From positions 1-54,748 of the forward strand of contig JAQVSV010000004.1 of assembly GCA_028700325.1 (NCBI GenBank): a stretch of DNA of 54,748 nt, read 5' to 3'. The stretch is from Elusimicrobiaceae bacterium. GTDB taxonomy: Bacteria; Elusimicrobiota; Elusimicrobia; Elusimicrobiales; Elusimicrobiaceae. A program made the position numbers and the translations under genes. Positions within the stretch are counted from its first letter, which is position 1; each line of letters begins with the position of its first letter. The notes under the pieces were generated by a model, which did no database searches, had not been told where the DNA came from, and worked only from the letters and a program-made list of their open reading frames with translations. Shown here one piece after another: positions 1 to 54,748 of this stretch.

Positions 1-819
1 GTTTTGATGGCGTTATTGGCGGGGGGGGCTTTGGCGGGATCCGGTGCGGTTATGCAGGGCGCGTTGCGGAACCCGCTGGCGGATCCTTACATATTAGGCA
101 CTTCGGCGGGCGCGGCGGTGGGTTTTATGCTGGCGGCGCTGGCGGGACTGACGAACGGTTCGCCGCTGTTTTATCTGGTTACCGGGCTGGGCGCGTTTTT
201 TGCCACTGCGGCCAGTTATTTCCTGGCGCGGGTGAAAGGCCGCGCGCCGGGCGTTAATCTTCTGCTGGCCGGGGTGATTGTAAACAGTTTTCTGGGCGCG
301 GTGATACTGCTGCTCTTTACCGTTTTGCGCAACGAAGGTTTTTCGGTTCTGATATTCATGATGGGCAGCGTGACCGAAGGCAACGGGCCGTTGTGGGTGT
401 ATGCGGGTCTGCTGTTTGTTCTGGGCGCGGTTGCCGGGTATCTGCCCGCGCGCGCGATAGACACGCTCGCCCTGGGCGAGGACAAGGCTTTTGCGCTGGG
501 CGTTAATCCTGAAAAACTGAAACTGCTGATGTTCGGGTCGGCCGCGCTTATGACCGCGGCGGCGGTCGCCGTAAGCGGAGTGATCGGGTTTGCGGGGCTG
601 ATTGTTCCGCATGCGATGCGGATTTTCATGGGGCCGGGGCATAAAAAACTGTTTCCGGCATCGGTTTTGTGCGGAGCGGCGTTTCTGGCGGCGATGGACG
701 CAATCGCCCGCAGCGTCGCCGCGCCGGCTGAAATACCTGTTGGTATTCTGACTGCGCTTTGCGGCGCGCCTTTTTTCCTTTATGTGATGCGGAAACAGTG
801 CGGGGAGTACCGGTTCTGA
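1..819 (+). CDS. FecCD-family ABC importer permease (5' truncated)
   Basis: Inner-membrane permease of a binding-protein-dependent importer for iron-siderophore, haem or cobalamin. About 272 residues are visible against roughly 330 for the family, and the reading frame is open to the window edge, so the start lies upstream. The visible N-terminal part has the family motif GALRNPLADPYILGTSAGA, and the C-terminal half has the conserved stretch VSGVIGFAGLIVPHAMR followed by a final hydrophobic helix, as in BtuC and FhuB. Several hydrophobic membrane segments run through the protein. Its TGA overlaps the ATG of the ATPase gene (ATGA), so the two are translationally coupled. The substrate cannot be told from the permease alone; the binding protein is outside the window. 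Confidence 0.9.
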   Translation, partial: VLMALLAGGALAGSGAVMQGALRNPLADPYILGTSAGAAVGFMLAALAGLTNGSPLFYLVTGLGAFFATAASYFLARVKGRAPGVNLLLAGVIVNSFLGAVILLLFTVLRNEGFSVLIFMMGSVTEGNGPLWVYAGLLFVLGAVAGYLPARAIDTLALGEDKAFALGVNPEKLKLLMFGSAALMTAAAVAVSGVIGFAGLIVPHAMRIFMGPGHKKLFPASVLCGAAFLAAMDAIARSVAAPAEIPVGILTALCGAPFFLYVMRKQCGEYRF

Positions 820-1610
820 TGGGAATACTGCGCGCCAGGAATCTGTGTTTTGCCTACAGCGCGGTTCCGGTGCTGAAAAATGTCAGTTTCCGGCTTGAAA
901 AAGGCGCGTTTCTGGCGGTTACCGGTCCGAACGGGTCGGGCAAAAGCACGCTGCTTAAACTGTTGGCGGGCCTGCTCGCGCCGCAAAGCGGAGAAGCGCT
1001 GTTGAAAGGAACACCGGTTGCCGCATACAGTCCGCGCGCCCGGGCCAGTATCGCCGCGCTGGTACCGGCTTCCATGCAGATGCCTTTTGATTTTACCGTG
1101 TATGAAACGGTTTTCATGGGTCGCGCCCCTAAAATGGGATGGTGGGGCGGCGCGCGTGAAAGCGACAGCCGGGCTGTTGAATCCGCTATTTTGCAACTGG
1201 GGCTTGCCAGCCTGCGGAACCGGGCGGTCAATTCACTTTCCAGCGGCGAACAGCAGAAAGTTTTTATTGCGCAGGCGCTGGCTCAGGAGCCGGAAATTCT
1301 GTTTCTTGACGAACCCACTTCGCACCTGGACATCACCTGCCAGACGGGCGTTTTTGAGCTGCTGGAAAGTCTTTCGGAAAGCGGGGTCGCCATTGTGGCG
1401 GTAACCCATGATATCGCGCTGGCCGCCAGATACTGCAATGAAATTCTGCTGCTTAAGGACGGGTCTGTTTACGCGCAGGGCAGTCCCGCGGCGGTTATAA
1501 CCGAAACCGCTTTAACTGATGTTTACGGAATTCGCGCCGAACTGCGCCATGCCAAAGCCGGTATTTCCATTGATATTATAGGTACTTCCGATGGTGTTTT
1601 CGCGGATTAA
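819..1610 (+). CDS. FecE/BtuD-type ABC importer ATPase
   Basis: Cytoplasmic ATPase that powers the FecCD-type permease encoded just upstream. It is 263 residues from the ATG at 819, chosen because that ATG overlaps the permease stop; an in-frame upstream start at 759 would lie inside the permease gene and adds residues unlike the family. Visible motifs are Walker A GPNGSGKST, signature LSSGEQQK, Walker B ILFLDEPTSHLD and the H-loop in VAVTHD. The order and spacing are normal for siderophore/cobalamin importers. A short spacer and then an independent promoter for the TetR gene follow, so this is probably the last gene of its operon. Confidence 0.92.
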   Translation: MGILRARNLCFAYSAVPVLKNVSFRLEKGAFLAVTGPNGSGKSTLLKLLAGLLAPQSGEALLKGTPVAAYSPRARASIAALVPASMQMPFDFTVYETVFMGRAPKMGWWGGARESDSRAVESAILQLGLASLRNRAVNSLSSGEQQKVFIAQALAQEPEILFLDEPTSHLDITCQTGVFELLESLSESGVAIVAVTHDIALAARYCNEILLLKDGSVYAQGSPAAVITETALTDVYGIRAELRHAKAGISIDIIGTSDGVFAD

Positions 1611-1671
1611 TCCGTATCTTTTGATAGCCAGCTCTTCTTTGACGACCGTAAAGCCTGCCTAAAAAGCATTA

Positions 1672-1700
1672 TTGACGAACCTGGAAATTTCTGTTATACT
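1672..1700 (+). promoter_or_regulatory. sigma70-type promoter of the tetR-RND pump operon
   Basis: A -35 box TTGACG (1672-1677) and a -10 box TATACT (1695-1700) are separated by 17 bases, close to consensus. The likely transcription start is near 1707, inside the palindrome described in the next entry, about 30 bases before the TetR start codon. Confidence 0.75.
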
Positions 1701-1712
1701 TACCGGTAGGTA
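1697..1712. promoter_or_regulatory. putative TetR-family operator palindrome
   Basis: TACTTACCGGTAGGTA is a 16-base inverted repeat with one mismatched pair (TACxTACC/GGTAxGTA). It overlaps the end of the -10 box and the expected transcription start of the downstream TetR gene. TetR-family repressors of efflux pumps commonly bind such sites to repress themselves and their pump. Binding here is inferred from position and symmetry. Confidence 0.6.
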
Positions 1713-1737
1713 ATATAAGGTTAATGGCAGGAAAAAA

Positions 1738-2337
1738 ATGTCTTCAGCGGAAGAAAATTTAAAACCACGCGAGATACGCGAGAAACTGCTCCATGCGGCT
1801 TTTGAGCTGATAGCGGAGAAAGGCATTGACGCAGTATCCGTGCGGGAAATTGTGGAACGGGTGAATGTTTCCAAACCCGTGCTGTACTACTATTTTAAGG
1901 ATAAGGAAGACCTTTGCGCCCAGCTGTTTGCCGAAGTGAAAATTCATGTTGATGAACTGTACGCCGAGCGCAAGGCATCGGGCCTCAGCCTGCGGGAAAT
2001 CATAGAAGGCAAGTTCCGCCATGAAATTGAGGATATGCGCAGAACTCCTCAAATCTCCAAGCTGATTATACGCACCATAGGCAATGATAACAGGGACCGG
2101 CTTGGCCAGCTGCTCTGCGATATCCAAAACACCGGGCGGAACATGATGCTCAAGATTCTGGGCGAGGCGGAAGCCAACGGCGAGATCCGCAAAGGCAGTG
2201 CGCAGACGATCGAGTTTATGGTGCACGCCGTATCGTTGAACCTGCTTTTCATGTCTTCGCACGGGAAAATGAGCGATATCCCCGGCGATTTTCCCGAACG
2301 CATGACCCAGCTGATTTTGAATGGAGTGCAGCCTTGA
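1738..2337 (+). CDS. TetR/AcrR-family transcriptional repressor
   Basis: A 199-residue one-component regulator with an N-terminal helix-turn-helix (about residues 25-55). The recognition helix region reads VSREIVERVNVSKP in outline (VSVREIVERVNVSKPVLYYYF), with the family's typical YYYF. The C-terminal ligand domain is variable and its ligand cannot be predicted. The gene is first in the operon, preceded by AGGA, a good promoter and a palindrome that is the likely autoregulatory site. Its TGA overlaps the region just before the TolC-like start, so repressor and pump are co-transcribed. The most likely job is local control of the TolC/adaptor/RND pump in response to a toxic compound. Confidence 0.9.
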   Translation: MSSAEENLKPREIREKLLHAAFELIAEKGIDAVSVREIVERVNVSKPVLYYYFKDKEDLCAQLFAEVKIHVDELYAERKASGLSLREIIEGKFRHEIEDMRRTPQISKLIIRTIGNDNRDRLGQLLCDIQNTGRNMMLKILGEAEANGEIRKGSAQTIEFMVHAVSLNLLFMSSHGKMSDIPGDFPERMTQLILNGVQP

Positions 2338-2339
2338 TT

Positions 2340-3641
2340 ATGAAACCCATACACGCATTGTCGGTTTTGCTGTTATTTGTTCCCGCCATTACAGCGAAGG
2401 ATTTGCCTGTGCAGGATATTAGTATTGAACAGGCCGTTGTTCTGGCGCTTGAAAACAACACCTCGGTTGTTGACGCGCAGTACACGAGCGATATTTACGA
2501 GGCGCAGATCAGGGAATACAAATCCTATGCCTATCCGTCGGTAACGCTGAGCGCCGGGTATACCCGCAATCTGAAAAAATCAGCTTTTTTCATGGCGGGC
2601 CAGAAGATTTACACTTCGAACGACAATGCCTATTCCGGCAACATTCAGCTGGACCAGATCGTCTGGGGCGGCGGCAAGGTCAGGGCGGCGATAAAGATGT
2701 CGGAAATCCTGTCGGAACAGGGGCAGACCAATACCGAGATTTTAAGGCGCCAGGTGGCGCGGAGCGTGCGGCAGATCTGCTACAACATCATGGCGGCGTC
2801 CGCCACGGTGGAAATAGAAAGCGAGGCTTACACGCTGGCCAATCTGCATCTTGATGAAATGCGCGAGAAATTCGACAAAGGGCTTGTAGGCGATATAGAA
2901 GTCACCCGGCAGGAAGTGGAGGTTTCCAACAAGGTTCCTGCTGTCATTGAGGCCGAAAACCTCGTGGAAACAGGGCTGTTGAGCCTTAACACCCTGCTCG
3001 GGCGCGACCCGCAGAACCCTATCAATATAACCGACACCATAACGAAAACCCTTGCGCCGGAACCGGAACTGGACGAACTTTACGCGCTTGCGCTGCAGAA
3101 CCGGACCGAGCTGAAAGCGTCGAAGCTGGCGATCGAAATGGCGAAAGCCCAGATGAAACTGAAAAAAGGCGGTTTTTATCCGGACATCTATGCTTTCATG
3201 CTGAGCGGCTACAGTGCCAGCACAGACAAGCTTACGCCTGACAGCAACGAGTATAACTTCTCCACCTCAGCGGGATTAAACCTCAGTTATCCGCTGTTTC
3301 AGAGCGGCAGGACGGTGGCGCAGGTCAAACAGGCGGATCTGGCCTATCAGCAGAGCATTGAAGATGACGCGAATCTGGTGCGGCAGGTAAAATCCGAAGT
3401 GAAGCAGGCGTGGCTGGATTACCGGCAGGCGTTGCGGCGGGTCAATTCGCAGCTCAAATCCACCGAGCAGGCGAGAAAGGTTGTGCATTCTGACAATCTG
3501 CGCTATCTGCAGGGGCTGGCAAGCCAGCTGGAGCTTAATGACGCCACTTTGGCGCTTAACAAGGCGCAGCTATACTATGTAACAGCGATGCGCGACGCGT
3601 TTGTCGCGCTGGCCCAGATCAAATGGGCGACCGGAGAATAA
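2340..3641 (+). CDS. TolC-family outer-membrane efflux channel
   Basis: Outer-membrane and periplasmic exit duct of a tripartite efflux pump, 433 residues from the ATG at 2340. The alternative TTG at 2334 lies inside the TetR stop region and was not used. An N-terminal signal peptide (KPIHALSVLLLFVPAITA) precedes two repeats of the OEP family, about residues 25-225 and 235-430. These have long helices and the typical strands around SYPLFQSGRTVAQVKQA, with GR near the turn as in TolC homologues. It follows the TetR gene directly and stops 2 bases before the adaptor gene. Family membership is clear; the transported compounds are unknown. Confidence 0.9.
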   Translation: MKPIHALSVLLLFVPAITAKDLPVQDISIEQAVVLALENNTSVVDAQYTSDIYEAQIREYKSYAYPSVTLSAGYTRNLKKSAFFMAGQKIYTSNDNAYSGNIQLDQIVWGGGKVRAAIKMSEILSEQGQTNTEILRRQVARSVRQICYNIMAASATVEIESEAYTLANLHLDEMREKFDKGLVGDIEVTRQEVEVSNKVPAVIEAENLVETGLLSLNTLLGRDPQNPINITDTITKTLAPEPELDELYALALQNRTELKASKLAIEMAKAQMKLKKGGFYPDIYAFMLSGYSASTDKLTPDSNEYNFSTSAGLNLSYPLFQSGRTVAQVKQADLAYQQSIEDDANLVRQVKSEVKQAWLDYRQALRRVNSQLKSTEQARKVVHSDNLRYLQGLASQLELNDATLALNKAQLYYVTAMRDAFVALAQIKWATGE

Positions 3642-3643
3642 CT

Positions 3644-4537
3644 ATGAAAGCAATTAAAACTAATATACTGGCACTGCTTGCGGGAGTTTCGGTTCTGGCC
3701 TGCGCCGGGTGCGGGAACGGAAACGGAAGCTCTCTAAATGATCTGGAAACCAGCGTGTTCACCGTAAAAACCGGCGTGGCTGAACGCAGAACGCTTGAAA
3801 ACAGCATTATTCTGCCCGGTAACGCCAAAGCCTGGCAGGAAGCGGTGATATTTCCGCGCGCGGCTGGCAAACTGCGCCAGAATCTGCTTTCGGAAGGCGA
3901 TTCCGTGAAGAAAGACCAGACGATTGCCCTGATCGAGCGCGATGAAGTGGGCGTGGTGCACAAGCCCATGGTGGTGCCGGCCACCATAGACGGGGTGATC
4001 GGCATGATCTATCAGGACGTGGGCACCAACGTCAGCATGCAGACTCCGATAGCGAGCGTGGTGAACCAGACTAAAATACGTATGAGCGTCAATATCCCGG
4101 AGCGCTATCTCGGCATGGTTTTCAAAGGCCAGCCCGCAAGCATTGAAACGGCGGCTTATCCCGGCAGGGTTTTCAGGGGCAGGATATACAAACTGAGCCC
4201 CGTAGTGGACGAGGCGAGCCTGAGCACCGTAGCCGAAATCCTTATAGACAACGGGGCCGGACTGCTTAAAACCGGCATGTTCGGGCATGTCTCCCTGATT
4301 TTGAAACGGCATGATGATGCCGTGGCTGTGCCGCTTGACGCGTTGGTGACGGAGGAAGGGCAGAAATATGTGTTTCTTGCCGACAAGGATAACCGCGCGG
4401 TGAAAATCGCCGTTACCGCCGGCATAGAAACCAGGGATTACATCGAAATTGTCAAAGGCATCAGGCCCGGCGACAGGATCATAGTGTTCGGGCTGTATGG
4501 TTTGCAGAACGGCAGCCGCATAAAAATAGTTTCCTGA
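3644..4537 (+). CDS. RND periplasmic adaptor lipoprotein, short form without alpha-hairpin
   Basis: Membrane fusion protein bridging the RND pump and the TolC-like channel, 297 residues from ATG 3644. The N-terminus is a lipoprotein-type signal ending in LACAGC, so it should be anchored by lipid. The two lipoyl half-motifs (AAGKLRQNLLSEGDSVKKDQ and PATIDGVIGMIYQDVGTNVS) are separated by only about 25 residues, leaving no room for the long coiled-coil hairpin of AcrA. Beta-barrel and membrane-proximal domains follow, with PLDALVTEEGQKYVF typical of the latter. Hairpin-less adaptors are known, for example BesA of Borrelia. Classical adaptors are 370-400 residues, so this one is naturally short and not visibly truncated. 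Confidence 0.88.
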   Translation: MKAIKTNILALLAGVSVLACAGCGNGNGSSLNDLETSVFTVKTGVAERRTLENSIILPGNAKAWQEAVIFPRAAGKLRQNLLSEGDSVKKDQTIALIERDEVGVVHKPMVVPATIDGVIGMIYQDVGTNVSMQTPIASVVNQTKIRMSVNIPERYLGMVFKGQPASIETAAYPGRVFRGRIYKLSPVVDEASLSTVAEILIDNGAGLLKTGMFGHVSLILKRHDDAVAVPLDALVTEEGQKYVFLADKDNRAVKIAVTAGIETRDYIEIVKGIRPGDRIIVFGLYGLQNGSRIKIVS

Positions 4538-4602
4538 GCGGTGTCTGTCTGCTGAGGCGGCTCCATTTCAGTTTATAACGAGTACCGCGGGATCAAATTA
4601 CT

Positions 4603-7600
4603 ATGAAATTAACCCATTTGTGCATTAAACGTCCGGTGATGACGGTCATGATGATTCTGACCATTGTGGTGCTGGGCATATTTTCTTTTGTCAGGCTAGG
4701 CATTGATCTTTATCCGAACGTGGAATTTCCGTTTGTGCTGGTCAATACGGTGCTGGCCGGTTCCGGCCCGGAAGAAATAGAAACCTCGGTGACGAAGATT
4801 ATCGAGGAGGGCGCCAACACCATTGAAGGCATTGACGAGATGAACTCGTACAGCGCGGAAGGCGTTTCGACCGTGATGATCAAGTTCGACATGGAAAAAA
4901 ACGTTGACGTGGCCGCTCAGGACGTGCGCGATAAGGTGGCCGGTGTCCAGCGCGATCTGCCCGACGGGTTTGAGCCGCCGGTGATCAGCAAGCTGGAAAT
5001 GGGCGCGATACCTGTTCTTAATATCGCCGTGTACGGCGACCGGGGGCTGGTTGATCTCACCGAAATCACGCGCAAGAAAATCAAGGAGCAGCTGGAGAAT
5101 GTGGGCGGAGTGGGTTCCGTGGATATGATCGGCGGGCGCCAGCGCGAAATCCATATAGTGGTGGATCCCGTGCGGCTTTCGGCGCTCAACATCTCGATCA
5201 AGGATTTGAAAGAGGCGGTGCAGCAGCAGAATATCGAAATCCCCGGCGGGCGAGTCGAGCAGGAAAGCCGCGATTACACGCTGCGTACGCTGGGCCGCAT
5301 CAAATCGGTGCGGCAGTTTAATGACATTGTGATCAAAACGGTCAACAGTTCCCCGATCCGCATTTCCGATGTGGCGCGCGTGGAGGACACCGGCGAGTAT
5401 ATGACCGACGCGGCCTATTTCAACGGCCAGCCGTGCGTGAATGTGGAAGTGGTCAAGCAGTCCGGTTCCAACACGGTGGAAGTGGTGAGGCGGGTCAAGG
5501 ACAAACTGGCCATCATCACGCCGTATCTGCCGGGCGGAGTGCGTTACAGCATCGTGGCGGACCAGAGCGTATACATAAAAGCGTCGGTTTCCGCCGTTGA
5601 GGAGCATCTTGTGCTGGGCAGCATTTTTGCGGCGCTGGCCGTGCTTCTGTTTCTGGGCGACTGGCGTTCCACGATCATTTCATCGCTGGCGATACCGACT
5701 TCCATTATCGGCACGTTCACCATCCTCGATCTGCTGGGCTTTACCCTTAACAATATCACGCTGCTCGCGCTGACCATCGCCGTGGGCATAGTCATTGACG
5801 ACGCCATAGTCATGCTTGAAAACATCTACCGGCATATGGACGAATACGGCAAAACGCCGCTTAAAGCCGCGCTGGAAGGCGCCGATGAAATTTCGTTCGC
5901 GGTTATCACCATGTCGGCTTCGCTGCTTGTTATTTTCATTCCGCTGGCGTTCATGAGCGGAATCGTGGGCCGGTTCTTCAAAAGCTACGGGCTGACCATC
6001 GCCGGCGCGATTGTAATAAGCACTTTCGTGGCGCTTACGCTTACGCCAATGCTGTCGTCGCTGTTCCTGAAAGTGAAACACGGCGCGAAAGGCCGGCTGG
6101 AAAAATTCACCGACCATGTAAACGACAGCCTTGCCCGGCCTTATATCGCCGCGCTCGAGTGGGCGCTGGCGAACAGGTGGAAAATGATCCTGCTTTTTAT
6201 CGGGATATCGCTGTCGGCCCTGCCGATGCTGAAGGGGATCGGCAAGGATTTCGCTCCGCAGGAGGACACTTCCCAGTTCATAGTCAACATCAACGCGCCG
6301 GAAGGCACCAGCATCAGAAAGATGCAGAAAATAATGCGGCAGCTGGAAGGCGAGATCAAAACCATGCCGCATATTCTCAATCTGCTGACCACGATAGGCA
6401 TTTCAAACGGGTTTCAGTCCGCGTCTTCCAACCAGGCCAGCATTACGGTCGAGCTGGTGGATGTGACAAAGCGAAAAGAGGGGATGGCGCAAATCATGTC
6501 CGCCGTGCGTAAACTTTTCGGAAAATACAAGGAACTGCGGATGTCGGTCAACGTGGCCGGCGGATTCGGCGGCAATGAAAAACAGATGGAATTCATGATT
6601 TCCGGGCCTGATCTGAATAAATTGCGCGAATATGCCGACGCGGTGGCTGCCAGGCTGCGCAAGACGCCGGGTTTTGTGGATGTGGATCTGAGCGTTTCAT
6701 TCGCCAAACCTGAATATACGGTGGAAATTGACCGTGAGAAGGCGCACGGCCTGAAAGTGAAAATATCCGATATCGCCAACGCGCTGCGCACGATGGTCGG
6801 CGGCGAGGAGGATATCACCAAATATAAGGAAGGCGAGGAGCTTTACGAGGTGCGTATCCGCGCGGAGGCGGAGATGCGCAACTCCATTGAAACGATTTCG
6901 GCAATGGCGATTCCCACGGAGGACAAAAAACTTGTCCGGCTTGACAGTGTGGCCACCATCAAGCCGGCGTTCGGTCCCACGCAGATCGAGCATACCGCCC
7001 GGCTGCGCCGTGTCACCGTGGAATCGAACCTCGAGGGCGTGCCGCTTAACAGGGCTTACGATATTTGCCGGGCGGAGTTTGCGCTGCAGAACGCGCCCAA
7101 GGAATATGTCGCCATGCCGCGCGGAAAGGGCAAGGAACTGCAGAAGATGCTCGCCAGTTTCGTGACGGCGTTTGCCATGGCGTTCATCTTTATTTACCTG
7201 ATTCTGGCGGCCCAGTTCGAGAGTTTTATTTATCCCGTGTCCATCATGTCGGTGCTGCCGCTTACGATACCATTTGCGATTATCACCCTGTTTATTTCCC
7301 GCGAGCCGCTGAGCATGTTCAGCATATTGGGCATTTTCATGCTGGTCGGGATCGTGAAGAAAAATTCGATCCTGCAGATTGATTATACCAACACCCTGCG
7401 GGCCAAGGGCTATAAACGCTACGACGCCATGCTGTCCGCCAACAAGACCCGCCTGCGGCCCATTCTCATGACCACGCTGACCATTATCGCGGGCATGCTG
7501 CCTACCGCGCTGAGCAAGGGCGCGGGCGCGGAAGTGCGCGGCAGCATGGCATGGGTCATTATAGGCGGGCAGGCGCTGTCTTTGTTTGTGACACTGCTTA

Positions 7601-7773
7601 TGGCGCCGGTCATGTATTCGGTAATGGATGATTTCCAGCAGTGGCTTGAGAATAAATTCAACATCAAACTGCGCCGCGACCAGCTGGATTTCGAGTGCGT
7701 GGAGCGCGAGTGCGAGCGGGAAGCCCAGAAAATAAAGGATGAGCTGCTTAAGAAATCCCAGCATGTGATGTGA
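4603..7773 (+). CDS. HAE1/AcrB-type RND efflux transporter
   Basis: Proton-driven inner-membrane pump of the tripartite system, 1056 residues, full length for the family. The N-terminus is the usual cytoplasmic tail and TM1 (KRPVMTVMMILTIVVLG). The TM4 proton relay pair is visible in VGIVIDDAIVMLENI, and the second half repeats the fold with the TM10 region VGIVKKNSILQIDY. Two large periplasmic loops lie between TM1-TM2 and TM7-TM8. The C-terminus is charged and about 60 residues long after the last helix. It is the last gene of the operon, with a strong terminator about 60 bases downstream. Start ATG 4603 has only a weak ribosome site (GGGATC). Drugs, metabolites or lipids are possible substrates. 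Confidence 0.93.
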   Translation: MKLTHLCIKRPVMTVMMILTIVVLGIFSFVRLGIDLYPNVEFPFVLVNTVLAGSGPEEIETSVTKIIEEGANTIEGIDEMNSYSAEGVSTVMIKFDMEKNVDVAAQDVRDKVAGVQRDLPDGFEPPVISKLEMGAIPVLNIAVYGDRGLVDLTEITRKKIKEQLENVGGVGSVDMIGGRQREIHIVVDPVRLSALNISIKDLKEAVQQQNIEIPGGRVEQESRDYTLRTLGRIKSVRQFNDIVIKTVNSSPIRISDVARVEDTGEYMTDAAYFNGQPCVNVEVVKQSGSNTVEVVRRVKDKLAIITPYLPGGVRYSIVADQSVYIKASVSAVEEHLVLGSIFAALAVLLFLGDWRSTIISSLAIPTSIIGTFTILDLLGFTLNNITLLALTIAVGIVIDDAIVMLENIYRHMDEYGKTPLKAALEGADEISFAVITMSASLLVIFIPLAFMSGIVGRFFKSYGLTIAGAIVISTFVALTLTPMLSSLFLKVKHGAKGRLEKFTDHVNDSLARPYIAALEWALANRWKMILLFIGISLSALPMLKGIGKDFAPQEDTSQFIVNINAPEGTSIRKMQKIMRQLEGEIKTMPHILNLLTTIGISNGFQSASSNQASITVELVDVTKRKEGMAQIMSAVRKLFGKYKELRMSVNVAGGFGGNEKQMEFMISGPDLNKLREYADAVAARLRKTPGFVDVDLSVSFAKPEYTVEIDREKAHGLKVKISDIANALRTMVGGEEDITKYKEGEELYEVRIRAEAEMRNSIETISAMAIPTEDKKLVRLDSVATIKPAFGPTQIEHTARLRRVTVESNLEGVPLNRAYDICRAEFALQNAPKEYVAMPRGKGKELQKMLASFVTAFAMAFIFIYLILAAQFESFIYPVSIMSVLPLTIPFAIITLFISREPLSMFSILGIFMLVGIVKKNSILQIDYTNTLRAKGYKRYDAMLSANKTRLRPILMTTLTIIAGMLPTALSKGAGAEVRGSMAWVIIGGQALSLFVTLLMAPVMYSVMDDFQQWLENKFNIKLRRDQLDFECVERECEREAQKIKDELLKKSQHVM

Positions 7774-7830
7774 TCTGAAATCGTCAGTCCGGGCCGGCAG
7801 TTTCTGCGGCGCGGCGGCGGTTTCCCTCCG

Positions 7831-7864
7831 AAAGACCGGGCGGCTTAGGCCGTCCGGTCTTTTT
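7831..7864 (+). terminator. rho-independent terminator of the RND operon
   Basis: A 14-pair stem, AAAGACCGGGCGGC with GCCGTCCGGTCTTT (one G-T pair), closes a TTAG loop and runs into a T tract. It lies about 60 bases after the RND stop. Confidence 0.85.
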
Positions 7865-7884
7865 CCGGAAACATTGCCGCGTGC

Positions 7885-7914
7885 TTGTTGCGGTGCATCC
7901 AAAACGGGTAAACT
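7885..7914 (+). promoter_or_regulatory. candidate promoter of the ABC exporter operon, possibly leaderless
   Basis: TTGTTG (7885-7890) and TAAACT (7909-7914) are separated by 18 bases. Transcription would start about 7921-7923, at or just before the ATG at 7924. No Shine-Dalgarno sequence precedes that ATG, which fits a leaderless transcript. Neither box is a perfect match. Confidence 0.4.
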
Positions 7915-7923
7915 GAATATATT

Positions 7924-9705
7924 ATGGGACGTTTCGATTTGGTGCCGGACGATTCAAGCGAGCAAATCCATTACCGCAAAACCGGAAAGCGGCTTATGCG
8001 GCTTATCTGGTCGCGGCGGCGGGATTTTTTTATAACGGCGGGGTTTCTGCTGGTTACCGCCGCGGCGCAGCTGGCCGGCCCGCTGATCATACGGGCGGCG
8101 GTTGATAATTGTATCGTGCATGCCGATTATCCCGGCCTCCTGCGCGCGGTGTTTTGGTTTTGCGCCGTGAGCGCGGCGTATCTGGTATTCAGCTATATCA
8201 TGACCGTCCGGCTTGAAGCGATGGCTCAGGCCATCATGCTGGAGCTGAAGAGGCGGATGCACAAAAAAATCCTGTCGCTTAAAATCGCCTATTTCGATGC
8301 GAATCCGCCGGGCAAGCTGGGCGCGCGCATCCAGTCCGACACGGAGCACCTGCGGCTGTTGTTTACGCAGACCGCGCTTTTGGTGTTTACCGACCTGATC
8401 ATGACGGCTGTTACTTTGGCGGTAATGTTTTATTACAGCCCGAGGCTTTGCGCGGTGGTGGCCTGCACGCTGCCGGTGATAGTGGGCGTGTCGGCATACT
8501 ACACGCACAAGGGCGGGCCTTTTATGATACGGGCGCGCAAAACCAATGCGGCCCTGTCCGGCTATATCGCCGAGGTGCTGGGCGGCGCGGCTACCCTGCA
8601 GGCGTATTTGCGGACGGGTGCGGCGGCCGCGCGGCATGAGCAGCTGGGCCGGGCCAAGTTTGAACAGGTGTACGCGGGTGACCGGCTGATGAATTTCGGC
8701 TGGGGGTTTCTGATGTTTATGCATCCCATGACAATCGCGCTCATTCTGGGGTTCGGAGGGGTGTGGGCACTGCGCGGGCTGGTGTCTTTGGGTGTGCTCA
8801 CCATGTTCATCATGTATGTCGAGCAGCTGTTCCATCCGCTGCAGATGCTGGGCATGCATATGGCGACAGTGCAGAAATCGTTCGCCGCGGCCCAGCGTAT
8901 TTTCGAGCTGCTCGACACAAAAGCCGAGGAAACCGACCCGCCCGCGCCGTTTGTTCTGAGTGAATTCCGGGAAGCGGTGGAATTCAAAAACGTATTTTTC
9001 CGCTACACCGATGACGGGCCGGAGGTGCTCCGGGATCTCAGCCTTTCCGTGCGGCGGGGCGGCCGCTACGCCATAGTGGGCGAAACCGGCGGCGGAAAAA
9101 GCACGCTGGTGAATCTGCTGCTGAAATTCTACGCGCCGCGCAAGGGTTCGATTACAATAGACGGGACCGACCTTTCCCGCCTCGATCGCGCCAATGTGCG
9201 CCGGATTATAGGCCTGGTGTCGCAGAACATCTATCTGTTCCCCGGCACGGTAATGGAAAACCTGAAGCTGATGGATTCGTCCGTCCCCGACAGCCGCGTC
9301 CGCGCCGCCCTCCGCGACGCGGGCCTGGAGGAGTTTTTCGCCCGGCACGGCCTGGACAAGGAAATCGCCGAGGGCGGAAGCAATCTTTCTCAGGGCGAGC
9401 GGCAGGTGCTTTCGATAGCGCGGGCGATGGTGTCCGGCCCGGACATTATAGTGCTGGACGAGGCGACATCCTCAATTGATCCCTATACCGAGCGGCTTAT
9501 CCAGACCGCCATGGAGCGGCTTTTTAAAAACAGGACAGCCATAATAATAGCGCACCGGCTCGCCACGATACGTCATGCGGATACGATCGCCGTGCTTTCC
9601 GGCGGACGGATTCTGGAGCGCGGCACGCACTCCGAGCTGCTCGCAGCGGACGGGCTGTACGGAAAGTATTACCGGCTGCAGTTTGAACGGGGAGGCAAGG
9701 ACTGA
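7924..9705 (+). CDS. heterodimeric ABC exporter half, subunit with the catalytic Walker B Glu
   Basis: Fused membrane and ATPase half-transporter, 593 residues. About residues 1-320 hold the six-helix exporter domain; the C-terminal nucleotide-binding domain carries Walker A GETGGGKST, Walker B IIVLDEATSS with the catalytic Glu, and H-loop IIAHR. The signature is LSQGE rather than LSGGQ. Its stop overlaps the start of the next ABC gene (TGATG), and the partner has the reciprocal defect, so the two should form one heterodimer with one full ATP site. The family (MsbA/LmrA/TM287-288 type) moves lipids, peptides or drugs outward; the substrate is not predictable. Confidence 0.92.
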   Translation: MGRFDLVPDDSSEQIHYRKTGKRLMRLIWSRRRDFFITAGFLLVTAAAQLAGPLIIRAAVDNCIVHADYPGLLRAVFWFCAVSAAYLVFSYIMTVRLEAMAQAIMLELKRRMHKKILSLKIAYFDANPPGKLGARIQSDTEHLRLLFTQTALLVFTDLIMTAVTLAVMFYYSPRLCAVVACTLPVIVGVSAYYTHKGGPFMIRARKTNAALSGYIAEVLGGAATLQAYLRTGAAAARHEQLGRAKFEQVYAGDRLMNFGWGFLMFMHPMTIALILGFGGVWALRGLVSLGVLTMFIMYVEQLFHPLQMLGMHMATVQKSFAAAQRIFELLDTKAEETDPPAPFVLSEFREAVEFKNVFFRYTDDGPEVLRDLSLSVRRGGRYAIVGETGGGKSTLVNLLLKFYAPRKGSITIDGTDLSRLDRANVRRIIGLVSQNIYLFPGTVMENLKLMDSSVPDSRVRAALRDAGLEEFFARHGLDKEIAEGGSNLSQGERQVLSIARAMVSGPDIIVLDEATSSIDPYTERLIQTAMERLFKNRTAIIIAHRLATIRHADTIAVLSGGRILERGTHSELLAADGLYGKYYRLQFERGGKD

Positions 9706-11453
9706 TGTTTTTCGTTCTTAAATGGCTTGTCCCGTACTGGACGCGGCATCCCGCCAGGATCGCCGTGATTGTGGCGCTTGGCGTGCTCGGGTCGGCGCTG
9801 GGCACGGCGGTGCCGCTGTTCATCAAGGAAGTTATAGACGGATTGCAGCGGAATCTGTCCGCTCAGGTTATTATTAAATATGTGCTAATGCTGGCGGGCC
9901 TGGCGGTGGTGAACGGGGTTATAAATTTAAGCGCGATGATCCAGCGCGCGTGGATGAATTCGCGGATAGAATACGAGGTGCGCAATGCCGTTTTTGAGCA
10001 TATTATGCGGCTCGACGCCGGGTTTTTCCGCCGGTTTTCCGCGGGCGATCTGCTCACCCGGCTGACCGACGATACCGAAACCAAACTGACCTGGTTCGCG
10101 TGCTCGGGCGTTTTCCGGGCGCTGCAGTCGGTGGTGCGGCTGGTTTTCGTGCTGGCGCTCATGCTGTGGCTTAACCCGAAACTGGCCTTGTGGGCGCTGG
10201 CGCCCGTACCGGTGTTTTTCATTGTGGTGAGAACCGGGCATGTGATAAGGCGAAAATCCGACAGTCTGCAAAAAGCCATGTCCGGCGCGTATGCCGCGCT
10301 GGATTCCTGTTTCAACGGCGTCAGGATCGTAAAAGCGAATCTGAAGGAAAGCGCGCAGGAGAAAATATTTGCCGGCATGGCTAAAACCCAGTGCGAAAAA
10401 CAGCTTGATCTGACCCGCTCCAACGCGCTGATGGGCGCGCTTTTTTCGAGCGTCGGCTATTTGTGCATGATATCGGTTCTGCTGGGCGGCGGCCGGATGG
10501 TTATTGACGGGCGCACGGGGCTGGGCGAACTGATGGCGTTTTATTTTTTCGCGCAGATGCTTGTAATGCCGCTGATAGATTTGAGCAATTTTGCCGTGTC
10601 GGGCAGATCGGCCGAAGCGTCCATAATGAGGCTGCAGGAACTGCTGTCCGCGCGTTCCGCTCTGACAGCGGCGCACCGTCCGCGCCAGCTGCCCGCCAGG
10701 ATAGCCGAACTGGAATTTAAGAATGTATCGTGTTACGCACCCGCGTCCGGGCATAAGTTGCTGGACAAAATTTCGTTCCGCGCCGAGGCGGGCCAGCGGA
10801 TAGCCGTGGTGGGCCGGATCGGCTGCGGCAAAAGCACGCTTTTAAATCTTGTGCCGAGGCTGATGGAATATGACGAGGGCGAGATCACGGTCAACGGAAT
10901 TTCCGTGCGCGAATTTTCCGTTGAAGGGCTGCGTTCCGTTACCGGCTACGCGCCCCAGAACGCGGTGCTGTTTTCGGAAAGCGTGCGTGATAACATAGAG
11001 ATGGGCAGGCCGCTTGAGCCGGCCCGGCTGGCCCGCGCTTTGCATATAGCGCAGCTGGAGGGCGAACTGCCCCGCCTGTCAGGCGGGCTGGCGGCTGTGG
11101 CCGGCACAAAAGGTTCTATTCTGTCGGGCGGCCAGCGCCAGCGCGTTTCCGTGGCCCGCGCCGTGGCGGCAGGGCCGCGCATTCTGGTCTTGGACGACTG
11201 CGCTTCCGCGATGGACGCGGGCACGGAAGCCAGCTTCTGGGCCGCGCTGTCGGCGGCGATTCCGGGCGCGATCTGCCTGATGGCCACGCATCGCACCCGG
11301 ACCATCGCGGCGGCTCATCATATTCTGGTGCTTGACAGCGGGCGGATCGTGGAGCAGGGCCGCCACGACGCGCTTATGGCGGCCGGGGGACTTTACCGGA
11401 AAATTTACGAACATCAGAAACTGGCCGAGGAATTCGAGCAGCAGCTGGGCTGA
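9705..11453 (+). CDS. heterodimeric ABC exporter half, degenerate Walker B subunit
   Basis: Second half-transporter, 582 residues, with an N-terminal six-helix membrane domain and a C-terminal ATPase domain. Walker A is GRIGCGKST and the signature is canonical LSGGQRQR. Walker B ends in ILVLDDCASAMD, so Asp replaces the catalytic Glu. The H-loop His is kept (LMATHR). The start ATG overlaps the previous stop, with AAGGA in front. In heterodimers of the TM287/288 class one ATP site is catalytically weak in just this way. No clear terminator is seen in the 150 bases before the convergent ATPase gene. Confidence 0.92.
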   Translation: MFFVLKWLVPYWTRHPARIAVIVALGVLGSALGTAVPLFIKEVIDGLQRNLSAQVIIKYVLMLAGLAVVNGVINLSAMIQRAWMNSRIEYEVRNAVFEHIMRLDAGFFRRFSAGDLLTRLTDDTETKLTWFACSGVFRALQSVVRLVFVLALMLWLNPKLALWALAPVPVFFIVVRTGHVIRRKSDSLQKAMSGAYAALDSCFNGVRIVKANLKESAQEKIFAGMAKTQCEKQLDLTRSNALMGALFSSVGYLCMISVLLGGGRMVIDGRTGLGELMAFYFFAQMLVMPLIDLSNFAVSGRSAEASIMRLQELLSARSALTAAHRPRQLPARIAELEFKNVSCYAPASGHKLLDKISFRAEAGQRIAVVGRIGCGKSTLLNLVPRLMEYDEGEITVNGISVREFSVEGLRSVTGYAPQNAVLFSESVRDNIEMGRPLEPARLARALHIAQLEGELPRLSGGLAAVAGTKGSILSGGQRQRVSVARAVAAGPRILVLDDCASAMDAGTEASFWAALSAAIPGAICLMATHRTRTIAAAHHILVLDSGRIVEQGRHDALMAAGGLYRKIYEHQKLAEEFEQQLG

Positions 11454-11604
11454 CGGTTTTTTTTCTGAATTCTGATCTCGACACCTTTTTCGCCGGCAAA
11501 GCCGAACCGCCGCAGGCGAAATGGCGGAGAAGGCGGGCGCGCTGGCGGGCGCTGAAATACTTAAGTGGCCGGGTCGTGCGGTTAGTCCGCGCCGGCCGGG
11601 CCGG

Positions 11605-12321
11605 TTAGTTAGCCAGTTGCCGGGCGACTTGCCGCAAGGCCTCGTAGAAAACGGTTTTGCGCAGGGCGGCGGGGTTGCCGACCGAGGCGTCCCACGCGCT
11701 GTCGTGCGGGATTTTCGCCAGCGAGACAAATTCCGCCGGCAGCGGTTCCGAATTTTTATCAGTGAAATTTTCGATAATGCCTGCCGGTTTCAGCCCCATC
11801 GCGCCAAACAGCGCCGCCGCCCTCGCAAGCGACTGGCGCGCCAGCGCCGACGGCGTGGTGACGGGCAGCAGTTTCGCCCGACGGAAATATTTCACCGAGT
11901 CGAGCGCGGCGTCGGAAATGCCCGGCGGCATGTCTATAACCAGAAAATCCAGTTCACCCCAGCTGGTTACGGCGAGCAGTTCCAGTATCGCGGAGCTGGC
12001 GTCGGCGCCGCGCAGCGGCGCGGCCCGTTCAGCCGTGAAAAAACTGAGGCTCATGAACGCTATTCCTTCGACCAGCGGAGGTTTAAGGCCTTTTATCTCT
12101 TCCGGGAAAGCGTTTCGCGCGTTCAGGATTATATGGTCGGATGCGCCGGTAAGATCAAGGTCCAGCAGTCCGGTTCTGTAACCCAGTTCGCGAAATGCCA
12201 TGGCCAGCGCGCACGCCGCCGAGCTTTTGCCGATTCCGCCTTTCCAGCCTGTGACCGCGATGATGGTTTTTATGCCGGCCAGTCGCTGTTGCACGACACA
12301 TGCTCTGGGATCCAGTTTCAT
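11605..12321 (-). CDS. MinD/Mrp-type P-loop ATPase, likely HypB substitute for nickel delivery
   Basis: A 238-residue cytoplasmic ATPase of the deviant-Walker SIMIBI class. The start ATG at 12321 overlaps the hypA stop (ATGA), so upstream in-frame residues are not counted. Deviant Walker A is GWKGGIGKSS (about residues 25-34), followed by GLLDLDLTGASD as switch region and the Mrp/NBP35-like DMPPG (130-134). In Thermococcales the gene next to hypA encodes an Mrp/MinD-type ATPase that replaces the usual GTPase HypB in [NiFe]-hydrogenase maturation. The tight coupling to an archaeal-looking hypA here suggests the same role. A general Mrp iron-sulphur carrier is the alternative, but no C-terminal CxxC pair is visible. 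Confidence 0.75.
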   Translation of the reverse strand: MKLDPRACVVQQRLAGIKTIIAVTGWKGGIGKSSAACALAMAFRELGYRTGLLDLDLTGASDHIILNARNAFPEEIKGLKPPLVEGIAFMSLSFFTAERAAPLRGADASSAILELLAVTSWGELDFLVIDMPPGISDAALDSVKYFRRAKLLPVTTPSALARQSLARAAALFGAMGLKPAGIIENFTDKNSEPLPAEFVSLAKIPHDSAWDASVGNPAALRKTVFYEALRQVARQLAN

Positions 12322-12728
12322 TTTTCGCCCCTGAGCTCCCGGATATGAACCCCGCGCCCGGCCGTAATTTCCAGATCCGGCCCGCCGCAGCGAGGACATT
12401 TGATGTAAATGCCCGCCGTTTCCGGCACGAAATGTATCGCTTCCGATTCTGACGGCGGCAGTTTCTCCCGGCCTGCGTACTGGATTTTTGAACCGCAGGC
12501 GCGGCATTTGAATTCCGCTTTTTCGCGCTCGAAAACCGGCACGCTGGCCGCCATCAGCGCGCCCGCGTCAGCCTTGAGTTCGTTATAGATGTCGCGGCAG
12601 CAGGCTTCGTCGGCGTTCTGCAGATCGCCAAGCACTATCACCACTTCGTCCACCTTTTTCAATCCGTTCTCCTGCGCGTACCGCCCGGCGCATTTGAGCA
12701 GAGCGTCAACCAGAGCCCATTCGTGCAT
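12318..12728 (-). CDS. hypA: HypA nickel metallochaperone, archaeal-type length
   Basis: Delivers nickel for [NiFe]-hydrogenase (or urease) maturation. The N-terminal nickel motif MHE is intact. The zinc site has CRAC and CPRC pairs (FKCRACGS and IKCPRCGG) separated by about 40 residues, longer than in E. coli or Helicobacter HypA. The total of 136 residues is also longer than the usual bacterial 113-118 and near that of Thermococcus HypA. IHFVPE before the second pair and GRGVHI near the end resemble archaeal HypA as I remember it. The gene is translationally coupled to the downstream MinD-like ATPase. No hydrogenase subunit or other hyp gene lies in the window. Confidence 0.9.
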   Translation of the reverse strand: MHEWALVDALLKCAGRYAQENGLKKVDEVVIVLGDLQNADEACCRDIYNELKADAGALMAASVPVFEREKAEFKCRACGSKIQYAGREKLPPSESEAIHFVPETAGIYIKCPRCGGPDLEITAGRGVHIRELRGEK

Positions 12729-12751
12729 TGTTTTATCCTGACCCGCAGAAG

Positions 12752-14113
12752 TTATTTAACCTGCACGCTTATGAACATCGGCACGCCGCCGCGGGTCACG
12801 TCGAACACCACGCCGTCGGCAAGGTCGAGTTTGCCGCAGGCGCGCTTGAGCTCGGCGACCGTGCGGGTTTTCGTGTTGTTGATACTGTTTATGATGTCGC
12901 CGCGCTGAATGTAGCCGGCGAGCGGCGAGCCGGTTTCAAAACCGGTTACGGTCACTCCGTTTTGCGCGGCGGAAAAAATCAGCCCTTTCCAGCGGTACTC
13001 TTCGGGCGTGGAGCCTGCTTCCGGCGCGTAAGCCTGCGCCGCCATGCCCGGCGCCTTGCCGAGCGTCAGCGTCAGCTTCAGCTGCCGGTTGCCGCGCACT
13101 ATCGTGACCGCCAGCGGCATTCCGGGCTTGCGTTTCGCGATCAGCTCAACTACCTGGGTGGGCGACTGTACCGGCATGTCGTCGCACGCTATTATCAGGT
13201 CGCCCCGGCGCAGGCCGCTTTTTTCCGCCGGAGAACCCGCCACGACCGAGTCAACCAGCGCGCCCAATCCGGCGTGCAGGCCCAGCTGCGTAACCAGCAC
13301 CCGGTTCAGCGGGATAAGCCGCACGCCTGCCCAGCCGGGCGAGGTGTTGCCGCCCTGTTTGAGATCAGGCAGCACTTTAAGCACTTCGGTGGACGGAATG
13401 GCGAAGCCTATGCCCGCGAATCCGCCTGACGGCGTGAAAATGGCCGAGTTTATGCCTATCACCTCGCCGTTGATATTTAAAAGCGGGCCGCCCGAGTTGC
13501 CCTGATTGATGGCCGCGTCGGTCTGGATAATGTTGTCGTATTTCCGCTCGCCTATCATGATGCTCTGGCGCAGCGCCGAGATAACGCCTACCGTGACGGT
13601 CTGTGCCAGCCCGAACGGCGAGCCGATCGCTATGGTCCAGTGTCCCGCCCTGCTTTCGATTTGGGAGGCCAGAGTCAGAAACTGGAGCGGACCGTCCGGC
13701 TTGATTTTCAGAAGCGCGACATCAAGGGCGGCGTCCACTCCCGTTACCGCGGCGGTATATTTCCGTTCGCTTCCGTCGGGCAGCGTGCGGATGACTTCAA
13801 GCGAGTCGGCGTCCTCCACGACGTGCGCGTTCGTGATGATATAGCCGTCCGAAGAAATTATGAAACCGGAACCCATGCCCAGCTGCACCCGCTGCTGGGT
13901 CGCGCCGGCCGGCATTCCGTAGAAGAAGAACTGGGGCACCAGCGCGTTGCGCATGTTGCGGATACTGACGACGGCGGGCTTGCTTTTGTCCGCCACGGCG
14001 GAGAAAGTGTCCTGCAGTTCTTCCGCCGCGCCGGCTGCGTGCGCGGGCTGCGGCTGCACGCACGCCGCGAGCGCGGCTGACAGGAATATGCGGGTAATGC
14101 AATTGATTTTCAT
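12752..14113 (-). CDS. htrA: HtrA/DegP-family periplasmic serine protease, two PDZ domains
   Basis: Envelope quality-control protease, 453 residues. The trypsin-like triad is visible as His97 (TNAHVVED), Asp131 (DAALDVALLKI) and Ser207 (QGNSGGPL). PDZ1 covers about residues 245-345 (AEKSGLRRGDLIIACDD) and PDZ2 about 370-453 (LAGYIQRGDIINSINN). The signal sequence contains LAAC at 15-18, a possible lipobox, and also AHA-A near 24-27 that could be cut by signal peptidase I, so soluble or lipid-anchored forms are both possible. It ends 23 bases before hypA on the same strand, but a functional link to hypA is doubtful. Confidence 0.93.
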   Translation of the reverse strand: MKINCITRIFLSAALAACVQPQPAHAAGAAEELQDTFSAVADKSKPAVVSIRNMRNALVPQFFFYGMPAGATQQRVQLGMGSGFIISSDGYIITNAHVVEDADSLEVIRTLPDGSERKYTAAVTGVDAALDVALLKIKPDGPLQFLTLASQIESRAGHWTIAIGSPFGLAQTVTVGVISALRQSIMIGERKYDNIIQTDAAINQGNSGGPLLNINGEVIGINSAIFTPSGGFAGIGFAIPSTEVLKVLPDLKQGGNTSPGWAGVRLIPLNRVLVTQLGLHAGLGALVDSVVAGSPAEKSGLRRGDLIIACDDMPVQSPTQVVELIAKRKPGMPLAVTIVRGNRQLKLTLTLGKAPGMAAQAYAPEAGSTPEEYRWKGLIFSAAQNGVTVTGFETGSPLAGYIQRGDIINSINNTKTRTVAELKRACGKLDLADGVVFDVTRGGVPMFISVQVK

Positions 14114-14147
14114 GAATCGCCTCCGGTATACGTTGCGGGAGCTGCCG

Positions 14148-15278
14148 CTATTTGTTTTTCTGCGGTTTGGCCGGTTGTTTGCGCCGGGGCGCGCGGACGG
14201 GACGCGCGGGCGCCGCGCCGTGTTTCGTTTCAGGTTCGGGCGCGTCGTCAGTCTGGGCGGGCGCGGCAGCGGTCTGCGCGCAATCCGCCTGCGCCGCCGG
14301 CAGTTCCTGCGCCGTCGCCAGCATGGCTTCTATATCGCGCGAAAGATCGAAATGGCTCATCCGCTGTTTTTCAACCGCGGCGGCCTCTTTTTGCAGAACG
14401 GAGCCGGAATCGTCGTCTATTATATCGCCGCCGGTCTGCAGCGCACGGGAAAAATTGTCCAGCGCGGCATTGATGAGCGTGACGGAGCGCTGGCGCAGCT
14501 CGGTTACGCCGGCCGTGCATTCTTCGCCTGTTACCGGGTTTTTATACATGACCGGGGAATCGAAAAACGGGCTGTCAAAGTGCTTCACTTTCGGATAACA
14601 GAGCCCGCGCACCGATTTGAAAGCGTTGATCGCGGCGGTGTTGATGAAATTTACAATGCTTACGCAATAGCGGTTCTGCGCCAGGTAGACGATTTTTGCG
14701 TGCGCGCGCAATGCCGTTTCGGCATGGCTTGCCGTGATGCCGTTGCCGTAAAACCGCGCCGCCAGCTCGTAAAACGGCTTGTTGTCCATTTCTTTGTCGC
14801 GCAGGAGCGCGAGCAGCGAACCGTGATTGGGCAGCCGGACGCTGCCGTAAAAGTACAGGTCCAGAAAAGTTTCAAGTGTCCGGTGCCGGGCGGCGGCGTC
14901 GCCCGCTATCGCGGGATCGAGGCTGCCGGAATCGCCGGAAAAATAATGGATGAACGGGTGAAAAATACCGTCTATGGCGATATGCGTTACCGCGCCGGCC
15001 AGAAACGCCATAGCGGGCGGCGTGAACAGTTCCCCGTAACGCGGCGCAGGCGCGCGGAACGGGCCGGTTATGTCCTCCACATGCAGGTTGCGCGCCGCGG
15101 CTTCATATCCGGCCGACCGGGGCATGAAAACCGGATAGAACATGCTGTCGTGCGCTATCGCGCCCAGCAGGTACATGTTGGGATATTCGACTATTATCTC
15201 GGAAATCCGGTCTTTTGCCGTCCAGCGGGCCCGGCGCACCTGTTCCGCGATGGTCCAGTGTGTGAATTCCTTTGGCAT
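14148..15278 (-). CDS. zinc-dependent phospholipase C-like protein
   Basis: A 376-residue protein of the zinc-dependent phospholipase C / S1-P1 nuclease-like superfamily. The N-terminal two thirds carry the expected metal ligands: FTHWTIAE at residue 7, GAIAHDSMFY near 40, and THIAIDGIFHPFIHYF near 100. The last 60 residues are low-complexity Ala, Pro, Lys and Arg (EPETKHGAAPARPVRAPRRK) and probably disordered. There is no signal peptide, so it appears to act in the cytoplasm or by an unseen export route. It starts 2 bases after the murB stop, and htrA lies just downstream. Activity on phospholipids is family inference. Confidence 0.72.
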   Translation of the reverse strand: MPKEFTHWTIAEQVRRARWTAKDRISEIIVEYPNMYLLGAIAHDSMFYPVFMPRSAGYEAAARNLHVEDITGPFRAPAPRYGELFTPPAMAFLAGAVTHIAIDGIFHPFIHYFSGDSGSLDPAIAGDAAARHRTLETFLDLYFYGSVRLPNHGSLLALLRDKEMDNKPFYELAARFYGNGITASHAETALRAHAKIVYLAQNRYCVSIVNFINTAAINAFKSVRGLCYPKVKHFDSPFFDSPVMYKNPVTGEECTAGVTELRQRSVTLINAALDNFSRALQTGGDIIDDDSGSVLQKEAAAVEKQRMSHFDLSRDIEAMLATAQELPAAQADCAQTAAAPAQTDDAPEPETKHGAAPARPVRAPRRKQPAKPQKNK

Positions 15279-15280
15279 GA

Positions 15281-16261
15281 TTACGCTCCTTGCTGCGGTC
15301 CGCCCGGCAGCACGATCTGTTCCAGTTCAAGCCTGATACCGTGTTTTTCAAGCACTTCCGCGCGTACCCGGCGGATCAGTTCCATGACATCAGTTGCCGT
15401 CGCGCCGCCCGTGTTTACAATAAAGCCGGCGTGCTTGTCCGACACCTGCGCGGCGCCGACCCTGAGTCCTTTCAGGCCTGCCTGGTCAATAAGCCGGGAC
15501 GCGAAATCTCCGTCCGGGCGTTTGAAGACGCTGCCTGCGGACGGCAGCTCAAGCGGCTGTCTGGCTGCGCGGCCCGCCAAAATCCGCGCGCGGACCGCGC
15601 TTAGCGCAGCCGCATCTCCGGGTACAAGTTCCCATTCGCAGCCGGTGATGACAAAGCCTTCCAGCCCCGATACCCGGCGATAGCCGCAAATCAGTTCTTT
15701 TTTTAAAAAAACGCGTTCGGTTTCGCCGTCGGTGCTGACGGCGGATACTGAATGAAGCGAATCAAAAGTTTCCGCGCCGTGCGCGCCAGCGTTCATAAAC
15801 GCCGCGCCGCCGGCACTGCCGGGAATGCCGGAAAGTTTTTCCAGCCCGCCCAGCCCCGCGGCGACCGCGCGGCGCGCAAGCCAGTCAAGCGGCGCGCCCG
15901 CGCCCGCCCGCAGGCGGGCGCCCGTTACGGAAACAGCGTAAAGCCCGCCGACGCTGCCGGCAGCCGGTTCCGGGTCCGGTTTCCACGGGGCGGCGCGTCC
16001 GGACGCGCCGCCAAGAGAACAGACCAGGCCTTCAAGTCCGGCGTCGCTCACCAGCACATTCGTCCCCGCGCCCAGCAGAGTGAGCGGAATACCGCGTTTT
16101 GCGGCGAAAGCCAGCATGGCGCGCAATTGCCGCGCGTCGGCCGGCAGCGCCAGCATTTCCGCCGGCCCGCCTATGCGGTAAGACGTGTAATCCGTCAGCG
16201 GCGCGTTGGCCAGCGCCGAGCCGTTAAACAGCGATAAAAAATCAGCTTTCCAGTTTGTCAT
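15281..16261 (-). CDS. murB: UDP-N-acetylenolpyruvoylglucosamine reductase
   Basis: FAD-dependent cytoplasmic enzyme that reduces UDP-GlcNAc-enolpyruvate to UDP-MurNAc with NADPH in peptidoglycan synthesis. It is 326 residues, normal length. The FAD domain begins with TSYRIGGPAEM and continues with LLGAGTNVLVSD and GSAGGAAFMNAGAHG. The catalytic Ser region PSAGSVFKRP is present, and the C-terminal domain has KGLRVGAAQVSDKHAGFIVN. In many genomes murB sits in the dcw cluster; here it stands alone between a rocD terminator and a phospholipase-like gene. The rocD terminator hairpin lies 4 bases upstream of its start. Confidence 0.95.
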   Translation of the reverse strand: MTNWKADFLSLFNGSALANAPLTDYTSYRIGGPAEMLALPADARQLRAMLAFAAKRGIPLTLLGAGTNVLVSDAGLEGLVCSLGGASGRAAPWKPDPEPAAGSVGGLYAVSVTGARLRAGAGAPLDWLARRAVAAGLGGLEKLSGIPGSAGGAAFMNAGAHGAETFDSLHSVSAVSTDGETERVFLKKELICGYRRVSGLEGFVITGCEWELVPGDAAALSAVRARILAGRAARQPLELPSAGSVFKRPDGDFASRLIDQAGLKGLRVGAAQVSDKHAGFIVNTGGATATDVMELIRRVRAEVLEKHGIRLELEQIVLPGGPQQGA

Positions 16262-16264
16262 GCG

Positions 16265-16302
16265 AAAGAAACGGCGGGGCGGAAAATTTCTCCGCCCCGC
16301 CG
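16265..16302 (-). terminator. rho-independent terminator of rocD
   Basis: On the minus strand a perfect 12-pair stem (CGGCGGGGCGGA with TCCGCCCCGCCG, plus coordinates 16272-16283 and 16291-16302) closes a 7-base loop and runs into TTTCTTTC. It separates rocD from murB and sits very close to the murB start. Confidence 0.8.
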
Positions 16303-16311
16303 GAGGTGAAA

Positions 16312-17526
16312 CTACAGGGTGGTCAGCACTTCGGAGATTTTCACGATGGCGTCATCAAGCTCTTTGCGGCTGATGATCAGCGGCGGCGCGAACCGGATCA
16401 CGTTCGCGTGGGTTTCCTTGCACAGGAGTCCGCGCTTCATCAGCGCTTCGCAGAATCTGCGCGCGCCGCCCGCTTCGGGAAACAGTTCCAGCCCGATGAA
16501 CAGGCCTTTGCCGCGCACTTCCTTGATGTGTCTGGATTTGATTTCCTGCAATCTCTTCAGAAAATACGCGCCCAGCTCGGCCGATTTCTCGACAAGTTTT
16601 TCATCCACAAGCGTTTTCAGCGCCGCCCGCGATACCGCGCAGGCCAGCGGATTGCCGCCGAACGTGCTGCCATGATCGCCGGGGTTGAACACGCCCAGCA
16701 CTTCTTTTGAGCTGGCGACCGCAGAAATCGGCATTACTCCTCCGCCCAGCGCCTTGCCCATCACCACCATGTCGGGCCGCGCGTTTTCGTGCTCCCAGCA
16801 GAAGAGTTTGCCGGTTCTGCCGAACCCGGTCTGGATCTCGTCGCAGATGAACAGCACGCGGTTCTTTTTGCAGATTTCCGCCGCTTTTTTCAGGAATCCC
16901 GCTTCCGGCATGATAATGCCCGCTTCGCCCTGGATCGGCTCGACTATGAACGCCACGGTGTTTTTGCCGACCGCGTTTTCAAGGGCCTGCGCGTCGCCGT
17001 ACCCGATGATGACGAAACCGGGCGTGAACGGGCCGAACCCGTCACGGTACTGGGCTTCTGTTGACATGGCGCAAATCGTCACCGTTCTGCCGTGAAAGTT
17101 ATCCGCGCAGACGATGATTTCAGCCTTGTCGGCCTCCACGCCTTTCACTTTGTAGCCCCATTTGCGGGCGGCCTTGACCGCGGTTTCCACCGCTTCCGCG
17201 CCGGAGTTCATGGGCAGGGCTTTTTCATAGCCGGTAAGCTCGCACAGCTCCTTTAGCCAGGGGCCCAGCTGATCGTTTTCAAACGCGCGTGAAGTGAGCG
17301 TGACTTTGTCGGCCTGCGTTTTCAGCGCCTCGATTATTTTCGGGTGCCGGTGCCCGTGGTTGAGCGCGGAATACGCGCTTAACATGTCAATGTAGCGGTT
17401 GCCCTCGGGGTCTTCGACCCAGATGCCTTCCGCTTTTGTGATTACGATCGGGAGCGGATGGTAGTTGTGCGCTCCGTATTTGTCTGACATTTCCAGAATG
17501 GCGTTGCCCTTCACTGCTGTTGTCAT
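16312..17526 (-). CDS. rocD: ornithine aminotransferase
   Basis: PLP enzyme converting ornithine and 2-oxoglutarate to glutamate semialdehyde and glutamate, 404 residues. It matches Bacillus RocD closely: [53 protein letters not shown], the PLP Asp in [15 protein letters not shown] and the Schiff-base Lys in [19 protein letters not shown] lies about 10 bases before the ATG. The barrel protein gene upstream ends 28 bases away, so the two may share a transcript. It gives the host arginine/ornithine catabolism or a route between ornithine and proline. Confidence 0.95.
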
Positions 17527-17554
17527 AGTTGTTAACGCTCCTTATTTGTATTTC

Positions 17555-18298
17555 CTAAAATCTTGCGCCCAGCCCGGCCGTGAAGCCGTTGTTGCCGTGC
17601 AGCCAGCAATAACCGCCATAGATATAGGTGAGCGGAAAAGGCGTGATGTTCACGCCCGCGCTGAGCCGGGGTTTGGTTACGGTGACCGAATCGCCTGCCG
17701 CAACGGGCAGGCCCCAGCTGGATGGCACCTGCGCGGTCAGTTTCGTGCGGTCTATGCCTATGCCGATGAACGGTTTGACGAACGGGAGGTCAAAAGTGGC
17801 GGAAACCGACGCCGAGAGGTGATTAAGGTCCAATGAATCGTTTTTGAATTTGTCATAGAATATCCCGGCCATTATATCAGGCAGGAACTTGGCCAGTGTG
17901 TGTTTCATCACTCCGTAGCGCAGGCCGCCTCCGATAAGCGTATTGCCGGAATAACCAACCCCGCGCACGCAGGCTTCGAAATCGAACGGCAGGCCGATTG
18001 TGGCCTGCACCATGGGCACGGCGAACGTTTTTATCGAGGCGCTTTCCAGAATCGTGTCGCCTTTGCCGGGCGAGAACTGTCCGTTGACGGTAACACCCAC
18101 GTCAAAGCCCGGAAAGCCGACCGCCGAACCGGTATGGAAATCGGACAGGCCAATCAGGCCTCCGAAATCCGCCGCGAACGGTTCCATCGCGTCTTTGGTC
18201 AGATTGTTCCTGAAATCATCGGCTATTGAGGCTTTTGCCGGCGCGGCCAGAACTGCGCTCAAGGCGATGGTCGTCATAATTACCAAGGTTTTTTTCAT
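17555..18298 (-). CDS. outer-membrane beta-barrel-like protein, unidentified family
   Basis: A 247-residue exported protein. The start at 18298 is chosen because AAAGGGG precedes it and it opens a clean signal peptide (KKTLVIMTTIALSAVLAAPAKA); the frame stays open far upstream without coding character. After cleavage the protein alternates short amphipathic strands rich in Gly and aromatics, for example LIGGGLRYGVMKHTLAKFLP and IYGGYCWLHGNNGFTAGLGA, and ends in Phe, the usual barrel terminus. About 8 to 10 strands are plausible. I do not recognise a named family. A promoter at 18336-18363 drives it, divergent from the ComFB operon; rocD follows 28 bases downstream. Confidence 0.7.
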   Translation of the reverse strand: MKKTLVIMTTIALSAVLAAPAKASIADDFRNNLTKDAMEPFAADFGGLIGLSDFHTGSAVGFPGFDVGVTVNGQFSPGKGDTILESASIKTFAVPMVQATIGLPFDFEACVRGVGYSGNTLIGGGLRYGVMKHTLAKFLPDIMAGIFYDKFKNDSLDLNHLSASVSATFDLPFVKPFIGIGIDRTKLTAQVPSSWGLPVAAGDSVTVTKPRLSAGVNITPFPLTYIYGGYCWLHGNNGFTAGLGARF

Positions 18299-18335
18299 CA
18301 ATGCGGTTTCCCCTTTAATCTGAAGTTTCATTACA

Positions 18336-18363
18336 GTTATATTAACATAAATGCCCATTTCAA
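18336..18363 (-). promoter_or_regulatory. candidate promoter of the barrel protein gene
   Basis: On the minus strand TTGAAA (18358-18363) and TATAAC (18336-18341) are 16 bases apart. The start codon is about 37 bases further down. Confidence 0.5.
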
Positions 18364-18414
18364 AAAAGAGCGGCAGACCGGGATGACCGCACTTGAAAAA
18401 TGCGCCTGCGAATT

Positions 18415-18444
18415 TTGCCGGGGTGCTGCATTTATTGCTATAAT
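18415..18444 (+). promoter_or_regulatory. promoter of the ComFB-CheY-CheC operon
   Basis: A perfect TATAAT (18439-18444) has an extended TG two bases before it. TTGCCG at 18415-18420 is an acceptable -35 with 18-base spacing. The 5' leader would be about 94 bases, holding GC-rich sequence but no regulator site I recognise. Confidence 0.65.
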
Positions 18445-18544
18445 TAACGCAGTTGCCGCTAACAATGCCGCGATTGGGGCGTTGCCGGAGAGTTTTCCTG
18501 GCGGGGGGAAAAGCGGCGTTTTGCGCAGCGAGGGTATTGCCAGT

Positions 18545-18820
18545 ATGAGCGAACGACGGCGCTTTCACAATTATATGGAAAATCTGGTGGAGGAAGAGTT
18601 GGAGCAGATTCTTTCCGAAAATCCGGATTTTTGTCGTTGCCGGCGGTGTGTAACCGATGTTATGGTGCTCGCGCTCAACCGTTTGCCGGCTAAATACGCC
18701 AGCACTCCGAAAGGTAATATATACGTTAAGCTCAGCACGATGGATCCGCAGCTTGAAACGGACGTGGTGCGCGAGCTTACTATTGCAATTGGAAAAGTTG
18801 CAAAAAATCCTCGGCATTAA
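18545..18820 (+). CDS. ComFB-family protein
   Basis: A 91-residue cytoplasmic protein of the ComFB family. The start at 18545 follows GAGG by about 11 bases. The core motif is HNYMENLVEEELEQIL, then FCRCRRCVTDVMVLALNRLP, with Cys30, Cys32 and Cys35, matching the family pattern of a Cys cluster followed by D-ALALN-LP-Y. Bacillus ComFB has no clear role; ComFB-domain proteins of cyanobacteria have been reported to bind cyclic dinucleotides and to affect motility or competence. It begins a three-gene operon with a CheY-like and a CheC-like protein, so signal integration is the likely job. Confidence 0.8.
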   Translation: MSERRRFHNYMENLVEEELEQILSENPDFCRCRRCVTDVMVLALNRLPAKYASTPKGNIYVKLSTMDPQLETDVVRELTIAIGKVAKNPRH

Positions 18821-18833
18821 AAAGGGAAAACAC

Positions 18834-19217
18834 ATGGCAAGGATTCTGATAGTAGATGACGCTCTGTTTATCCGCAATATCCTTAAAGAAATCGCGCTCC
18901 GCGAGGGTTTTGAAGTCGCGGGAGAGGCGGAAAATGGCCGTGAAGCAGTAGACAAATACCGGCAGCTCAGGCCGGACGTCGTCACTATGGACATAGTGAT
19001 GCCCGACGTGGGCGGGATTGACGGCGGCATTACGGCTTTGCGTGAAATTCTTAAACTGGATCCCAAGGCCAGGGTTATTATGGTGTCGGCCATCGGGCAG
19101 CATACTTTTGTCACCGAGGCGATTAAAGAGGGCGCCAAAGACTTCATTGTCAAACCTTTTCAGCAGAAAAAAGTGGTTGACGCTTTGCGTAAAATTTCCG
19201 AAGATTCCGCGGAATAA
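18834..19217 (+). CDS. CheY-like stand-alone response regulator
   Basis: Single receiver domain of 127 residues from ATG 18834, with AAGGG 8 bases before it. Acidic pocket Asp8/Asp9, phosphoacceptor Asp53 (VTMDIVMP), Thr/Ser switch (MVSA) and Lys107 (FIVKPF) are all present. After the phosphosite it reads DVGGIDGGI, two or three residues longer than the usual loop. No output domain follows, so it acts by protein contact. It lies 13 bases after the ComFB gene and 6 before a CheC-like phosphatase gene, so the phosphatase probably acts on this protein. Its kinase may be the CheA at 46145-48796 or another. Confidence 0.92.
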   Translation: MARILIVDDALFIRNILKEIALREGFEVAGEAENGREAVDKYRQLRPDVVTMDIVMPDVGGIDGGITALREILKLDPKARVIMVSAIGQHTFVTEAIKEGAKDFIVKPFQQKKVVDALRKISEDSAE

Positions 19218-19223
19218 ACAACG

Positions 19224-19841
19224 ATGCCTGACTGCGACGTCAACTACGATTTCATCAACTATAGAAAAATTGATCTTTTGCGCGAGATAGGGACTATCGG
19301 GTCCGGCCGCGCCGCCACCGCTTTCGGCAGGATGATCAGGCACCAGATCGGACTGGCGGTGCCTGAAGTCCGGCTGTACCCGCCGGAAAAACTGCGCGAT
19401 ATCCTCCGCCATCACGGCAGCTATTATGTGCTTGAGGCGGATACGAAAGGCGATATAACCGGCCGGCAGTTTCTGCTTGTTCCCAGCGAGGAGGCCGAAA
19501 AGCTGGGCAGGATAATTCTTACGCAGTTTGCCGGGATTTCCGAGCATAATCTGGAAATGTTCAGGTCGGCGCTGGTGGAAACCGCCAATATCCTGCTCAG
19601 TTCCTACGCCAACGCCGTCAGCATGGTGACGGGTTTTACCGCTATTGTGGGCGTGCCGCGGCTGCATGAGGCGGAAACCGTCGGCTGCTGCGACGTTATC
19701 CTCGCCAAGACGGATGCCGCGTTCATTTATGTGCAGAGTGTGCTGATCGCCAAGCAGCTGAGCGCGGAGTTTTATCTGTTTTTCGTGCCGGACCAGGCAT
19801 CGCTGATAAAAATATTCGACAAACTTGCGCCGGATACCTGA
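19224..19841 (+). CDS. CheC-like CheY phosphatase with one altered active site
   Basis: A 205-residue protein of the CheC/CheX/FliY phosphatase fold. CheC has two pseudo-symmetric E-x-x-N motifs; here the first is EIGT (Glu21-Thr24, in LREIGTIGSGRAATAF) and the second is ETAN (Glu119-Asn122, in ALVETANILLSSY). Only the second site should be fully active. In the family these residues dephosphorylate CheY-P, which fits the CheY-like gene 6 bases upstream. The N-terminal 15 residues are an extra extension. A strong terminator follows. Confidence in the fold is good; the partner is inferred. Confidence 0.82.
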   Translation: MPDCDVNYDFINYRKIDLLREIGTIGSGRAATAFGRMIRHQIGLAVPEVRLYPPEKLRDILRHHGSYYVLEADTKGDITGRQFLLVPSEEAEKLGRIILTQFAGISEHNLEMFRSALVETANILLSSYANAVSMVTGFTAIVGVPRLHEAETVGCCDVILAKTDAAFIYVQSVLIAKQLSAEFYLFFVPDQASLIKIFDKLAPDT

Positions 19842-19869
19842 ACCTTTTTTCCATAATTTTCCGATACAC

Positions 19870-19900
19870 AACGCCGCCAGCTGCGCCGCGGCGTTTTTTT
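19870..19900 (+). terminator. terminator of the ComFB-CheY-CheC operon
   Basis: An 8-pair stem AACGCCGC/GCGGCGTT (19870-19877 with 19888-19895) with a 10-base loop is followed by seven T. It lies 30 bases after the CheC-like stop. Confidence 0.8.
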
Positions 19901-19960
19901 GCGGGATCGCACGCGAACCGCCGCCGGAGGCGGGCGCGCCGGCTGGACGGATGTCTTGGA

Positions 19961-19998
19961 GAAAAAGAAAGCCCCCCGGCTGAAACCGGGGGGGCTTT
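19961..19998 (-). terminator. terminator of the pilB-kinase operon
   Basis: On the minus strand a long stem of AAAGCCCCCC-type sequence (plus 19968-19979 with 19986-19998, one bulged G) ends in CTTTCTTTTTC. It lies 34 bases after the pilB stop. Confidence 0.8.
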
Positions 19999-20031
19999 CA
20001 GAGTGCGGTCCGCGCAACTGAGAAGCTTCGG

Positions 20032-21738
20032 TTATTCGGCGGCGGCCAGAGTAAGCACTTCTTCAAGGCTGGTGACACCTTCGCGCACTTTATCCAGCCC
20101 CACGTCAAAAAGAAATCTGTTGCCCTGTTTTTTTGCGGCGGCCTGCAGTTCCGGCAACGCCGCGCCGGTCTGGATAAGCGTGCCGATTTCCGGCGTAATA
20201 TAAATTACTTCATACAGGCCCACCCGGCCTTTGTAACCGAGGCCGTTGCACTGTTCGCAGCCGACGTGGGTATAAAGCGTGTCCGCTTCGCTGAACCCGT
20301 ATTTGGTGATCAGTTCCGGCGTTGGCGAATAGGACTGTTTGCAGTTGGGGCACAGTCTTCTTATAAGGCGCTGCGCCTCCACGACGCGCAGCGTGGCGGA
20401 GAGCAGGAACGGTTCCACGCCCATATCCTTGAGACGGCTGACCGCCGACAGCGCGTCGTTCGTGTGCAGCGTTGACAGCACCAGATGGCCCGTAAGCGCG
20501 GCGCGCAGGCAGATTTCCGCCGTTTCGGCGTCGCGGGTTTCACCCAGCATGATGATGTCGGGGTCTTGCCGCAGGAAGCTCCGCAGCGCGGTCGAAAAAG
20601 TCAGCCCCACCTGCGGTTTCACCTGCACCTGATTGATGCCGTGGAACTTGTATTCCACGGGATCTTCCACCGTCATGATGTTTTTTTCCGGCGAGTTCAA
20701 GAGCATCAGACCGGTATAAAGCGTGGTGGATTTGCCCGAACCGGTCGGGCCCGTCACATATACCAGCCCGTTGGGCGCTTTCAGCCCGCGGATGAAATCG
20801 TCCAGCTGCCGTTTCGCGAAGCCCAGCGCCGAGAAATCCAGCGGGATTTTGGCTTTGTTCAGAATACGCATGACCATCTTTTCGCCGTACACCGTCGGGC
20901 AGGTTGAAACGCGGACGTCAATTTTATTGTCGTTATAGCGCATCGTGAACGAACCGTCGAGCGGAATCCTTTTCTCGGCTATATCGAGCTTGCTTAAAAT
21001 CTTGATGCGGGAAATGAGCGGCACGAAAAGGCTTTTCGGCGGCGGCGGCACTTCGCTCAGAATGCCGTCCACGCGGAACCGGATGCGGATTTCCTCCGCG
21101 TACGGTTCGACGTGAATATCGCTCGCCCGCTGCTGAAGCGATGTTTCAAGCATCTTGTTTACGAACAGCACGACCTGCGTTTCGCGCGTGGCGGGGATGG
21201 GTTTGTTCAGGTCGAGCACATCCTCCTCTTCCTCCTCGTTCACGGCTGATCCGCCGATAAGGCCGCTGGCGAGTTCCTTGACTTCGTCGCGCGCGCCGTA
21301 CAGCGCGTTCAGGCCTTCCTGAATAACCGACATCGTGCTTATCACAAGCGAAACCCTGAGCCCGGTATACAGGTATATTTCCTGCACGATGAATATTTCC
21401 GACGGGTTGAGCACAACGACTTTCAAGGTGTCGTCGGTCCGCTCCAGCGGCACGACCTTGTTGGCGCGGGCGAACCGTTCGGGCAGCAGGCGCGCGAGTT
21501 CGTAGGCGTTCTCGACGTATTTCGTCACTTCTTCGCCGGTAAGATAGGGCAGCTTGAAATAATCGCAGTAGCCGCGCGCAATGTCCTCCTCCGTGGCGGC
21601 CTGCTGGGCGACAAGCGTTTCTTCTATGGAAGTGTTGCTTTTTACCTGCTCGGCTATGATTTTGGCTACGCTCTTCTCGTCCAGAACATTGCGGCTGATC
21701 AGAATGTCGAGTATCAGGGATTTCTCTTCCAGTGGCAT
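20032..21738 (-). CDS. pilB: PilB/GspE-type pilus or secretion motor ATPase
   Basis: Hexameric cytoplasmic ATPase that drives pilin or pseudopilin assembly, 568 residues. The N-terminal MshEN/T2SSE-N region (about 5-150) contains EEDIARGYCDYFKLPYL. The ATPase core has Walker A GPTGSGKST (about 330), the Asp and Walker B boxes in DPDIIMLGETRD, and the His box LSTLHTNDA. Near the C-terminus are two zinc-binding CxxC pairs (CPNC and CEQC) before GYKGRVGLYEVI. PilB and GspE cannot be separated by sequence alone. It is the second gene of an operon, 3 bases after the histidine kinase, which is unusual: no pilM-Q, pilC or pilT is beside it. Confidence 0.93.
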   Translation of the reverse strand: MPLEEKSLILDILISRNVLDEKSVAKIIAEQVKSNTSIEETLVAQQAATEEDIARGYCDYFKLPYLTGEEVTKYVENAYELARLLPERFARANKVVPLERTDDTLKVVVLNPSEIFIVQEIYLYTGLRVSLVISTMSVIQEGLNALYGARDEVKELASGLIGGSAVNEEEEEDVLDLNKPIPATRETQVVLFVNKMLETSLQQRASDIHVEPYAEEIRIRFRVDGILSEVPPPPKSLFVPLISRIKILSKLDIAEKRIPLDGSFTMRYNDNKIDVRVSTCPTVYGEKMVMRILNKAKIPLDFSALGFAKRQLDDFIRGLKAPNGLVYVTGPTGSGKSTTLYTGLMLLNSPEKNIMTVEDPVEYKFHGINQVQVKPQVGLTFSTALRSFLRQDPDIIMLGETRDAETAEICLRAALTGHLVLSTLHTNDALSAVSRLKDMGVEPFLLSATLRVVEAQRLIRRLCPNCKQSYSPTPELITKYGFSEADTLYTHVGCEQCNGLGYKGRVGLYEVIYITPEIGTLIQTGAALPELQAAAKKQGNRFLFDVGLDKVREGVTSLEEVLTLAAAE

Positions 21739-21741
21739 AGT

Positions 21742-24114
21742 TTACGGTGTGCCTGTGGCGCAGGGAAACGTGAGGCGGATCGTGGTGCCCTGGCCCTCAA
21801 CGCTGGACAGCTGGATGTCGCCGCCGTGATTGTTCACTATTGATTTGGATACGGAAAGGCCCAGGCCTGTTCCCATTACCGCGTCCCGGCTGGAGGGTAA
21901 CGGCTGCCCGCCCTGTTCGGCGATCGCGCGATCGTAGATCTTTGTGGTGAAAAAAGGCTCAAAAACACGCGGCATGTTTTCTTTCTTTATGCCGGACCCG
22001 GTGTCGGATATTTCTATGGCACAGCGCGTGTGGCAGGTATTTTTATCGTCCGACACGGCGTATGACCGCACGGTTATTTTCCCGCTTTTTTCTTTCGGTA
22101 TGGCGTGGCACGAGTTTGTGAACAGGTTGACCAGAACCTGCATTATCTGGTTGGTGTCCACTTTTATCAGAAGGCCTTTGGTAAATTCGGTTATGAACGT
22201 GACATTCTGTTTTTCCATCAGCGGAATGTTGCTCCAGGCGTCTTCCACAAGCCGTTCGGGCGGCATAACGGTGCGGCGCGCGTCAGTGGGGCGCGCGAAT
22301 TTCAGCAGGTTTTTCACGATAATGTCGGCCCGCAGCGCGGCGTCTTTCACTTTCGTGAGGGTCAGCACGATATCGAAATCGGAATCTTTGGGGCAAAGCT
22401 CGGGATACGAAAATTCAAGCAGCAGCCGGTTAAGCAGGCGCACGAAATTCATTTCGGAAGGCAACAGTTCCTGCGGCGGCAGTTTCCGGAATTCGGAGGA
22501 GCCCTTTACCATATCCGTGATTTCGGCGGGAATCTTGCTCTGGCCCTGCAGCGGCTCCCAGCGCTCATAAAGCCGGAAATCTTCCAGCGCGCCGTTCAGC
22601 GCGGCGATCGGGTCAGCGCCCGGGGCGACAGGCCCGGCAAGCCCGTCGGCCGCAAGCTGGCGGAAAAGCGCTTCGGCTCCGCCATTTTCAAATTCATGCG
22701 CCCGGAAACCCGGCTCGACCAGATTGCGCATCAGCAGATAATCCGCTCCGCCTATGATAATGCTCAGCGGATTTTTTATTTCATGCGCTATCCCTGATGA
22801 AAAACGGCCCAGCGCCGCCAGTTTCTCGCTCTGTATGAGCTTGTCATGCGCGCTTTTTATTTCGTTGTAGGCGCCGCGCAGTTCGTCCTGCGCCTTGCGC
22901 CGCTCCTCAATCTCGATCTGCAGAAACCGGTTTGTTTTTTCAAGATCCTGATGCTGGTCCACCACCTTTTCCTCCAGCATCTCTTTGGCCTTGCGCAGTT
23001 CCGTTTCCGCGGCTTTAAGCCGGGTGATGTCGTTACCGACGCACAGCACTTCGTACTCGCCCGCGTTGTTCCTGATCGCGCGCAGCGTCCAGGAAATCCA
23101 GGCCTGTTTCCCGCCCTGGCGCGTATTGACATCTTCAACCGAGCTGTAGGTGTCGGGCCTGGCGATAACATTGCGCAGCAGGCTCATAAGCGGCGAGCCC
23201 GGCGCGGTGATCAGGCCCGCCATGTTTTTGCCCGATATGGACTGCGCGCTGAACCCGAAAAATTTCTGGGCGAACTCGTTAAAAAAGTAAACCGTTCCGT
23301 CGGCTGAGGCGCGCAGGATTATGCTGCTGGCGTTTTCGACCAGTATGCGGTATTTTTCTTCGCTTTCGGCAAGCGCGCGCTGGGCGCGCTTGGTTTCGGT
23401 GACGTCCCACATGACCAGCACCGCGCCCGATACTCCGGTCGGCGACATGATCGGCGTCGCGCGCGCTCCCACGGCGGTGATGCCGGTTCCGTTGAATTTG
23501 TCCAGAGTTATGTCGAAAGGCGCTTTTACCGGCCCGAAAGTCTGCATGGCTTTGAAAACCGGATTGGGCAGGATGCTCCTGTCGTGTTCGTTGCGGAAAA
23601 CGCAGACCAGATCAATCCGTTTGCCCACGCAGTCCGTTTTCGGCGCGGACAGCAGCGAACTCGCCGCGTCGTTCATGAACCAGATGGTGCCGGAGGAGTC
23701 GCATACTATGACGGCGTCGCCTATGCTTTGCAATGCGGCCGACCGCCAGGCCTCGTTGCGGAAGCTCTGCACCAGCGACATGGCGTTAGCCAGCCCCGCG
23801 CGCAGCATCTCGGGGGTGAAGCCGGCTGGCAGAACGGAAAGCGGATTGTCTTTGTCATGCGGTGCGGTCTGCTTGCTGGATATGGCCAGTATTCGCCCGC
23901 CATAACCTTCGCAGTATTCTTTCAAGTCCTGAAATTCCGGGATGTTATGATCAACGATAATGATATCGGGCAGGAATTCCTTTGCCGCGAGCAGCGTGTC
24001 TTCCCGGCCCGGTTCCATGGTCGAGATTACGGCGCCCAGCTGTCTTACCGTGCTAATGGCAAGATCCGCCGTGGTGCCGGACAGAAGAATGAAAACCTTT
24101 TTCCCGAAAATCAT
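21742..24114 (-). CDS. PAS sensor histidine kinase with a large DHp insertion
   Basis: Soluble sensor kinase of 790 residues from ATG 24114; an in-frame upstream start is less likely because it lies in the AT-rich promoter region. Order: a degenerate receiver-like domain (about 1-115, with Asp in IIIVDHNIPEF but no acidic pair), two PAS domains (about 125-255 and 260-385), a coiled coil, HisKA with phosphoacceptor His444 (GIAHEIKNPLS), and HATPase with NLFTNSCHAIP, DTGSGI and GTGLGLSVSK. Between His444 and the closing LLKFARP (ending at 609) are about 165 residues, roughly 100 more than normal. There is no membrane segment, so the signal is cytoplasmic. It is co-transcribed with the pilus-type ATPase. 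Confidence 0.9.
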   Translation of the reverse strand: MIFGKKVFILLSGTTADLAISTVRQLGAVISTMEPGREDTLLAAKEFLPDIIIVDHNIPEFQDLKEYCEGYGGRILAISSKQTAPHDKDNPLSVLPAGFTPEMLRAGLANAMSLVQSFRNEAWRSAALQSIGDAVIVCDSSGTIWFMNDAASSLLSAPKTDCVGKRIDLVCVFRNEHDRSILPNPVFKAMQTFGPVKAPFDITLDKFNGTGITAVGARATPIMSPTGVSGAVLVMWDVTETKRAQRALAESEEKYRILVENASSIILRASADGTVYFFNEFAQKFFGFSAQSISGKNMAGLITAPGSPLMSLLRNVIARPDTYSSVEDVNTRQGGKQAWISWTLRAIRNNAGEYEVLCVGNDITRLKAAETELRKAKEMLEEKVVDQHQDLEKTNRFLQIEIEERRKAQDELRGAYNEIKSAHDKLIQSEKLAALGRFSSGIAHEIKNPLSIIIGGADYLLMRNLVEPGFRAHEFENGGAEALFRQLAADGLAGPVAPGADPIAALNGALEDFRLYERWEPLQGQSKIPAEITDMVKGSSEFRKLPPQELLPSEMNFVRLLNRLLLEFSYPELCPKDSDFDIVLTLTKVKDAALRADIIVKNLLKFARPTDARRTVMPPERLVEDAWSNIPLMEKQNVTFITEFTKGLLIKVDTNQIMQVLVNLFTNSCHAIPKEKSGKITVRSYAVSDDKNTCHTRCAIEISDTGSGIKKENMPRVFEPFFTTKIYDRAIAEQGGQPLPSSRDAVMGTGLGLSVSKSIVNNHGGDIQLSSVEGQGTTIRLTFPCATGTP

Positions 24115-24129
24115 AGGATTATCAAAATA

Positions 24130-24146
24130 TATTATATATATTTTGC
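24130..24146 (-). promoter_or_regulatory. candidate promoter of the histidine kinase-pilB operon
   Basis: On the minus strand the AT-rich run contains TATAAT with TTTGCA-like sequence about 16 bases upstream. It would give a leader of about 10 bases without a Shine-Dalgarno. The AT-rich tract allows several registers, so the exact box is uncertain. Confidence 0.35.
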
Positions 24147-24165
24147 ACTTTGCAAACAGCCCCTC

Positions 24166-24194
24166 TGGACAGCCTGTCCGCAATATAAGATAAT
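24166..24194 (+). promoter_or_regulatory. candidate leaderless promoter of the thioredoxin-lipoprotein operon
   Basis: TGGACA (24166-24171) and GATAAT (24189-24194) are 17 bases apart. The transcription start would fall at 24200-24202, where the ATG lies at 24202. No Shine-Dalgarno is seen. GGACA-GCC-TGTCC (24167-24179), a perfect 5-base inverted repeat, overlaps the -35 box and may be an operator. Confidence 0.5.
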
Positions 24195-24201
24195 TCTGTA
24201 T

Positions 24202-24924
24202 ATGAAACAGATCAGACTGGTTGCCGGACTTTGGGTTTGCGCGGTATCCCTTTTTCTGCTGTCCGCGTGCGGATCAGGCGGAGAGGAAACTGAAAAACCC
24301 GTGCCTGCCAAAACCGGGGTTGGCGGAGCGGGCCAGTCCGCCGGGCAGGAAACCCCGCCCGCTGCGGCGGCGCCGGTCAGTCTGGCCGGGGCCGGTTCGA
24401 AAGTCAAGGCGGAACAGGTTCCGGCTGCTGAAACAGCCGGCAAAAAAACGGCTGACCGTCCTTATATAAAGAGAGATACCTATTTCAGGCTGCCGTCGCA
24501 TGAAAAAGGAAAAACCGTAGATCTGGCCGATATGCAGGACGAACCCGTGCTGATCGCGTTTATAACCACGCGCTGTCCGTACTGCCGTGTCGCGATGAAG
24601 GCGCTTAACACCATGCATGACAAATATAACGGGCAGGGCCTGCATGTGGTGACCGTCGCTTTCGAGCCTTCGCCGGAGCGGATGGCCGGTTTCGTGCAGT
24701 CGAACGGAGTAAAGTTTTCCGCCGCGCTGGGTGATGAGGATGTCGGCGCGCGCTACACAATACGCGGCGTGCCCCAGCTTTATCTGCTGGACCGGGATCA
24801 CAAGGTGGTTACCATGTGGATGGGCTACAGCCCGGAATATGACAAGGATATAGCGGGCCTTGTGGAAGAAGTGCTGGCGGAGAAACCGTCCGCCGGGGCT
24901 GTTGAATCCGCCGGGAACAGATAA
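24202..24924 (+). CDS. thioredoxin-fold lipoprotein, TlpA/ResA-like
   Basis: Envelope thiol-disulfide protein of 240 residues. A lipoprotein signal ends in LSAC (Cys23), then a Gly/Ala/Pro-rich linker to about residue 85, then a thioredoxin domain with the active site Cys124-Pro-Tyr-Cys127 (TTRCPYCRVA) and the cis-Pro loop RGVPQLYL. TlpA/ResA proteins reduce disulfides in cytochrome c maturation or other exported proteins; no cytochrome gene is nearby. It is first in an operon with the TIGR03546 and TIGR03545 genes 12 and 0 bases away. The start ATG has no ribosome site and may be leaderless. Confidence 0.85.
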   Translation: MKQIRLVAGLWVCAVSLFLLSACGSGGEETEKPVPAKTGVGGAGQSAGQETPPAAAAPVSLAGAGSKVKAEQVPAAETAGKKTADRPYIKRDTYFRLPSHEKGKTVDLADMQDEPVLIAFITTRCPYCRVAMKALNTMHDKYNGQGLHVVTVAFEPSPERMAGFVQSNGVKFSAALGDEDVGARYTIRGVPQLYLLDRDHKVVTMWMGYSPEYDKDIAGLVEEVLAEKPSAGAVESAGNR

Positions 24925-24936
24925 CAGGGGCTGTTG

Positions 24937-25452
24937 ATGACTCCGCTGGGAATATTAAGGAAACTGGTGCAGGGCCTGACGCAGAATTCCTCGCCTTCCG
25001 AAGTGGCGCTCGGCGCCGCTTTCGGCGTGGTGATAGGCATGGTGCCCAAAGCCAATCTTACCGCGCAGCTGCTTCTGGTGCTGCTTATGCTGCTGCGCAC
25101 GAATGCGGCGGTCGGGCTGGCGGTGGCGGCGGCCGTAAGCGCGCTGGGCGCGGTTTATGATCCGCTGGCGAACATTGTCGGTTACGCGCTGCTTGTCAAA
25201 GCCACGGCGCTGGCCGGGTTCTGGACCGCGCTGTATAACGCGCCGTTTGTGCCGTGGACGGCTTTTAACAATACAATTGTGCTGGGCAATCTTGTGCTGG
25301 GCATAATGGTTTTTGTTCCCGCCTATCTGTCCGCAAGACGGGCGGCGGTTTATTACCATGAAAAACTGGCGGAAAAGGTCAGGCAGTCGCGGCTGGTGCG
25401 CTACCTGCGCCGCAGCTGGGCAGTGGACTGGTATTTCAGGACGGGGAACTGA
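24937..25452 (+). CDS. TIGR03546-like integral membrane protein
   Basis: A 171-residue membrane protein. The start at 24937 follows AGGGG. Hydrophobic helices are visible at about residues 25-45 (VALGAAFGVVIGMVPKA), 45-60, 65-85 and 105-125 (IVLGNLVLGIMVFVPAYLSA). I recognise it as the TIGR03546 family, known mainly from gamma-proteobacteria and usually found beside TIGR03545; the neighbour here fits. Function unknown. The ATGA overlap with the next gene couples the two, suggesting a complex. A DUF2062-like protein is an alternative name for the fold. Confidence 0.65.
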   Translation: MTPLGILRKLVQGLTQNSSPSEVALGAAFGVVIGMVPKANLTAQLLLVLLMLLRTNAAVGLAVAAAVSALGAVYDPLANIVGYALLVKATALAGFWTALYNAPFVPWTAFNNTIVLGNLVLGIMVFVPAYLSARRAAVYYHEKLAEKVRQSRLVRYLRRSWAVDWYFRTGN

Positions 25453-27254
25453 TGCGCTGGAAATATTTGTTGCCGAGGCTGGGCATACTGGTTCTGATCT
25501 GGGCGGCCTGTCTGTTCGGGACAGACCCGGCGTTGCGCTGGGGTTTGACAAAAGCGGCCCAGTCGGCGGCTGGCGCCAAAGCCGAGATAGCGAAAGTCAG
25601 GACGAAATTCTTCCCGCCGTCCCTTTCGGTTCACTCCGTGACGGTGGGTGACAAAAACGAACCGTTTAAAAATATTTTCGAATTCGAGCGGCTGGAACTG
25701 TCGTTTCAGGGCCGCCCTCTGCTGGAAAAGAAATTTATCATTACCGAAGCCGGACTGACCGGGCTGAAGTTCGGCACCGTCCGTAAAACTTCCTGTGCGC
25801 TGCCAAAAGCAAGGGAAAGCGGTTTCATGTCGCGCAAAATGGCGGAAGTCGCCGGTGCGGGCAAGGAATTTTCGCTCAGGCGGCTTTCCGAGCTTAAAGC
25901 CGGCGGAATGGATCTCGCGCAGGTGAAATTTGACGCGCTAAAAACTCCGGCGCTCGCCGCCGCGCTTAAAGCAGGACTGGAGGCCGACACCGCGCTATGG
26001 CGGGACAAATTCAAAGCGGCGGATTTCCCCGCCGGTTTGCAGGCGCTGGCTGACCGGGCAAAAAGTTTGAATGATATAAAGGATCCGATAAAGAAAGTGA
26101 CGGAAGGCGCGGCTATCATAAAGGAAGCCGGCCGCCTCAGGGATGAGGCGGAGCGGATGGGGCGCGCCGCCGAGGAGACAGTTGCGGCGGCGAACGCGTC
26201 AGTCCGGCAGCTTGACGCGGCCAGAAAAGCCGATATCGAAACGGTAATGGCGGGCATGAAAGTCCCGTCGCTTGACAGCCATGCGATTACCGACTATCTG
26301 CTGGGCCCGGCCGTGACCGGGAAAGTGGATACCGTTCTGAACTGGTACGGCGCGACGCGGAAATATATGCCGGAAAACACCGCCCGGGCGGATAATGCGG
26401 CCCGTGTTGGAACCGGTTCCGTGATTGAGTTCCCGAAAGAGAAAAATTATCCGTCATTCGCGATAGAAAAACTCTATATTACCGGCGAAATCAAACCCGC
26501 GGAACGCGCGGCTTTTAAATTTTACGGCGAGGCCGATGGCATAACCAGCCAGCCCGCGCTTTACGGCAAGCCTGCCCATTTGACTGCGCGCGGGACGAGC
26601 GGCCCGCGCAGTCTTGCCGTGTCCGCCACGTTTGACAGAACGGCCCGGCCGGGAACGGACAGCGGGTCGGTGCAGCTGTCCGGGTTCCCGCTCGCGGAAA
26701 TCAAGGCGGGCTCGCCGTCGGAAATAGAAATCACGGCTGGCGGCGGCACAGTGTCGGCAACCGGCGCGGCGACGGTAACCGGCGGAGTGCTTGACTCAAC
26801 TCTTGCGGTTCGTGTGGAAGGCGTGAGCCTTACGGCCGACATGCAGGCAGATTCCACTACTCTCGAGATCGTGCGCGCCGCGTTAAAAACCGCGCTGGCG
26901 AACATGAAAACTCTGGAAGTGAAAGTGCGGCTTGCGGGCGAATGGGACAGGCCGGCTATTGCGATCGAGTCCAATCTGTCTGACGAAATTTCCAAAGGCC
27001 TTAACCAGTTTGTCGGCAGGGAAATTGACAAATACAGGCAGCAGGCCGCGGCGGAAGTGGATAAGCTGCAGGCGCAGGCGCGCGCGGAGCTGGTCAGGCA
27101 GATCGCGCAGCTTCAGACACAGTCGGATTCGCAGCTGGAACAGGTTCGCAGAGGCTCCGCGTCCATTATTGCGGACCTCAATGCCAGAGCCGGCGGGACG
27201 GTTCTGCCAGGCGTCAGCCTGCCAAAGATTAAACTTCCTAAAATTTCTTTCTGA
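25452..27254 (+). CDS. TIGR03545-like large envelope protein
   Basis: A 600-residue protein with one N-terminal membrane anchor (YLLPRLGILVLIWAACLFG) and the rest outside the cytoplasm. Residues about 40-110 look AsmA/DUF748-like (SVHSVTVGDKNEPFKNIFEF), the middle is a long Ala-rich helical stretch (about 150-270), then a beta-rich part, and a C-terminal coiled coil (DKLQAQARAELVRQIAQLQ). It pairs with the TIGR03546-like membrane protein through an ATGA overlap. AsmA-like proteins act in lipid traffic to the outer membrane; that role is only inferred here. Confidence 0.6.
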   Translation: MRWKYLLPRLGILVLIWAACLFGTDPALRWGLTKAAQSAAGAKAEIAKVRTKFFPPSLSVHSVTVGDKNEPFKNIFEFERLELSFQGRPLLEKKFIITEAGLTGLKFGTVRKTSCALPKARESGFMSRKMAEVAGAGKEFSLRRLSELKAGGMDLAQVKFDALKTPALAAALKAGLEADTALWRDKFKAADFPAGLQALADRAKSLNDIKDPIKKVTEGAAIIKEAGRLRDEAERMGRAAEETVAAANASVRQLDAARKADIETVMAGMKVPSLDSHAITDYLLGPAVTGKVDTVLNWYGATRKYMPENTARADNAARVGTGSVIEFPKEKNYPSFAIEKLYITGEIKPAERAAFKFYGEADGITSQPALYGKPAHLTARGTSGPRSLAVSATFDRTARPGTDSGSVQLSGFPLAEIKAGSPSEIEITAGGGTVSATGAATVTGGVLDSTLAVRVEGVSLTADMQADSTTLEIVRAALKTALANMKTLEVKVRLAGEWDRPAIAIESNLSDEISKGLNQFVGREIDKYRQQAAAEVDKLQAQARAELVRQIAQLQTQSDSQLEQVRRGSASIIADLNARAGGTVLPGVSLPKIKLPKISF

Positions 27255-27318
27255 AACCAGAGGCCCGTGCCAAAGCCGGATGAGCCGGCGGAAGAGCGGG
27301 CGATGTATTTCCGTCCGC

Positions 27319-27340
27319 GCGGCAGACGGCAGTCTGCCGC
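27319..27340. repeat. perfect 9-base inverted repeat in convergent gap
   Basis: GCGGCAGAC (27319-27327), loop GGCA, then GTCTGCCGC (27332-27340). No T tract follows on either strand, so it is not a classic terminator; its role is unknown. The rest of the 238-base gap (27255-27492) shows no gene. Confidence 0.5.
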
Positions 27341-27435
27341 AGAAGAAATGCCCGGCGGGAGAGTCAAGCGACGGAATTGATCGCCGGCTGTTAAGCGGGG
27401 CTCATTCCCTGCCTGTTTGTCCGGGCGTGCGGCGC

Positions 27436-27457
27436 GCCGCGTTTGCGGCATTTTTTT
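27436..27457 (+). terminator. short terminator-like hairpin after the TIGR03545 gene
   Basis: GCCGC-GTTT-GCGGC is followed by A and seven T. The stem is only five pairs and lies 180 bases after the gene, so it is a weak call. Confidence 0.45.
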
Positions 27458-27492
27458 CAGCGCCATAATAACGGTTCCGAGGGCAGGGAGAG

Positions 27493-28836
27493 TCAGCCGG
27501 CGGCCGGGGTAAGCCCGCACAGGCTCCACATCGCGGCGTTTTCCATGCACAGATAAAAAGGTATTTTTTCACCGCCGCTCAAGTCAATCTGTTTCTTGAG
27601 TGTGCGGTAGGCGTCGGCGCGCGCAGAATCGGAATACCGCATTTTGCCGTCAAATCCCTGAATCAGCTCGCTGTCTAAAATAGTGTTTGCGGGAAACCGC
27701 GCCTCAATGGTTTTTTTCAGCGGCGGCCGGAACCGCAGAGTGCCAGCACTGATCCACGCGATTCTGTCCGGGCGGACAAGGCTTAACATTTCGGCGGCGG
27801 TTTCTTTATATCCGTTCTGCCAGCCGGGGTAAAGAATCATGGGGTCGAAGTGGAAACCCACTCGCCAGCCGAGTTTTGCCAGTTCCGCCGCGGTTTTAAT
27901 ACGCTGCGCCACCGCCGCAGCGAAGTGTTCACATTCCGTTCCGGACGGATTTAACGACCAGGAAATCACAATGTTTTCCACGGGCCGCATTTCAAAAAAC
28001 GCGCCGCAGTTGACGCTTTTTGTTTTAAACTCGAAAGTGACGCTCTTGAAATCCTCAAACCGGCGCGCGATGGTTTTGGCCCAGCCGGTCAGATGGTCGA
28101 AAACCAGCGAGTCCGTGAATTCGCCGGTTCCCAGGCGCGCGGTTTTAAACATGCCGCGGCTAAGCGCGGCGGAGGGGATTTTATCAAGAAAATCCTCAAC
28201 GTTGCAGGGCAGCGCGACGGCGGGAAAATTCTGGTATTCCTGCAGGAAGCAGTATTCGCAGTCAAACACGCAGCCAAACCCCAGATTAAGCACGTTGTAG
28301 CCGCAGCAGACGCAGTTTTTTGTGCAGGGGCAGGGTTTTATAAAATCATAACGTTCTTTGAACAGCAGCAGTCTTTCATGCCGCGCGTTATAATCCGCGC
28401 CGGCGAGCCCGCCCGTTTTCACAAATTCGGATACGGTGTCAATTTCCACAAGCCCGGCGTTCGGATACAGCAGTTTTGCGCGCCCGGCAAGAGGAGTCTC
28501 GCATGCGGTTTTTTCGATATAAATCAGTTTCGGGCGGAATTCATGCGGCATTGCGCCGGGCTGATAGGGCGCGCGCGGCTCGGACAGGTCAAGCCCGGGC
28601 AGGTAGTATGCGGCGGCCGGAACGCGTCCGTAAAGCGAGGGATACCGTTTTTTCAGCAGTGCCGCTTTCAGCCGCTGGAATTTCAAACCGCGCAGACTGT
28701 CCAGTACCGCCTGAGGAGCCAGGCCGTCACGCTTGCAGATTTCGTAAACAAGGCGCGCTGTTTCCCGCTTTTTGTTTTCGCGAAGCGCAGGCAGAAGCCG
28801 CGTTACCGCATCGAACGCCGCCTGCGCCGGGGTCAT
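27493..28836 (-). CDS. spore-photoproduct-lyase-family radical SAM protein
   Basis: A 447-residue radical SAM protein. The iron-sulphur site is GCVFDCEYCFLQEY, with the CxxxCxxC spacing of the superfamily and the DC-YC-LQ-Y form of the SPL group. A second Cys cluster (CPCTKNCVCCGY) stands about 15 residues before it, as in SPL-like proteins of non-spore-formers that I recall. SPL repairs UV thymine photoproducts in spores, but nothing here suggests sporulation, so another DNA or nucleotide substrate is possible. The ATG at 28836 shares a base with the stop of the aldo/keto reductase gene. It ends a five-gene operon beginning with ybaB. Confidence 0.78.
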   Translation of the reverse strand: MTPAQAAFDAVTRLLPALRENKKRETARLVYEICKRDGLAPQAVLDSLRGLKFQRLKAALLKKRYPSLYGRVPAAAYYLPGLDLSEPRAPYQPGAMPHEFRPKLIYIEKTACETPLAGRAKLLYPNAGLVEIDTVSEFVKTGGLAGADYNARHERLLLFKERYDFIKPCPCTKNCVCCGYNVLNLGFGCVFDCEYCFLQEYQNFPAVALPCNVEDFLDKIPSAALSRGMFKTARLGTGEFTDSLVFDHLTGWAKTIARRFEDFKSVTFEFKTKSVNCGAFFEMRPVENIVISWSLNPSGTECEHFAAAVAQRIKTAAELAKLGWRVGFHFDPMILYPGWQNGYKETAAEMLSLVRPDRIAWISAGTLRFRPPLKKTIEARFPANTILDSELIQGFDGKMRYSDSARADAYRTLKKQIDLSGGEKIPFYLCMENAAMWSLCGLTPAAG

Positions 28837-29762
28837 CAGTATTTTATGCCGGCATAGGCGTCTAGCGGGATGGCCAGGTCGGCGGCGGCCGCGTTCTCCC
28901 GGACCTGCTGCGGGTTGCGCGCGCCGCATAACGCGGAAGTCACCGCGTCATGTGCCAGCACCCAGCTGATGGCGCATTGCGCGGCGGTGGCGTTTTGGCG
29001 CGCGGCCAGCTCGCTCATGCCGTGCGCGGCCGATGCTGACCGGTCGAAGATGCCGTTGTTGGGTGAGAAATGGCGGTAGAAGAACCTGCGCGCGTCGGTT
29101 TTGGCGAATTCCGGCGCGGTTCTGTATTTGTCCGAAAGAATGCCGCCGCCCAGCGTTCCGTATCCCAGAAATGAAATCCCCGCTTTCCGGCAGATGGCGA
29201 AAACGCTTTCGGCTTCCTCGCGCTTTAAAAACGAAAACTGGTTCTGCACGGAGGCTACCGGCGCGCATTCGACAGCCTGAGCCAGCTGTATCGCGTCGAA
29301 ATTGCAGACGCCGATATGCCGTATTTTGCCTTCCTGCTTAAGCCTCGCGAGTTCGCCCATTGATTCCGCGATAGGCGTTTTCGGATCGGGCCAGTGGATC
29401 TGGAACAGATCTATGTAATCGGTGCCGAGCTGCATGAGCGAGCGTTCCGCGTCTTCCCGGATGAAATCCGGTTTCAGGCAGATCTCCGGCCGGCTGTTCG
29501 AGTTTTTCAAGCCGCATTTTGTGGCGAGAATCACGCGGGCGCGCCGGTTCCTGACAGCGGTGCCCGCTATCGTCTCCGCCAGCCCCCAGCCATAGGCGGG
29601 CGCGGTGTCTATAAAATTAATACCCGCGTCGAGCGCGGCGGAAACGGTGTTCTCGCAGTCGGTTTTGTCGGCTCCGCTCCAGTTGCTTCCGCCAAACACC
29701 CAGGTCCCCAGCGCCACTTTTGAAACCTGCAGGTCGGTGCTGCCCAGTCTTGCGTATTGCAC
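28836..29762 (-). CDS. aldo/keto reductase
   Basis: A 308-residue NAD(P)H-dependent oxidoreductase with the (beta/alpha)8 fold. The catalytic tetrad is visible: Asp52 and Tyr57 (FIDTAPAYGWG), Lys82 (ILATKCG) and His123 (LFQIHWPD). It starts with GTG, sharing its G with the TAG of the unknown gene before it, so the two are coupled. Substrate unknown; family members reduce sugars, aldehydes and ketones. The C-terminus keeps the usual dinucleotide-binding region near GARNPQQVREN. Confidence 0.92.
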   Translation of the reverse strand: MQYARLGSTDLQVSKVALGTWVFGGSNWSGADKTDCENTVSAALDAGINFIDTAPAYGWGLAETIAGTAVRNRRARVILATKCGLKNSNSRPEICLKPDFIREDAERSLMQLGTDYIDLFQIHWPDPKTPIAESMGELARLKQEGKIRHIGVCNFDAIQLAQAVECAPVASVQNQFSFLKREEAESVFAICRKAGISFLGYGTLGGGILSDKYRTAPEFAKTDARRFFYRHFSPNNGIFDRSASAAHGMSELAARQNATAAQCAISWVLAHDAVTSALCGARNPQQVRENAAAADLAIPLDAYAGIKY

Positions 29763-30274
29763 TATGCCTCCGGCGCGGCGGCGCGGTCAATGGTGTCTAT
29801 AAGGATTTTCAAAAAGAAGAACATCGTGCCGGCGCAGTCGTCGCGCACCTTGCGTGTTTCTTCCTGGCTGGCGACGCTCATCGCCGCGACGAGAAATTTT
29901 ATCATTTCCGGCTGTTTGTGCCCGGCCAGGAGAGCGGTCATCTCGTCCGGCAGGCCGGTTTTCGTTTCATCCCGCTGGCGCAGGATCCGCACGAACTCTA
30001 CGGCGTCGGCCGCGGAGTCCTCAAGCATTTCACCGGTTATCGCCGGCAGCTTCGGATCCGTTTCCAGCGCGGATTTTAAAAGCGCGATACCCAGATAGGA
30101 AAACCACTCGCGCTCCTCCTCGTTGAAAATGCCTTCTCCGGCGTTGAAAAGAAAGCCCATAACAGCCGGCTGCCGTTCGCCAAGAGCGTGCGTTATGTTC
30201 TGCGCCTGGGCCTGATCGGCCCTGTTGAGGCTTGCCGCGACGGAGTCGAGAATTTCTTTGGTGACGGTTTGCAT
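29762..30274 (-). CDS. unknown cytoplasmic protein
   Basis: A 170-residue acidic, mostly helical protein that I do not recognise. It lacks a signal peptide, membrane helix and Cys motif. Noticeable patches are ALGERQPAVMGFLFNAGEG, FNEEEREWFSYLGIALLKSA and EETRKVRDDCAGTMFFFLK. The ATG at 30274 has AAGGA in front and the stop overlaps the GTG of the aldo/keto reductase gene. Its conserved-looking helical blocks and good ribosome site argue that it is real. It lies between a CoA-binding protein and a reductase, giving no clear function. Confidence 0.7.
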   Translation of the reverse strand: MQTVTKEILDSVAASLNRADQAQAQNITHALGERQPAVMGFLFNAGEGIFNEEEREWFSYLGIALLKSALETDPKLPAITGEMLEDSAADAVEFVRILRQRDETKTGLPDEMTALLAGHKQPEMIKFLVAAMSVASQEETRKVRDDCAGTMFFFLKILIDTIDRAAAPEA

Positions 30275-30293
30275 GGCTGGTTCCTTTTTTGTG

Positions 30294-30665
30294 TTACCAG
30301 AATCCGAAAGTTACCATAAAGCAGGCGCGTGCCGTTACCGCAATGCCGGCCACGCGGGCTTTTTCAATAGCGGCGTCGCTTTCGCTGCCGGGCTGCATCC
30401 AGAGAGATTTTACGCCGAGCCGGATGCATTCCTCCACCACCTGTTCCGTGACCGCCGCAGGCACGACGGTAATCACCAGTTCCGGCGTTACCGGCAGTTC
30501 TCCGAAAGTTTTACATACTGCGCGGCCCAAAATATTTCCGCCTTTGGGGTTCACGCCGTAGACGGTGCAGCCGGCTTTGGCCAGATCGCGGAATATTTTA
30601 AAACCGTATTTGGTTTCGTCTTCCGAAACGCCTATGACGGCTATGATTTTTTCGCACTTAGCCAT
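30294..30665 (-). CDS. CoA-binding-domain protein (YccU-like)
   Basis: A 123-residue single-domain Rossmann protein of the CoA_binding_2 family. The nucleotide loop is IIAVIGVSEDETKYGFKIF, and the domain continues with GCTVYGVNPKGG, VITVVPAAV and a final Cys in ARACFMV. YccU-type proteins bind CoA or related ligands, but their role is not known. The start overlaps the ybaB stop by about 8 bases. Confidence 0.88.
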   Translation of the reverse strand: MAKCEKIIAVIGVSEDETKYGFKIFRDLAKAGCTVYGVNPKGGNILGRAVCKTFGELPVTPELVITVVPAAVTEQVVEECIRLGVKSLWMQPGSESDAAIEKARVAGIAVTARACFMVTFGFW

Positions 30666-30945
30666 TTAGCAGACCCTGCATGGAACCCATCTGGGAAGCC
30701 GCCGTCGCCTGAGAATCGCGGATGGCTTTGTTGACCAGCTGCACCAGGTCCGCCTCCAGCCTGGTCCTGTCCAGCGCGGCGGGATCGGAGGCAAAGCTGA
30801 TTTTCTTTATTTCCTGGCTGCCGGTGATTGTTATTTTGATGCCGTGATCTGCGGTTTCCAGTTCAAGAAGCGTTTCGTCGAGCCGTTTTTTTATGTCGCG
30901 CATCTGCGCGGCCAGTTTTGCGAAATCTTTTATTTTGTCAAACAT
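30658..30945 (-). CDS. ybaB: YbaB/EbfC nucleoid-associated protein
   Basis: A 95-residue dimeric DNA-binding protein. The start at 30945 follows AAAGGGG by about 9 bases; an in-frame ATG ten codons upstream is inside that site. The sequence fits the family: FDKIKDFAKLAAQMRDIKKR, then DHGIKITITGSQEIKKI, and a helical tail. It is usually found with dnaX and recR, but here it opens an operon with the CoA-binding, unknown, aldo/keto reductase and SPL-like genes. Confidence 0.88.
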   Translation of the reverse strand: MFDKIKDFAKLAAQMRDIKKRLDETLLELETADHGIKITITGSQEIKKISFASDPAALDRTRLEADLVQLVNKAIRDSQATAASQMGSMQGLLNG

Positions 30946-31026
30946 CGCATGACCCCTTTGCCGTCCGTTTGCCATATATGATAACTTTTTATAAAACTTT
31001 TCTCCACTGCAAGTGACGAATTACTG

Positions 31027-31032
31027 TATAAT
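31027..31032 (+). promoter_or_regulatory. TATAAT box before radC
   Basis: A perfect TATAAT follows CTG. No good -35 lies at 16-18 bases upstream. The divergent ybaB promoter should also lie in this 114-base gap, but I could not pick its boxes with confidence. Confidence 0.35.
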
Positions 31033-31059
31033 TGTATTTACCGGCTTTGGATCAGGAAT

Positions 31060-31761
31060 ATGTCCGACAGCAACGCCAAACAACATCATGAAGGCCACCG
31101 CCAGCGGCTGCGCGAGCGTTTTCGCGCCGCAGGGCTTGACGCTTTGCTTGATCATGAGGTTCTGGAACTGCTGCTCACCTATTCCATCCCGCGCCGCGAC
31201 ACCAAGCCGCTGGCGTGGGCGCTGTTGAAAAAATTCGGCACGCTTTCGGGAGTGCTGGACGCGAAGCCGCAGGAATTGTCTGAAGTGCCGGGCATGGGCC
31301 GCGAATCGGTGACGCTGCTGACGCTTCTGCGCGCGGTGATGAAGCGCTATTTCATGGGGTCGCTGCAGAAAAAGGAAATGCTGCGTTCGCCGGACGAGGT
31401 GGTGGATTTCTGCCGCGCGTCGCTGGAAGGCGAGAAAGACGAGATTTTCGAGGTGCTCTATCTTACCATCAAAAACACCGTCATCGGGTGCGAGCGCCTG
31501 TCGAGCGGAACCATTGACCGGGCCGCCGTTTCGCCGCGCCGCGTGGTTGAGAACTCGCTGAAGGCGCGGGCCGCGAGCCTGATTCTGGTGCATAACCACC
31601 CGTCGGGCAACGCGACTCCGTCGCGCGAGGATATCCTGATCACGGAAGAAATCATCCGCGCCGCCCGCGCGCTTGATATCGCCGTTCTGGACCATATAAT
31701 CATCGGCAAGAACGAGCATTACAGTTTTCGCGCAAGCGGTGTGATAAAATTCGAACGATAG
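31060..31761 (+). CDS. radC: RadC-family JAB domain protein
   Basis: A 233-residue protein with N-terminal helix-hairpin-helix DNA-binding region (about 25-90, LSEVPGMGRESVTLLTLL) and a C-terminal MPN/JAB metalloprotease-like domain. The metal motif HNHPSGNATPSREDI is intact. RadC was named for DNA repair, but its biochemical role is unsettled. The gene has AGGA before its ATG, and ends 12 bases before the cysteine-desulfidase-like gene. Confidence 0.93.
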   Translation: MSDSNAKQHHEGHRQRLRERFRAAGLDALLDHEVLELLLTYSIPRRDTKPLAWALLKKFGTLSGVLDAKPQELSEVPGMGRESVTLLTLLRAVMKRYFMGSLQKKEMLRSPDEVVDFCRASLEGEKDEIFEVLYLTIKNTVIGCERLSSGTIDRAAVSPRRVVENSLKARAASLILVHNHPSGNATPSREDILITEEIIRAARALDIAVLDHIIIGKNEHYSFRASGVIKFER

Positions 31762-31773
31762 CCGGAGAAAAGA

Positions 31774-33066
31774 ATGGGTATTCTGAAAGAAGTCCTGAAA
31801 AACCAGGTTTATCCCGCCATGGGCTGCACGGAGCCGGTTTCCGTCGCGTTATGCGCCGCGCATGCGGCGAAGATTCTGGGCGAGCCGGCGACGGAGGCGG
31901 TTTTTATTCTTGACGCCGGAACCTATAAAAACGGCCTGGGAGTAAACGTGCCGAACACCGGCGGTGAAAAGGGCAACCTTATAGCCGGCGCGCTGGGCCT
32001 GCTGATTGCCGAGCCCGGAGCCGGAATGGAAATTCTCAAGGCGGCCACTCCGAAACTGCTGGAACGGGCGCGCGGGCTTGTGGCCAGCGGGCGGGTGAAG
32101 GCCAGCGTGGAACCGCTGGCAAAGACAATATATATCGAAGTCCGCGCGGCGGGCGGCAAAAACCGCGCGGTCTGCACCATCTCGGCCAGCCATACCGAGG
32201 TGTCGTTTTCAAGCAGGAACGGGAAAACGCTCACGGACCTGAAAAAAAACGCCTGCGTCAAAAAAAACGCCGCATGGCGGAAGGAACTGACCGAATTGTC
32301 GCTTGCTGAAATGGTAAAGTCCGCCGAATCCGCCGACAAAGAGGATCTTGATTATATCAAGGCGGGCGTGAAGATGAATCTCGCCGCATCCCGATGCGGC
32401 CGCAAGCTGAAAAAAGTGGGTTTTTATATTGCCGAGCTGGTGCGGATGGGTTATTTGCATGACGACGTGTTTTCCTCAACGAAAATGCTCACCGCTTATG
32501 CGTCCGACGCGCGGATGGAGGGCCTGCCGATCCCGGTTATGGCGAGCGGCGAGTCCGGCAATCAGGGGATTGTGGCGATACTCGCGCCGTACAATTTCGG
32601 CAAAGTGCTCAGGGTCCGCCCGGACCGGATTTACCGGAGCATCGCGCTTTCCCACCTGCTTAACTCCTATGTGAAAACCTATACCGGCGGGCTGGCCCCG
32701 ATCTGCGGCTGTTCCATAGCCGCCGGAGTGGGCGCAACGGCGGCGATGGTTTATCAGTTGAAAGGGCCGGATTTAAGCGCCATTTCGCTTGCCATCAACA
32801 ATCTCATAAGCGATCTGGGCGGGATGCTGTGCGACGGCGCGAAAAGCGGGTGTGCGCTGAAAATAGTCAGCAGTGTGGACTCCAGCATCCGGTCCGCCTA
32901 TATGGGCATGCACAACTACGGCATAACCGAAGTGGAGGGGTTTATCGGCAGAACCGCCGAGGAAACCATCCGCAATCTGGCGCATATTTCCACCGTCGGC
33001 ATGGAACAGGTGGATCCGACCATCGTGGACATAATGCTTAAGAAACAGGACTGCCGCCGCGCTTGA
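31774..33066 (+). CDS. UPF0597/CyuA-like L-cysteine desulfidase
   Basis: A 430-residue iron-sulphur protein of the UPF0597 family, related to the alpha chain of anaerobic L-serine dehydratase. Likely cluster ligands are Cys18 (AMGCTEP), the pair in PICGCSIAAGVG and the pair in GGMLCDGAKSGCALK. The Gly/Ser-rich NTGGEKGNL and ASGESGNQG are typical. In E. coli the homologue CyuA (YhaM) degrades cysteine to pyruvate, ammonia and sulphide, usually under anaerobic conditions. GGAGAAAAGA precedes the ATG. Serine as substrate is the alternative. Confidence 0.85.
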   Translation: MGILKEVLKNQVYPAMGCTEPVSVALCAAHAAKILGEPATEAVFILDAGTYKNGLGVNVPNTGGEKGNLIAGALGLLIAEPGAGMEILKAATPKLLERARGLVASGRVKASVEPLAKTIYIEVRAAGGKNRAVCTISASHTEVSFSSRNGKTLTDLKKNACVKKNAAWRKELTELSLAEMVKSAESADKEDLDYIKAGVKMNLAASRCGRKLKKVGFYIAELVRMGYLHDDVFSSTKMLTAYASDARMEGLPIPVMASGESGNQGIVAILAPYNFGKVLRVRPDRIYRSIALSHLLNSYVKTYTGGLAPICGCSIAAGVGATAAMVYQLKGPDLSAISLAINNLISDLGGMLCDGAKSGCALKIVSSVDSSIRSAYMGMHNYGITEVEGFIGRTAEETIRNLAHISTVGMEQVDPTIVDIMLKKQDCRRA

Positions 33067-33087
33067 CAGCGCGGGCGAGGAGGGGAG

Positions 33088-34263
33088 ATGGGGCTTTTCA
33101 ATTCGCCGCCGTGGACCGGGTTTAAAAATCCGCTGCCGCCTGAAATTTACCGCCAGCGCACATATCCGCTTCAAAAGGATATCCGCGGCGATTTTTACCG
33201 CGACCAGACAAAAATAATCCATTCGCTCGCGTTTCGCCGGCTGAAGCATAAAACACAGGTTTTTTTCGCGCCGGAAAACGATCATATCTGCACGCGCATC
33301 GAGCATGTGCTTCATGTTTCCAGCATTTCCGCCACTATCTGCCACGGCATCAACCGGTTCCGTCCGGGATCGGAGCTGGATCCCGACATGGCCTCCGCGA
33401 TAGGCCTGGCGCACGACCTGGGGCATCCGCCGTTCGGGCACGACGGCGAGGTCGCGCTTGACGCGGAAGTGCGCCGGCGCGATCCGCGCCGCGCGTTTCT
33501 GCATGAAATCAACGGCTACCGGGTGGTGGAAAAACTCGCCAACTACGGCAAGGGTTTGAATCTCACCTACGCCGTAAAAGACGGGGTCATCTGCCACAAC
33601 GGCGAGAATTTTGAAGCGAACCGCCTGCGGCCCGCCGCCGTTGTCAACCGGCTTGACGAGATAAAGGACCGCAACTGCGCGCCCGCATCGTTCGAAGGGT
33701 GCGTGGTGAAGCTGTCCGACAAGATCGCCTATCTGGGCCGCGATATCGAGGACGCGATAAAGGCCGGCCTGCTCAAATGGGAGGATATTCCCAAGGAAAT
33801 AGCCGGGGAGCTGGGCCAGTCCAACGGCGAAATCATAAGCGCGCTTGTTGAAGATCTTATCGAGAATTCCACTGAAACCGGGGCAATAGGGTTTTCTGAC
33901 CAGAAATACGGGCTGGTCAAATCGCTGGGCGAGTTCAATTACAGGAACATCTACCTTAGCCCGGAGCTTGAAGATTATACGGAATACATCAACAATCTCG
34001 TGGGCACGCTGTTCGGCTATTATATGCTCCGGCTGGAAAAATTCGGAACCGATCCGGCGGCCTATCAAAAATCCCGCCGCATGACCGACGTGTTTTTCGG
34101 CGATTATCTGCTTGGCATGCGCGGTTTTTACGAATCGGGCGGGGGCGACAGCATTGATATCGTCACCGACTATATCTCCGGCATGACGGATGCCTTCGCC
34201 CTTAAATGCATGAAAGAGATCTGTATTCCCGCGCCGATGAAATTCACAAAATCGTTTTCCTGA
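33088..34263 (+). CDS. dgt: dGTP triphosphohydrolase-like HD protein
   Basis: A 391-residue HD-domain enzyme of the dGTPase family that splits deoxynucleoside triphosphates to nucleoside and triphosphate. The N-terminal YRDQTKIIHSLAFRRLKHKTQVFF is a family hallmark, and metal ligands are in RIEHVLHV and LAHDLGHPPFGHDGE. A strong GGAGGGGAG precedes the ATG. It is shorter than E. coli Dgt (505) and nearer the type seen in many other bacteria, which act on several dNTPs. It is last in the radC operon; a weak hairpin and then the structured gap follow. Confidence 0.92.
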   Translation: MGLFNSPPWTGFKNPLPPEIYRQRTYPLQKDIRGDFYRDQTKIIHSLAFRRLKHKTQVFFAPENDHICTRIEHVLHVSSISATICHGINRFRPGSELDPDMASAIGLAHDLGHPPFGHDGEVALDAEVRRRDPRRAFLHEINGYRVVEKLANYGKGLNLTYAVKDGVICHNGENFEANRLRPAAVVNRLDEIKDRNCAPASFEGCVVKLSDKIAYLGRDIEDAIKAGLLKWEDIPKEIAGELGQSNGEIISALVEDLIENSTETGAIGFSDQKYGLVKSLGEFNYRNIYLSPELEDYTEYINNLVGTLFGYYMLRLEKFGTDPAAYQKSRRMTDVFFGDYLLGMRGFYESGGGDSIDIVTDYISGMTDAFALKCMKEICIPAPMKFTKSFS

Positions 34264-34282
34264 CCCCGGCTATTCCGGCCAG

Positions 34283-34305
34283 GCGCGCTTTCGCGCGGGT
34301 TTTTG
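34283..34305 (+). terminator. weak terminator-like hairpin after dgt
   Basis: GCGCG-CTTT-CGCGC, followed by GGG and five T, lies about 20 bases after the stop. Only five pairs form. Confidence 0.4.
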
Positions 34306-34336
34306 ACACCGCCGGCTGTTCAAACGGTTGGCGGCG

Positions 34337-34560
34337 CGCGCTTTTTTGCGCGATCCCCGTTTCGGGCGGCTGAATGAACCTCCCCCGGCTGTGCCATTGG
34401 CGTGCCGGTTGTTATTACGCTTTCCGCAAGCCGGGGGGTTCTTTTGGTCCAGCTTTCGTCTGCCCTGCTTGCGCAGGGTTGCACACTTCATCCCTCTGCC
34501 TGAGCCATGCCGGCAATCATTATGCCGGGCCGGCCCCCGGTTTTTGGGAGCGGAATTTAT
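34337..34560. other. hairpin-rich intergenic region, possible structured RNA
   Basis: No gene is convincing in the 349-base convergent gap at 34264-34612. It holds several inverted repeats: CGCGC/GCGCG around six T (34337-34352), a 9-pair stem CCCCCGGCT/AGCCGGGGG closing a 38-base loop (34382-34390 with 34429-34437), CCCTGC-TTGC-GCAGGG (34463-34478) and CCGGCA/TGCCGG (34510-34528), then a C/G-rich run before TTTTTGG. I compared it by eye with RNase P, tmRNA, SRP RNA and common riboswitches and found no match. Confidence 0.4.
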
Positions 34561-34592
34561 AAAAAACCCCCGCTTCACAGCGGGGGTTTTTT
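34561..34592 (-). terminator. terminator of the TPR gene (bidirectional form)
   Basis: AAAAAACCCCCGC-TTCACA-GCGGGGGTTTTTT is a 13-pair perfect hairpin with A/T flanks on both strands. It lies 20 bases after the TPR stop on the minus strand and could also end transcription coming from dgt. Confidence 0.9.
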
Positions 34593-34612
34593 GAAGGGAA
34601 ATGAAACCCTGA

Positions 34613-35932
34613 TTAGTTTGACTGAAGTTTCTTGAGCGCTTTTTCGGCTTTTTTCACCAGCGAGTTGCCGGGATAGCGATCTATCACCTGCTGATATTTA
34701 AGGGCGGCGCGATCCGGATCTTTTAACTTGTCCGCGCAGATTTCCGCCGTCGCGAAAAGACTTTCCGGCGCCTGCACCGAATCGGGATATTCCTCTACGA
34801 TCCGCTCCAGCAGTTTTACCTGCTGGCCGTAATCCTTCAGGTTTTTTTCGGCGGTTGCCGCGGCTTCCGCAAGCGCTTTGATGCTTTTGGCGGAATCGCC
34901 TTTAAACATGGTGGCGGCCTGTGAAAGCGTTTCGATCGAGCCGGCGTAGTCCGACATCCGGGATTTCAGCAGTTCCGCCTTGTCCATATAGGCGTTGAAC
35001 GCGTCGTCGGTCTTAGGGTATTTCTCGACGAGCGTTTTATAGGCGTCGGCCGCGAGCGAGTACTGTTTCTGCTTTTCCGCCAGTTTGGCGATTTTGATGT
35101 AAGCGGTTTTGGCGGTTTCGCTCGCGGGAAAATCATTCACGATGGACTGGTAAACAGACATCGCTTCGTCATATTTCTTCAGACTGTTTTCATAAATCCC
35201 GGCCGCCAGCAGTCGCGCCTGCGGGCGCAATGCGCTGTTGGGGTAGACCGCCGAGATCTTGTTGTACTGAAACACCGCCGGCTGCGACAGCCCGTGCGTG
35301 GCGCAGAGTTTGCCCAGCGCCAGGTCAATGGCGTCCATCTGCGGATAGCCCGGATACTTTGCATAGAACGCCTCGAACTCCAGCAGCATCGGCTCGTAGA
35401 AAAAGTCCATCGTGCCGTCGGACATGTTTTTCAGGAATTCCGCCAGCCGTTCCGCTTTCGTGGCGAGTTTGGAACCTTCCTTTATTTTGTCCAGTTCCGG
35501 GCGGATTTTGCTGGACACGTTTTTGTCTATCATGCGGGTCAGTTTGCTTCTGAGCGTGAAACTGAGATCCGAGTCGGGATATTCGTAGGTATGGCGCACC
35601 AGAGTCACTATCGCGCCTCTGGAATCTTTCAATTGAGCCTGCAGTTCGGCTTTCAGGAGCAGGGCGTCGTCGCCGGTGTCTTCATTGGCGTAATTGATAA
35701 GCCAGGCGTCAACGGAACTAAGGAGCGCCTGCGCGACTTTCTCGTCCGTGGTGTCAGAAACGCTCTTGTAATACTCCCACTGTTTCTGTCCGACGGTTTT
35801 TATGCTGGCCGGCGAAGCGGCGGTGGAGGCGGGTTCCACAATTTCCACCATTTCCAACTGCTCGGCTTGTTGGGCGAAAACGCCCGCGGCGGACAATGCG
35901 AATAAAGCCGCCAGAGTTGATAATTTCCTCAT
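34613..35932 (-). CDS. periplasmic TPR-repeat protein
   Basis: A 439-residue exported protein. The start at 35932 is preferred because GGAGGT lies 7 bases before it; an ATG two codons upstream abuts that site. The signal peptide is RKLSTLAALFALSAAGVFA-Q. Several tetratricopeptide repeats follow, for example YPNSALRPQARLLAAGIYEN, YSLAADAYKTLVEKYPKTDD and YQQVIDRYPGNSLVKKAEKA, with the Pro-spaced PDS/PGN pattern of BamD and CpoB (YbgF). Role in outer-membrane assembly or cell-wall coordination is a family guess. The promoter lies in the 134-base gap shared with the divergent GH57 gene; TATAAT at 35971-35976 may serve the plus side. Confidence 0.8.
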   Translation of the reverse strand: MRKLSTLAALFALSAAGVFAQQAEQLEMVEIVEPASTAASPASIKTVGQKQWEYYKSVSDTTDEKVAQALLSSVDAWLINYANEDTGDDALLLKAELQAQLKDSRGAIVTLVRHTYEYPDSDLSFTLRSKLTRMIDKNVSSKIRPELDKIKEGSKLATKAERLAEFLKNMSDGTMDFFYEPMLLEFEAFYAKYPGYPQMDAIDLALGKLCATHGLSQPAVFQYNKISAVYPNSALRPQARLLAAGIYENSLKKYDEAMSVYQSIVNDFPASETAKTAYIKIAKLAEKQKQYSLAADAYKTLVEKYPKTDDAFNAYMDKAELLKSRMSDYAGSIETLSQAATMFKGDSAKSIKALAEAAATAEKNLKDYGQQVKLLERIVEEYPDSVQAPESLFATAEICADKLKDPDRAALKYQQVIDRYPGNSLVKKAEKALKKLQSN

Positions 35933-36072
35933 ATCCATACCTCCGGTGAAGATTCAGGACTCTTATTTTATATAATATCCCTGTAAATCATATCAAATAA
36001 CATTAGCGGTTGCCATGCCGCCGGTCCGGCGCGGAGGTTAATGCGGACGCGGCCCGGTTTCAAGGAAAACAA

Positions 36073-38607
36073 ATGAACGCCAAAGCGCAGACGCACGGAA
36101 AGAAATATGTTGTGATTCACGGGCATTTTTATCAGCCTCCGCGCGAGAATCCGTGGCTGGGCTATGTCGAAGAGCAGACCTCCGCCGCGCCCGCGCACGA
36201 CTGGAACGAGCGCATCGCGGAGGAATGTTACAATCCCAACGGCACCGCCCGCATAAACGCGCCCGACGGCACTATCGAGGGCGTCACCAATAACTACGAG
36301 TTCATGAATTTCGATTTCGGGCCGACCTTGCTGTCGTGGTACGAGAAAGCGTTTCCGGAAGATTACCGCCGCGTGATCGAAGGACACAAGAAAAGCGCGC
36401 AGCGCCTTGGCTGCGGCAACGGCATCGCGCACGCCTACAATCACACCATTCTGCCCATCACGCCTTTCCGCGACCGGCTGACCCAGGTTTTATGGGGTCT
36501 TGAGGATTTCCGGCACCGGTTCGGCGAGCAGCCGGCCGCCATGTGGTGCCCGGAAACCGCCTGTAATGACGATACCCTCAAACTCCTTGTTGACCAGCGC
36601 ATGCAGTATGTTATTCTGGATGTGTCGCAGGCGCTGCGGACCCGCAAGGCGGGCGCCGCCAGATGGATTGACGTTTCCAACGGCACCATTGATCCGCGCC
36701 GGCCCTATATCTGGCATGATCGCGATGAAGCGACAGGCGCTCCGCTTCCCGGTCGTTCGATAGCGGTGTTTTTCTATGACGGGCCCGTTTCCAAAGCCGT
36801 CGCGTTTGAAGACGCCATGAAAGACTCTCATACCCTGTGCCAGCGGCTGGGTTCGTGTTTCGACACTTCACCCGCCGAAGACCAGCTTGTAAGCGTGGCC
36901 ACTGACGGGGAGTCTTACGGACATCATCGCAAATTCGCCGATCTCACGCTCGCGCATCTGTTTACCGCCGCGCTGAAAAAGCACGGTTACGAAGTGACCA
37001 ATTACAGCGCCTATCTCAAATCGCATCCGCCTCAATGGGAAGTGCAGCTCAAGCCGGGAGAAGGCGGAGAAGGCACTTCCTGGAGCTGCTGCCATGGCGT
37101 AACGCGCTGGAAAGGCGACTGCAGCTGCGGGCAGGAAGGCAATAACCAGCACCGCTGGCGCGCGCCTCTGCGCGCCGCACTTGACTGGCTCTCCGTAACG
37201 CTCGCGGGGGTTTATGAAACCGAATCCGCCAGATATCTCCGCAACCCCTGGCAGGCGCGCAATGATTACATAAGGGTCATTCTTGATCCCGGCAACCTTC
37301 AGTGGTTCATCAACACGCACTTTGCCGCCCAGCCGGACCAGGAGAGCGTTTCCGCCGTGCTGCGGCTTTTGGAAATGCAGAAATATGCGATGTTCATGTT
37401 TACCAGCTGCGGCTGGTTTTTCTCCGACATCTCGCGCATAGAGTCCGCGCAGAATCTCAAATACGCCGTCCGCGCGATTGACCTGGCGGCCCGGTTCGGC
37501 TATGACAGTCTGGAAGCGCAGTTCCGTGTGAGGCTGAAAGCCGCGCCCTCGAATTATTCGCGGTTTGAGGACGGCGCGGCGGTGTATGACAAGCTCGCCA
37601 AGCCTTCCCTGATGAAAGGGGAAAACATTATCGCCGAATTCGGCATCAGGACGCTGTATCGCAACCCCGGCAGGAATTCCGGCCTGTACTCGTACCGTTT
37701 CAGCCGCGAAAAATCCGTGTTCCGGCAGCTGGACGGGGGCACTTTCAGCGCGGGGCTGCTCGGCACCGAGAACGTCGTCACCGGGCGCAGGATGCCGGCG
37801 GTTTATTTCGCCACGGTGACCAGCTCGCTGGCGCCGCGCTGTTATGTGAGCGTAACGGAAACGGAAGCGAAATTCAACGAGCTGTTCGGATTTCTGGAGC
37901 ATCTTGACGCGGAGCGGATCTGGGACGGAATCGGCCCGGCCGTCGAGCGGATCATGGGGCGCGAACATTACGGCATGAAAGATCTTATCCCGGAGGCGCG
38001 CCGTGCCGTGCTGGAGGATATGTACCGCGGCAAGATTTCCGATATTCAGGACCGTCATTTCCGCACGTTCGGAGATTATCTGCCGATTATTGAGCACTGG
38101 CATTCGCTGGAACTGGGCCTGCCGGACGAGATTCAGGCCGACGCCATAGCCGGCACCCGTAAATTTGTTACCGCGAAGCTGGAAGAGTTCGCCCTTACCG
38201 GCGATTGCGCGGGAATTGACATGCTGCGGTCGTTATTGCCCCGCATCCGCAAAACCGGGCTTGATTATATGGACAGCCGCATTGAACGGCTGTTTAAAGT
38301 GCTTATTCTCAACGCGCTCGCCAAACTGCGCAAGCAACCCTCGGCGGCAAGCGCCGAAACCGCGCTGCTGCTGGTGGAAACGGGGTTTGAAAGCGGAGCC
38401 TCAAACTGGCTGGTGCAGGCCCAGAATGCCGGAATAAAAATGCTGGAGGACTGGCAGGCCGGACAGTTTGCCGCGCTTAAAGATCCGTCCGGTTCGTGCG
38501 ATTACGGCGCGTCGCTGCTGCATCTGCTGGCGAAACTTAAAATCGGGATCGTGACTTACCATACGGCAATCAGCGCGCTGAAATCCGCGCACCGGAAAAT
38601 GTTATAG
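36073..38607 (+). CDS. GH57 glycoside hydrolase with DUF3536
   Basis: An 844-residue GH57-family protein. The start at 36073 follows AAGGAAAA. The N-terminal GH57 barrel opens with HGHFYQPPRENPWLGYVEEQ; the likely nucleophile is Glu161 (MWCPETACND) and the acid Asp278 is in TDGESYGHHRKFADL. A Cys-rich patch, SWSCCHGVTRWKGDCSCGQE, is unusual. The C-terminal half is DUF3536. No signal peptide, so it works in the cytoplasm. GH57 enzymes act on alpha-glucans; this DUF3536 subgroup is uncharacterised as far as I know. It is convergent with the GT-C gene. Confidence 0.9.
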   Translation: MNAKAQTHGKKYVVIHGHFYQPPRENPWLGYVEEQTSAAPAHDWNERIAEECYNPNGTARINAPDGTIEGVTNNYEFMNFDFGPTLLSWYEKAFPEDYRRVIEGHKKSAQRLGCGNGIAHAYNHTILPITPFRDRLTQVLWGLEDFRHRFGEQPAAMWCPETACNDDTLKLLVDQRMQYVILDVSQALRTRKAGAARWIDVSNGTIDPRRPYIWHDRDEATGAPLPGRSIAVFFYDGPVSKAVAFEDAMKDSHTLCQRLGSCFDTSPAEDQLVSVATDGESYGHHRKFADLTLAHLFTAALKKHGYEVTNYSAYLKSHPPQWEVQLKPGEGGEGTSWSCCHGVTRWKGDCSCGQEGNNQHRWRAPLRAALDWLSVTLAGVYETESARYLRNPWQARNDYIRVILDPGNLQWFINTHFAAQPDQESVSAVLRLLEMQKYAMFMFTSCGWFFSDISRIESAQNLKYAVRAIDLAARFGYDSLEAQFRVRLKAAPSNYSRFEDGAAVYDKLAKPSLMKGENIIAEFGIRTLYRNPGRNSGLYSYRFSREKSVFRQLDGGTFSAGLLGTENVVTGRRMPAVYFATVTSSLAPRCYVSVTETEAKFNELFGFLEHLDAERIWDGIGPAVERIMGREHYGMKDLIPEARRAVLEDMYRGKISDIQDRHFRTFGDYLPIIEHWHSLELGLPDEIQADAIAGTRKFVTAKLEEFALTGDCAGIDMLRSLLPRIRKTGLDYMDSRIERLFKVLILNALAKLRKQPSAASAETALLLVETGFESGASNWLVQAQNAGIKMLEDWQAGQFAALKDPSGSCDYGASLLHLLAKLKIGIVTYHTAISALKSAHRKML

Positions 38608-38641
38608 CGCGCCGGACCGTGACGGACTCGCCGGGCCGGGT

Positions 38642-40609
38642 TCACGCGCCGGCGGGGGCCTGTTGCCTGTCCATTATGATCAGCGCGCACAGCAGCGCCA
38701 TCAGCAGGGGATTTAACACAGCGGAAATCGCGACTGGCGGCAACGGCTCCGCATGAAAAAGCGGATATTCTTTCGGTATCAGCAGCAACGCGAAAATAAC
38801 CGCGTACAGATTGTCAAATCGCGAACGCCGGGGCGCGTTGATAAACAGCCACATCGGCACAAAAAAGGCGAGCAGTTTGTACGCGCCGGAAAAAGGCGTG
38901 GCAAGCACCTCGTAACAGACCAGCAGTGCGGCTTGTTTCCATAACACGGTTTCCCTGCGCAAAACATAATAAGCCACGCCGCAGCCCGCCGCAAACGCCA
39001 CCATATTGAATACGCGCAGCAACGCTGCCCGGTCCTGCATGCCGTACAGAAGGGATGCGCCTATCCGCAGCGGATTGAAAAGGCTGGCGTTGTGGTCGTA
39101 CCCGTAACTGTCCAGCGCGTAACGCCGCGCGACGAATTCGATGCCCTGCCATAACCCCGCGAGATTTTCCATGAAACCGCCCTTGTACAGCAGGAGCGGG
39201 ACGGCGGTAAGCGCGGCGGAGATTCCGCACGCCAGCAGCGCCGCGTTCCAGTTCCTGCGTTTTATGAAAAGCAGCAGAAAAATGGCGGGATAGCCTTTGG
39301 CGGCAATTGCCAGCGCCAGAAAAACGGAGGCTGTTAAAGGCTTGTCTTTTTCAAGCAGAAACATTGCCGCCGCTATCGCGATGAAAACAAATATTTCCAG
39401 ATTGCCGCGATCCATGCAGAAGAGCAGCGGGTAGGAAAGGCCGGAATAAACAAGCGCGTTTCTCCACAGTGCGACGTGCGCCAGTCCAGCGCGTTTAAGA
39501 TATTTTATATTGAGCCAGGCGAACAGCGGCAGCGCGGCGAAAAAACATAGCCTCATGAAATCCTTGCCGGTATGTGCTAGCGGATAAAGCGGCAGATAGA
39601 CGAACGGAAAATATGTGGATGGTTCAATGCCGGTTTTCGCCAGATAGGGATTTAAATCTTTTGCATAAGAGATATGGTGGAACAGATCCTGCAAAACGTC
39701 ATCCGGCCGGAAAAGAAACGTGCTCAGCGGGTAGGGGTTGTTGTGATAGCCGCCTTCAATATAATGGAATGCCGTGGCGCACACAAAGCCGGCCATAAGC
39801 AGCAGACCGATAAGTTCGGCCCTGCGGGCACTTTCGTCCGGGCGGAGCGGGCCTGGCGAAGCGAGCCGCCCTGCCGTCTGCGCCGCCAGGCATATTAGTG
39901 CAAGCGGCAGGATCAGCCATAAAACGCCTGTGGCCAATATGATCAGTCTGCCGGGCAGCTTTTGCGCCTGAGCGGATTTTTTAAATTGCGTAAACAGCAG
40001 TTCCAGTCCGATAACGGCGGCTGCTCCGGTTTTATCGCCTACGGTGATGGTGTCAATTGCCGCTGGTAGATGGACTGTCGCCACTTTTTCGCCACGATTG
40101 TCCACCCGCAAAATTATGGCGTCGTTTTTGTTTTTGGTTATACTGCCTGTAAATAAATTTCCGGGCTGGAACGCATCGGGCACAGCCAGAAGTTTCTTCT
40201 CTCCGGGCTGGCCTGCCGCGCGGGTGTAAAGAGCAAGCGTGCCGCCGGGCAACGCTTCCAGCGTAAGGCCTGCGGCATTGGAGTCGGTTCTTACAAGCCG
40301 GCATGGAACTTTTGTATCGGCGGGGATACTGGCGCTGAACGAAATGATATATTTCGAGGCCGGTGTCTGCCCTTTGAGCGATACCGGGAAAGTTTCCGGC
40401 GGCAGCGGCGTTTGCGCGGCATCAGGCCGTATGTTTCCCCTGAAGATATTTATAATTTCCGGCGGTTCGAAGTTTCGACCTGCTGTGAGCGGATACATTA
40501 GAAACAGCCCGGCAAACGACAGTGCGGCGGCAAAAACACAGCTTGCCGCAAGTGTGTTTATGCGTCTGCCGGCGCGCGTGTTTTTTAAACTGTTAAGAGG
40601 GTTTAACAT
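38642..40609 (-). CDS. GT87-like (DUF2029) membrane glycosyltransferase with N-terminal extracytoplasmic domain
   Basis: A 655-residue polytopic protein. After one N-terminal helix (LAASCVFAAALSFAGLFLMYP) comes about 190 residues of beta-rich sequence that should lie outside the cytoplasm (CRLVRTDSNAAGLTLEALPG), then about ten membrane helices. The C-terminal part resembles the GT-C mannosyltransferases of family GT87: PSTYFPFVYLPLYPLA, CMDRGNLEIFVF and AIAAKGYPAIFLLLF. These use polyprenyl-linked sugars. The gene lies alone between a GH57 gene and the branching-enzyme terminator; acceptor and sugar unknown. Confidence 0.72.
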   Translation of the reverse strand: MLNPLNSLKNTRAGRRINTLAASCVFAAALSFAGLFLMYPLTAGRNFEPPEIINIFRGNIRPDAAQTPLPPETFPVSLKGQTPASKYIISFSASIPADTKVPCRLVRTDSNAAGLTLEALPGGTLALYTRAAGQPGEKKLLAVPDAFQPGNLFTGSITKNKNDAIILRVDNRGEKVATVHLPAAIDTITVGDKTGAAAVIGLELLFTQFKKSAQAQKLPGRLIILATGVLWLILPLALICLAAQTAGRLASPGPLRPDESARRAELIGLLLMAGFVCATAFHYIEGGYHNNPYPLSTFLFRPDDVLQDLFHHISYAKDLNPYLAKTGIEPSTYFPFVYLPLYPLAHTGKDFMRLCFFAALPLFAWLNIKYLKRAGLAHVALWRNALVYSGLSYPLLFCMDRGNLEIFVFIAIAAAMFLLEKDKPLTASVFLALAIAAKGYPAIFLLLFIKRRNWNAALLACGISAALTAVPLLLYKGGFMENLAGLWQGIEFVARRYALDSYGYDHNASLFNPLRIGASLLYGMQDRAALLRVFNMVAFAAGCGVAYYVLRRETVLWKQAALLVCYEVLATPFSGAYKLLAFFVPMWLFINAPRRSRFDNLYAVIFALLLIPKEYPLFHAEPLPPVAISAVLNPLLMALLCALIIMDRQQAPAGA

Positions 40610-40745
40610 GTGACTGTTACCTGAAATCCCGCATTCAATGGCGAGGCCGGGTTTGATGACAAGGCAAACATAATACAGAGTACTCTACAACTTTTCCCGG
40701 CGCTTTGCCAGTTAGCCGGAGAAACACCGCCGCGGCTGCTCAAGC

Positions 40746-40776
40746 AAAAAACCGCTCCCGGCGGGAGCGGTTTTTT
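40746..40776 (-). terminator. terminator of the branching enzyme operon
   Basis: Stem CCGCTCCC/GGGAGCGG with A and T tracts at both ends (AAAAAACCGCTCCC / GGGAGCGGTTTTTT), 20 bases after the branching enzyme stop. It is bidirectional in form. Confidence 0.9.
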
Positions 40777-40796
40777 GTTAAAGCCGGTGTTACGGA

Positions 40797-42434
40797 CTAG
40801 GTTGTCAGCGCGCGAGGCTGTTTGATATGCGCTATGCCGGAGGATTTGTAAATGCGGTAGTCAATCTGCGGGAAAATATTGTCTTTCCACTCCAGTTCCC
40901 GCAAAAACTCTTCCTCTATCCGGGTGTCCTTTATCTGCTCATACAGTTCGTTGAAACGGTCAATATGCTCTTTGGTGCGCTTTGACGAGTACTGCATGGC
41001 CGTTCCGACCGTGATCAGAAATGCCCAGTCCGACGACTGCGCCAGCACCAGCTCCCGCGCGCACTGGTTGAGCGCGCGGCCCAGAACTCCGTCAGTCGTG
41101 TCGTAACGGTTGGCGAGCGCGATCATCCGCTGCGCCATTTTGTTCAGATGCCGGTAGATCCAGTCGTTGCCCGCGTTAAGCCATACTTCATGATAGCCTT
41201 TGTCGCCCCAAGACGACATGCTCGGCTGGATTACCTGATTGTCCGGGTTCTCCTCAAGGTATTCCATCGGCGTTATGGGCCGGATATCGGCCTGATCGTG
41301 ATGGAGCTTCCTGAAAAGCATTTCCAGAAACTGCGGGCCTTCGTACCACCAGTGCCCGTACAGTTCGGCGTCGTACATTGACACGATCAGCGGTTTCTTC
41401 TGCAGAAACCCGTTAAGGTGTTCGATCTGCTTCTGCCGGTTGAACATGAAATTGCCTGCATGCGCGGCGGCTTTTTCCAGGGCGCGCGCGGGGCTGTAGG
41501 GCGCTTTTTTGTCAAGCGGCACTTTGCCGGTGATCGCGTTGTATTTGACTCCGATGTTGCGGCGCACGCCGTCGGAATGCAGATAGGGCTTCACATAGTC
41601 ATAGTCCAGATCATAGCCCAGGTCGCGGTAGAATTCGCGGTAGACGGGATCGCCGGGATAGCCGGTGTCCGCGCTCCATACCTGATGCGCCGATTCCATG
41701 TCGCGCGCGAACACGCCCACGCCCGACGGGCAGTAGACTGGCGCATACACTCCGTAGCGCGGGCGCGGCGAGCCGTAGAGAATGCCGTGGCTTTCGGTGA
41801 AAAAGAACCGGATCCCGGCGTCTTTGAGATACACGTCGTCGCCGGGATTGTAGGCGCATTCCGCCAGCCACATGCCGCGCGGAGCGCGCCCGAAATGCCT
41901 CTTGTAATCTTCCACGGCGATTTTGATCTGCGCGTTGACGCTTTCTTTATAAACCTGAAGCGGCAGAAACCCGTGCGTGGCGCAGCAGGTGATTATTTCC
42001 AGCTTGCCCATGTCCTGGAATTTTTTGAAGCCTTCCAGAATGTTTGAATGGTAATAATCTTCCCACAGCAGCCGAAGCCGCTTGAATTTAGCTTCGTACA
42101 TCCGCGCGACTTCTTCGTAAGGCGTGCCGCGGGTGCGGCCGGATTCCTTTTCCGTAAGCTCGATGCGGTTGTGCAGGTAGCGGCGGAACCGGGTTTTCAG
42201 CAGGTCGTCAGCCATCATGTTGCACAGCGGCGGCGTGATTGACATCGTGATGCGGAAGTCCACGCTGTCAGCCGTCAGCTTTTCAAACATGTCGAGCAGA
42301 GGCAGATAGGTCTCGATCATTGCCTCGAAGAACCAGTCCTCCTCCAGGAAATCGTCGTATTCCGGGTGGCGCACGAACGGCAGATGCGCGTGCAGTACCA
42401 GCGCGAGGTATCCTTTTTCGTTGCCTTTATTCAT
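40797..42434 (-). CDS. GH57 1,4-alpha-glucan branching enzyme
   Basis: A 545-residue cytoplasmic glucan branching enzyme that makes alpha-1,6 branches in glycogen or maltodextrin. The GH57 barrel begins with VLHAHLPFVRHPEYDDFLEE; the nucleophile is Glu192 (MWLAECAYNPGDD) and the acid Asp355 (SMYDAELYGHWW). The C-terminal helical DUF1957 part includes LAQSSDWAFLITVGTAMQY. Length and motifs match archaeal/Thermus GH57 branching enzymes. It overlaps the DUF4912 gene by 8 bases and is transcribed after it. Confidence 0.9.
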   Translation of the reverse strand: MNKGNEKGYLALVLHAHLPFVRHPEYDDFLEEDWFFEAMIETYLPLLDMFEKLTADSVDFRITMSITPPLCNMMADDLLKTRFRRYLHNRIELTEKESGRTRGTPYEEVARMYEAKFKRLRLLWEDYYHSNILEGFKKFQDMGKLEIITCCATHGFLPLQVYKESVNAQIKIAVEDYKRHFGRAPRGMWLAECAYNPGDDVYLKDAGIRFFFTESHGILYGSPRPRYGVYAPVYCPSGVGVFARDMESAHQVWSADTGYPGDPVYREFYRDLGYDLDYDYVKPYLHSDGVRRNIGVKYNAITGKVPLDKKAPYSPARALEKAAAHAGNFMFNRQKQIEHLNGFLQKKPLIVSMYDAELYGHWWYEGPQFLEMLFRKLHHDQADIRPITPMEYLEENPDNQVIQPSMSSWGDKGYHEVWLNAGNDWIYRHLNKMAQRMIALANRYDTTDGVLGRALNQCARELVLAQSSDWAFLITVGTAMQYSSKRTKEHIDRFNELYEQIKDTRIEEEFLRELEWKDNIFPQIDYRIYKSSGIAHIKQPRALTT

Positions 42435-43299
42435 CAGTTTGCGTTTTCCTTTCGGCGGTTATGGTTATCTGCCGGTGCAGGTCGCCGTCGGCATTGTCTG
42501 CGTGAACGGGCAGGTCAAGCACGCCGTCAGGGAATGCGAACCGCAGGCTGAATGTGCCGTCGGGATTGAGTTTTACCGTTCTGCCCGCGACGGTCACTTT
42601 CGCGTCCGGTTCAGTGGCGCCGTACAGCACCAGTTCGCAGTCGGCCACCAGCCAGAAGTCTTTTTTGCCGGTCATCGTGCCGGGATGCGCGCCCCACGAG
42701 GCGCCCCGGGATGATACGGACTTGATCATTTCCCACCGCTGAGCCAGCACCCGCGCTATGTCGCCCGAGCCTCTGCCGAGATATTCGATGCCGGAAAGTT
42801 TAAGCAGTTTCTGGAAATCAGGGTTGACGCTCATCCAGTGTTCGTCGGTCTTGTCGGATACGCAGCCGGCAGGCAGGCCCACCATGTTGCTGCGCGCCAG
42901 CAGAATGAACCGGCCGTCCGTGTCAATCAGCCCGATATCGCAGATATAGGCGCGGCCTGGTTTGGGCACGTTTAAATACCAGTTTTTCGCTTCCAGCACT
43001 ATGGGCACGTCGAAATAGCTTTCGGAATTTTGCCCGTCAAAGCCGTTCACGCCGGTCACGTCGTGAATCCGCACCACGCTTTTCGTGCGGAACATGATGT
43101 CTTCCCCAAACTGGCGTTTGAGCGAGGCAATGGATGTCTCCGTCACTTCCCAGTATAAAAACATCCACTCCGGGTCACGCGGAAGCAGATATGCTTCCGT
43201 GTCACCGTAGCCTTCCGGCAGTTTTATGTCTTTTGGAACAGGATAGACCTTCTCCTCTTTTTTCAGCCCCCCCGAGGTAGGCAGTTTGTCTGAACTCAT
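42427..43299 (-). CDS. DUF4912 protein
   Basis: A 290-residue cytoplasmic protein. The start at 43299 has a strong AAGGAG. The DUF4912 core (about 40-150) reads AYLLPRDPEWMFLYWEVTE, VVRIHDVTGV and NWYLNVPKPGRAYICDIGLI, and the C-terminal part is beta-rich (GATEPDAKVTVAGRTVKLNP). DUF4912 genes are often found next to GH57 enzymes, as here, and a carbohydrate- or complex-binding role is suspected; no activity is known. It has its own promoter at 43355-43384. Confidence 0.85.
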   Translation of the reverse strand: MSSDKLPTSGGLKKEEKVYPVPKDIKLPEGYGDTEAYLLPRDPEWMFLYWEVTETSIASLKRQFGEDIMFRTKSVVRIHDVTGVNGFDGQNSESYFDVPIVLEAKNWYLNVPKPGRAYICDIGLIDTDGRFILLARSNMVGLPAGCVSDKTDEHWMSVNPDFQKLLKLSGIEYLGRGSGDIARVLAQRWEMIKSVSSRGASWGAHPGTMTGKKDFWLVADCELVLYGATEPDAKVTVAGRTVKLNPDGTFSLRFAFPDGVLDLPVHADNADGDLHRQITITAERKTQTDE

Positions 43300-43354
43300 C
43301 TCAGGCTCCTTTTGATGGAATGCGCTGTTTCCCCACACTTTCAATCGCTGCTAT

Positions 43355-43384
43355 ATTATACCACTTTGCCGGCGACGCTGTCAT
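43355..43384 (-). promoter_or_regulatory. promoter of the DUF4912-branching enzyme operon
   Basis: On the minus strand ATGACA (43379-43384) and a perfect TATAAT (43355-43360) are 18 bases apart, with the start codon about 55 bases further down. Confidence 0.65.
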
Positions 43385-43390
43385 CCTAAA

Positions 43391-43425
43391 CAAAACTCCC
43401 CGATATTCAATATCGGGGAGTTTTG
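43391..43425 (-). terminator. terminator after the response regulator gene
   Basis: A perfect 15-pair stem (CAAAACTCCCCGATA with TATCGGGGAGTTTTG, loop TTCAA) lies 20 bases after the response regulator stop. It separates that gene from the DUF4912 promoter. Confidence 0.9.
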
Positions 43426-43443
43426 CCGCCGGTGAAATTCATG

Positions 43444-43818
43444 CTATTCCGTGCCCAGTATGCGGTCTATCCGCCGCACCAGTTCCGAAGACGTGACCGG
43501 TTTGGCGATAAACTGCCGCCCTCCGATTGTGCCGCCCCCCACCTGGTTCTTGTCGGCCAATGCGGTCAGGAAAACTATCGGAATTTTAGCCGTATCCGGG
43601 GTCTGCATCAGCTGGTCGGCCACTTCGGAGCCTTCCATATAAGGCATCAGCAGATCCAGAATGATAAGATCCGGCTGAAGCTGGTGCGCTATCCTGATCC
43701 CGTCACGCGGATCAGTGGCGTAGGTTACTTTGAACCGCTGCATTGACTCAAGAGTCATCTGCACCAGCTTGCAGAGCGGTTCCTCGTCGTCTATCATTAA
43801 TATGTTTTTCTTGACCAT
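43444..43818 (-). CDS. stand-alone response regulator
   Basis: A 124-residue receiver domain. The acidic pair is in ILMIDDEEPLCK, the phosphoacceptor in LIILDLLMPYMEG and the Lys in RQFIAKPVTSSEL. It has no output domain. After the phosphosite there is a longer loop (ALADKNQVGGGTIGG). It lies 15 bases after the LuxR-type regulator gene and ends at a perfect terminator, so the two form a small operon. Its kinase is not apparent. Confidence 0.92.
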   Translation of the reverse strand: MVKKNILMIDDEEPLCKLVQMTLESMQRFKVTYATDPRDGIRIAHQLQPDLIILDLLMPYMEGSEVADQLMQTPDTAKIPIVFLTALADKNQVGGGTIGGRQFIAKPVTSSELVRRIDRILGTE

Positions 43819-43833
43819 AAGCGAAACAGTGCC

Positions 43834-44490
43834 TCAGAGGTGGGTGATGCCCTCTTTCAGCGCATAACGGATAAGGTCCGCCTGTTTATGGATATCCAGT
43901 TTGCGCATCATGTTGTTGCGGTGCACATGCACGGTGTTAAGCGAGAGTTTGAGCTCTTTCGCTATTTCCTTGCTGCTGAAACCTTCCGCGATCAGCTGCA
44001 GCACTTCCTTTTCTTTCGGAGTGAGATGGATTGACTTGCGCGGCGATTCCGACGGCGCCATCTGCCCCAGAAAACCCTGTACGACATACTTCGATACCTT
44101 TGAACACAGATAGAACCGGCCTTCGCTCACTTCCTGTATCGCTTTCACGATTTCCTCGGAAGTTGACACTTTCACTATGAACCCGCGCGCGCCTGCTTTA
44201 AGCGCTTTTTCCACGGAGAGCCGGTCGTCGTGCATGCTGAGCATTATGACCTTGTTTTTCGGATCCAGCTTCAGCAGCCGTTCGGTTGTTTCAATGCCGT
44301 TAAGCACGGGCATGGATATGTCAATAATGTAAATGTCGGCGGGACTGGCGGCCGCCAGATCCAGAATCTCTTTCCCGTTCTCCGCTTCCGCGACGACTTT
44401 TATAAAATCGGAACTGCGTTCCAGCACTGCCTTTATTCCGTCGCGCACAACAGCATGATCGTCAGCTATTGCGATTTTTATTGTGTTCAT
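43834..44490 (-). CDS. NarL/FixJ-type DNA-binding response regulator
   Basis: A 218-residue regulator: receiver domain (about 1-120; IAIADDHAVVRDG, phospho-Asp in IYIIDISMPVLNGIE, Lys in RGFIVKVSTSEE) and LuxR-type HTH (about 150-215; LTPKEKEVLQLIAEGFSSKE and LSLNTVHVHRNNMMRKL). The start at 44490 has no close Shine-Dalgarno, the nearest GGA being about 12 bases away. Its promoter is at 44558-44586. No partner kinase gene is adjacent; targets are unknown. Co-transcribed with the receiver protein at 43444. Confidence 0.93.
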   Translation of the reverse strand: MNTIKIAIADDHAVVRDGIKAVLERSSDFIKVVAEAENGKEILDLAAASPADIYIIDISMPVLNGIETTERLLKLDPKNKVIMLSMHDDRLSVEKALKAGARGFIVKVSTSEEIVKAIQEVSEGRFYLCSKVSKYVVQGFLGQMAPSESPRKSIHLTPKEKEVLQLIAEGFSSKEIAKELKLSLNTVHVHRNNMMRKLDIHKQADLIRYALKEGITHL

Positions 44491-44557
44491 TACGGGTACC
44501 GTCCTTGCCTGCGTCCTTTCACCTGCCACACGGTTAATGCGTCACGGAGTCAAAATT

Positions 44558-44586
44558 AGTATATTATATTTATACCCCCGAAGCAA
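44558..44586 (-). promoter_or_regulatory. promoter of the NarL-type regulator
   Basis: On the minus strand TTGCTT (44581-44586) and TATACT (44558-44563) are 17 bases apart. The spacer is AT-rich near the -10 box. Confidence 0.6.
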
Positions 44587-44634
44587 GGCCCGCCGCAGCT
44601 TCACGGCGGACGGCATGAACCGGAAGACCGGGCG

Positions 44635-45003
44635 TTATTCTCCGCTCAGGGCATTTTCAATCGCCGCCACCACCCGTTCTTCCTCGAACGGTTTTACGAT
44701 ATAGTCAACGGCGCCCAGCTTGATGGCTTTCATGAGATATTCGCGCTCTTCTATGGCGGTGACCATCACGACGCGGGCGTTCGGATCAACGGCGAGAATT
44801 TCCTCCAGCGCGGCGATCCCGTCCTTGACCGGCATCGTGATATCCATGGTGACGGCGTCAGGCCAGAGTTTTTTGTATTCGTTCACGCCCTCTTCGCCGT
44901 TGGCGCATTCGGCTATCACCTGATAACCGTGCCGGGTCAGAATGTCTTTGAGCATCAGCCGCACTATCGGCGCGTCGTCCACAACTATCAGTCTTTTTGG
45001 CAT
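44635..45003 (-). CDS. cheY: chemotaxis response regulator CheY
   Basis: A 122-residue receiver domain that, when phosphorylated by CheA, would act on the motility motor. Asp9/Asp10, phospho-Asp54 (VTMDITMPVKDGI), Thr switch (MVTA) and Lys in YIVKPFEEE are present. The start follows GGAGGACAA and overlaps the cheC stop by 16 bases. It is the last gene of the long chemotaxis operon. As no flagellar gene is in the window, its target could be a flagellar switch or a type IV pilus motor. Confidence 0.9.
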   Translation of the reverse strand: MPKRLIVVDDAPIVRLMLKDILTRHGYQVIAECANGEEGVNEYKKLWPDAVTMDITMPVKDGIAALEEILAVDPNARVVMVTAIEEREYLMKAIKLGAVDYIVKPFEEERVVAAIENALSGE

Positions 45004-45617
45004 TTGTCCTCCGTATTGCGTTTGTCCGAAATATAATCGAGGAATGTGTCGCAGCTCGTTTTGGGTATCAGGTACATCCGGCACCGCACTCCGCATTCCA
45101 CTAATTTTATCATACATTCAATAATAAGGACTTCGTCGGTCTCGATATCCGCGCTCAGCAGATATTCGGAAAACACGGTGCCTTCGAAATCGGTGACTAC
45201 CTGGGGCGGGGTCGGCTGCATAAGCAGATTGAAGTTTTTTGTGAATACCCCCATGATCGCGCCGGACAGTATGTTGCCCGTTTCCTGCACCGCGCTCAGC
45301 GTCAGCGCGTCAGTCGCCGCGCAGGTTCCCAGCGGCCGGTTCAGCATGAGGTCAGCCAGCTTGAGGCTGTCTTCCTCCACGACGTAAAAAAGCAGCCGGA
45401 AAGTCACGTCGCCCGCCAGATCGAGATACGCGCCCACCACTTTCCGTTCCGAGGAATTGACCCGCTGCGTGGCGATCGTTATGTCTTCGAAACACACCCG
45501 CTCCGCTTCTATTGACGCGCCGTTGTGCAGCAGCCGCTCCAGGCTGAGGGAAGCGCGGTCAATGCTTTCTCTCGCCACAAATTCCATGATCTTGCGGGTT
45601 TCCCTGGTGATCGGCAT
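44988..45617 (-). CDS. cheC: CheC-type CheY-P phosphatase
   Basis: A 209-residue CheC-fold protein. One E-x-x-N active site is clear: Glu112-Asn115 in SAVQETGNILSGAIMG. The first half shows no E-x-x-N motif, so it has a single active site. The flanking cheD gene fits, since CheC and CheD interact in Bacillus and Thermotoga. It overlaps the cheY start. Fold assignment is good; its pairing with CheY is inferred from position. Confidence 0.82.
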   Translation of the reverse strand: MPITRETRKIMEFVARESIDRASLSLERLLHNGASIEAERVCFEDITIATQRVNSSERKVVGAYLDLAGDVTFRLLFYVVEEDSLKLADLMLNRPLGTCAATDALTLSAVQETGNILSGAIMGVFTKNFNLLMQPTPPQVVTDFEGTVFSEYLLSADIETDEVLIIECMIKLVECGVRCRMYLIPKTSCDTFLDYISDKRNTEDKCQKD

Positions 45618-45618
45618 C

Positions 45619-46143
45619 TCAGTAATCCTCCGTGATTTTTTCGTCTATGGCCCGGCATTTCACTATGCCGGATTCCAGCTCGAATTCCAGCCGCAACCCT
45701 TTTTCTCCGCCCGTTCTGCCGGGCAGAATGGTAAGGCCCCGGCCCGCCAGAAGCAATTCCGCCGCGGCGCAGTTTTCCGTTCCGATATCGCGAGACACGT
45801 TCTTGAGGATCCGCCCGCCGCCGAACAGTTTCACCTCCAGCTCTTCCGGCCGGATGCCGCGCGCCATCAGCAGGTTAAACAGCTTCGGGATCCCGGTGAC
45901 CGCGTATTTGGCTTCTTTCAGGCCCTGCCGCTCCAGGCTGGCCAGCACACCGGGCATCATGAAGTGCAGCATCCCGCCGGTTTTTGCAGCCCTGCTGTAC
46001 GCGCAGATGGCGATGCATGAACCGAGCGTGGTCTGCAGCACTTTCGGAGCCGCGGCTATTTTAATGTCCGCCATTCCGACCGTCAGTTTGTTTCCCTCGT
46101 CAGGTTGAGGAGCATGTTCACATTTGAAATTATGGTCTGGCAT
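45619..46143 (-). CDS. cheD: chemoreceptor glutamine deamidase CheD
   Basis: A 174-residue protein that deamidates receptor glutamines and binds CheC. The catalytic Cys is in QTTLGSCIAICAYS and the His in GGMLHFMMPG; VGMADIKIAAAP starts the domain. The first 20 residues are an extra N-terminal tail. It lies 1 base from the cheC and cheA stop/start boundaries, within the operon. Confidence 0.9.
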   Translation of the reverse strand: MPDHNFKCEHAPQPDEGNKLTVGMADIKIAAAPKVLQTTLGSCIAICAYSRAAKTGGMLHFMMPGVLASLERQGLKEAKYAVTGIPKLFNLLMARGIRPEELEVKLFGGGRILKNVSRDIGTENCAAAELLLAGRGLTILPGRTGGEKGLRLEFELESGIVKCRAIDEKITEDY

Positions 46144-46144
46144 G

Positions 46145-48796
46145 TCATTTCCGAACCGAAGAGATTATGTACACCGGATCCAGTATATAAGCCACATTGC
46201 CGTTGCCCAGCACCGACACGCCCGCTATGCCCCTGAGATGCGCGAGGTGCCGGGGCAGGGGTTTTAGAACCAGTTCGTCTTCTCCCAGCATTTTATGCAC
46301 GGCTACGCCCGCTTTGCGCCCGCCGTCGTTCAAGATCGCCACCATCCGCGCGCCCTGTTCGAATTCCGGCACGGGTATGCCCAGCAGAGCCTGTGTATCG
46401 CAGAACGGGAGCAGTTCATCGCGCCGGGCGAAGACAACGCCCTGCTGCGTAGCGCTGAACTGATCTTCGGTCACAAGAGCCGTTTCGTGCACCGAATCTA
46501 TGGGCAGGGCATAGGGGACATTGCTTATCGTGCACAGCAGCGCTTTTATGACCGACAGAGTGAGCGGGATCTTGAGCACAAAAGCGGTGCCGCGCCCCTT
46601 GGCGGTTTCAATGTCAATGCTGCCTTTGATCTGCAGCACCATATTGAGCACCACGTCCATCCCGACGCCGCGGCCGGATATGCCGGTGACTGTTTCCGCG
46701 GTGGAAAAGCCCGGCTTGAAAATCAGGTTGAGTTTGCCGCCGCGGTCAAGCGCGCCGGCTTCGGCTTCGGTGAGCACGCCTTTGCGCACCGCGGCGGCGG
46801 CGATCGCTTCAGGATCCATGCCGCGTCCGTCGTCGCGCACTTCCACGCGGATGCTGCTGCCCATGCGGTAGGCCCGCAGGCAGACTGTGCCGCGCTCGGG
46901 TTTGCCCGCCGCACGCCGCTGTCCGGCGGGTTCAAGCCCGTGGTCCACCGCGTTGCGCACCATGTGGGTGAGCGGCTCGGTGAGGCTGTCAACAATGGTT
47001 TTGTCCAGTTCCGTTTCCTGACCTTCAATTACCAGCGTGACGTCTTTGTCCACGGCTTTTGCCACGTCGCGCACGATCCGCTTGAAACGCGAAAAAATAC
47101 CTTCAATCGCCACCATCCGCGAAGACATCACTCCGGTTTGTATCCTGCCGGAAATTACATTCAGTTCCGACATCAGTCCGTCGAACCGCACCGCTTCCAG
47201 CGCCGCATTCTCCTGCCGTCCCGCGGACAGCGTGTTCACGCATGATTCCAGCTGTTCCGCGCATGCGCGCAGCGTTTCCGCGTCGGGCGCGGGCGAGTCA
47301 AGCGCGTTTTTCAGGGCGGCCATGTGCTCGCGGGCGTGAAAAAGCGCGTCCGACGAGTCGCGGTCCCGGCGGATGTCTTCCGCGAACACTTTCTGGAAAT
47401 TGCTCAGTTTCGAGCGCAGTGTCACCAGCTCGCCGGACAGATCCATCAGCCGGTCGAGCTTGCGCGCGTCCACCCGGATGCCGGCGGCGACAGCGGCCGT
47501 GTTTGTCGCGGCGCTGCCGGTTAGCAGATTCGTGATGTGTTCCTGCGTCAGCTCCTCCACCCCGTCAGTGTTCAGGCCCGACAGTTTAAGCGTGTTTCTT
47601 ATTTCCTCTTCGCCTGCGGCGCAGGAGAAAAGATAGGAGATCGAAACGCCCTGCGTTGTGCTGTCAACTATCGCCGCCGCATCCGGCGCGCAGCAGATGA
47701 CCCGTCCTTTTTTTGAAAGTTTTTTTGCCGCCATTACCGCGTTTATGCTTTTTACCGGCGCCGACCCCGGAATTTCGGCGGTTATCTTGAATATTTTCCG
47801 GCCCAGCGCGATTTCGTCAAGCGCGCTCTTAAGAATGTCCGGCGCAAGCGCAAGCGCGGCCGACGCCTGTGCCGCGGCGGGTTTTTGTTCCGCCGTCACG
47901 CTTGCGCGCGGCGCGCCGGTAACCGCGGCGAACCGGGTGTTAAGCCTGTCAATGAACGCGCCCGCGTCTATCACGCCGGGCGTGCCGGTTTTGTAAAGCT
48001 GCACCATGTCCCGCACCAGATCAATGCCCGCGAAAAGCACGTTCAGGCTTTCGGAGTCGGGGGTTTGCGCGGTTTTGCGGAAGTGCGCGAGCAGATCTTC
48101 CATCGCGTGCGAGGCGCGGGCCAGTTCGGTCGCGCCGATGAAACCGGCGGTGCTTTTAAGATTATGCGCCGCGCGGAACAGTTCGTTTATCAGGTTTTCG
48201 GTGGCAGGAGCCGCTTCACACCGGAGCAGCCCGTCATTAAAAACTTCTATGCCGTGCTCCGCGTCCTCAACGAATTTGGCGAGCATCGCGGGATTAAGCG
48301 GCTGCGGCACGGGTGATTGCTGCGCGGTGCCCGCGGACGGCGCAACCGCGCCCGGCGCCTGCGGCAGCGGCTCCGGCTCTGTTAAAGGCGCAAAGCCGCG
48401 TGCCGAAGCGAATTCGCCGGCGCTGGATTCGTTTAGGGCGGCATAGTCCTTTATAATGCCGTGCAGCCGGTCGTTCATTGCCAGAGCTGTTTCCAGAACG
48501 GCCCGGTCAAACGGTTTTTTTTCCTGCCGGACTTCCGAAAGCAGTTCTTCAAGCGTGTGGCTGGCCTGTTCCAGTTCCGCAAGGCCGGTAAACGCGCCCA
48601 TGCTCTTGATATTGTGCGCGCACCGGAAAATTTCGTTTATTTCCGGCTTGCCCGGCGCCGCGCCGGCTTTCAGCGCGTCTTCCGCCTGCAGCAGTTTGTC
48701 GCTTATGTTTTTGAGATATTGTTCCGCGTCGTTGAAAAACGCCGCGCGGGCGCGGGCGCGTTCGCCCAGCGGCTTGTCATCGAAAAAAATGTTCAT
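46145..48796 (-). CDS. cheA: chemotaxis histidine kinase CheA with two HPt domains
   Basis: Cytoplasmic kinase of the receptor array, 883 residues from ATG 48796, whose ATG overlaps the cheB stop. Two P1-type HPt domains carry phosphoacceptors His61 (RCAHNIKSM) and His211 (RAAHNLKSTAGF). A P2-like region, a P3 dimerisation helix pair, a P4 ATPase domain (NAVDHGLEP, DDGRGMD and GRGVGMDVV) and a C-terminal CheW-like P5 domain follow. Classical CheA has one HPt and about 650 residues; the second HPt is a real extension. It should phosphorylate CheY and CheB of this operon, and perhaps the receiver at 53571. Confidence 0.93.
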   Translation of the reverse strand: MNIFFDDKPLGERARARAAFFNDAEQYLKNISDKLLQAEDALKAGAAPGKPEINEIFRCAHNIKSMGAFTGLAELEQASHTLEELLSEVRQEKKPFDRAVLETALAMNDRLHGIIKDYAALNESSAGEFASARGFAPLTEPEPLPQAPGAVAPSAGTAQQSPVPQPLNPAMLAKFVEDAEHGIEVFNDGLLRCEAAPATENLINELFRAAHNLKSTAGFIGATELARASHAMEDLLAHFRKTAQTPDSESLNVLFAGIDLVRDMVQLYKTGTPGVIDAGAFIDRLNTRFAAVTGAPRASVTAEQKPAAAQASAALALAPDILKSALDEIALGRKIFKITAEIPGSAPVKSINAVMAAKKLSKKGRVICCAPDAAAIVDSTTQGVSISYLFSCAAGEEEIRNTLKLSGLNTDGVEELTQEHITNLLTGSAATNTAAVAAGIRVDARKLDRLMDLSGELVTLRSKLSNFQKVFAEDIRRDRDSSDALFHAREHMAALKNALDSPAPDAETLRACAEQLESCVNTLSAGRQENAALEAVRFDGLMSELNVISGRIQTGVMSSRMVAIEGIFSRFKRIVRDVAKAVDKDVTLVIEGQETELDKTIVDSLTEPLTHMVRNAVDHGLEPAGQRRAAGKPERGTVCLRAYRMGSSIRVEVRDDGRGMDPEAIAAAAVRKGVLTEAEAGALDRGGKLNLIFKPGFSTAETVTGISGRGVGMDVVLNMVLQIKGSIDIETAKGRGTAFVLKIPLTLSVIKALLCTISNVPYALPIDSVHETALVTEDQFSATQQGVVFARRDELLPFCDTQALLGIPVPEFEQGARMVAILNDGGRKAGVAVHKMLGEDELVLKPLPRHLAHLRGIAGVSVLGNGNVAYILDPVYIISSVRK

Positions 48797-49806
48797 TTCG
48801 CGCCGGCTCCGGTTAATTTGCACAGCAGCGGCGTAATGTCTTCCAGCGGGACGGTAATGTCAACCGCGCCTGCCTCCGCCGCCGAATGCGGCATCCCGTA
48901 CACCACGCAGCTTGATTCCGACTGGCCCACCACATACCCGCCCGCGTTATGCAGGCGGACAAGCCCGTCCGTGCCGTCAGAGCCTATCCCGGACAGTATC
49001 ACTCCGACCGCTCTGGCCCCGCAGACTTCCGCCGCCGATTCGAAAATCCCGTCGCATGACGGGCAGAACCGCCGCCGCGGGTTGCAGGCGGAAAGCGCGA
49101 TGGCGTAGCCGTTCGGGGTTTTTCTCAGGCCGCATTCGGTTCCGTGGGGGGACATGTAACAGACTCCATGCCGGAGCGGCTCGTTCTGCTCCGCCAGTTT
49201 CACTTCCAGCCTGGAAATGGAATTGAGCCGGCCGGCGAAGGCCGCCATGAATTCAGCGGGCATGTGCTGAACCCAGACAACCGGCGGCATGTCGGTCGGC
49301 AGCAGCGGAAGGATCCGGCCCGCCGCGTACACTCCGCCCGCCGAGGAGCCGGCGCAGATCACGTCAACCTGCCGCGCGGCGATCTCGAAAGGTTTTCGCT
49401 TCGCCGTCTTTGCGCCCGCGGCGCAGCGCACCGAAGCGACAAGCTCCTGCTCTATCACGGCCGGCGGACGCTGGCCGCCGGCCGGTTTCAAAATAACGTC
49501 ATGCGCGCCCGCCTCGACCGCGCGCAGAGTCTGCACCGCGCCTTCGGGAGTGTACGCGCTGAAAATAATTACCGGAACCGCGCTGTCGCGCCTGATCATT
49601 TCCAGCGCTTCGATTCCGTCCATGACGGGCATTTCGTAATCCATAACGACCGCGTCCGGCTTGAGCCGCCGCACCGCCTCGACCGCCTCAGCCCCGTTTT
49701 CCAGCGCCGCGACGACCGCAATTCCCTGCGCGGTGAAAAGTTCTTCCAGCCTGGCGCGGATGAAAGGCGAATCGTCGGCGATTATTATTCTTATCATGGC
49801 AGTCAT
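48793..49806 (-). CDS. cheB: chemotaxis methylesterase CheB
   Basis: A 337-residue receptor demethylase. The receiver domain has DAVVMDYEMPVMDGIEA; the methylesterase domain has the catalytic Ser (ICAGSSAGG), His (WVQHMPAEF) and Asp (GIGSDGTDG). The start at 49806 overlaps the cheR stop (ATGA); a second ATG three codons later is possible. Phosphorylation by CheA should activate it. Confidence 0.94.
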   Translation of the reverse strand: MTAMIRIIIADDSPFIRARLEELFTAQGIAVVAALENGAEAVEAVRRLKPDAVVMDYEMPVMDGIEALEMIRRDSAVPVIIFSAYTPEGAVQTLRAVEAGAHDVILKPAGGQRPPAVIEQELVASVRCAAGAKTAKRKPFEIAARQVDVICAGSSAGGVYAAGRILPLLPTDMPPVVWVQHMPAEFMAAFAGRLNSISRLEVKLAEQNEPLRHGVCYMSPHGTECGLRKTPNGYAIALSACNPRRRFCPSCDGIFESAAEVCGARAVGVILSGIGSDGTDGLVRLHNAGGYVVGQSESSCVVYGMPHSAAEAGAVDITVPLEDITPLLCKLTGAGAK

Positions 49807-50645
49807 GGCAGCGTTTGCCTCAGCTGTTTGCCGTTTCGCGCGTAAATCCCGAGCTTGAGGTACTGCAAATCGGTTTTGACATCGTTGAGCGTTTCGGACA
49901 GGCTTACGATAAAATAACCGTCCTGTTCCAGCGCGGCGGCGAGATGCCTGACGGCTGTGTTTTTTGAAGTTTTGTCGAAATAGATCATCACGTTGCGCGC
50001 CAGCAGCAGATCTATGCCGCGGAACGGGGCCGGCGCCATCAGATTGTGTTCCCGGAATTTTACGCGCCGGCGGATGGCTTCGTCCAGTTCATAACAGTCC
50101 GGTCTGCTTCCGGCGCGCTTGAACCAGCGCATCTCCGGCTTGTTTTTTATGCGGGAAAGGCTGCGTTCGCTGAACAGTCCGGCTTTGGCGTCGGCCAGCA
50201 CTTCGGTGTTTATGTCAGTCGCGTGGATGCGGAACTGCCAGCCCGGCAGTTTCTCGAAAAACGATTCGAGCAGGATTGCCAGCGTATACGGCTCCTCGCC
50301 GGTCGAACAGGCGGCCGACCAGACGTTCAGTTCCAGCCGGTTCTGCGCCTGCCGCTGTTTTACCAGTTCGGGCAGGATGTTGCGCACAAGGTAGGAGAGC
50401 TGTTCGTCATGCCGGAAGAAAAAAGTTTCGTTGGTGGTCACGGCGTTTATGAATTCTTCCATTTCCGGGCCGCTGTTTTTCAAGAGAAGGAGATACTCGG
50501 CGTAATTGGTTTTTCCGGTTGTTTTGAGGCGGTTTCTCAGCCGGTTGAGGACAAGCGTCCGCTTGGAATCGTTTAGCATGATTCCAGTGCTGGCGTAGAG
50601 CAGTTCGCGTACGGCTTTGAATTCCGAGTCTGATATGTCGCTCAT
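49803..50645 (-). CDS. cheR: chemotaxis methyltransferase CheR
   Basis: A 280-residue SAM-dependent enzyme that methylates receptor glutamates. The N-terminal helical domain (VRELLYASTGIMLNDSK) is followed by the SAM site NVWSAACSTGEEPYTLA and RNVMIYFDK. Length is normal. It lies 1 base after a cheW gene and overlaps cheB. Confidence 0.94.
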   Translation of the reverse strand: MSDISDSEFKAVRELLYASTGIMLNDSKRTLVLNRLRNRLKTTGKTNYAEYLLLLKNSGPEMEEFINAVTTNETFFFRHDEQLSYLVRNILPELVKQRQAQNRLELNVWSAACSTGEEPYTLAILLESFFEKLPGWQFRIHATDINTEVLADAKAGLFSERSLSRIKNKPEMRWFKRAGSRPDCYELDEAIRRRVKFREHNLMAPAPFRGIDLLLARNVMIYFDKTSKNTAVRHLAAALEQDGYFIVSLSETLNDVKTDLQYLKLGIYARNGKQLRQTLP

Positions 50646-50646
50646 T

Positions 50647-51108
50647 TCAGTCCACCGCTTTTAGCAGGTCAAATTCTTCCTTGCTGAAAATTCTGCCCGT
50701 ATCAAGCAGATATGCCGGCTCGCCCGCAATAACGATCGAAGCCAGTATAATGGCGCGGTTTGCGCCGCCCGGAGCGGTTTCCGGCTGGGTGAAATCGCTT
50801 TTGGCGACCGGCGCGACCATTCGCACAAGATCCACCATAAGCCCTATATTCGCGCCGCCCGCCGCGTTAATGATGATAATATGGGTCCCGGCGACCGCCT
50901 GCGGCACGTCCGGAAAATTTCTTCGCAGATTGACTACCGCTATAACGTGTCCGCGCAGGTTCACTATGCCCGACAGCAGTTCCGGGCAGCGCGGCAGCTG
51001 AACCATCCGGCCGGAGTCGAGCACTTCCTGCACGGCGGAGATAGGCACGCAGAGGTTGTGCGGCCCTATCCGGAACACCACGAGGTTTAGCGTTGCCGAG
51101 GCTTTCAC
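50647..51108 (-). CDS. cheW: CheW coupling protein, second copy
   Basis: A 153-residue scaffold linking receptors to CheA. I take the GTG at 51108, which overlaps the previous CheW stop (GTGA); the frame is open upstream but that part lies within the other cheW gene. CheW motifs: LVVFRIGPHNLCVPISAVQE, LSGIVNLRGHVIAVVNLRR and the C-terminal strand AYLLDTGRI. Two cheW genes in tandem suggest alternate arrays or hetero-rings. Confidence 0.88.
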   Translation of the reverse strand: MKASATLNLVVFRIGPHNLCVPISAVQEVLDSGRMVQLPRCPELLSGIVNLRGHVIAVVNLRRNFPDVPQAVAGTHIIIINAAGGANIGLMVDLVRMVAPVAKSDFTQPETAPGGANRAIILASIVIAGEPAYLLDTGRIFSKEEFDLLKAVD

Positions 51109-51590
51109 CGTCCCGCCTCCGCTATAACCGCTATTTCGGCTTCCACGGCGGCCATCATGTCGTCGGGGTTCAGCACCAGTATCATCCGGCTGCCCAGCTG
51201 CACGAAGCCCTGTATGCATTCTTTCCGCACTTCCAGCCGCACGAGCCCTTTTTCCGGAGTTTTTACCGTGTCAATCACGCTGTCGGCTATCACGCAGAAC
51301 GACAGCCCTCCGTAACTGAGTATTATATAAACGTCATCCGTTCCGCCGGCGGGCCGTTCCAGCCGCAGGTACCGGCGGAAATCGAAAACCGGAATGATAT
51401 CGCCGCGCAGGTTTATGATGCCCGGGCAGAACCACGGCATCCGGGGCGCCGGAGTTATGTGAACGGTGTTGAGTATTTCCCGCACCAGCGTTATTTTAAC
51501 CGCATACTGCTGTCCGCCCATGGCGAATACCACGAGCTGGAAATTTACGGAGTTGTGCTGCGCTGGCGCGGCGGTTTCGTCGGCGTTCAC
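51105..51590 (-). CDS. cheW: CheW coupling protein, first copy
   Basis: A 161-residue CheW domain protein (LVVFAMGGQQYAVKITLVRE, CPGIINLRGDIIPVFDFRRY and RMILVLNPDDM). It starts with an ATG that overlaps the PilZ gene stop by 4 bases. The N-terminal 15 residues are an Ala-rich tail. It differs clearly in sequence from the other CheW. Confidence 0.9.
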   Translation of the reverse strand: MNADETAAPAQHNSVNFQLVVFAMGGQQYAVKITLVREILNTVHITPAPRMPWFCPGIINLRGDIIPVFDFRRYLRLERPAGGTDDVYIILSYGGLSFCVIADSVIDTVKTPEKGLVRLEVRKECIQGFVQLGSRMILVLNPDDMMAAVEAEIAVIAEAGR

Positions 51591-51997
51591 CGGTCCTCCG
51601 TCAGCCTGCGGCTTTCGTAACGGGCGAGTTTGTCGAGCGCGAGCTGGTGCCCGTCGTCAACGGCGATGAATTTCACCGCGATCTCGAACCCCTGTCCGTC
51701 GGCGGAACACCGGACGATTTCGCCGACCGCCTGAAACATTTCGGTATCCATTTCCGCGGCCGGCTTGAAAAACTGCGGTTTGCGGTTTTCCCAGTCGGGT
51801 ATGTCAATCCTGACGCGCACCGTTTCGCCGGGCCTGAAGGGCCGGGCGGAATAAAAGAGGAGTCCGCCCGCGCTGATATTGCGCGAGAAGCCTTCGGCGC
51901 CTCCGCCTGACGGCGTTTTCGGGATAGTGTAAATATCGCAGAGCACCGCAAACCGGCCCGGTATTCTTACGAAATTCCGTTTGTCTTCTTCAGGCAT
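51587..51997 (-). CDS. PilZ-domain protein
   Basis: A 136-residue single PilZ domain that should bind cyclic di-GMP. The binding motif RNFVR (Arg7, Arg11) and NISAGG (40-45) are intact. It is embedded in the che operon, overlapping MCP and CheW genes by 8 and 4 bases, so it probably tunes chemosensory output to cyclic di-GMP levels. No diguanylate cyclase lies in the window. Confidence 0.88.
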
Positions 51998-53552
51998 TGG
52001 CGGAGCCGGCCGAAGCGGCTTTTTTTGAAATGTTGAATTGCGACACCAGCCCCGACAGGATTGTGGCCTGCGTGGCCATCTGTTCCGCCGCCGCCGCGAG
52101 CTTCTCGGCGGTGGTGGCGTTGCTTTCGGTGATAGTGGTGTTTTCCTCCATCGCGGCGGCCTGTTCCTGCGTGGAAATGGAAATCTCCTCGATTTCGGAC
52201 GCCAGCCGCGACATGTCCGTGAAAATCACCGCCAGATTCTTGCCGACCGTGGTGGACAGGTTCACGCCCTCCTCCACCTTGCCCAGGCTCGACTGCGACA
52301 GCCCGGTGATATCTTCCGCGGCGATCGCGCTTTTTTCCGCGAGTTTGCGCACTTCGTCGGCCACTACGGCGAACCCCCGGCCGGATTCGCCCGCCCGCGC
52401 CGCCTCGATCGCGGCATTCAGCGCGAGCAGGTTGGTCTGCGCCGCTATGTCGGAGATTATGCGCACCGCCTTGGAAATCTGCGCGAAACGTTTTTCTATC
52501 ACGCTTATGCTCGCCAGCGTGTCTTTCATATTGTTGCCTGCGGCCTTGGCCTTGTTGGCGGTGGACTGGCTCAGTTCGTTTGCGTGTACCGCGTTTGACG
52601 CGTTGGACTGGACCGAGCTCGACAGTTCCTCGAAACTCGCCGACTGCTGCTGCGCGCCTTCCGCGATCTGCTGCGCCGACACTGAAATCTGCCGGGTTGC
52701 CGCCGCCAGCTGGACCGACGTGTTTTTTACCTGCGTGATGATCGCGCTCAGTTTATCCACGAAAGTGTTGAAATGGGCGGCCAGCTGGCCTATTTCGTCG
52801 TTGGAGGCGACGGTTATCCGCTGTGACAGGTCGCCTTCGCCTTTGGATATCTGTTTGAGTATGTCGCGTATCTTTTCAACCGGCCCGACCAGATTGCGGT
52901 TAAGAAAGCCGATGAAGAAAACACCCAGTATCAGCACCATGCCGAGCAGGCCCAGCGTGGAAAGTTTTACCGCGAACATGCCCAGCGTCTGCTCTTTCGC
53001 CACCTGCTGCAGCGTCATCATGTTAAACGAGTTGGAAATCCTGCTCAGCTGCGAGCGCGCGGTGGTGGCTGCGGGAATGACGCGTTCGGTGTAAAGGCGC
53101 ATCGCGCGGGCGCCGTCCCCTTTCCTGGGGTCGGCCGCGGCTATCACTTCGGATGCGGCCTGGTGGATTTTGATGATATTGTCTTCCATTTCCTGAAACC
53201 AGCCCTGCATCTCCGGCGTCAAAGCCGAAAACTCCTGGCTCCGGGAAAACCCGGCGTACCATCTGCCGAAGGTCGTTTCGTTTATATTGGTGCCGGGTTT
53301 GGGGTTTGAAACCGGGTCAAGCATATAATTGGAGATGCTGATCATCCAGGCGTTGAATTCCTCCGATTTGGTGGTTATCATCAGGTTGGTCTTGTCCATC
53401 CTGTTGATGTTTTTCACGGATTCGCTGTAATGCTCGTAGAACGAGATCGAAATGAACGAGCTGACGGACACCATGATCACCAGCGCCGCAAACGCCGTGT
53501 ATAGCTTGATTCTTATGGGCAGGTTTTTGATTTGTTGAAGCATATTCCTCAC
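51990..53552 (-). CDS. methyl-accepting chemotaxis protein
   Basis: A 520-residue membrane receptor. TM1 is [20 protein letters not shown] (about 15-35), then a helical periplasmic bundle to about 185, TM2 ([18 protein letters not shown]), HAMP, and a signalling domain with the tip [20 protein letters not shown]. The C-terminus lacks a CheR-binding pentapeptide. Methylation Glu/Gln pairs flank the tip ([10 protein letters not shown]). The ligand is unknown. It starts 18 bases after a response regulator gene and overlaps the PilZ gene. Confidence 0.93.
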
Positions 53553-53570
53553 AGTCCTTGGCAGTTTTTG

Positions 53571-54008
53571 TCAGGCGCTTTCACCGTGGCGGGAGCCGTC
53601 ATGCCGCAGATCGGGTTTCGGACCCGCCATCAGGAGCTGCGCCTGTTTCAGCAGCTGATCGGGATTTACGGGTTTTAGCATGTAATTGTCGCAGCCGCCC
53701 GTGAAAGAGGCGGCAAATTCTTCCTCATGCGCCGTTATGACTATCACCGGCACACGCAATTCCTCCGCGATGCCGTACAGCTTTTCATAATCCCTTATAT
53801 GGGCCAGCGTTTCCAGCCCGCCCATGACGGGCATCTCTATGTCGAGCAAAACCAGGTCGAACGGCTCTTTTTTTTCAATGGCCTGCGAATACGCGGCAAA
53901 CGCTTCAATCCCGTTTACGGCTATTACGCAGTGCGCTTTCCCAGTGAAAATTTCCGACAGGAAAGACCGGTTCACGAAATTATCTTCCACAATCAGTATC
54001 TTTTTCAT
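53571..54008 (-). CDS. response regulator in the che operon
   Basis: A 145-residue receiver protein with Asp in KKILIVEDNFVNRSF, phospho-Asp in FDLVLLDIEMPVMGG, Thr in VITAHEEEF and Lys in YMLKPVNPDQL. No output domain follows. It lies 4 bases after the HPt gene, so the two may form a phosphorelay pair. The 15-residue C-terminal tail is polar. Confidence 0.9.
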   Translation of the reverse strand: MKKILIVEDNFVNRSFLSEIFTGKAHCVIAVNGIEAFAAYSQAIEKKEPFDLVLLDIEMPVMGGLETLAHIRDYEKLYGIAEELRVPVIVITAHEEEFAASFTGGCDNYMLKPVNPDQLLKQAQLLMAGPKPDLRHDGSRHGESA

Positions 54009-54012
54009 CGGG

Positions 54013-54327
54013 TCAGAGCTTCTCGACCAGCTTGCGCAAAGCGGTCAGTTTTGGCGCGATGGCCGGCAGCTGCTTCCCGGCTTTAATATCTTTCTCCAGC
54101 GCGATAACTCTGGCGTAAATCGGTTCCAGCCGCAAATTCGCCGCCGCGCCTTTCATCGAATGCGCCAGGTCGCCGCCTTCGGCGGTATTGCCGGTTTTTA
54201 CGCACTCCTCCAGCCGGTCGAGCTGGTCCGCTGAGATAGTCTTGAATTTTTCCACCAGTTTGTCATAGATTTCGGCGGGAAGATTGCCCAGCTCCGCCAG
54301 GATTTCCGCTTTTGTTTTGCCTTTCAT
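54013..54327 (-). CDS. histidine phosphotransfer (HPt) protein
   Basis: A 104-residue four-helix HPt protein. The phosphoacceptor is His in GDLAHSMKGAAANLRL. The start at 54327 has GGGAGG about 6 bases before it; a GTG two codons upstream is the alternative. It opens the chemotaxis operon and sits next to a receiver gene, suggesting a relay. An inverted repeat lies upstream. Confidence 0.85.
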   Translation of the reverse strand: MKGKTKAEILAELGNLPAEIYDKLVEKFKTISADQLDRLEECVKTGNTAEGGDLAHSMKGAAANLRLEPIYARVIALEKDIKAGKQLPAIAPKLTALRKLVEKL

Positions 54328-54354
54328 AAACACCCTCCCTATCCCCGTGCAACA

Positions 54355-54373
54355 TTTGTATAGATATTACAAA
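54355..54373. promoter_or_regulatory. inverted repeat upstream of the che operon
   Basis: TTTGTA-7 bases-TACAAA is a perfect 6-base dyad in the AT-rich leader of the operon. It overlaps a likely -10 region (TATACA on the minus strand) and could be an operator. A second hairpin, AATAGCCGG/CCGGCTATT (54413-54441), spans the stop of the upstream gene and has T's only on the plus strand. Confidence 0.4.
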
Positions 54374-54436
54374 ATTTGGCCGGATTTTTGCGTTCCGGCT
54401 TGAAACTGCCGCAATAGCCGGGTGCGTGGGGTCCGG

Positions 54437-54748
54437 CTATTTTTCGAGGGCGGCTTTTTTCCAGTTTTCCGAAAACGTGTTGGTCAGATAGAATTGCCTG
54501 GTCAGTTCCACCATTGCGCGCGCGTAAGTCTGGGCGGCGCTGATTTCATCGGTGAGGGGGGCGGCGCGCTGGTCTGCCTTGTCCGGTTTTTTGACGACCA
54601 GCGTGCCGGCGTAAATGTTTTCGCGGTAGAAAAACGGGTCTTTTATTACGCCGAAAAACGAGTTCTCGACCACAAAGGCGAACCCGTCTTTATCTTTTTC
54701 GAAAAGCAAGGCTCCGAAAAACGGCGTGTCGGCCGGCAATACCGGCGC
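54437..54748 (-). CDS. unidentified protein, 3' end only
   Basis: The last 103 residues of a gene whose start is beyond the window; the frame is open to the edge, and the TTG that could start it is probably internal. The visible part has PFFGALLFEKDKDGFAFVVE, DPFFYRENIYAGTLVVKKP and LTRQFYLTNTFSENWK. I do not recognise it. It ends about 110 bases before the HPt gene on the same strand and may or may not be in its operon. Confidence 0.6.
   Translation of the reverse strand, partial: APVLPADTPFFGALLFEKDKDGFAFVVENSFFGVIKDPFFYRENIYAGTLVVKKPDKADQRAAPLTDEISAAQTYARAMVELTRQFYLTNTFSENWKKAALEK

Follow-up and report, generated by a model that had tools for sequence, protein, structure and literature searches.

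The ComFB family is widespread and, to our knowledge, has no established function outside cyanobacteria. In Synechocystis, ComFB binds c-di-AMP and c-di-GMP with micromolar affinity, and cells lacking it show altered piliation (PMC12313861). The cyanobacterial proteins (ComFB/CdgR; Slr1970 and Alr3277; PDB 8hja) are encoded in an operon with hfq, and the ComFB literature cited here reports no linkage to CheR. In Bacillus subtilis, ComFB (PDB 4wai) is encoded in the comF operon with comFA and comFC, coordinates zinc through C25, C27, C30, and C88 (PMC4381287), and has no reported che linkage. Control of receptor methylation by a small c-di-GMP receptor is known from MapZ, a PilZ protein of Pseudomonas aeruginosa that inhibits methylation by CheR1 when c-di-GMP is present (PMC6370697), and CheC acts with CheD and CheY in Bacillus and Thermotoga. 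Here, we report a ComFB gene directly upstream of CheY and CheC genes in an Elusimicrobiaceae bacterium and describe its relatives in two phyla.

The window, i.e., the whole stretch of DNA analyzed, is 54,748 nucleotides long (GenBank assembly GCA_028700325.1, contig JAQVSV010000004.1, positions 1 to 54,748). The triad lies on the plus strand and comprises ComFB (18545 to 18820; 91 amino acids; CxCxxC at C30, C32, and C35; C-terminal His91; Pfam PF10719, 91.8 bits, cutoff 25), a CheY-type single receiver (18834 to 19217; 127 amino acids; Response_reg, 95.1 bits, cutoff 30.2), and a CheC-type phosphatase (19224 to 19841; 205 amino acids; PF04509, 26.5 bits, cutoff 22). Spacers of 13 bases (18821 to 18833) and 6 bases (19218 to 19223) separate the genes, so sequence, open reading frames, and Pfam bear out this part of the original prediction, as they do for the terminator, found 3′ of CheC (19870 to 19900, plus strand; 8-bp stem and T run). 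Its arms, AACGCCGC (19870 to 19877) and GCGGCGTT (19888 to 19895), followed by the T run, were read from the sequence, the scanner giving a shorter match. The triad had also been credited with its own extended −10 promoter. A promoter-like site (18415 to 18444, plus strand) does lie 100 bases upstream of ComFB, with a weak −35 (TTGCCG), an 18-base spacer, and a perfect extended −10 (TGCTATAAT; TATAAT at 18439 to 18444), but two such sites were counted around the triad against 1.8 expected from shuffles, which is no excess and leaves a plausible candidate. The window gave no match to any Rfam element, and thus the triad is preceded by no known riboswitch.

Downstream and convergent with the triad, as predicted, is a gene for a PilB-type ATPase with an MshEN domain (20032 to 21738, minus strand; T2SSE, 451 bits; MshEN, 54.7 bits), which has a separate terminator of its own, and then one for a PAS-PAS histidine kinase (Pfam; 21742 to 24183, minus strand). 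The surroundings of ComFB are DUF6588, CheY, CheC, PilB, and the kinase, with no comFA, comFC, or hfq among the neighbors. The adjoining PilB gene, the family name, and the role of the cyanobacterial protein in piliation and transformation (PMC12313861) would suit a competence or DNA-uptake protein whose association with che genes merely follows from the clustering of pilus genes. We consider this very unlikely: elsewhere ComFB sits within che operons and forms fusions with CheR (see below), and deletion of comFB in B. subtilis leaves transformation unaffected (PMC4381287).

ComFB was surveyed in 60 relatives and then in 295 genomes of Elusimicrobiota, of which only two carry it, the source genome and G003, which belongs to the same family but to a different genus. 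The gene order in G003 is ComFB-CheY-CheC-CheC, convergent with PilB of the MshEN type (locus L010, 2431 to 4137) and the same PAS histidine kinase neighbor (121 to 2400). Identities between window and G003 are 47% for ComFB, 62% for CheY, and 40% for CheC, the last with the second G003 CheC gene (31% with the other). Because the order recurs in a different genus, the triad is not a chance arrangement; the conserved adjacency that had been anticipated is found in both ComFB-bearing genomes of the phylum sample, as is the larger module of a receptor-family ComFB with chemotaxis output proteins adjoining a pilus ATPase. Divergent from ComFB in G003 are a gene for an Hpt protein and then one for a receiver, homologs of which lie at 53571 to 54333 in the window.

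That position is the head of a chemosensory cluster (44988 to 54333, minus strand) 25 to 35 kb from the triad. The response regulator and Hpt protein (53571 to 54333) are followed by an MCP (methyl-accepting chemotaxis protein; 51990 to 53552), a PilZ-domain protein (51587 to 51997; Pfam, 38.2 bits), two CheW proteins (51105 to 51590 and 50647 to 51219, the start of the latter being uncertain), CheR (49803 to 50645), CheB (48793 to 49806), CheA (46145 to 48823), CheD (45619 to 46143), and a CheC/CheX-like protein with no Pfam match that lies between CheD and receivers (44988 to 45617). This CheA is the sole CheA-type (H-kinase_dim) match in the genome. Among 22 family genomes searched for both proteins, the two that carry CheA are the two that carry ComFB. 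CheA also occurs in two genomes of a sister family that have no ComFB; thus a che system does not require ComFB. Rather than the isolated phosphatase module originally envisaged, the triad looks like part of a chemosensory system, a piece detached from the che operon.

An undivided version occurs in another phylum. A CheC alignment scanned against about 85,000 species genomes returned loci of Candidatus Omnitrophota, and all seven of the CheC-found loci with enough upstream sequence (eight loci in all) have the order ComFB-CheR-CheY-CheD-CheB-CheC, mostly with CheW next. This order minus CheR, CheD, and CheB is the triad, and the window has those three in its separate che cluster. An intermediate arrangement, CheA-ComFB-CheY-CheD-CheB-CheC without CheR, is present in genome G484. 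When 285 Omnitrophota genomes were surveyed independently with the Pfam HMM, 31 of them proved to have ComFB, at 56 places in all, each counted once, although many loci are related and the counts are not independent events: 21 CheR fusions, 21 genes directly 5′ of cheR, 3 in other che contexts, and 11 without a che neighbor. ComFB is thus fused to or immediately 5′ of CheR in 42 of 56 places. In the fusions, ComFB forms the N terminus of CheR, with a linker of about ten residues; Pfam recognized ComFB, CheR_N, and CheR in five fusions examined, one ComFB falling just under the cutoff (22 versus 25 bits).

Gene fusion is the strongest computational indication of physical partnership, and the ComFB-CheR fusions indicate CheR as the partner of ComFB. 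The original prediction had ComFB bind a cyclic dinucleotide and directly set the activity of CheC or CheY. Such a role would fit both Elusimicrobiota genomes, where ComFB adjoins CheY and CheC without CheR, an Omnitrophota cluster (L046/L092) with ComFB before CheY and no CheR, and the position of CheC directly 5′ of several fusions and of two standalone ComFBs. Yet not one ComFB-CheC or ComFB-CheY fusion was seen among the 56 Omnitrophota places, against 21 with CheR, and most Omnitrophota operons put CheR between ComFB and CheY, and CheD and CheB between CheY and CheC. The recurrent partner being CheR, direct control of CheC or CheY appears decidedly unlikely. The target of ComFB is likely CheR, on which it would serve as a second-messenger (or zinc/redox) adaptor of receptor methylation. 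Against this stand the 11 of 56 Omnitrophota places without a che neighbor and the source genome itself, where ComFB is not adjacent to CheR.

Several of the fusions (L067, L069, L070, L071, L079, L091, and others) lie right behind a CheC gene, and several fusion genes are near genes for an RNA pseudouridine synthase and LGT. A second CheR after the fusion (L073, 2849 to 3874; L074, 4107 to 5183) has a faintly ComFB-like N-terminal extension, possibly a decayed ComFB domain. A receiver-HD protein of the HD-GYP type (L093, 4927 to 7260) is encoded near ComFB outside a che cluster. In both phyla, a PilZ-domain gene lies within the che cluster or closes it (window, 51587 to 51997; L085, 14690 to 15013; L092, 2175 to 2474).

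The window ComFB shares its Pfam family and LNxLPxxY motif with the cyanobacterial proteins. Standalone che-type ComFBs retain D38, L44, N45, and Y51; fusion domains mostly keep L44 and Y51 and have N45 of the LN motif replaced, and with N45 lost these domains may bind ligand differently. CxCxxC, absent from 8hja over the aligned region, is shared by che-type ComFBs and the B. subtilis protein: it was counted in 21/21 fusions and 16/20 CheR-adjacent standalone ComFBs, accompanied by a His near the domain end that is also missing from the four standalone ComFBs without the Cys motif. The window protein has all three Cys, and the position of the fourth Cys in B. subtilis is taken by this conserved His. 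Given the zinc ligands C25, C27, C30, and C88 of B. subtilis ComFB, a C3H zinc site is likely in che-type ComFB in place of the four-Cys site, as predicted from these alignments.

In the ComFB tree, the window protein falls on the che-type side, and a split with bootstrap 90 and SH-aLRT 100, under the program’s star threshold, sets it off from the main non-che group. Omnitrophota ComFBs without che neighbors mostly form a separate group that lacks these cysteines. The AlphaFold (AF2) model of the window ComFB was poor (pLDDT 63), and Foldseek with this low-confidence model gave no significant fold match, the best being B. subtilis ComFB. ComFB-based scans of viral contigs gave no matches. A ComFB gene on a Deferribacter megaplasmid (L005, 3980 to 4267) lies upstream of a type IA topoisomerase gene, not of che genes.

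The cysteines raise the question of what is sensed. ComFB might respond to zinc or redox state and act on CheR, with no cyclic dinucleotide involved, a sensing role raised in the 2015 structure paper (PMC4381287). The near-constant CxCxxC of CheR-linked ComFBs and the paired loss of Cys motif and C-terminal His, the latter near the fourth ligand C88, are in keeping with it. However, the published ligand work gave cyclic dinucleotides (PMC12313861), the PilZ and MshEN domains encoded in these neighborhoods point to c-di-GMP, and the four ComFBs that lost the site are a small related group, maybe one event. We regard a purely zinc or redox signal as unlikely.

For a cyclic dinucleotide signal, the source genome encodes two GGDEF proteins, of which one retains an intact GGDE, and no DAC domain (c-di-AMP cyclase) was detected in it; c-di-GMP is therefore a likelier ligand than c-di-AMP in this organism. 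The predicted cyclic-dinucleotide link survives in so far as a second-messenger-type receptor family is joined to chemotaxis proteins, whereas its c-di-AMP variant is unlikely here. Across the family, the preference for c-di-GMP is weakened by DAC domains in most Omnitrophota genomes tested (6/8); GGDEF was present in 9/9 genomes tested.

FliM (PF02154) was not detected in the source genome (99.3% complete) or in the relatives searched, and nine further genomes gave one match, below the cutoff. The source genome has 11 matches to T2SSE (type IV pilus/type II secretion ATPase). In Omnitrophota, a PilB-MshEN gene overlaps a ComFB-CheR fusion gene (G541; L083, 1308 to 4053), minor pilins adjoin another fusion (G304), and PilC-PilM-PilO genes precede a fusion plus complete che cluster with PilZ last (G298). 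With no FliM detected, the output is likelier to be type IV pili than flagella, a reading taken from gene neighborhoods. A pilus link is known for ComFB of Synechocystis.

We therefore propose, as a marginally probable reading, that the triad is a detached piece of a che operon in which a c-di-GMP-sensing ComFB adaptor modulates CheR, with type IV pili as output. CheA, MCP, CheW, CheR, CheB, and CheD from the distant cluster would belong to a system that does not drive an ordinary flagellum, and CheY and CheC of the triad would provide output and signal termination. ComFB would be a dimeric, probably zinc-stabilized adaptor sensing an intracellular signal, for which we infer c-di-GMP as the most likely ligand. 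On sensing the signal, ComFB would alter, by direct action, the activity of the methyltransferase CheR, encoded in trans in the window, making receptor sensitivity, and through it CheY-P, track the second-messenger level. The type IV pilus machinery would be the likely end target. A more general statement, that che-type ComFB is a hitherto undescribed chemosensory component, a zinc-containing, c-di-GMP-gated domain docked on or fused to CheR through which the second messenger sets receptor adaptation in systems steering type IV pili rather than flagella, and that it arose independently of MapZ, is made more tentatively and falls somewhat short of even confidence.

MapZ would be a works-like analogue, as a small c-di-GMP receptor acting on CheR (PMC6370697). 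It differs in being a separate protein of flagellar chemotaxis with a PilZ domain unrelated to ComFB; the window ComFB is a PF10719 protein without PilZ, and its link to CheR comes from gene fusion and adjacency in Omnitrophota. Among open-access papers, we found none on ComFB together with CheR or with chemotaxis; the search did not extend to preprints, subscription journals, supplements, or domain-architecture databases, where an earlier mention may exist. Second-messenger control of a chemosensory system via an adaptor is known; as far as our searches reach, the ComFB family in that role is new. In two groups of uncultured bacteria, ComFB thus recurs as a member of chemotaxis-like signaling clusters. 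The natural fusions give it a named partner enzyme whose activity is easily assayed and suggest a second, independent wiring of an intracellular messenger into receptor adaptation. The results also indicate that Elusimicrobiota and Omnitrophota, two phyla whose physiology has seen little experimental work, have chemosensory systems for which no flagellar switch was detected.

CheY and CheC of the window are nearest Thermotoga maritima among solved structures and share CheD with the Bacillus/Thermotoga systems. They differ in that the Bacillota CheC loci fetched (L026 to L035) have no ComFB, and the window system has no detected FliM and a CheC with one phosphatase site. The window CheC (E = 4e−15 to T. 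maritima CheC 1xkr) keeps the second site (S115xxxE119xxN122); at the first, E21xxT24, the Asn is lost in the alignment. It is thus a CheC by profile with one [DS]xxxExxN site, not of the type with two intact sites. Independent cases of first-site loss are the window, G003, and G484, the loss in L018 to L035 being partly built in by a scan pattern that contained GTI. The window CheY has the acid pocket, phospho-Asp, Thr/Ser, and Lys (D8, D9, D53, S85, and K107), and its nearest solved relative is T. maritima CheY (153 bits), relative to which it has a 4-residue insertion after MPDVGGIDGG, directly behind the MPxx loop next to the phospho-Asp. That the insertion is specific to the triad was ruled out, since Omnitrophota CheYs share a 3-residue version. 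These proteins form a CheY subfamily with extra residues (MPKxEEIDG) by the phosphorylation site, four in Elusimicrobiota and three in Omnitrophota.
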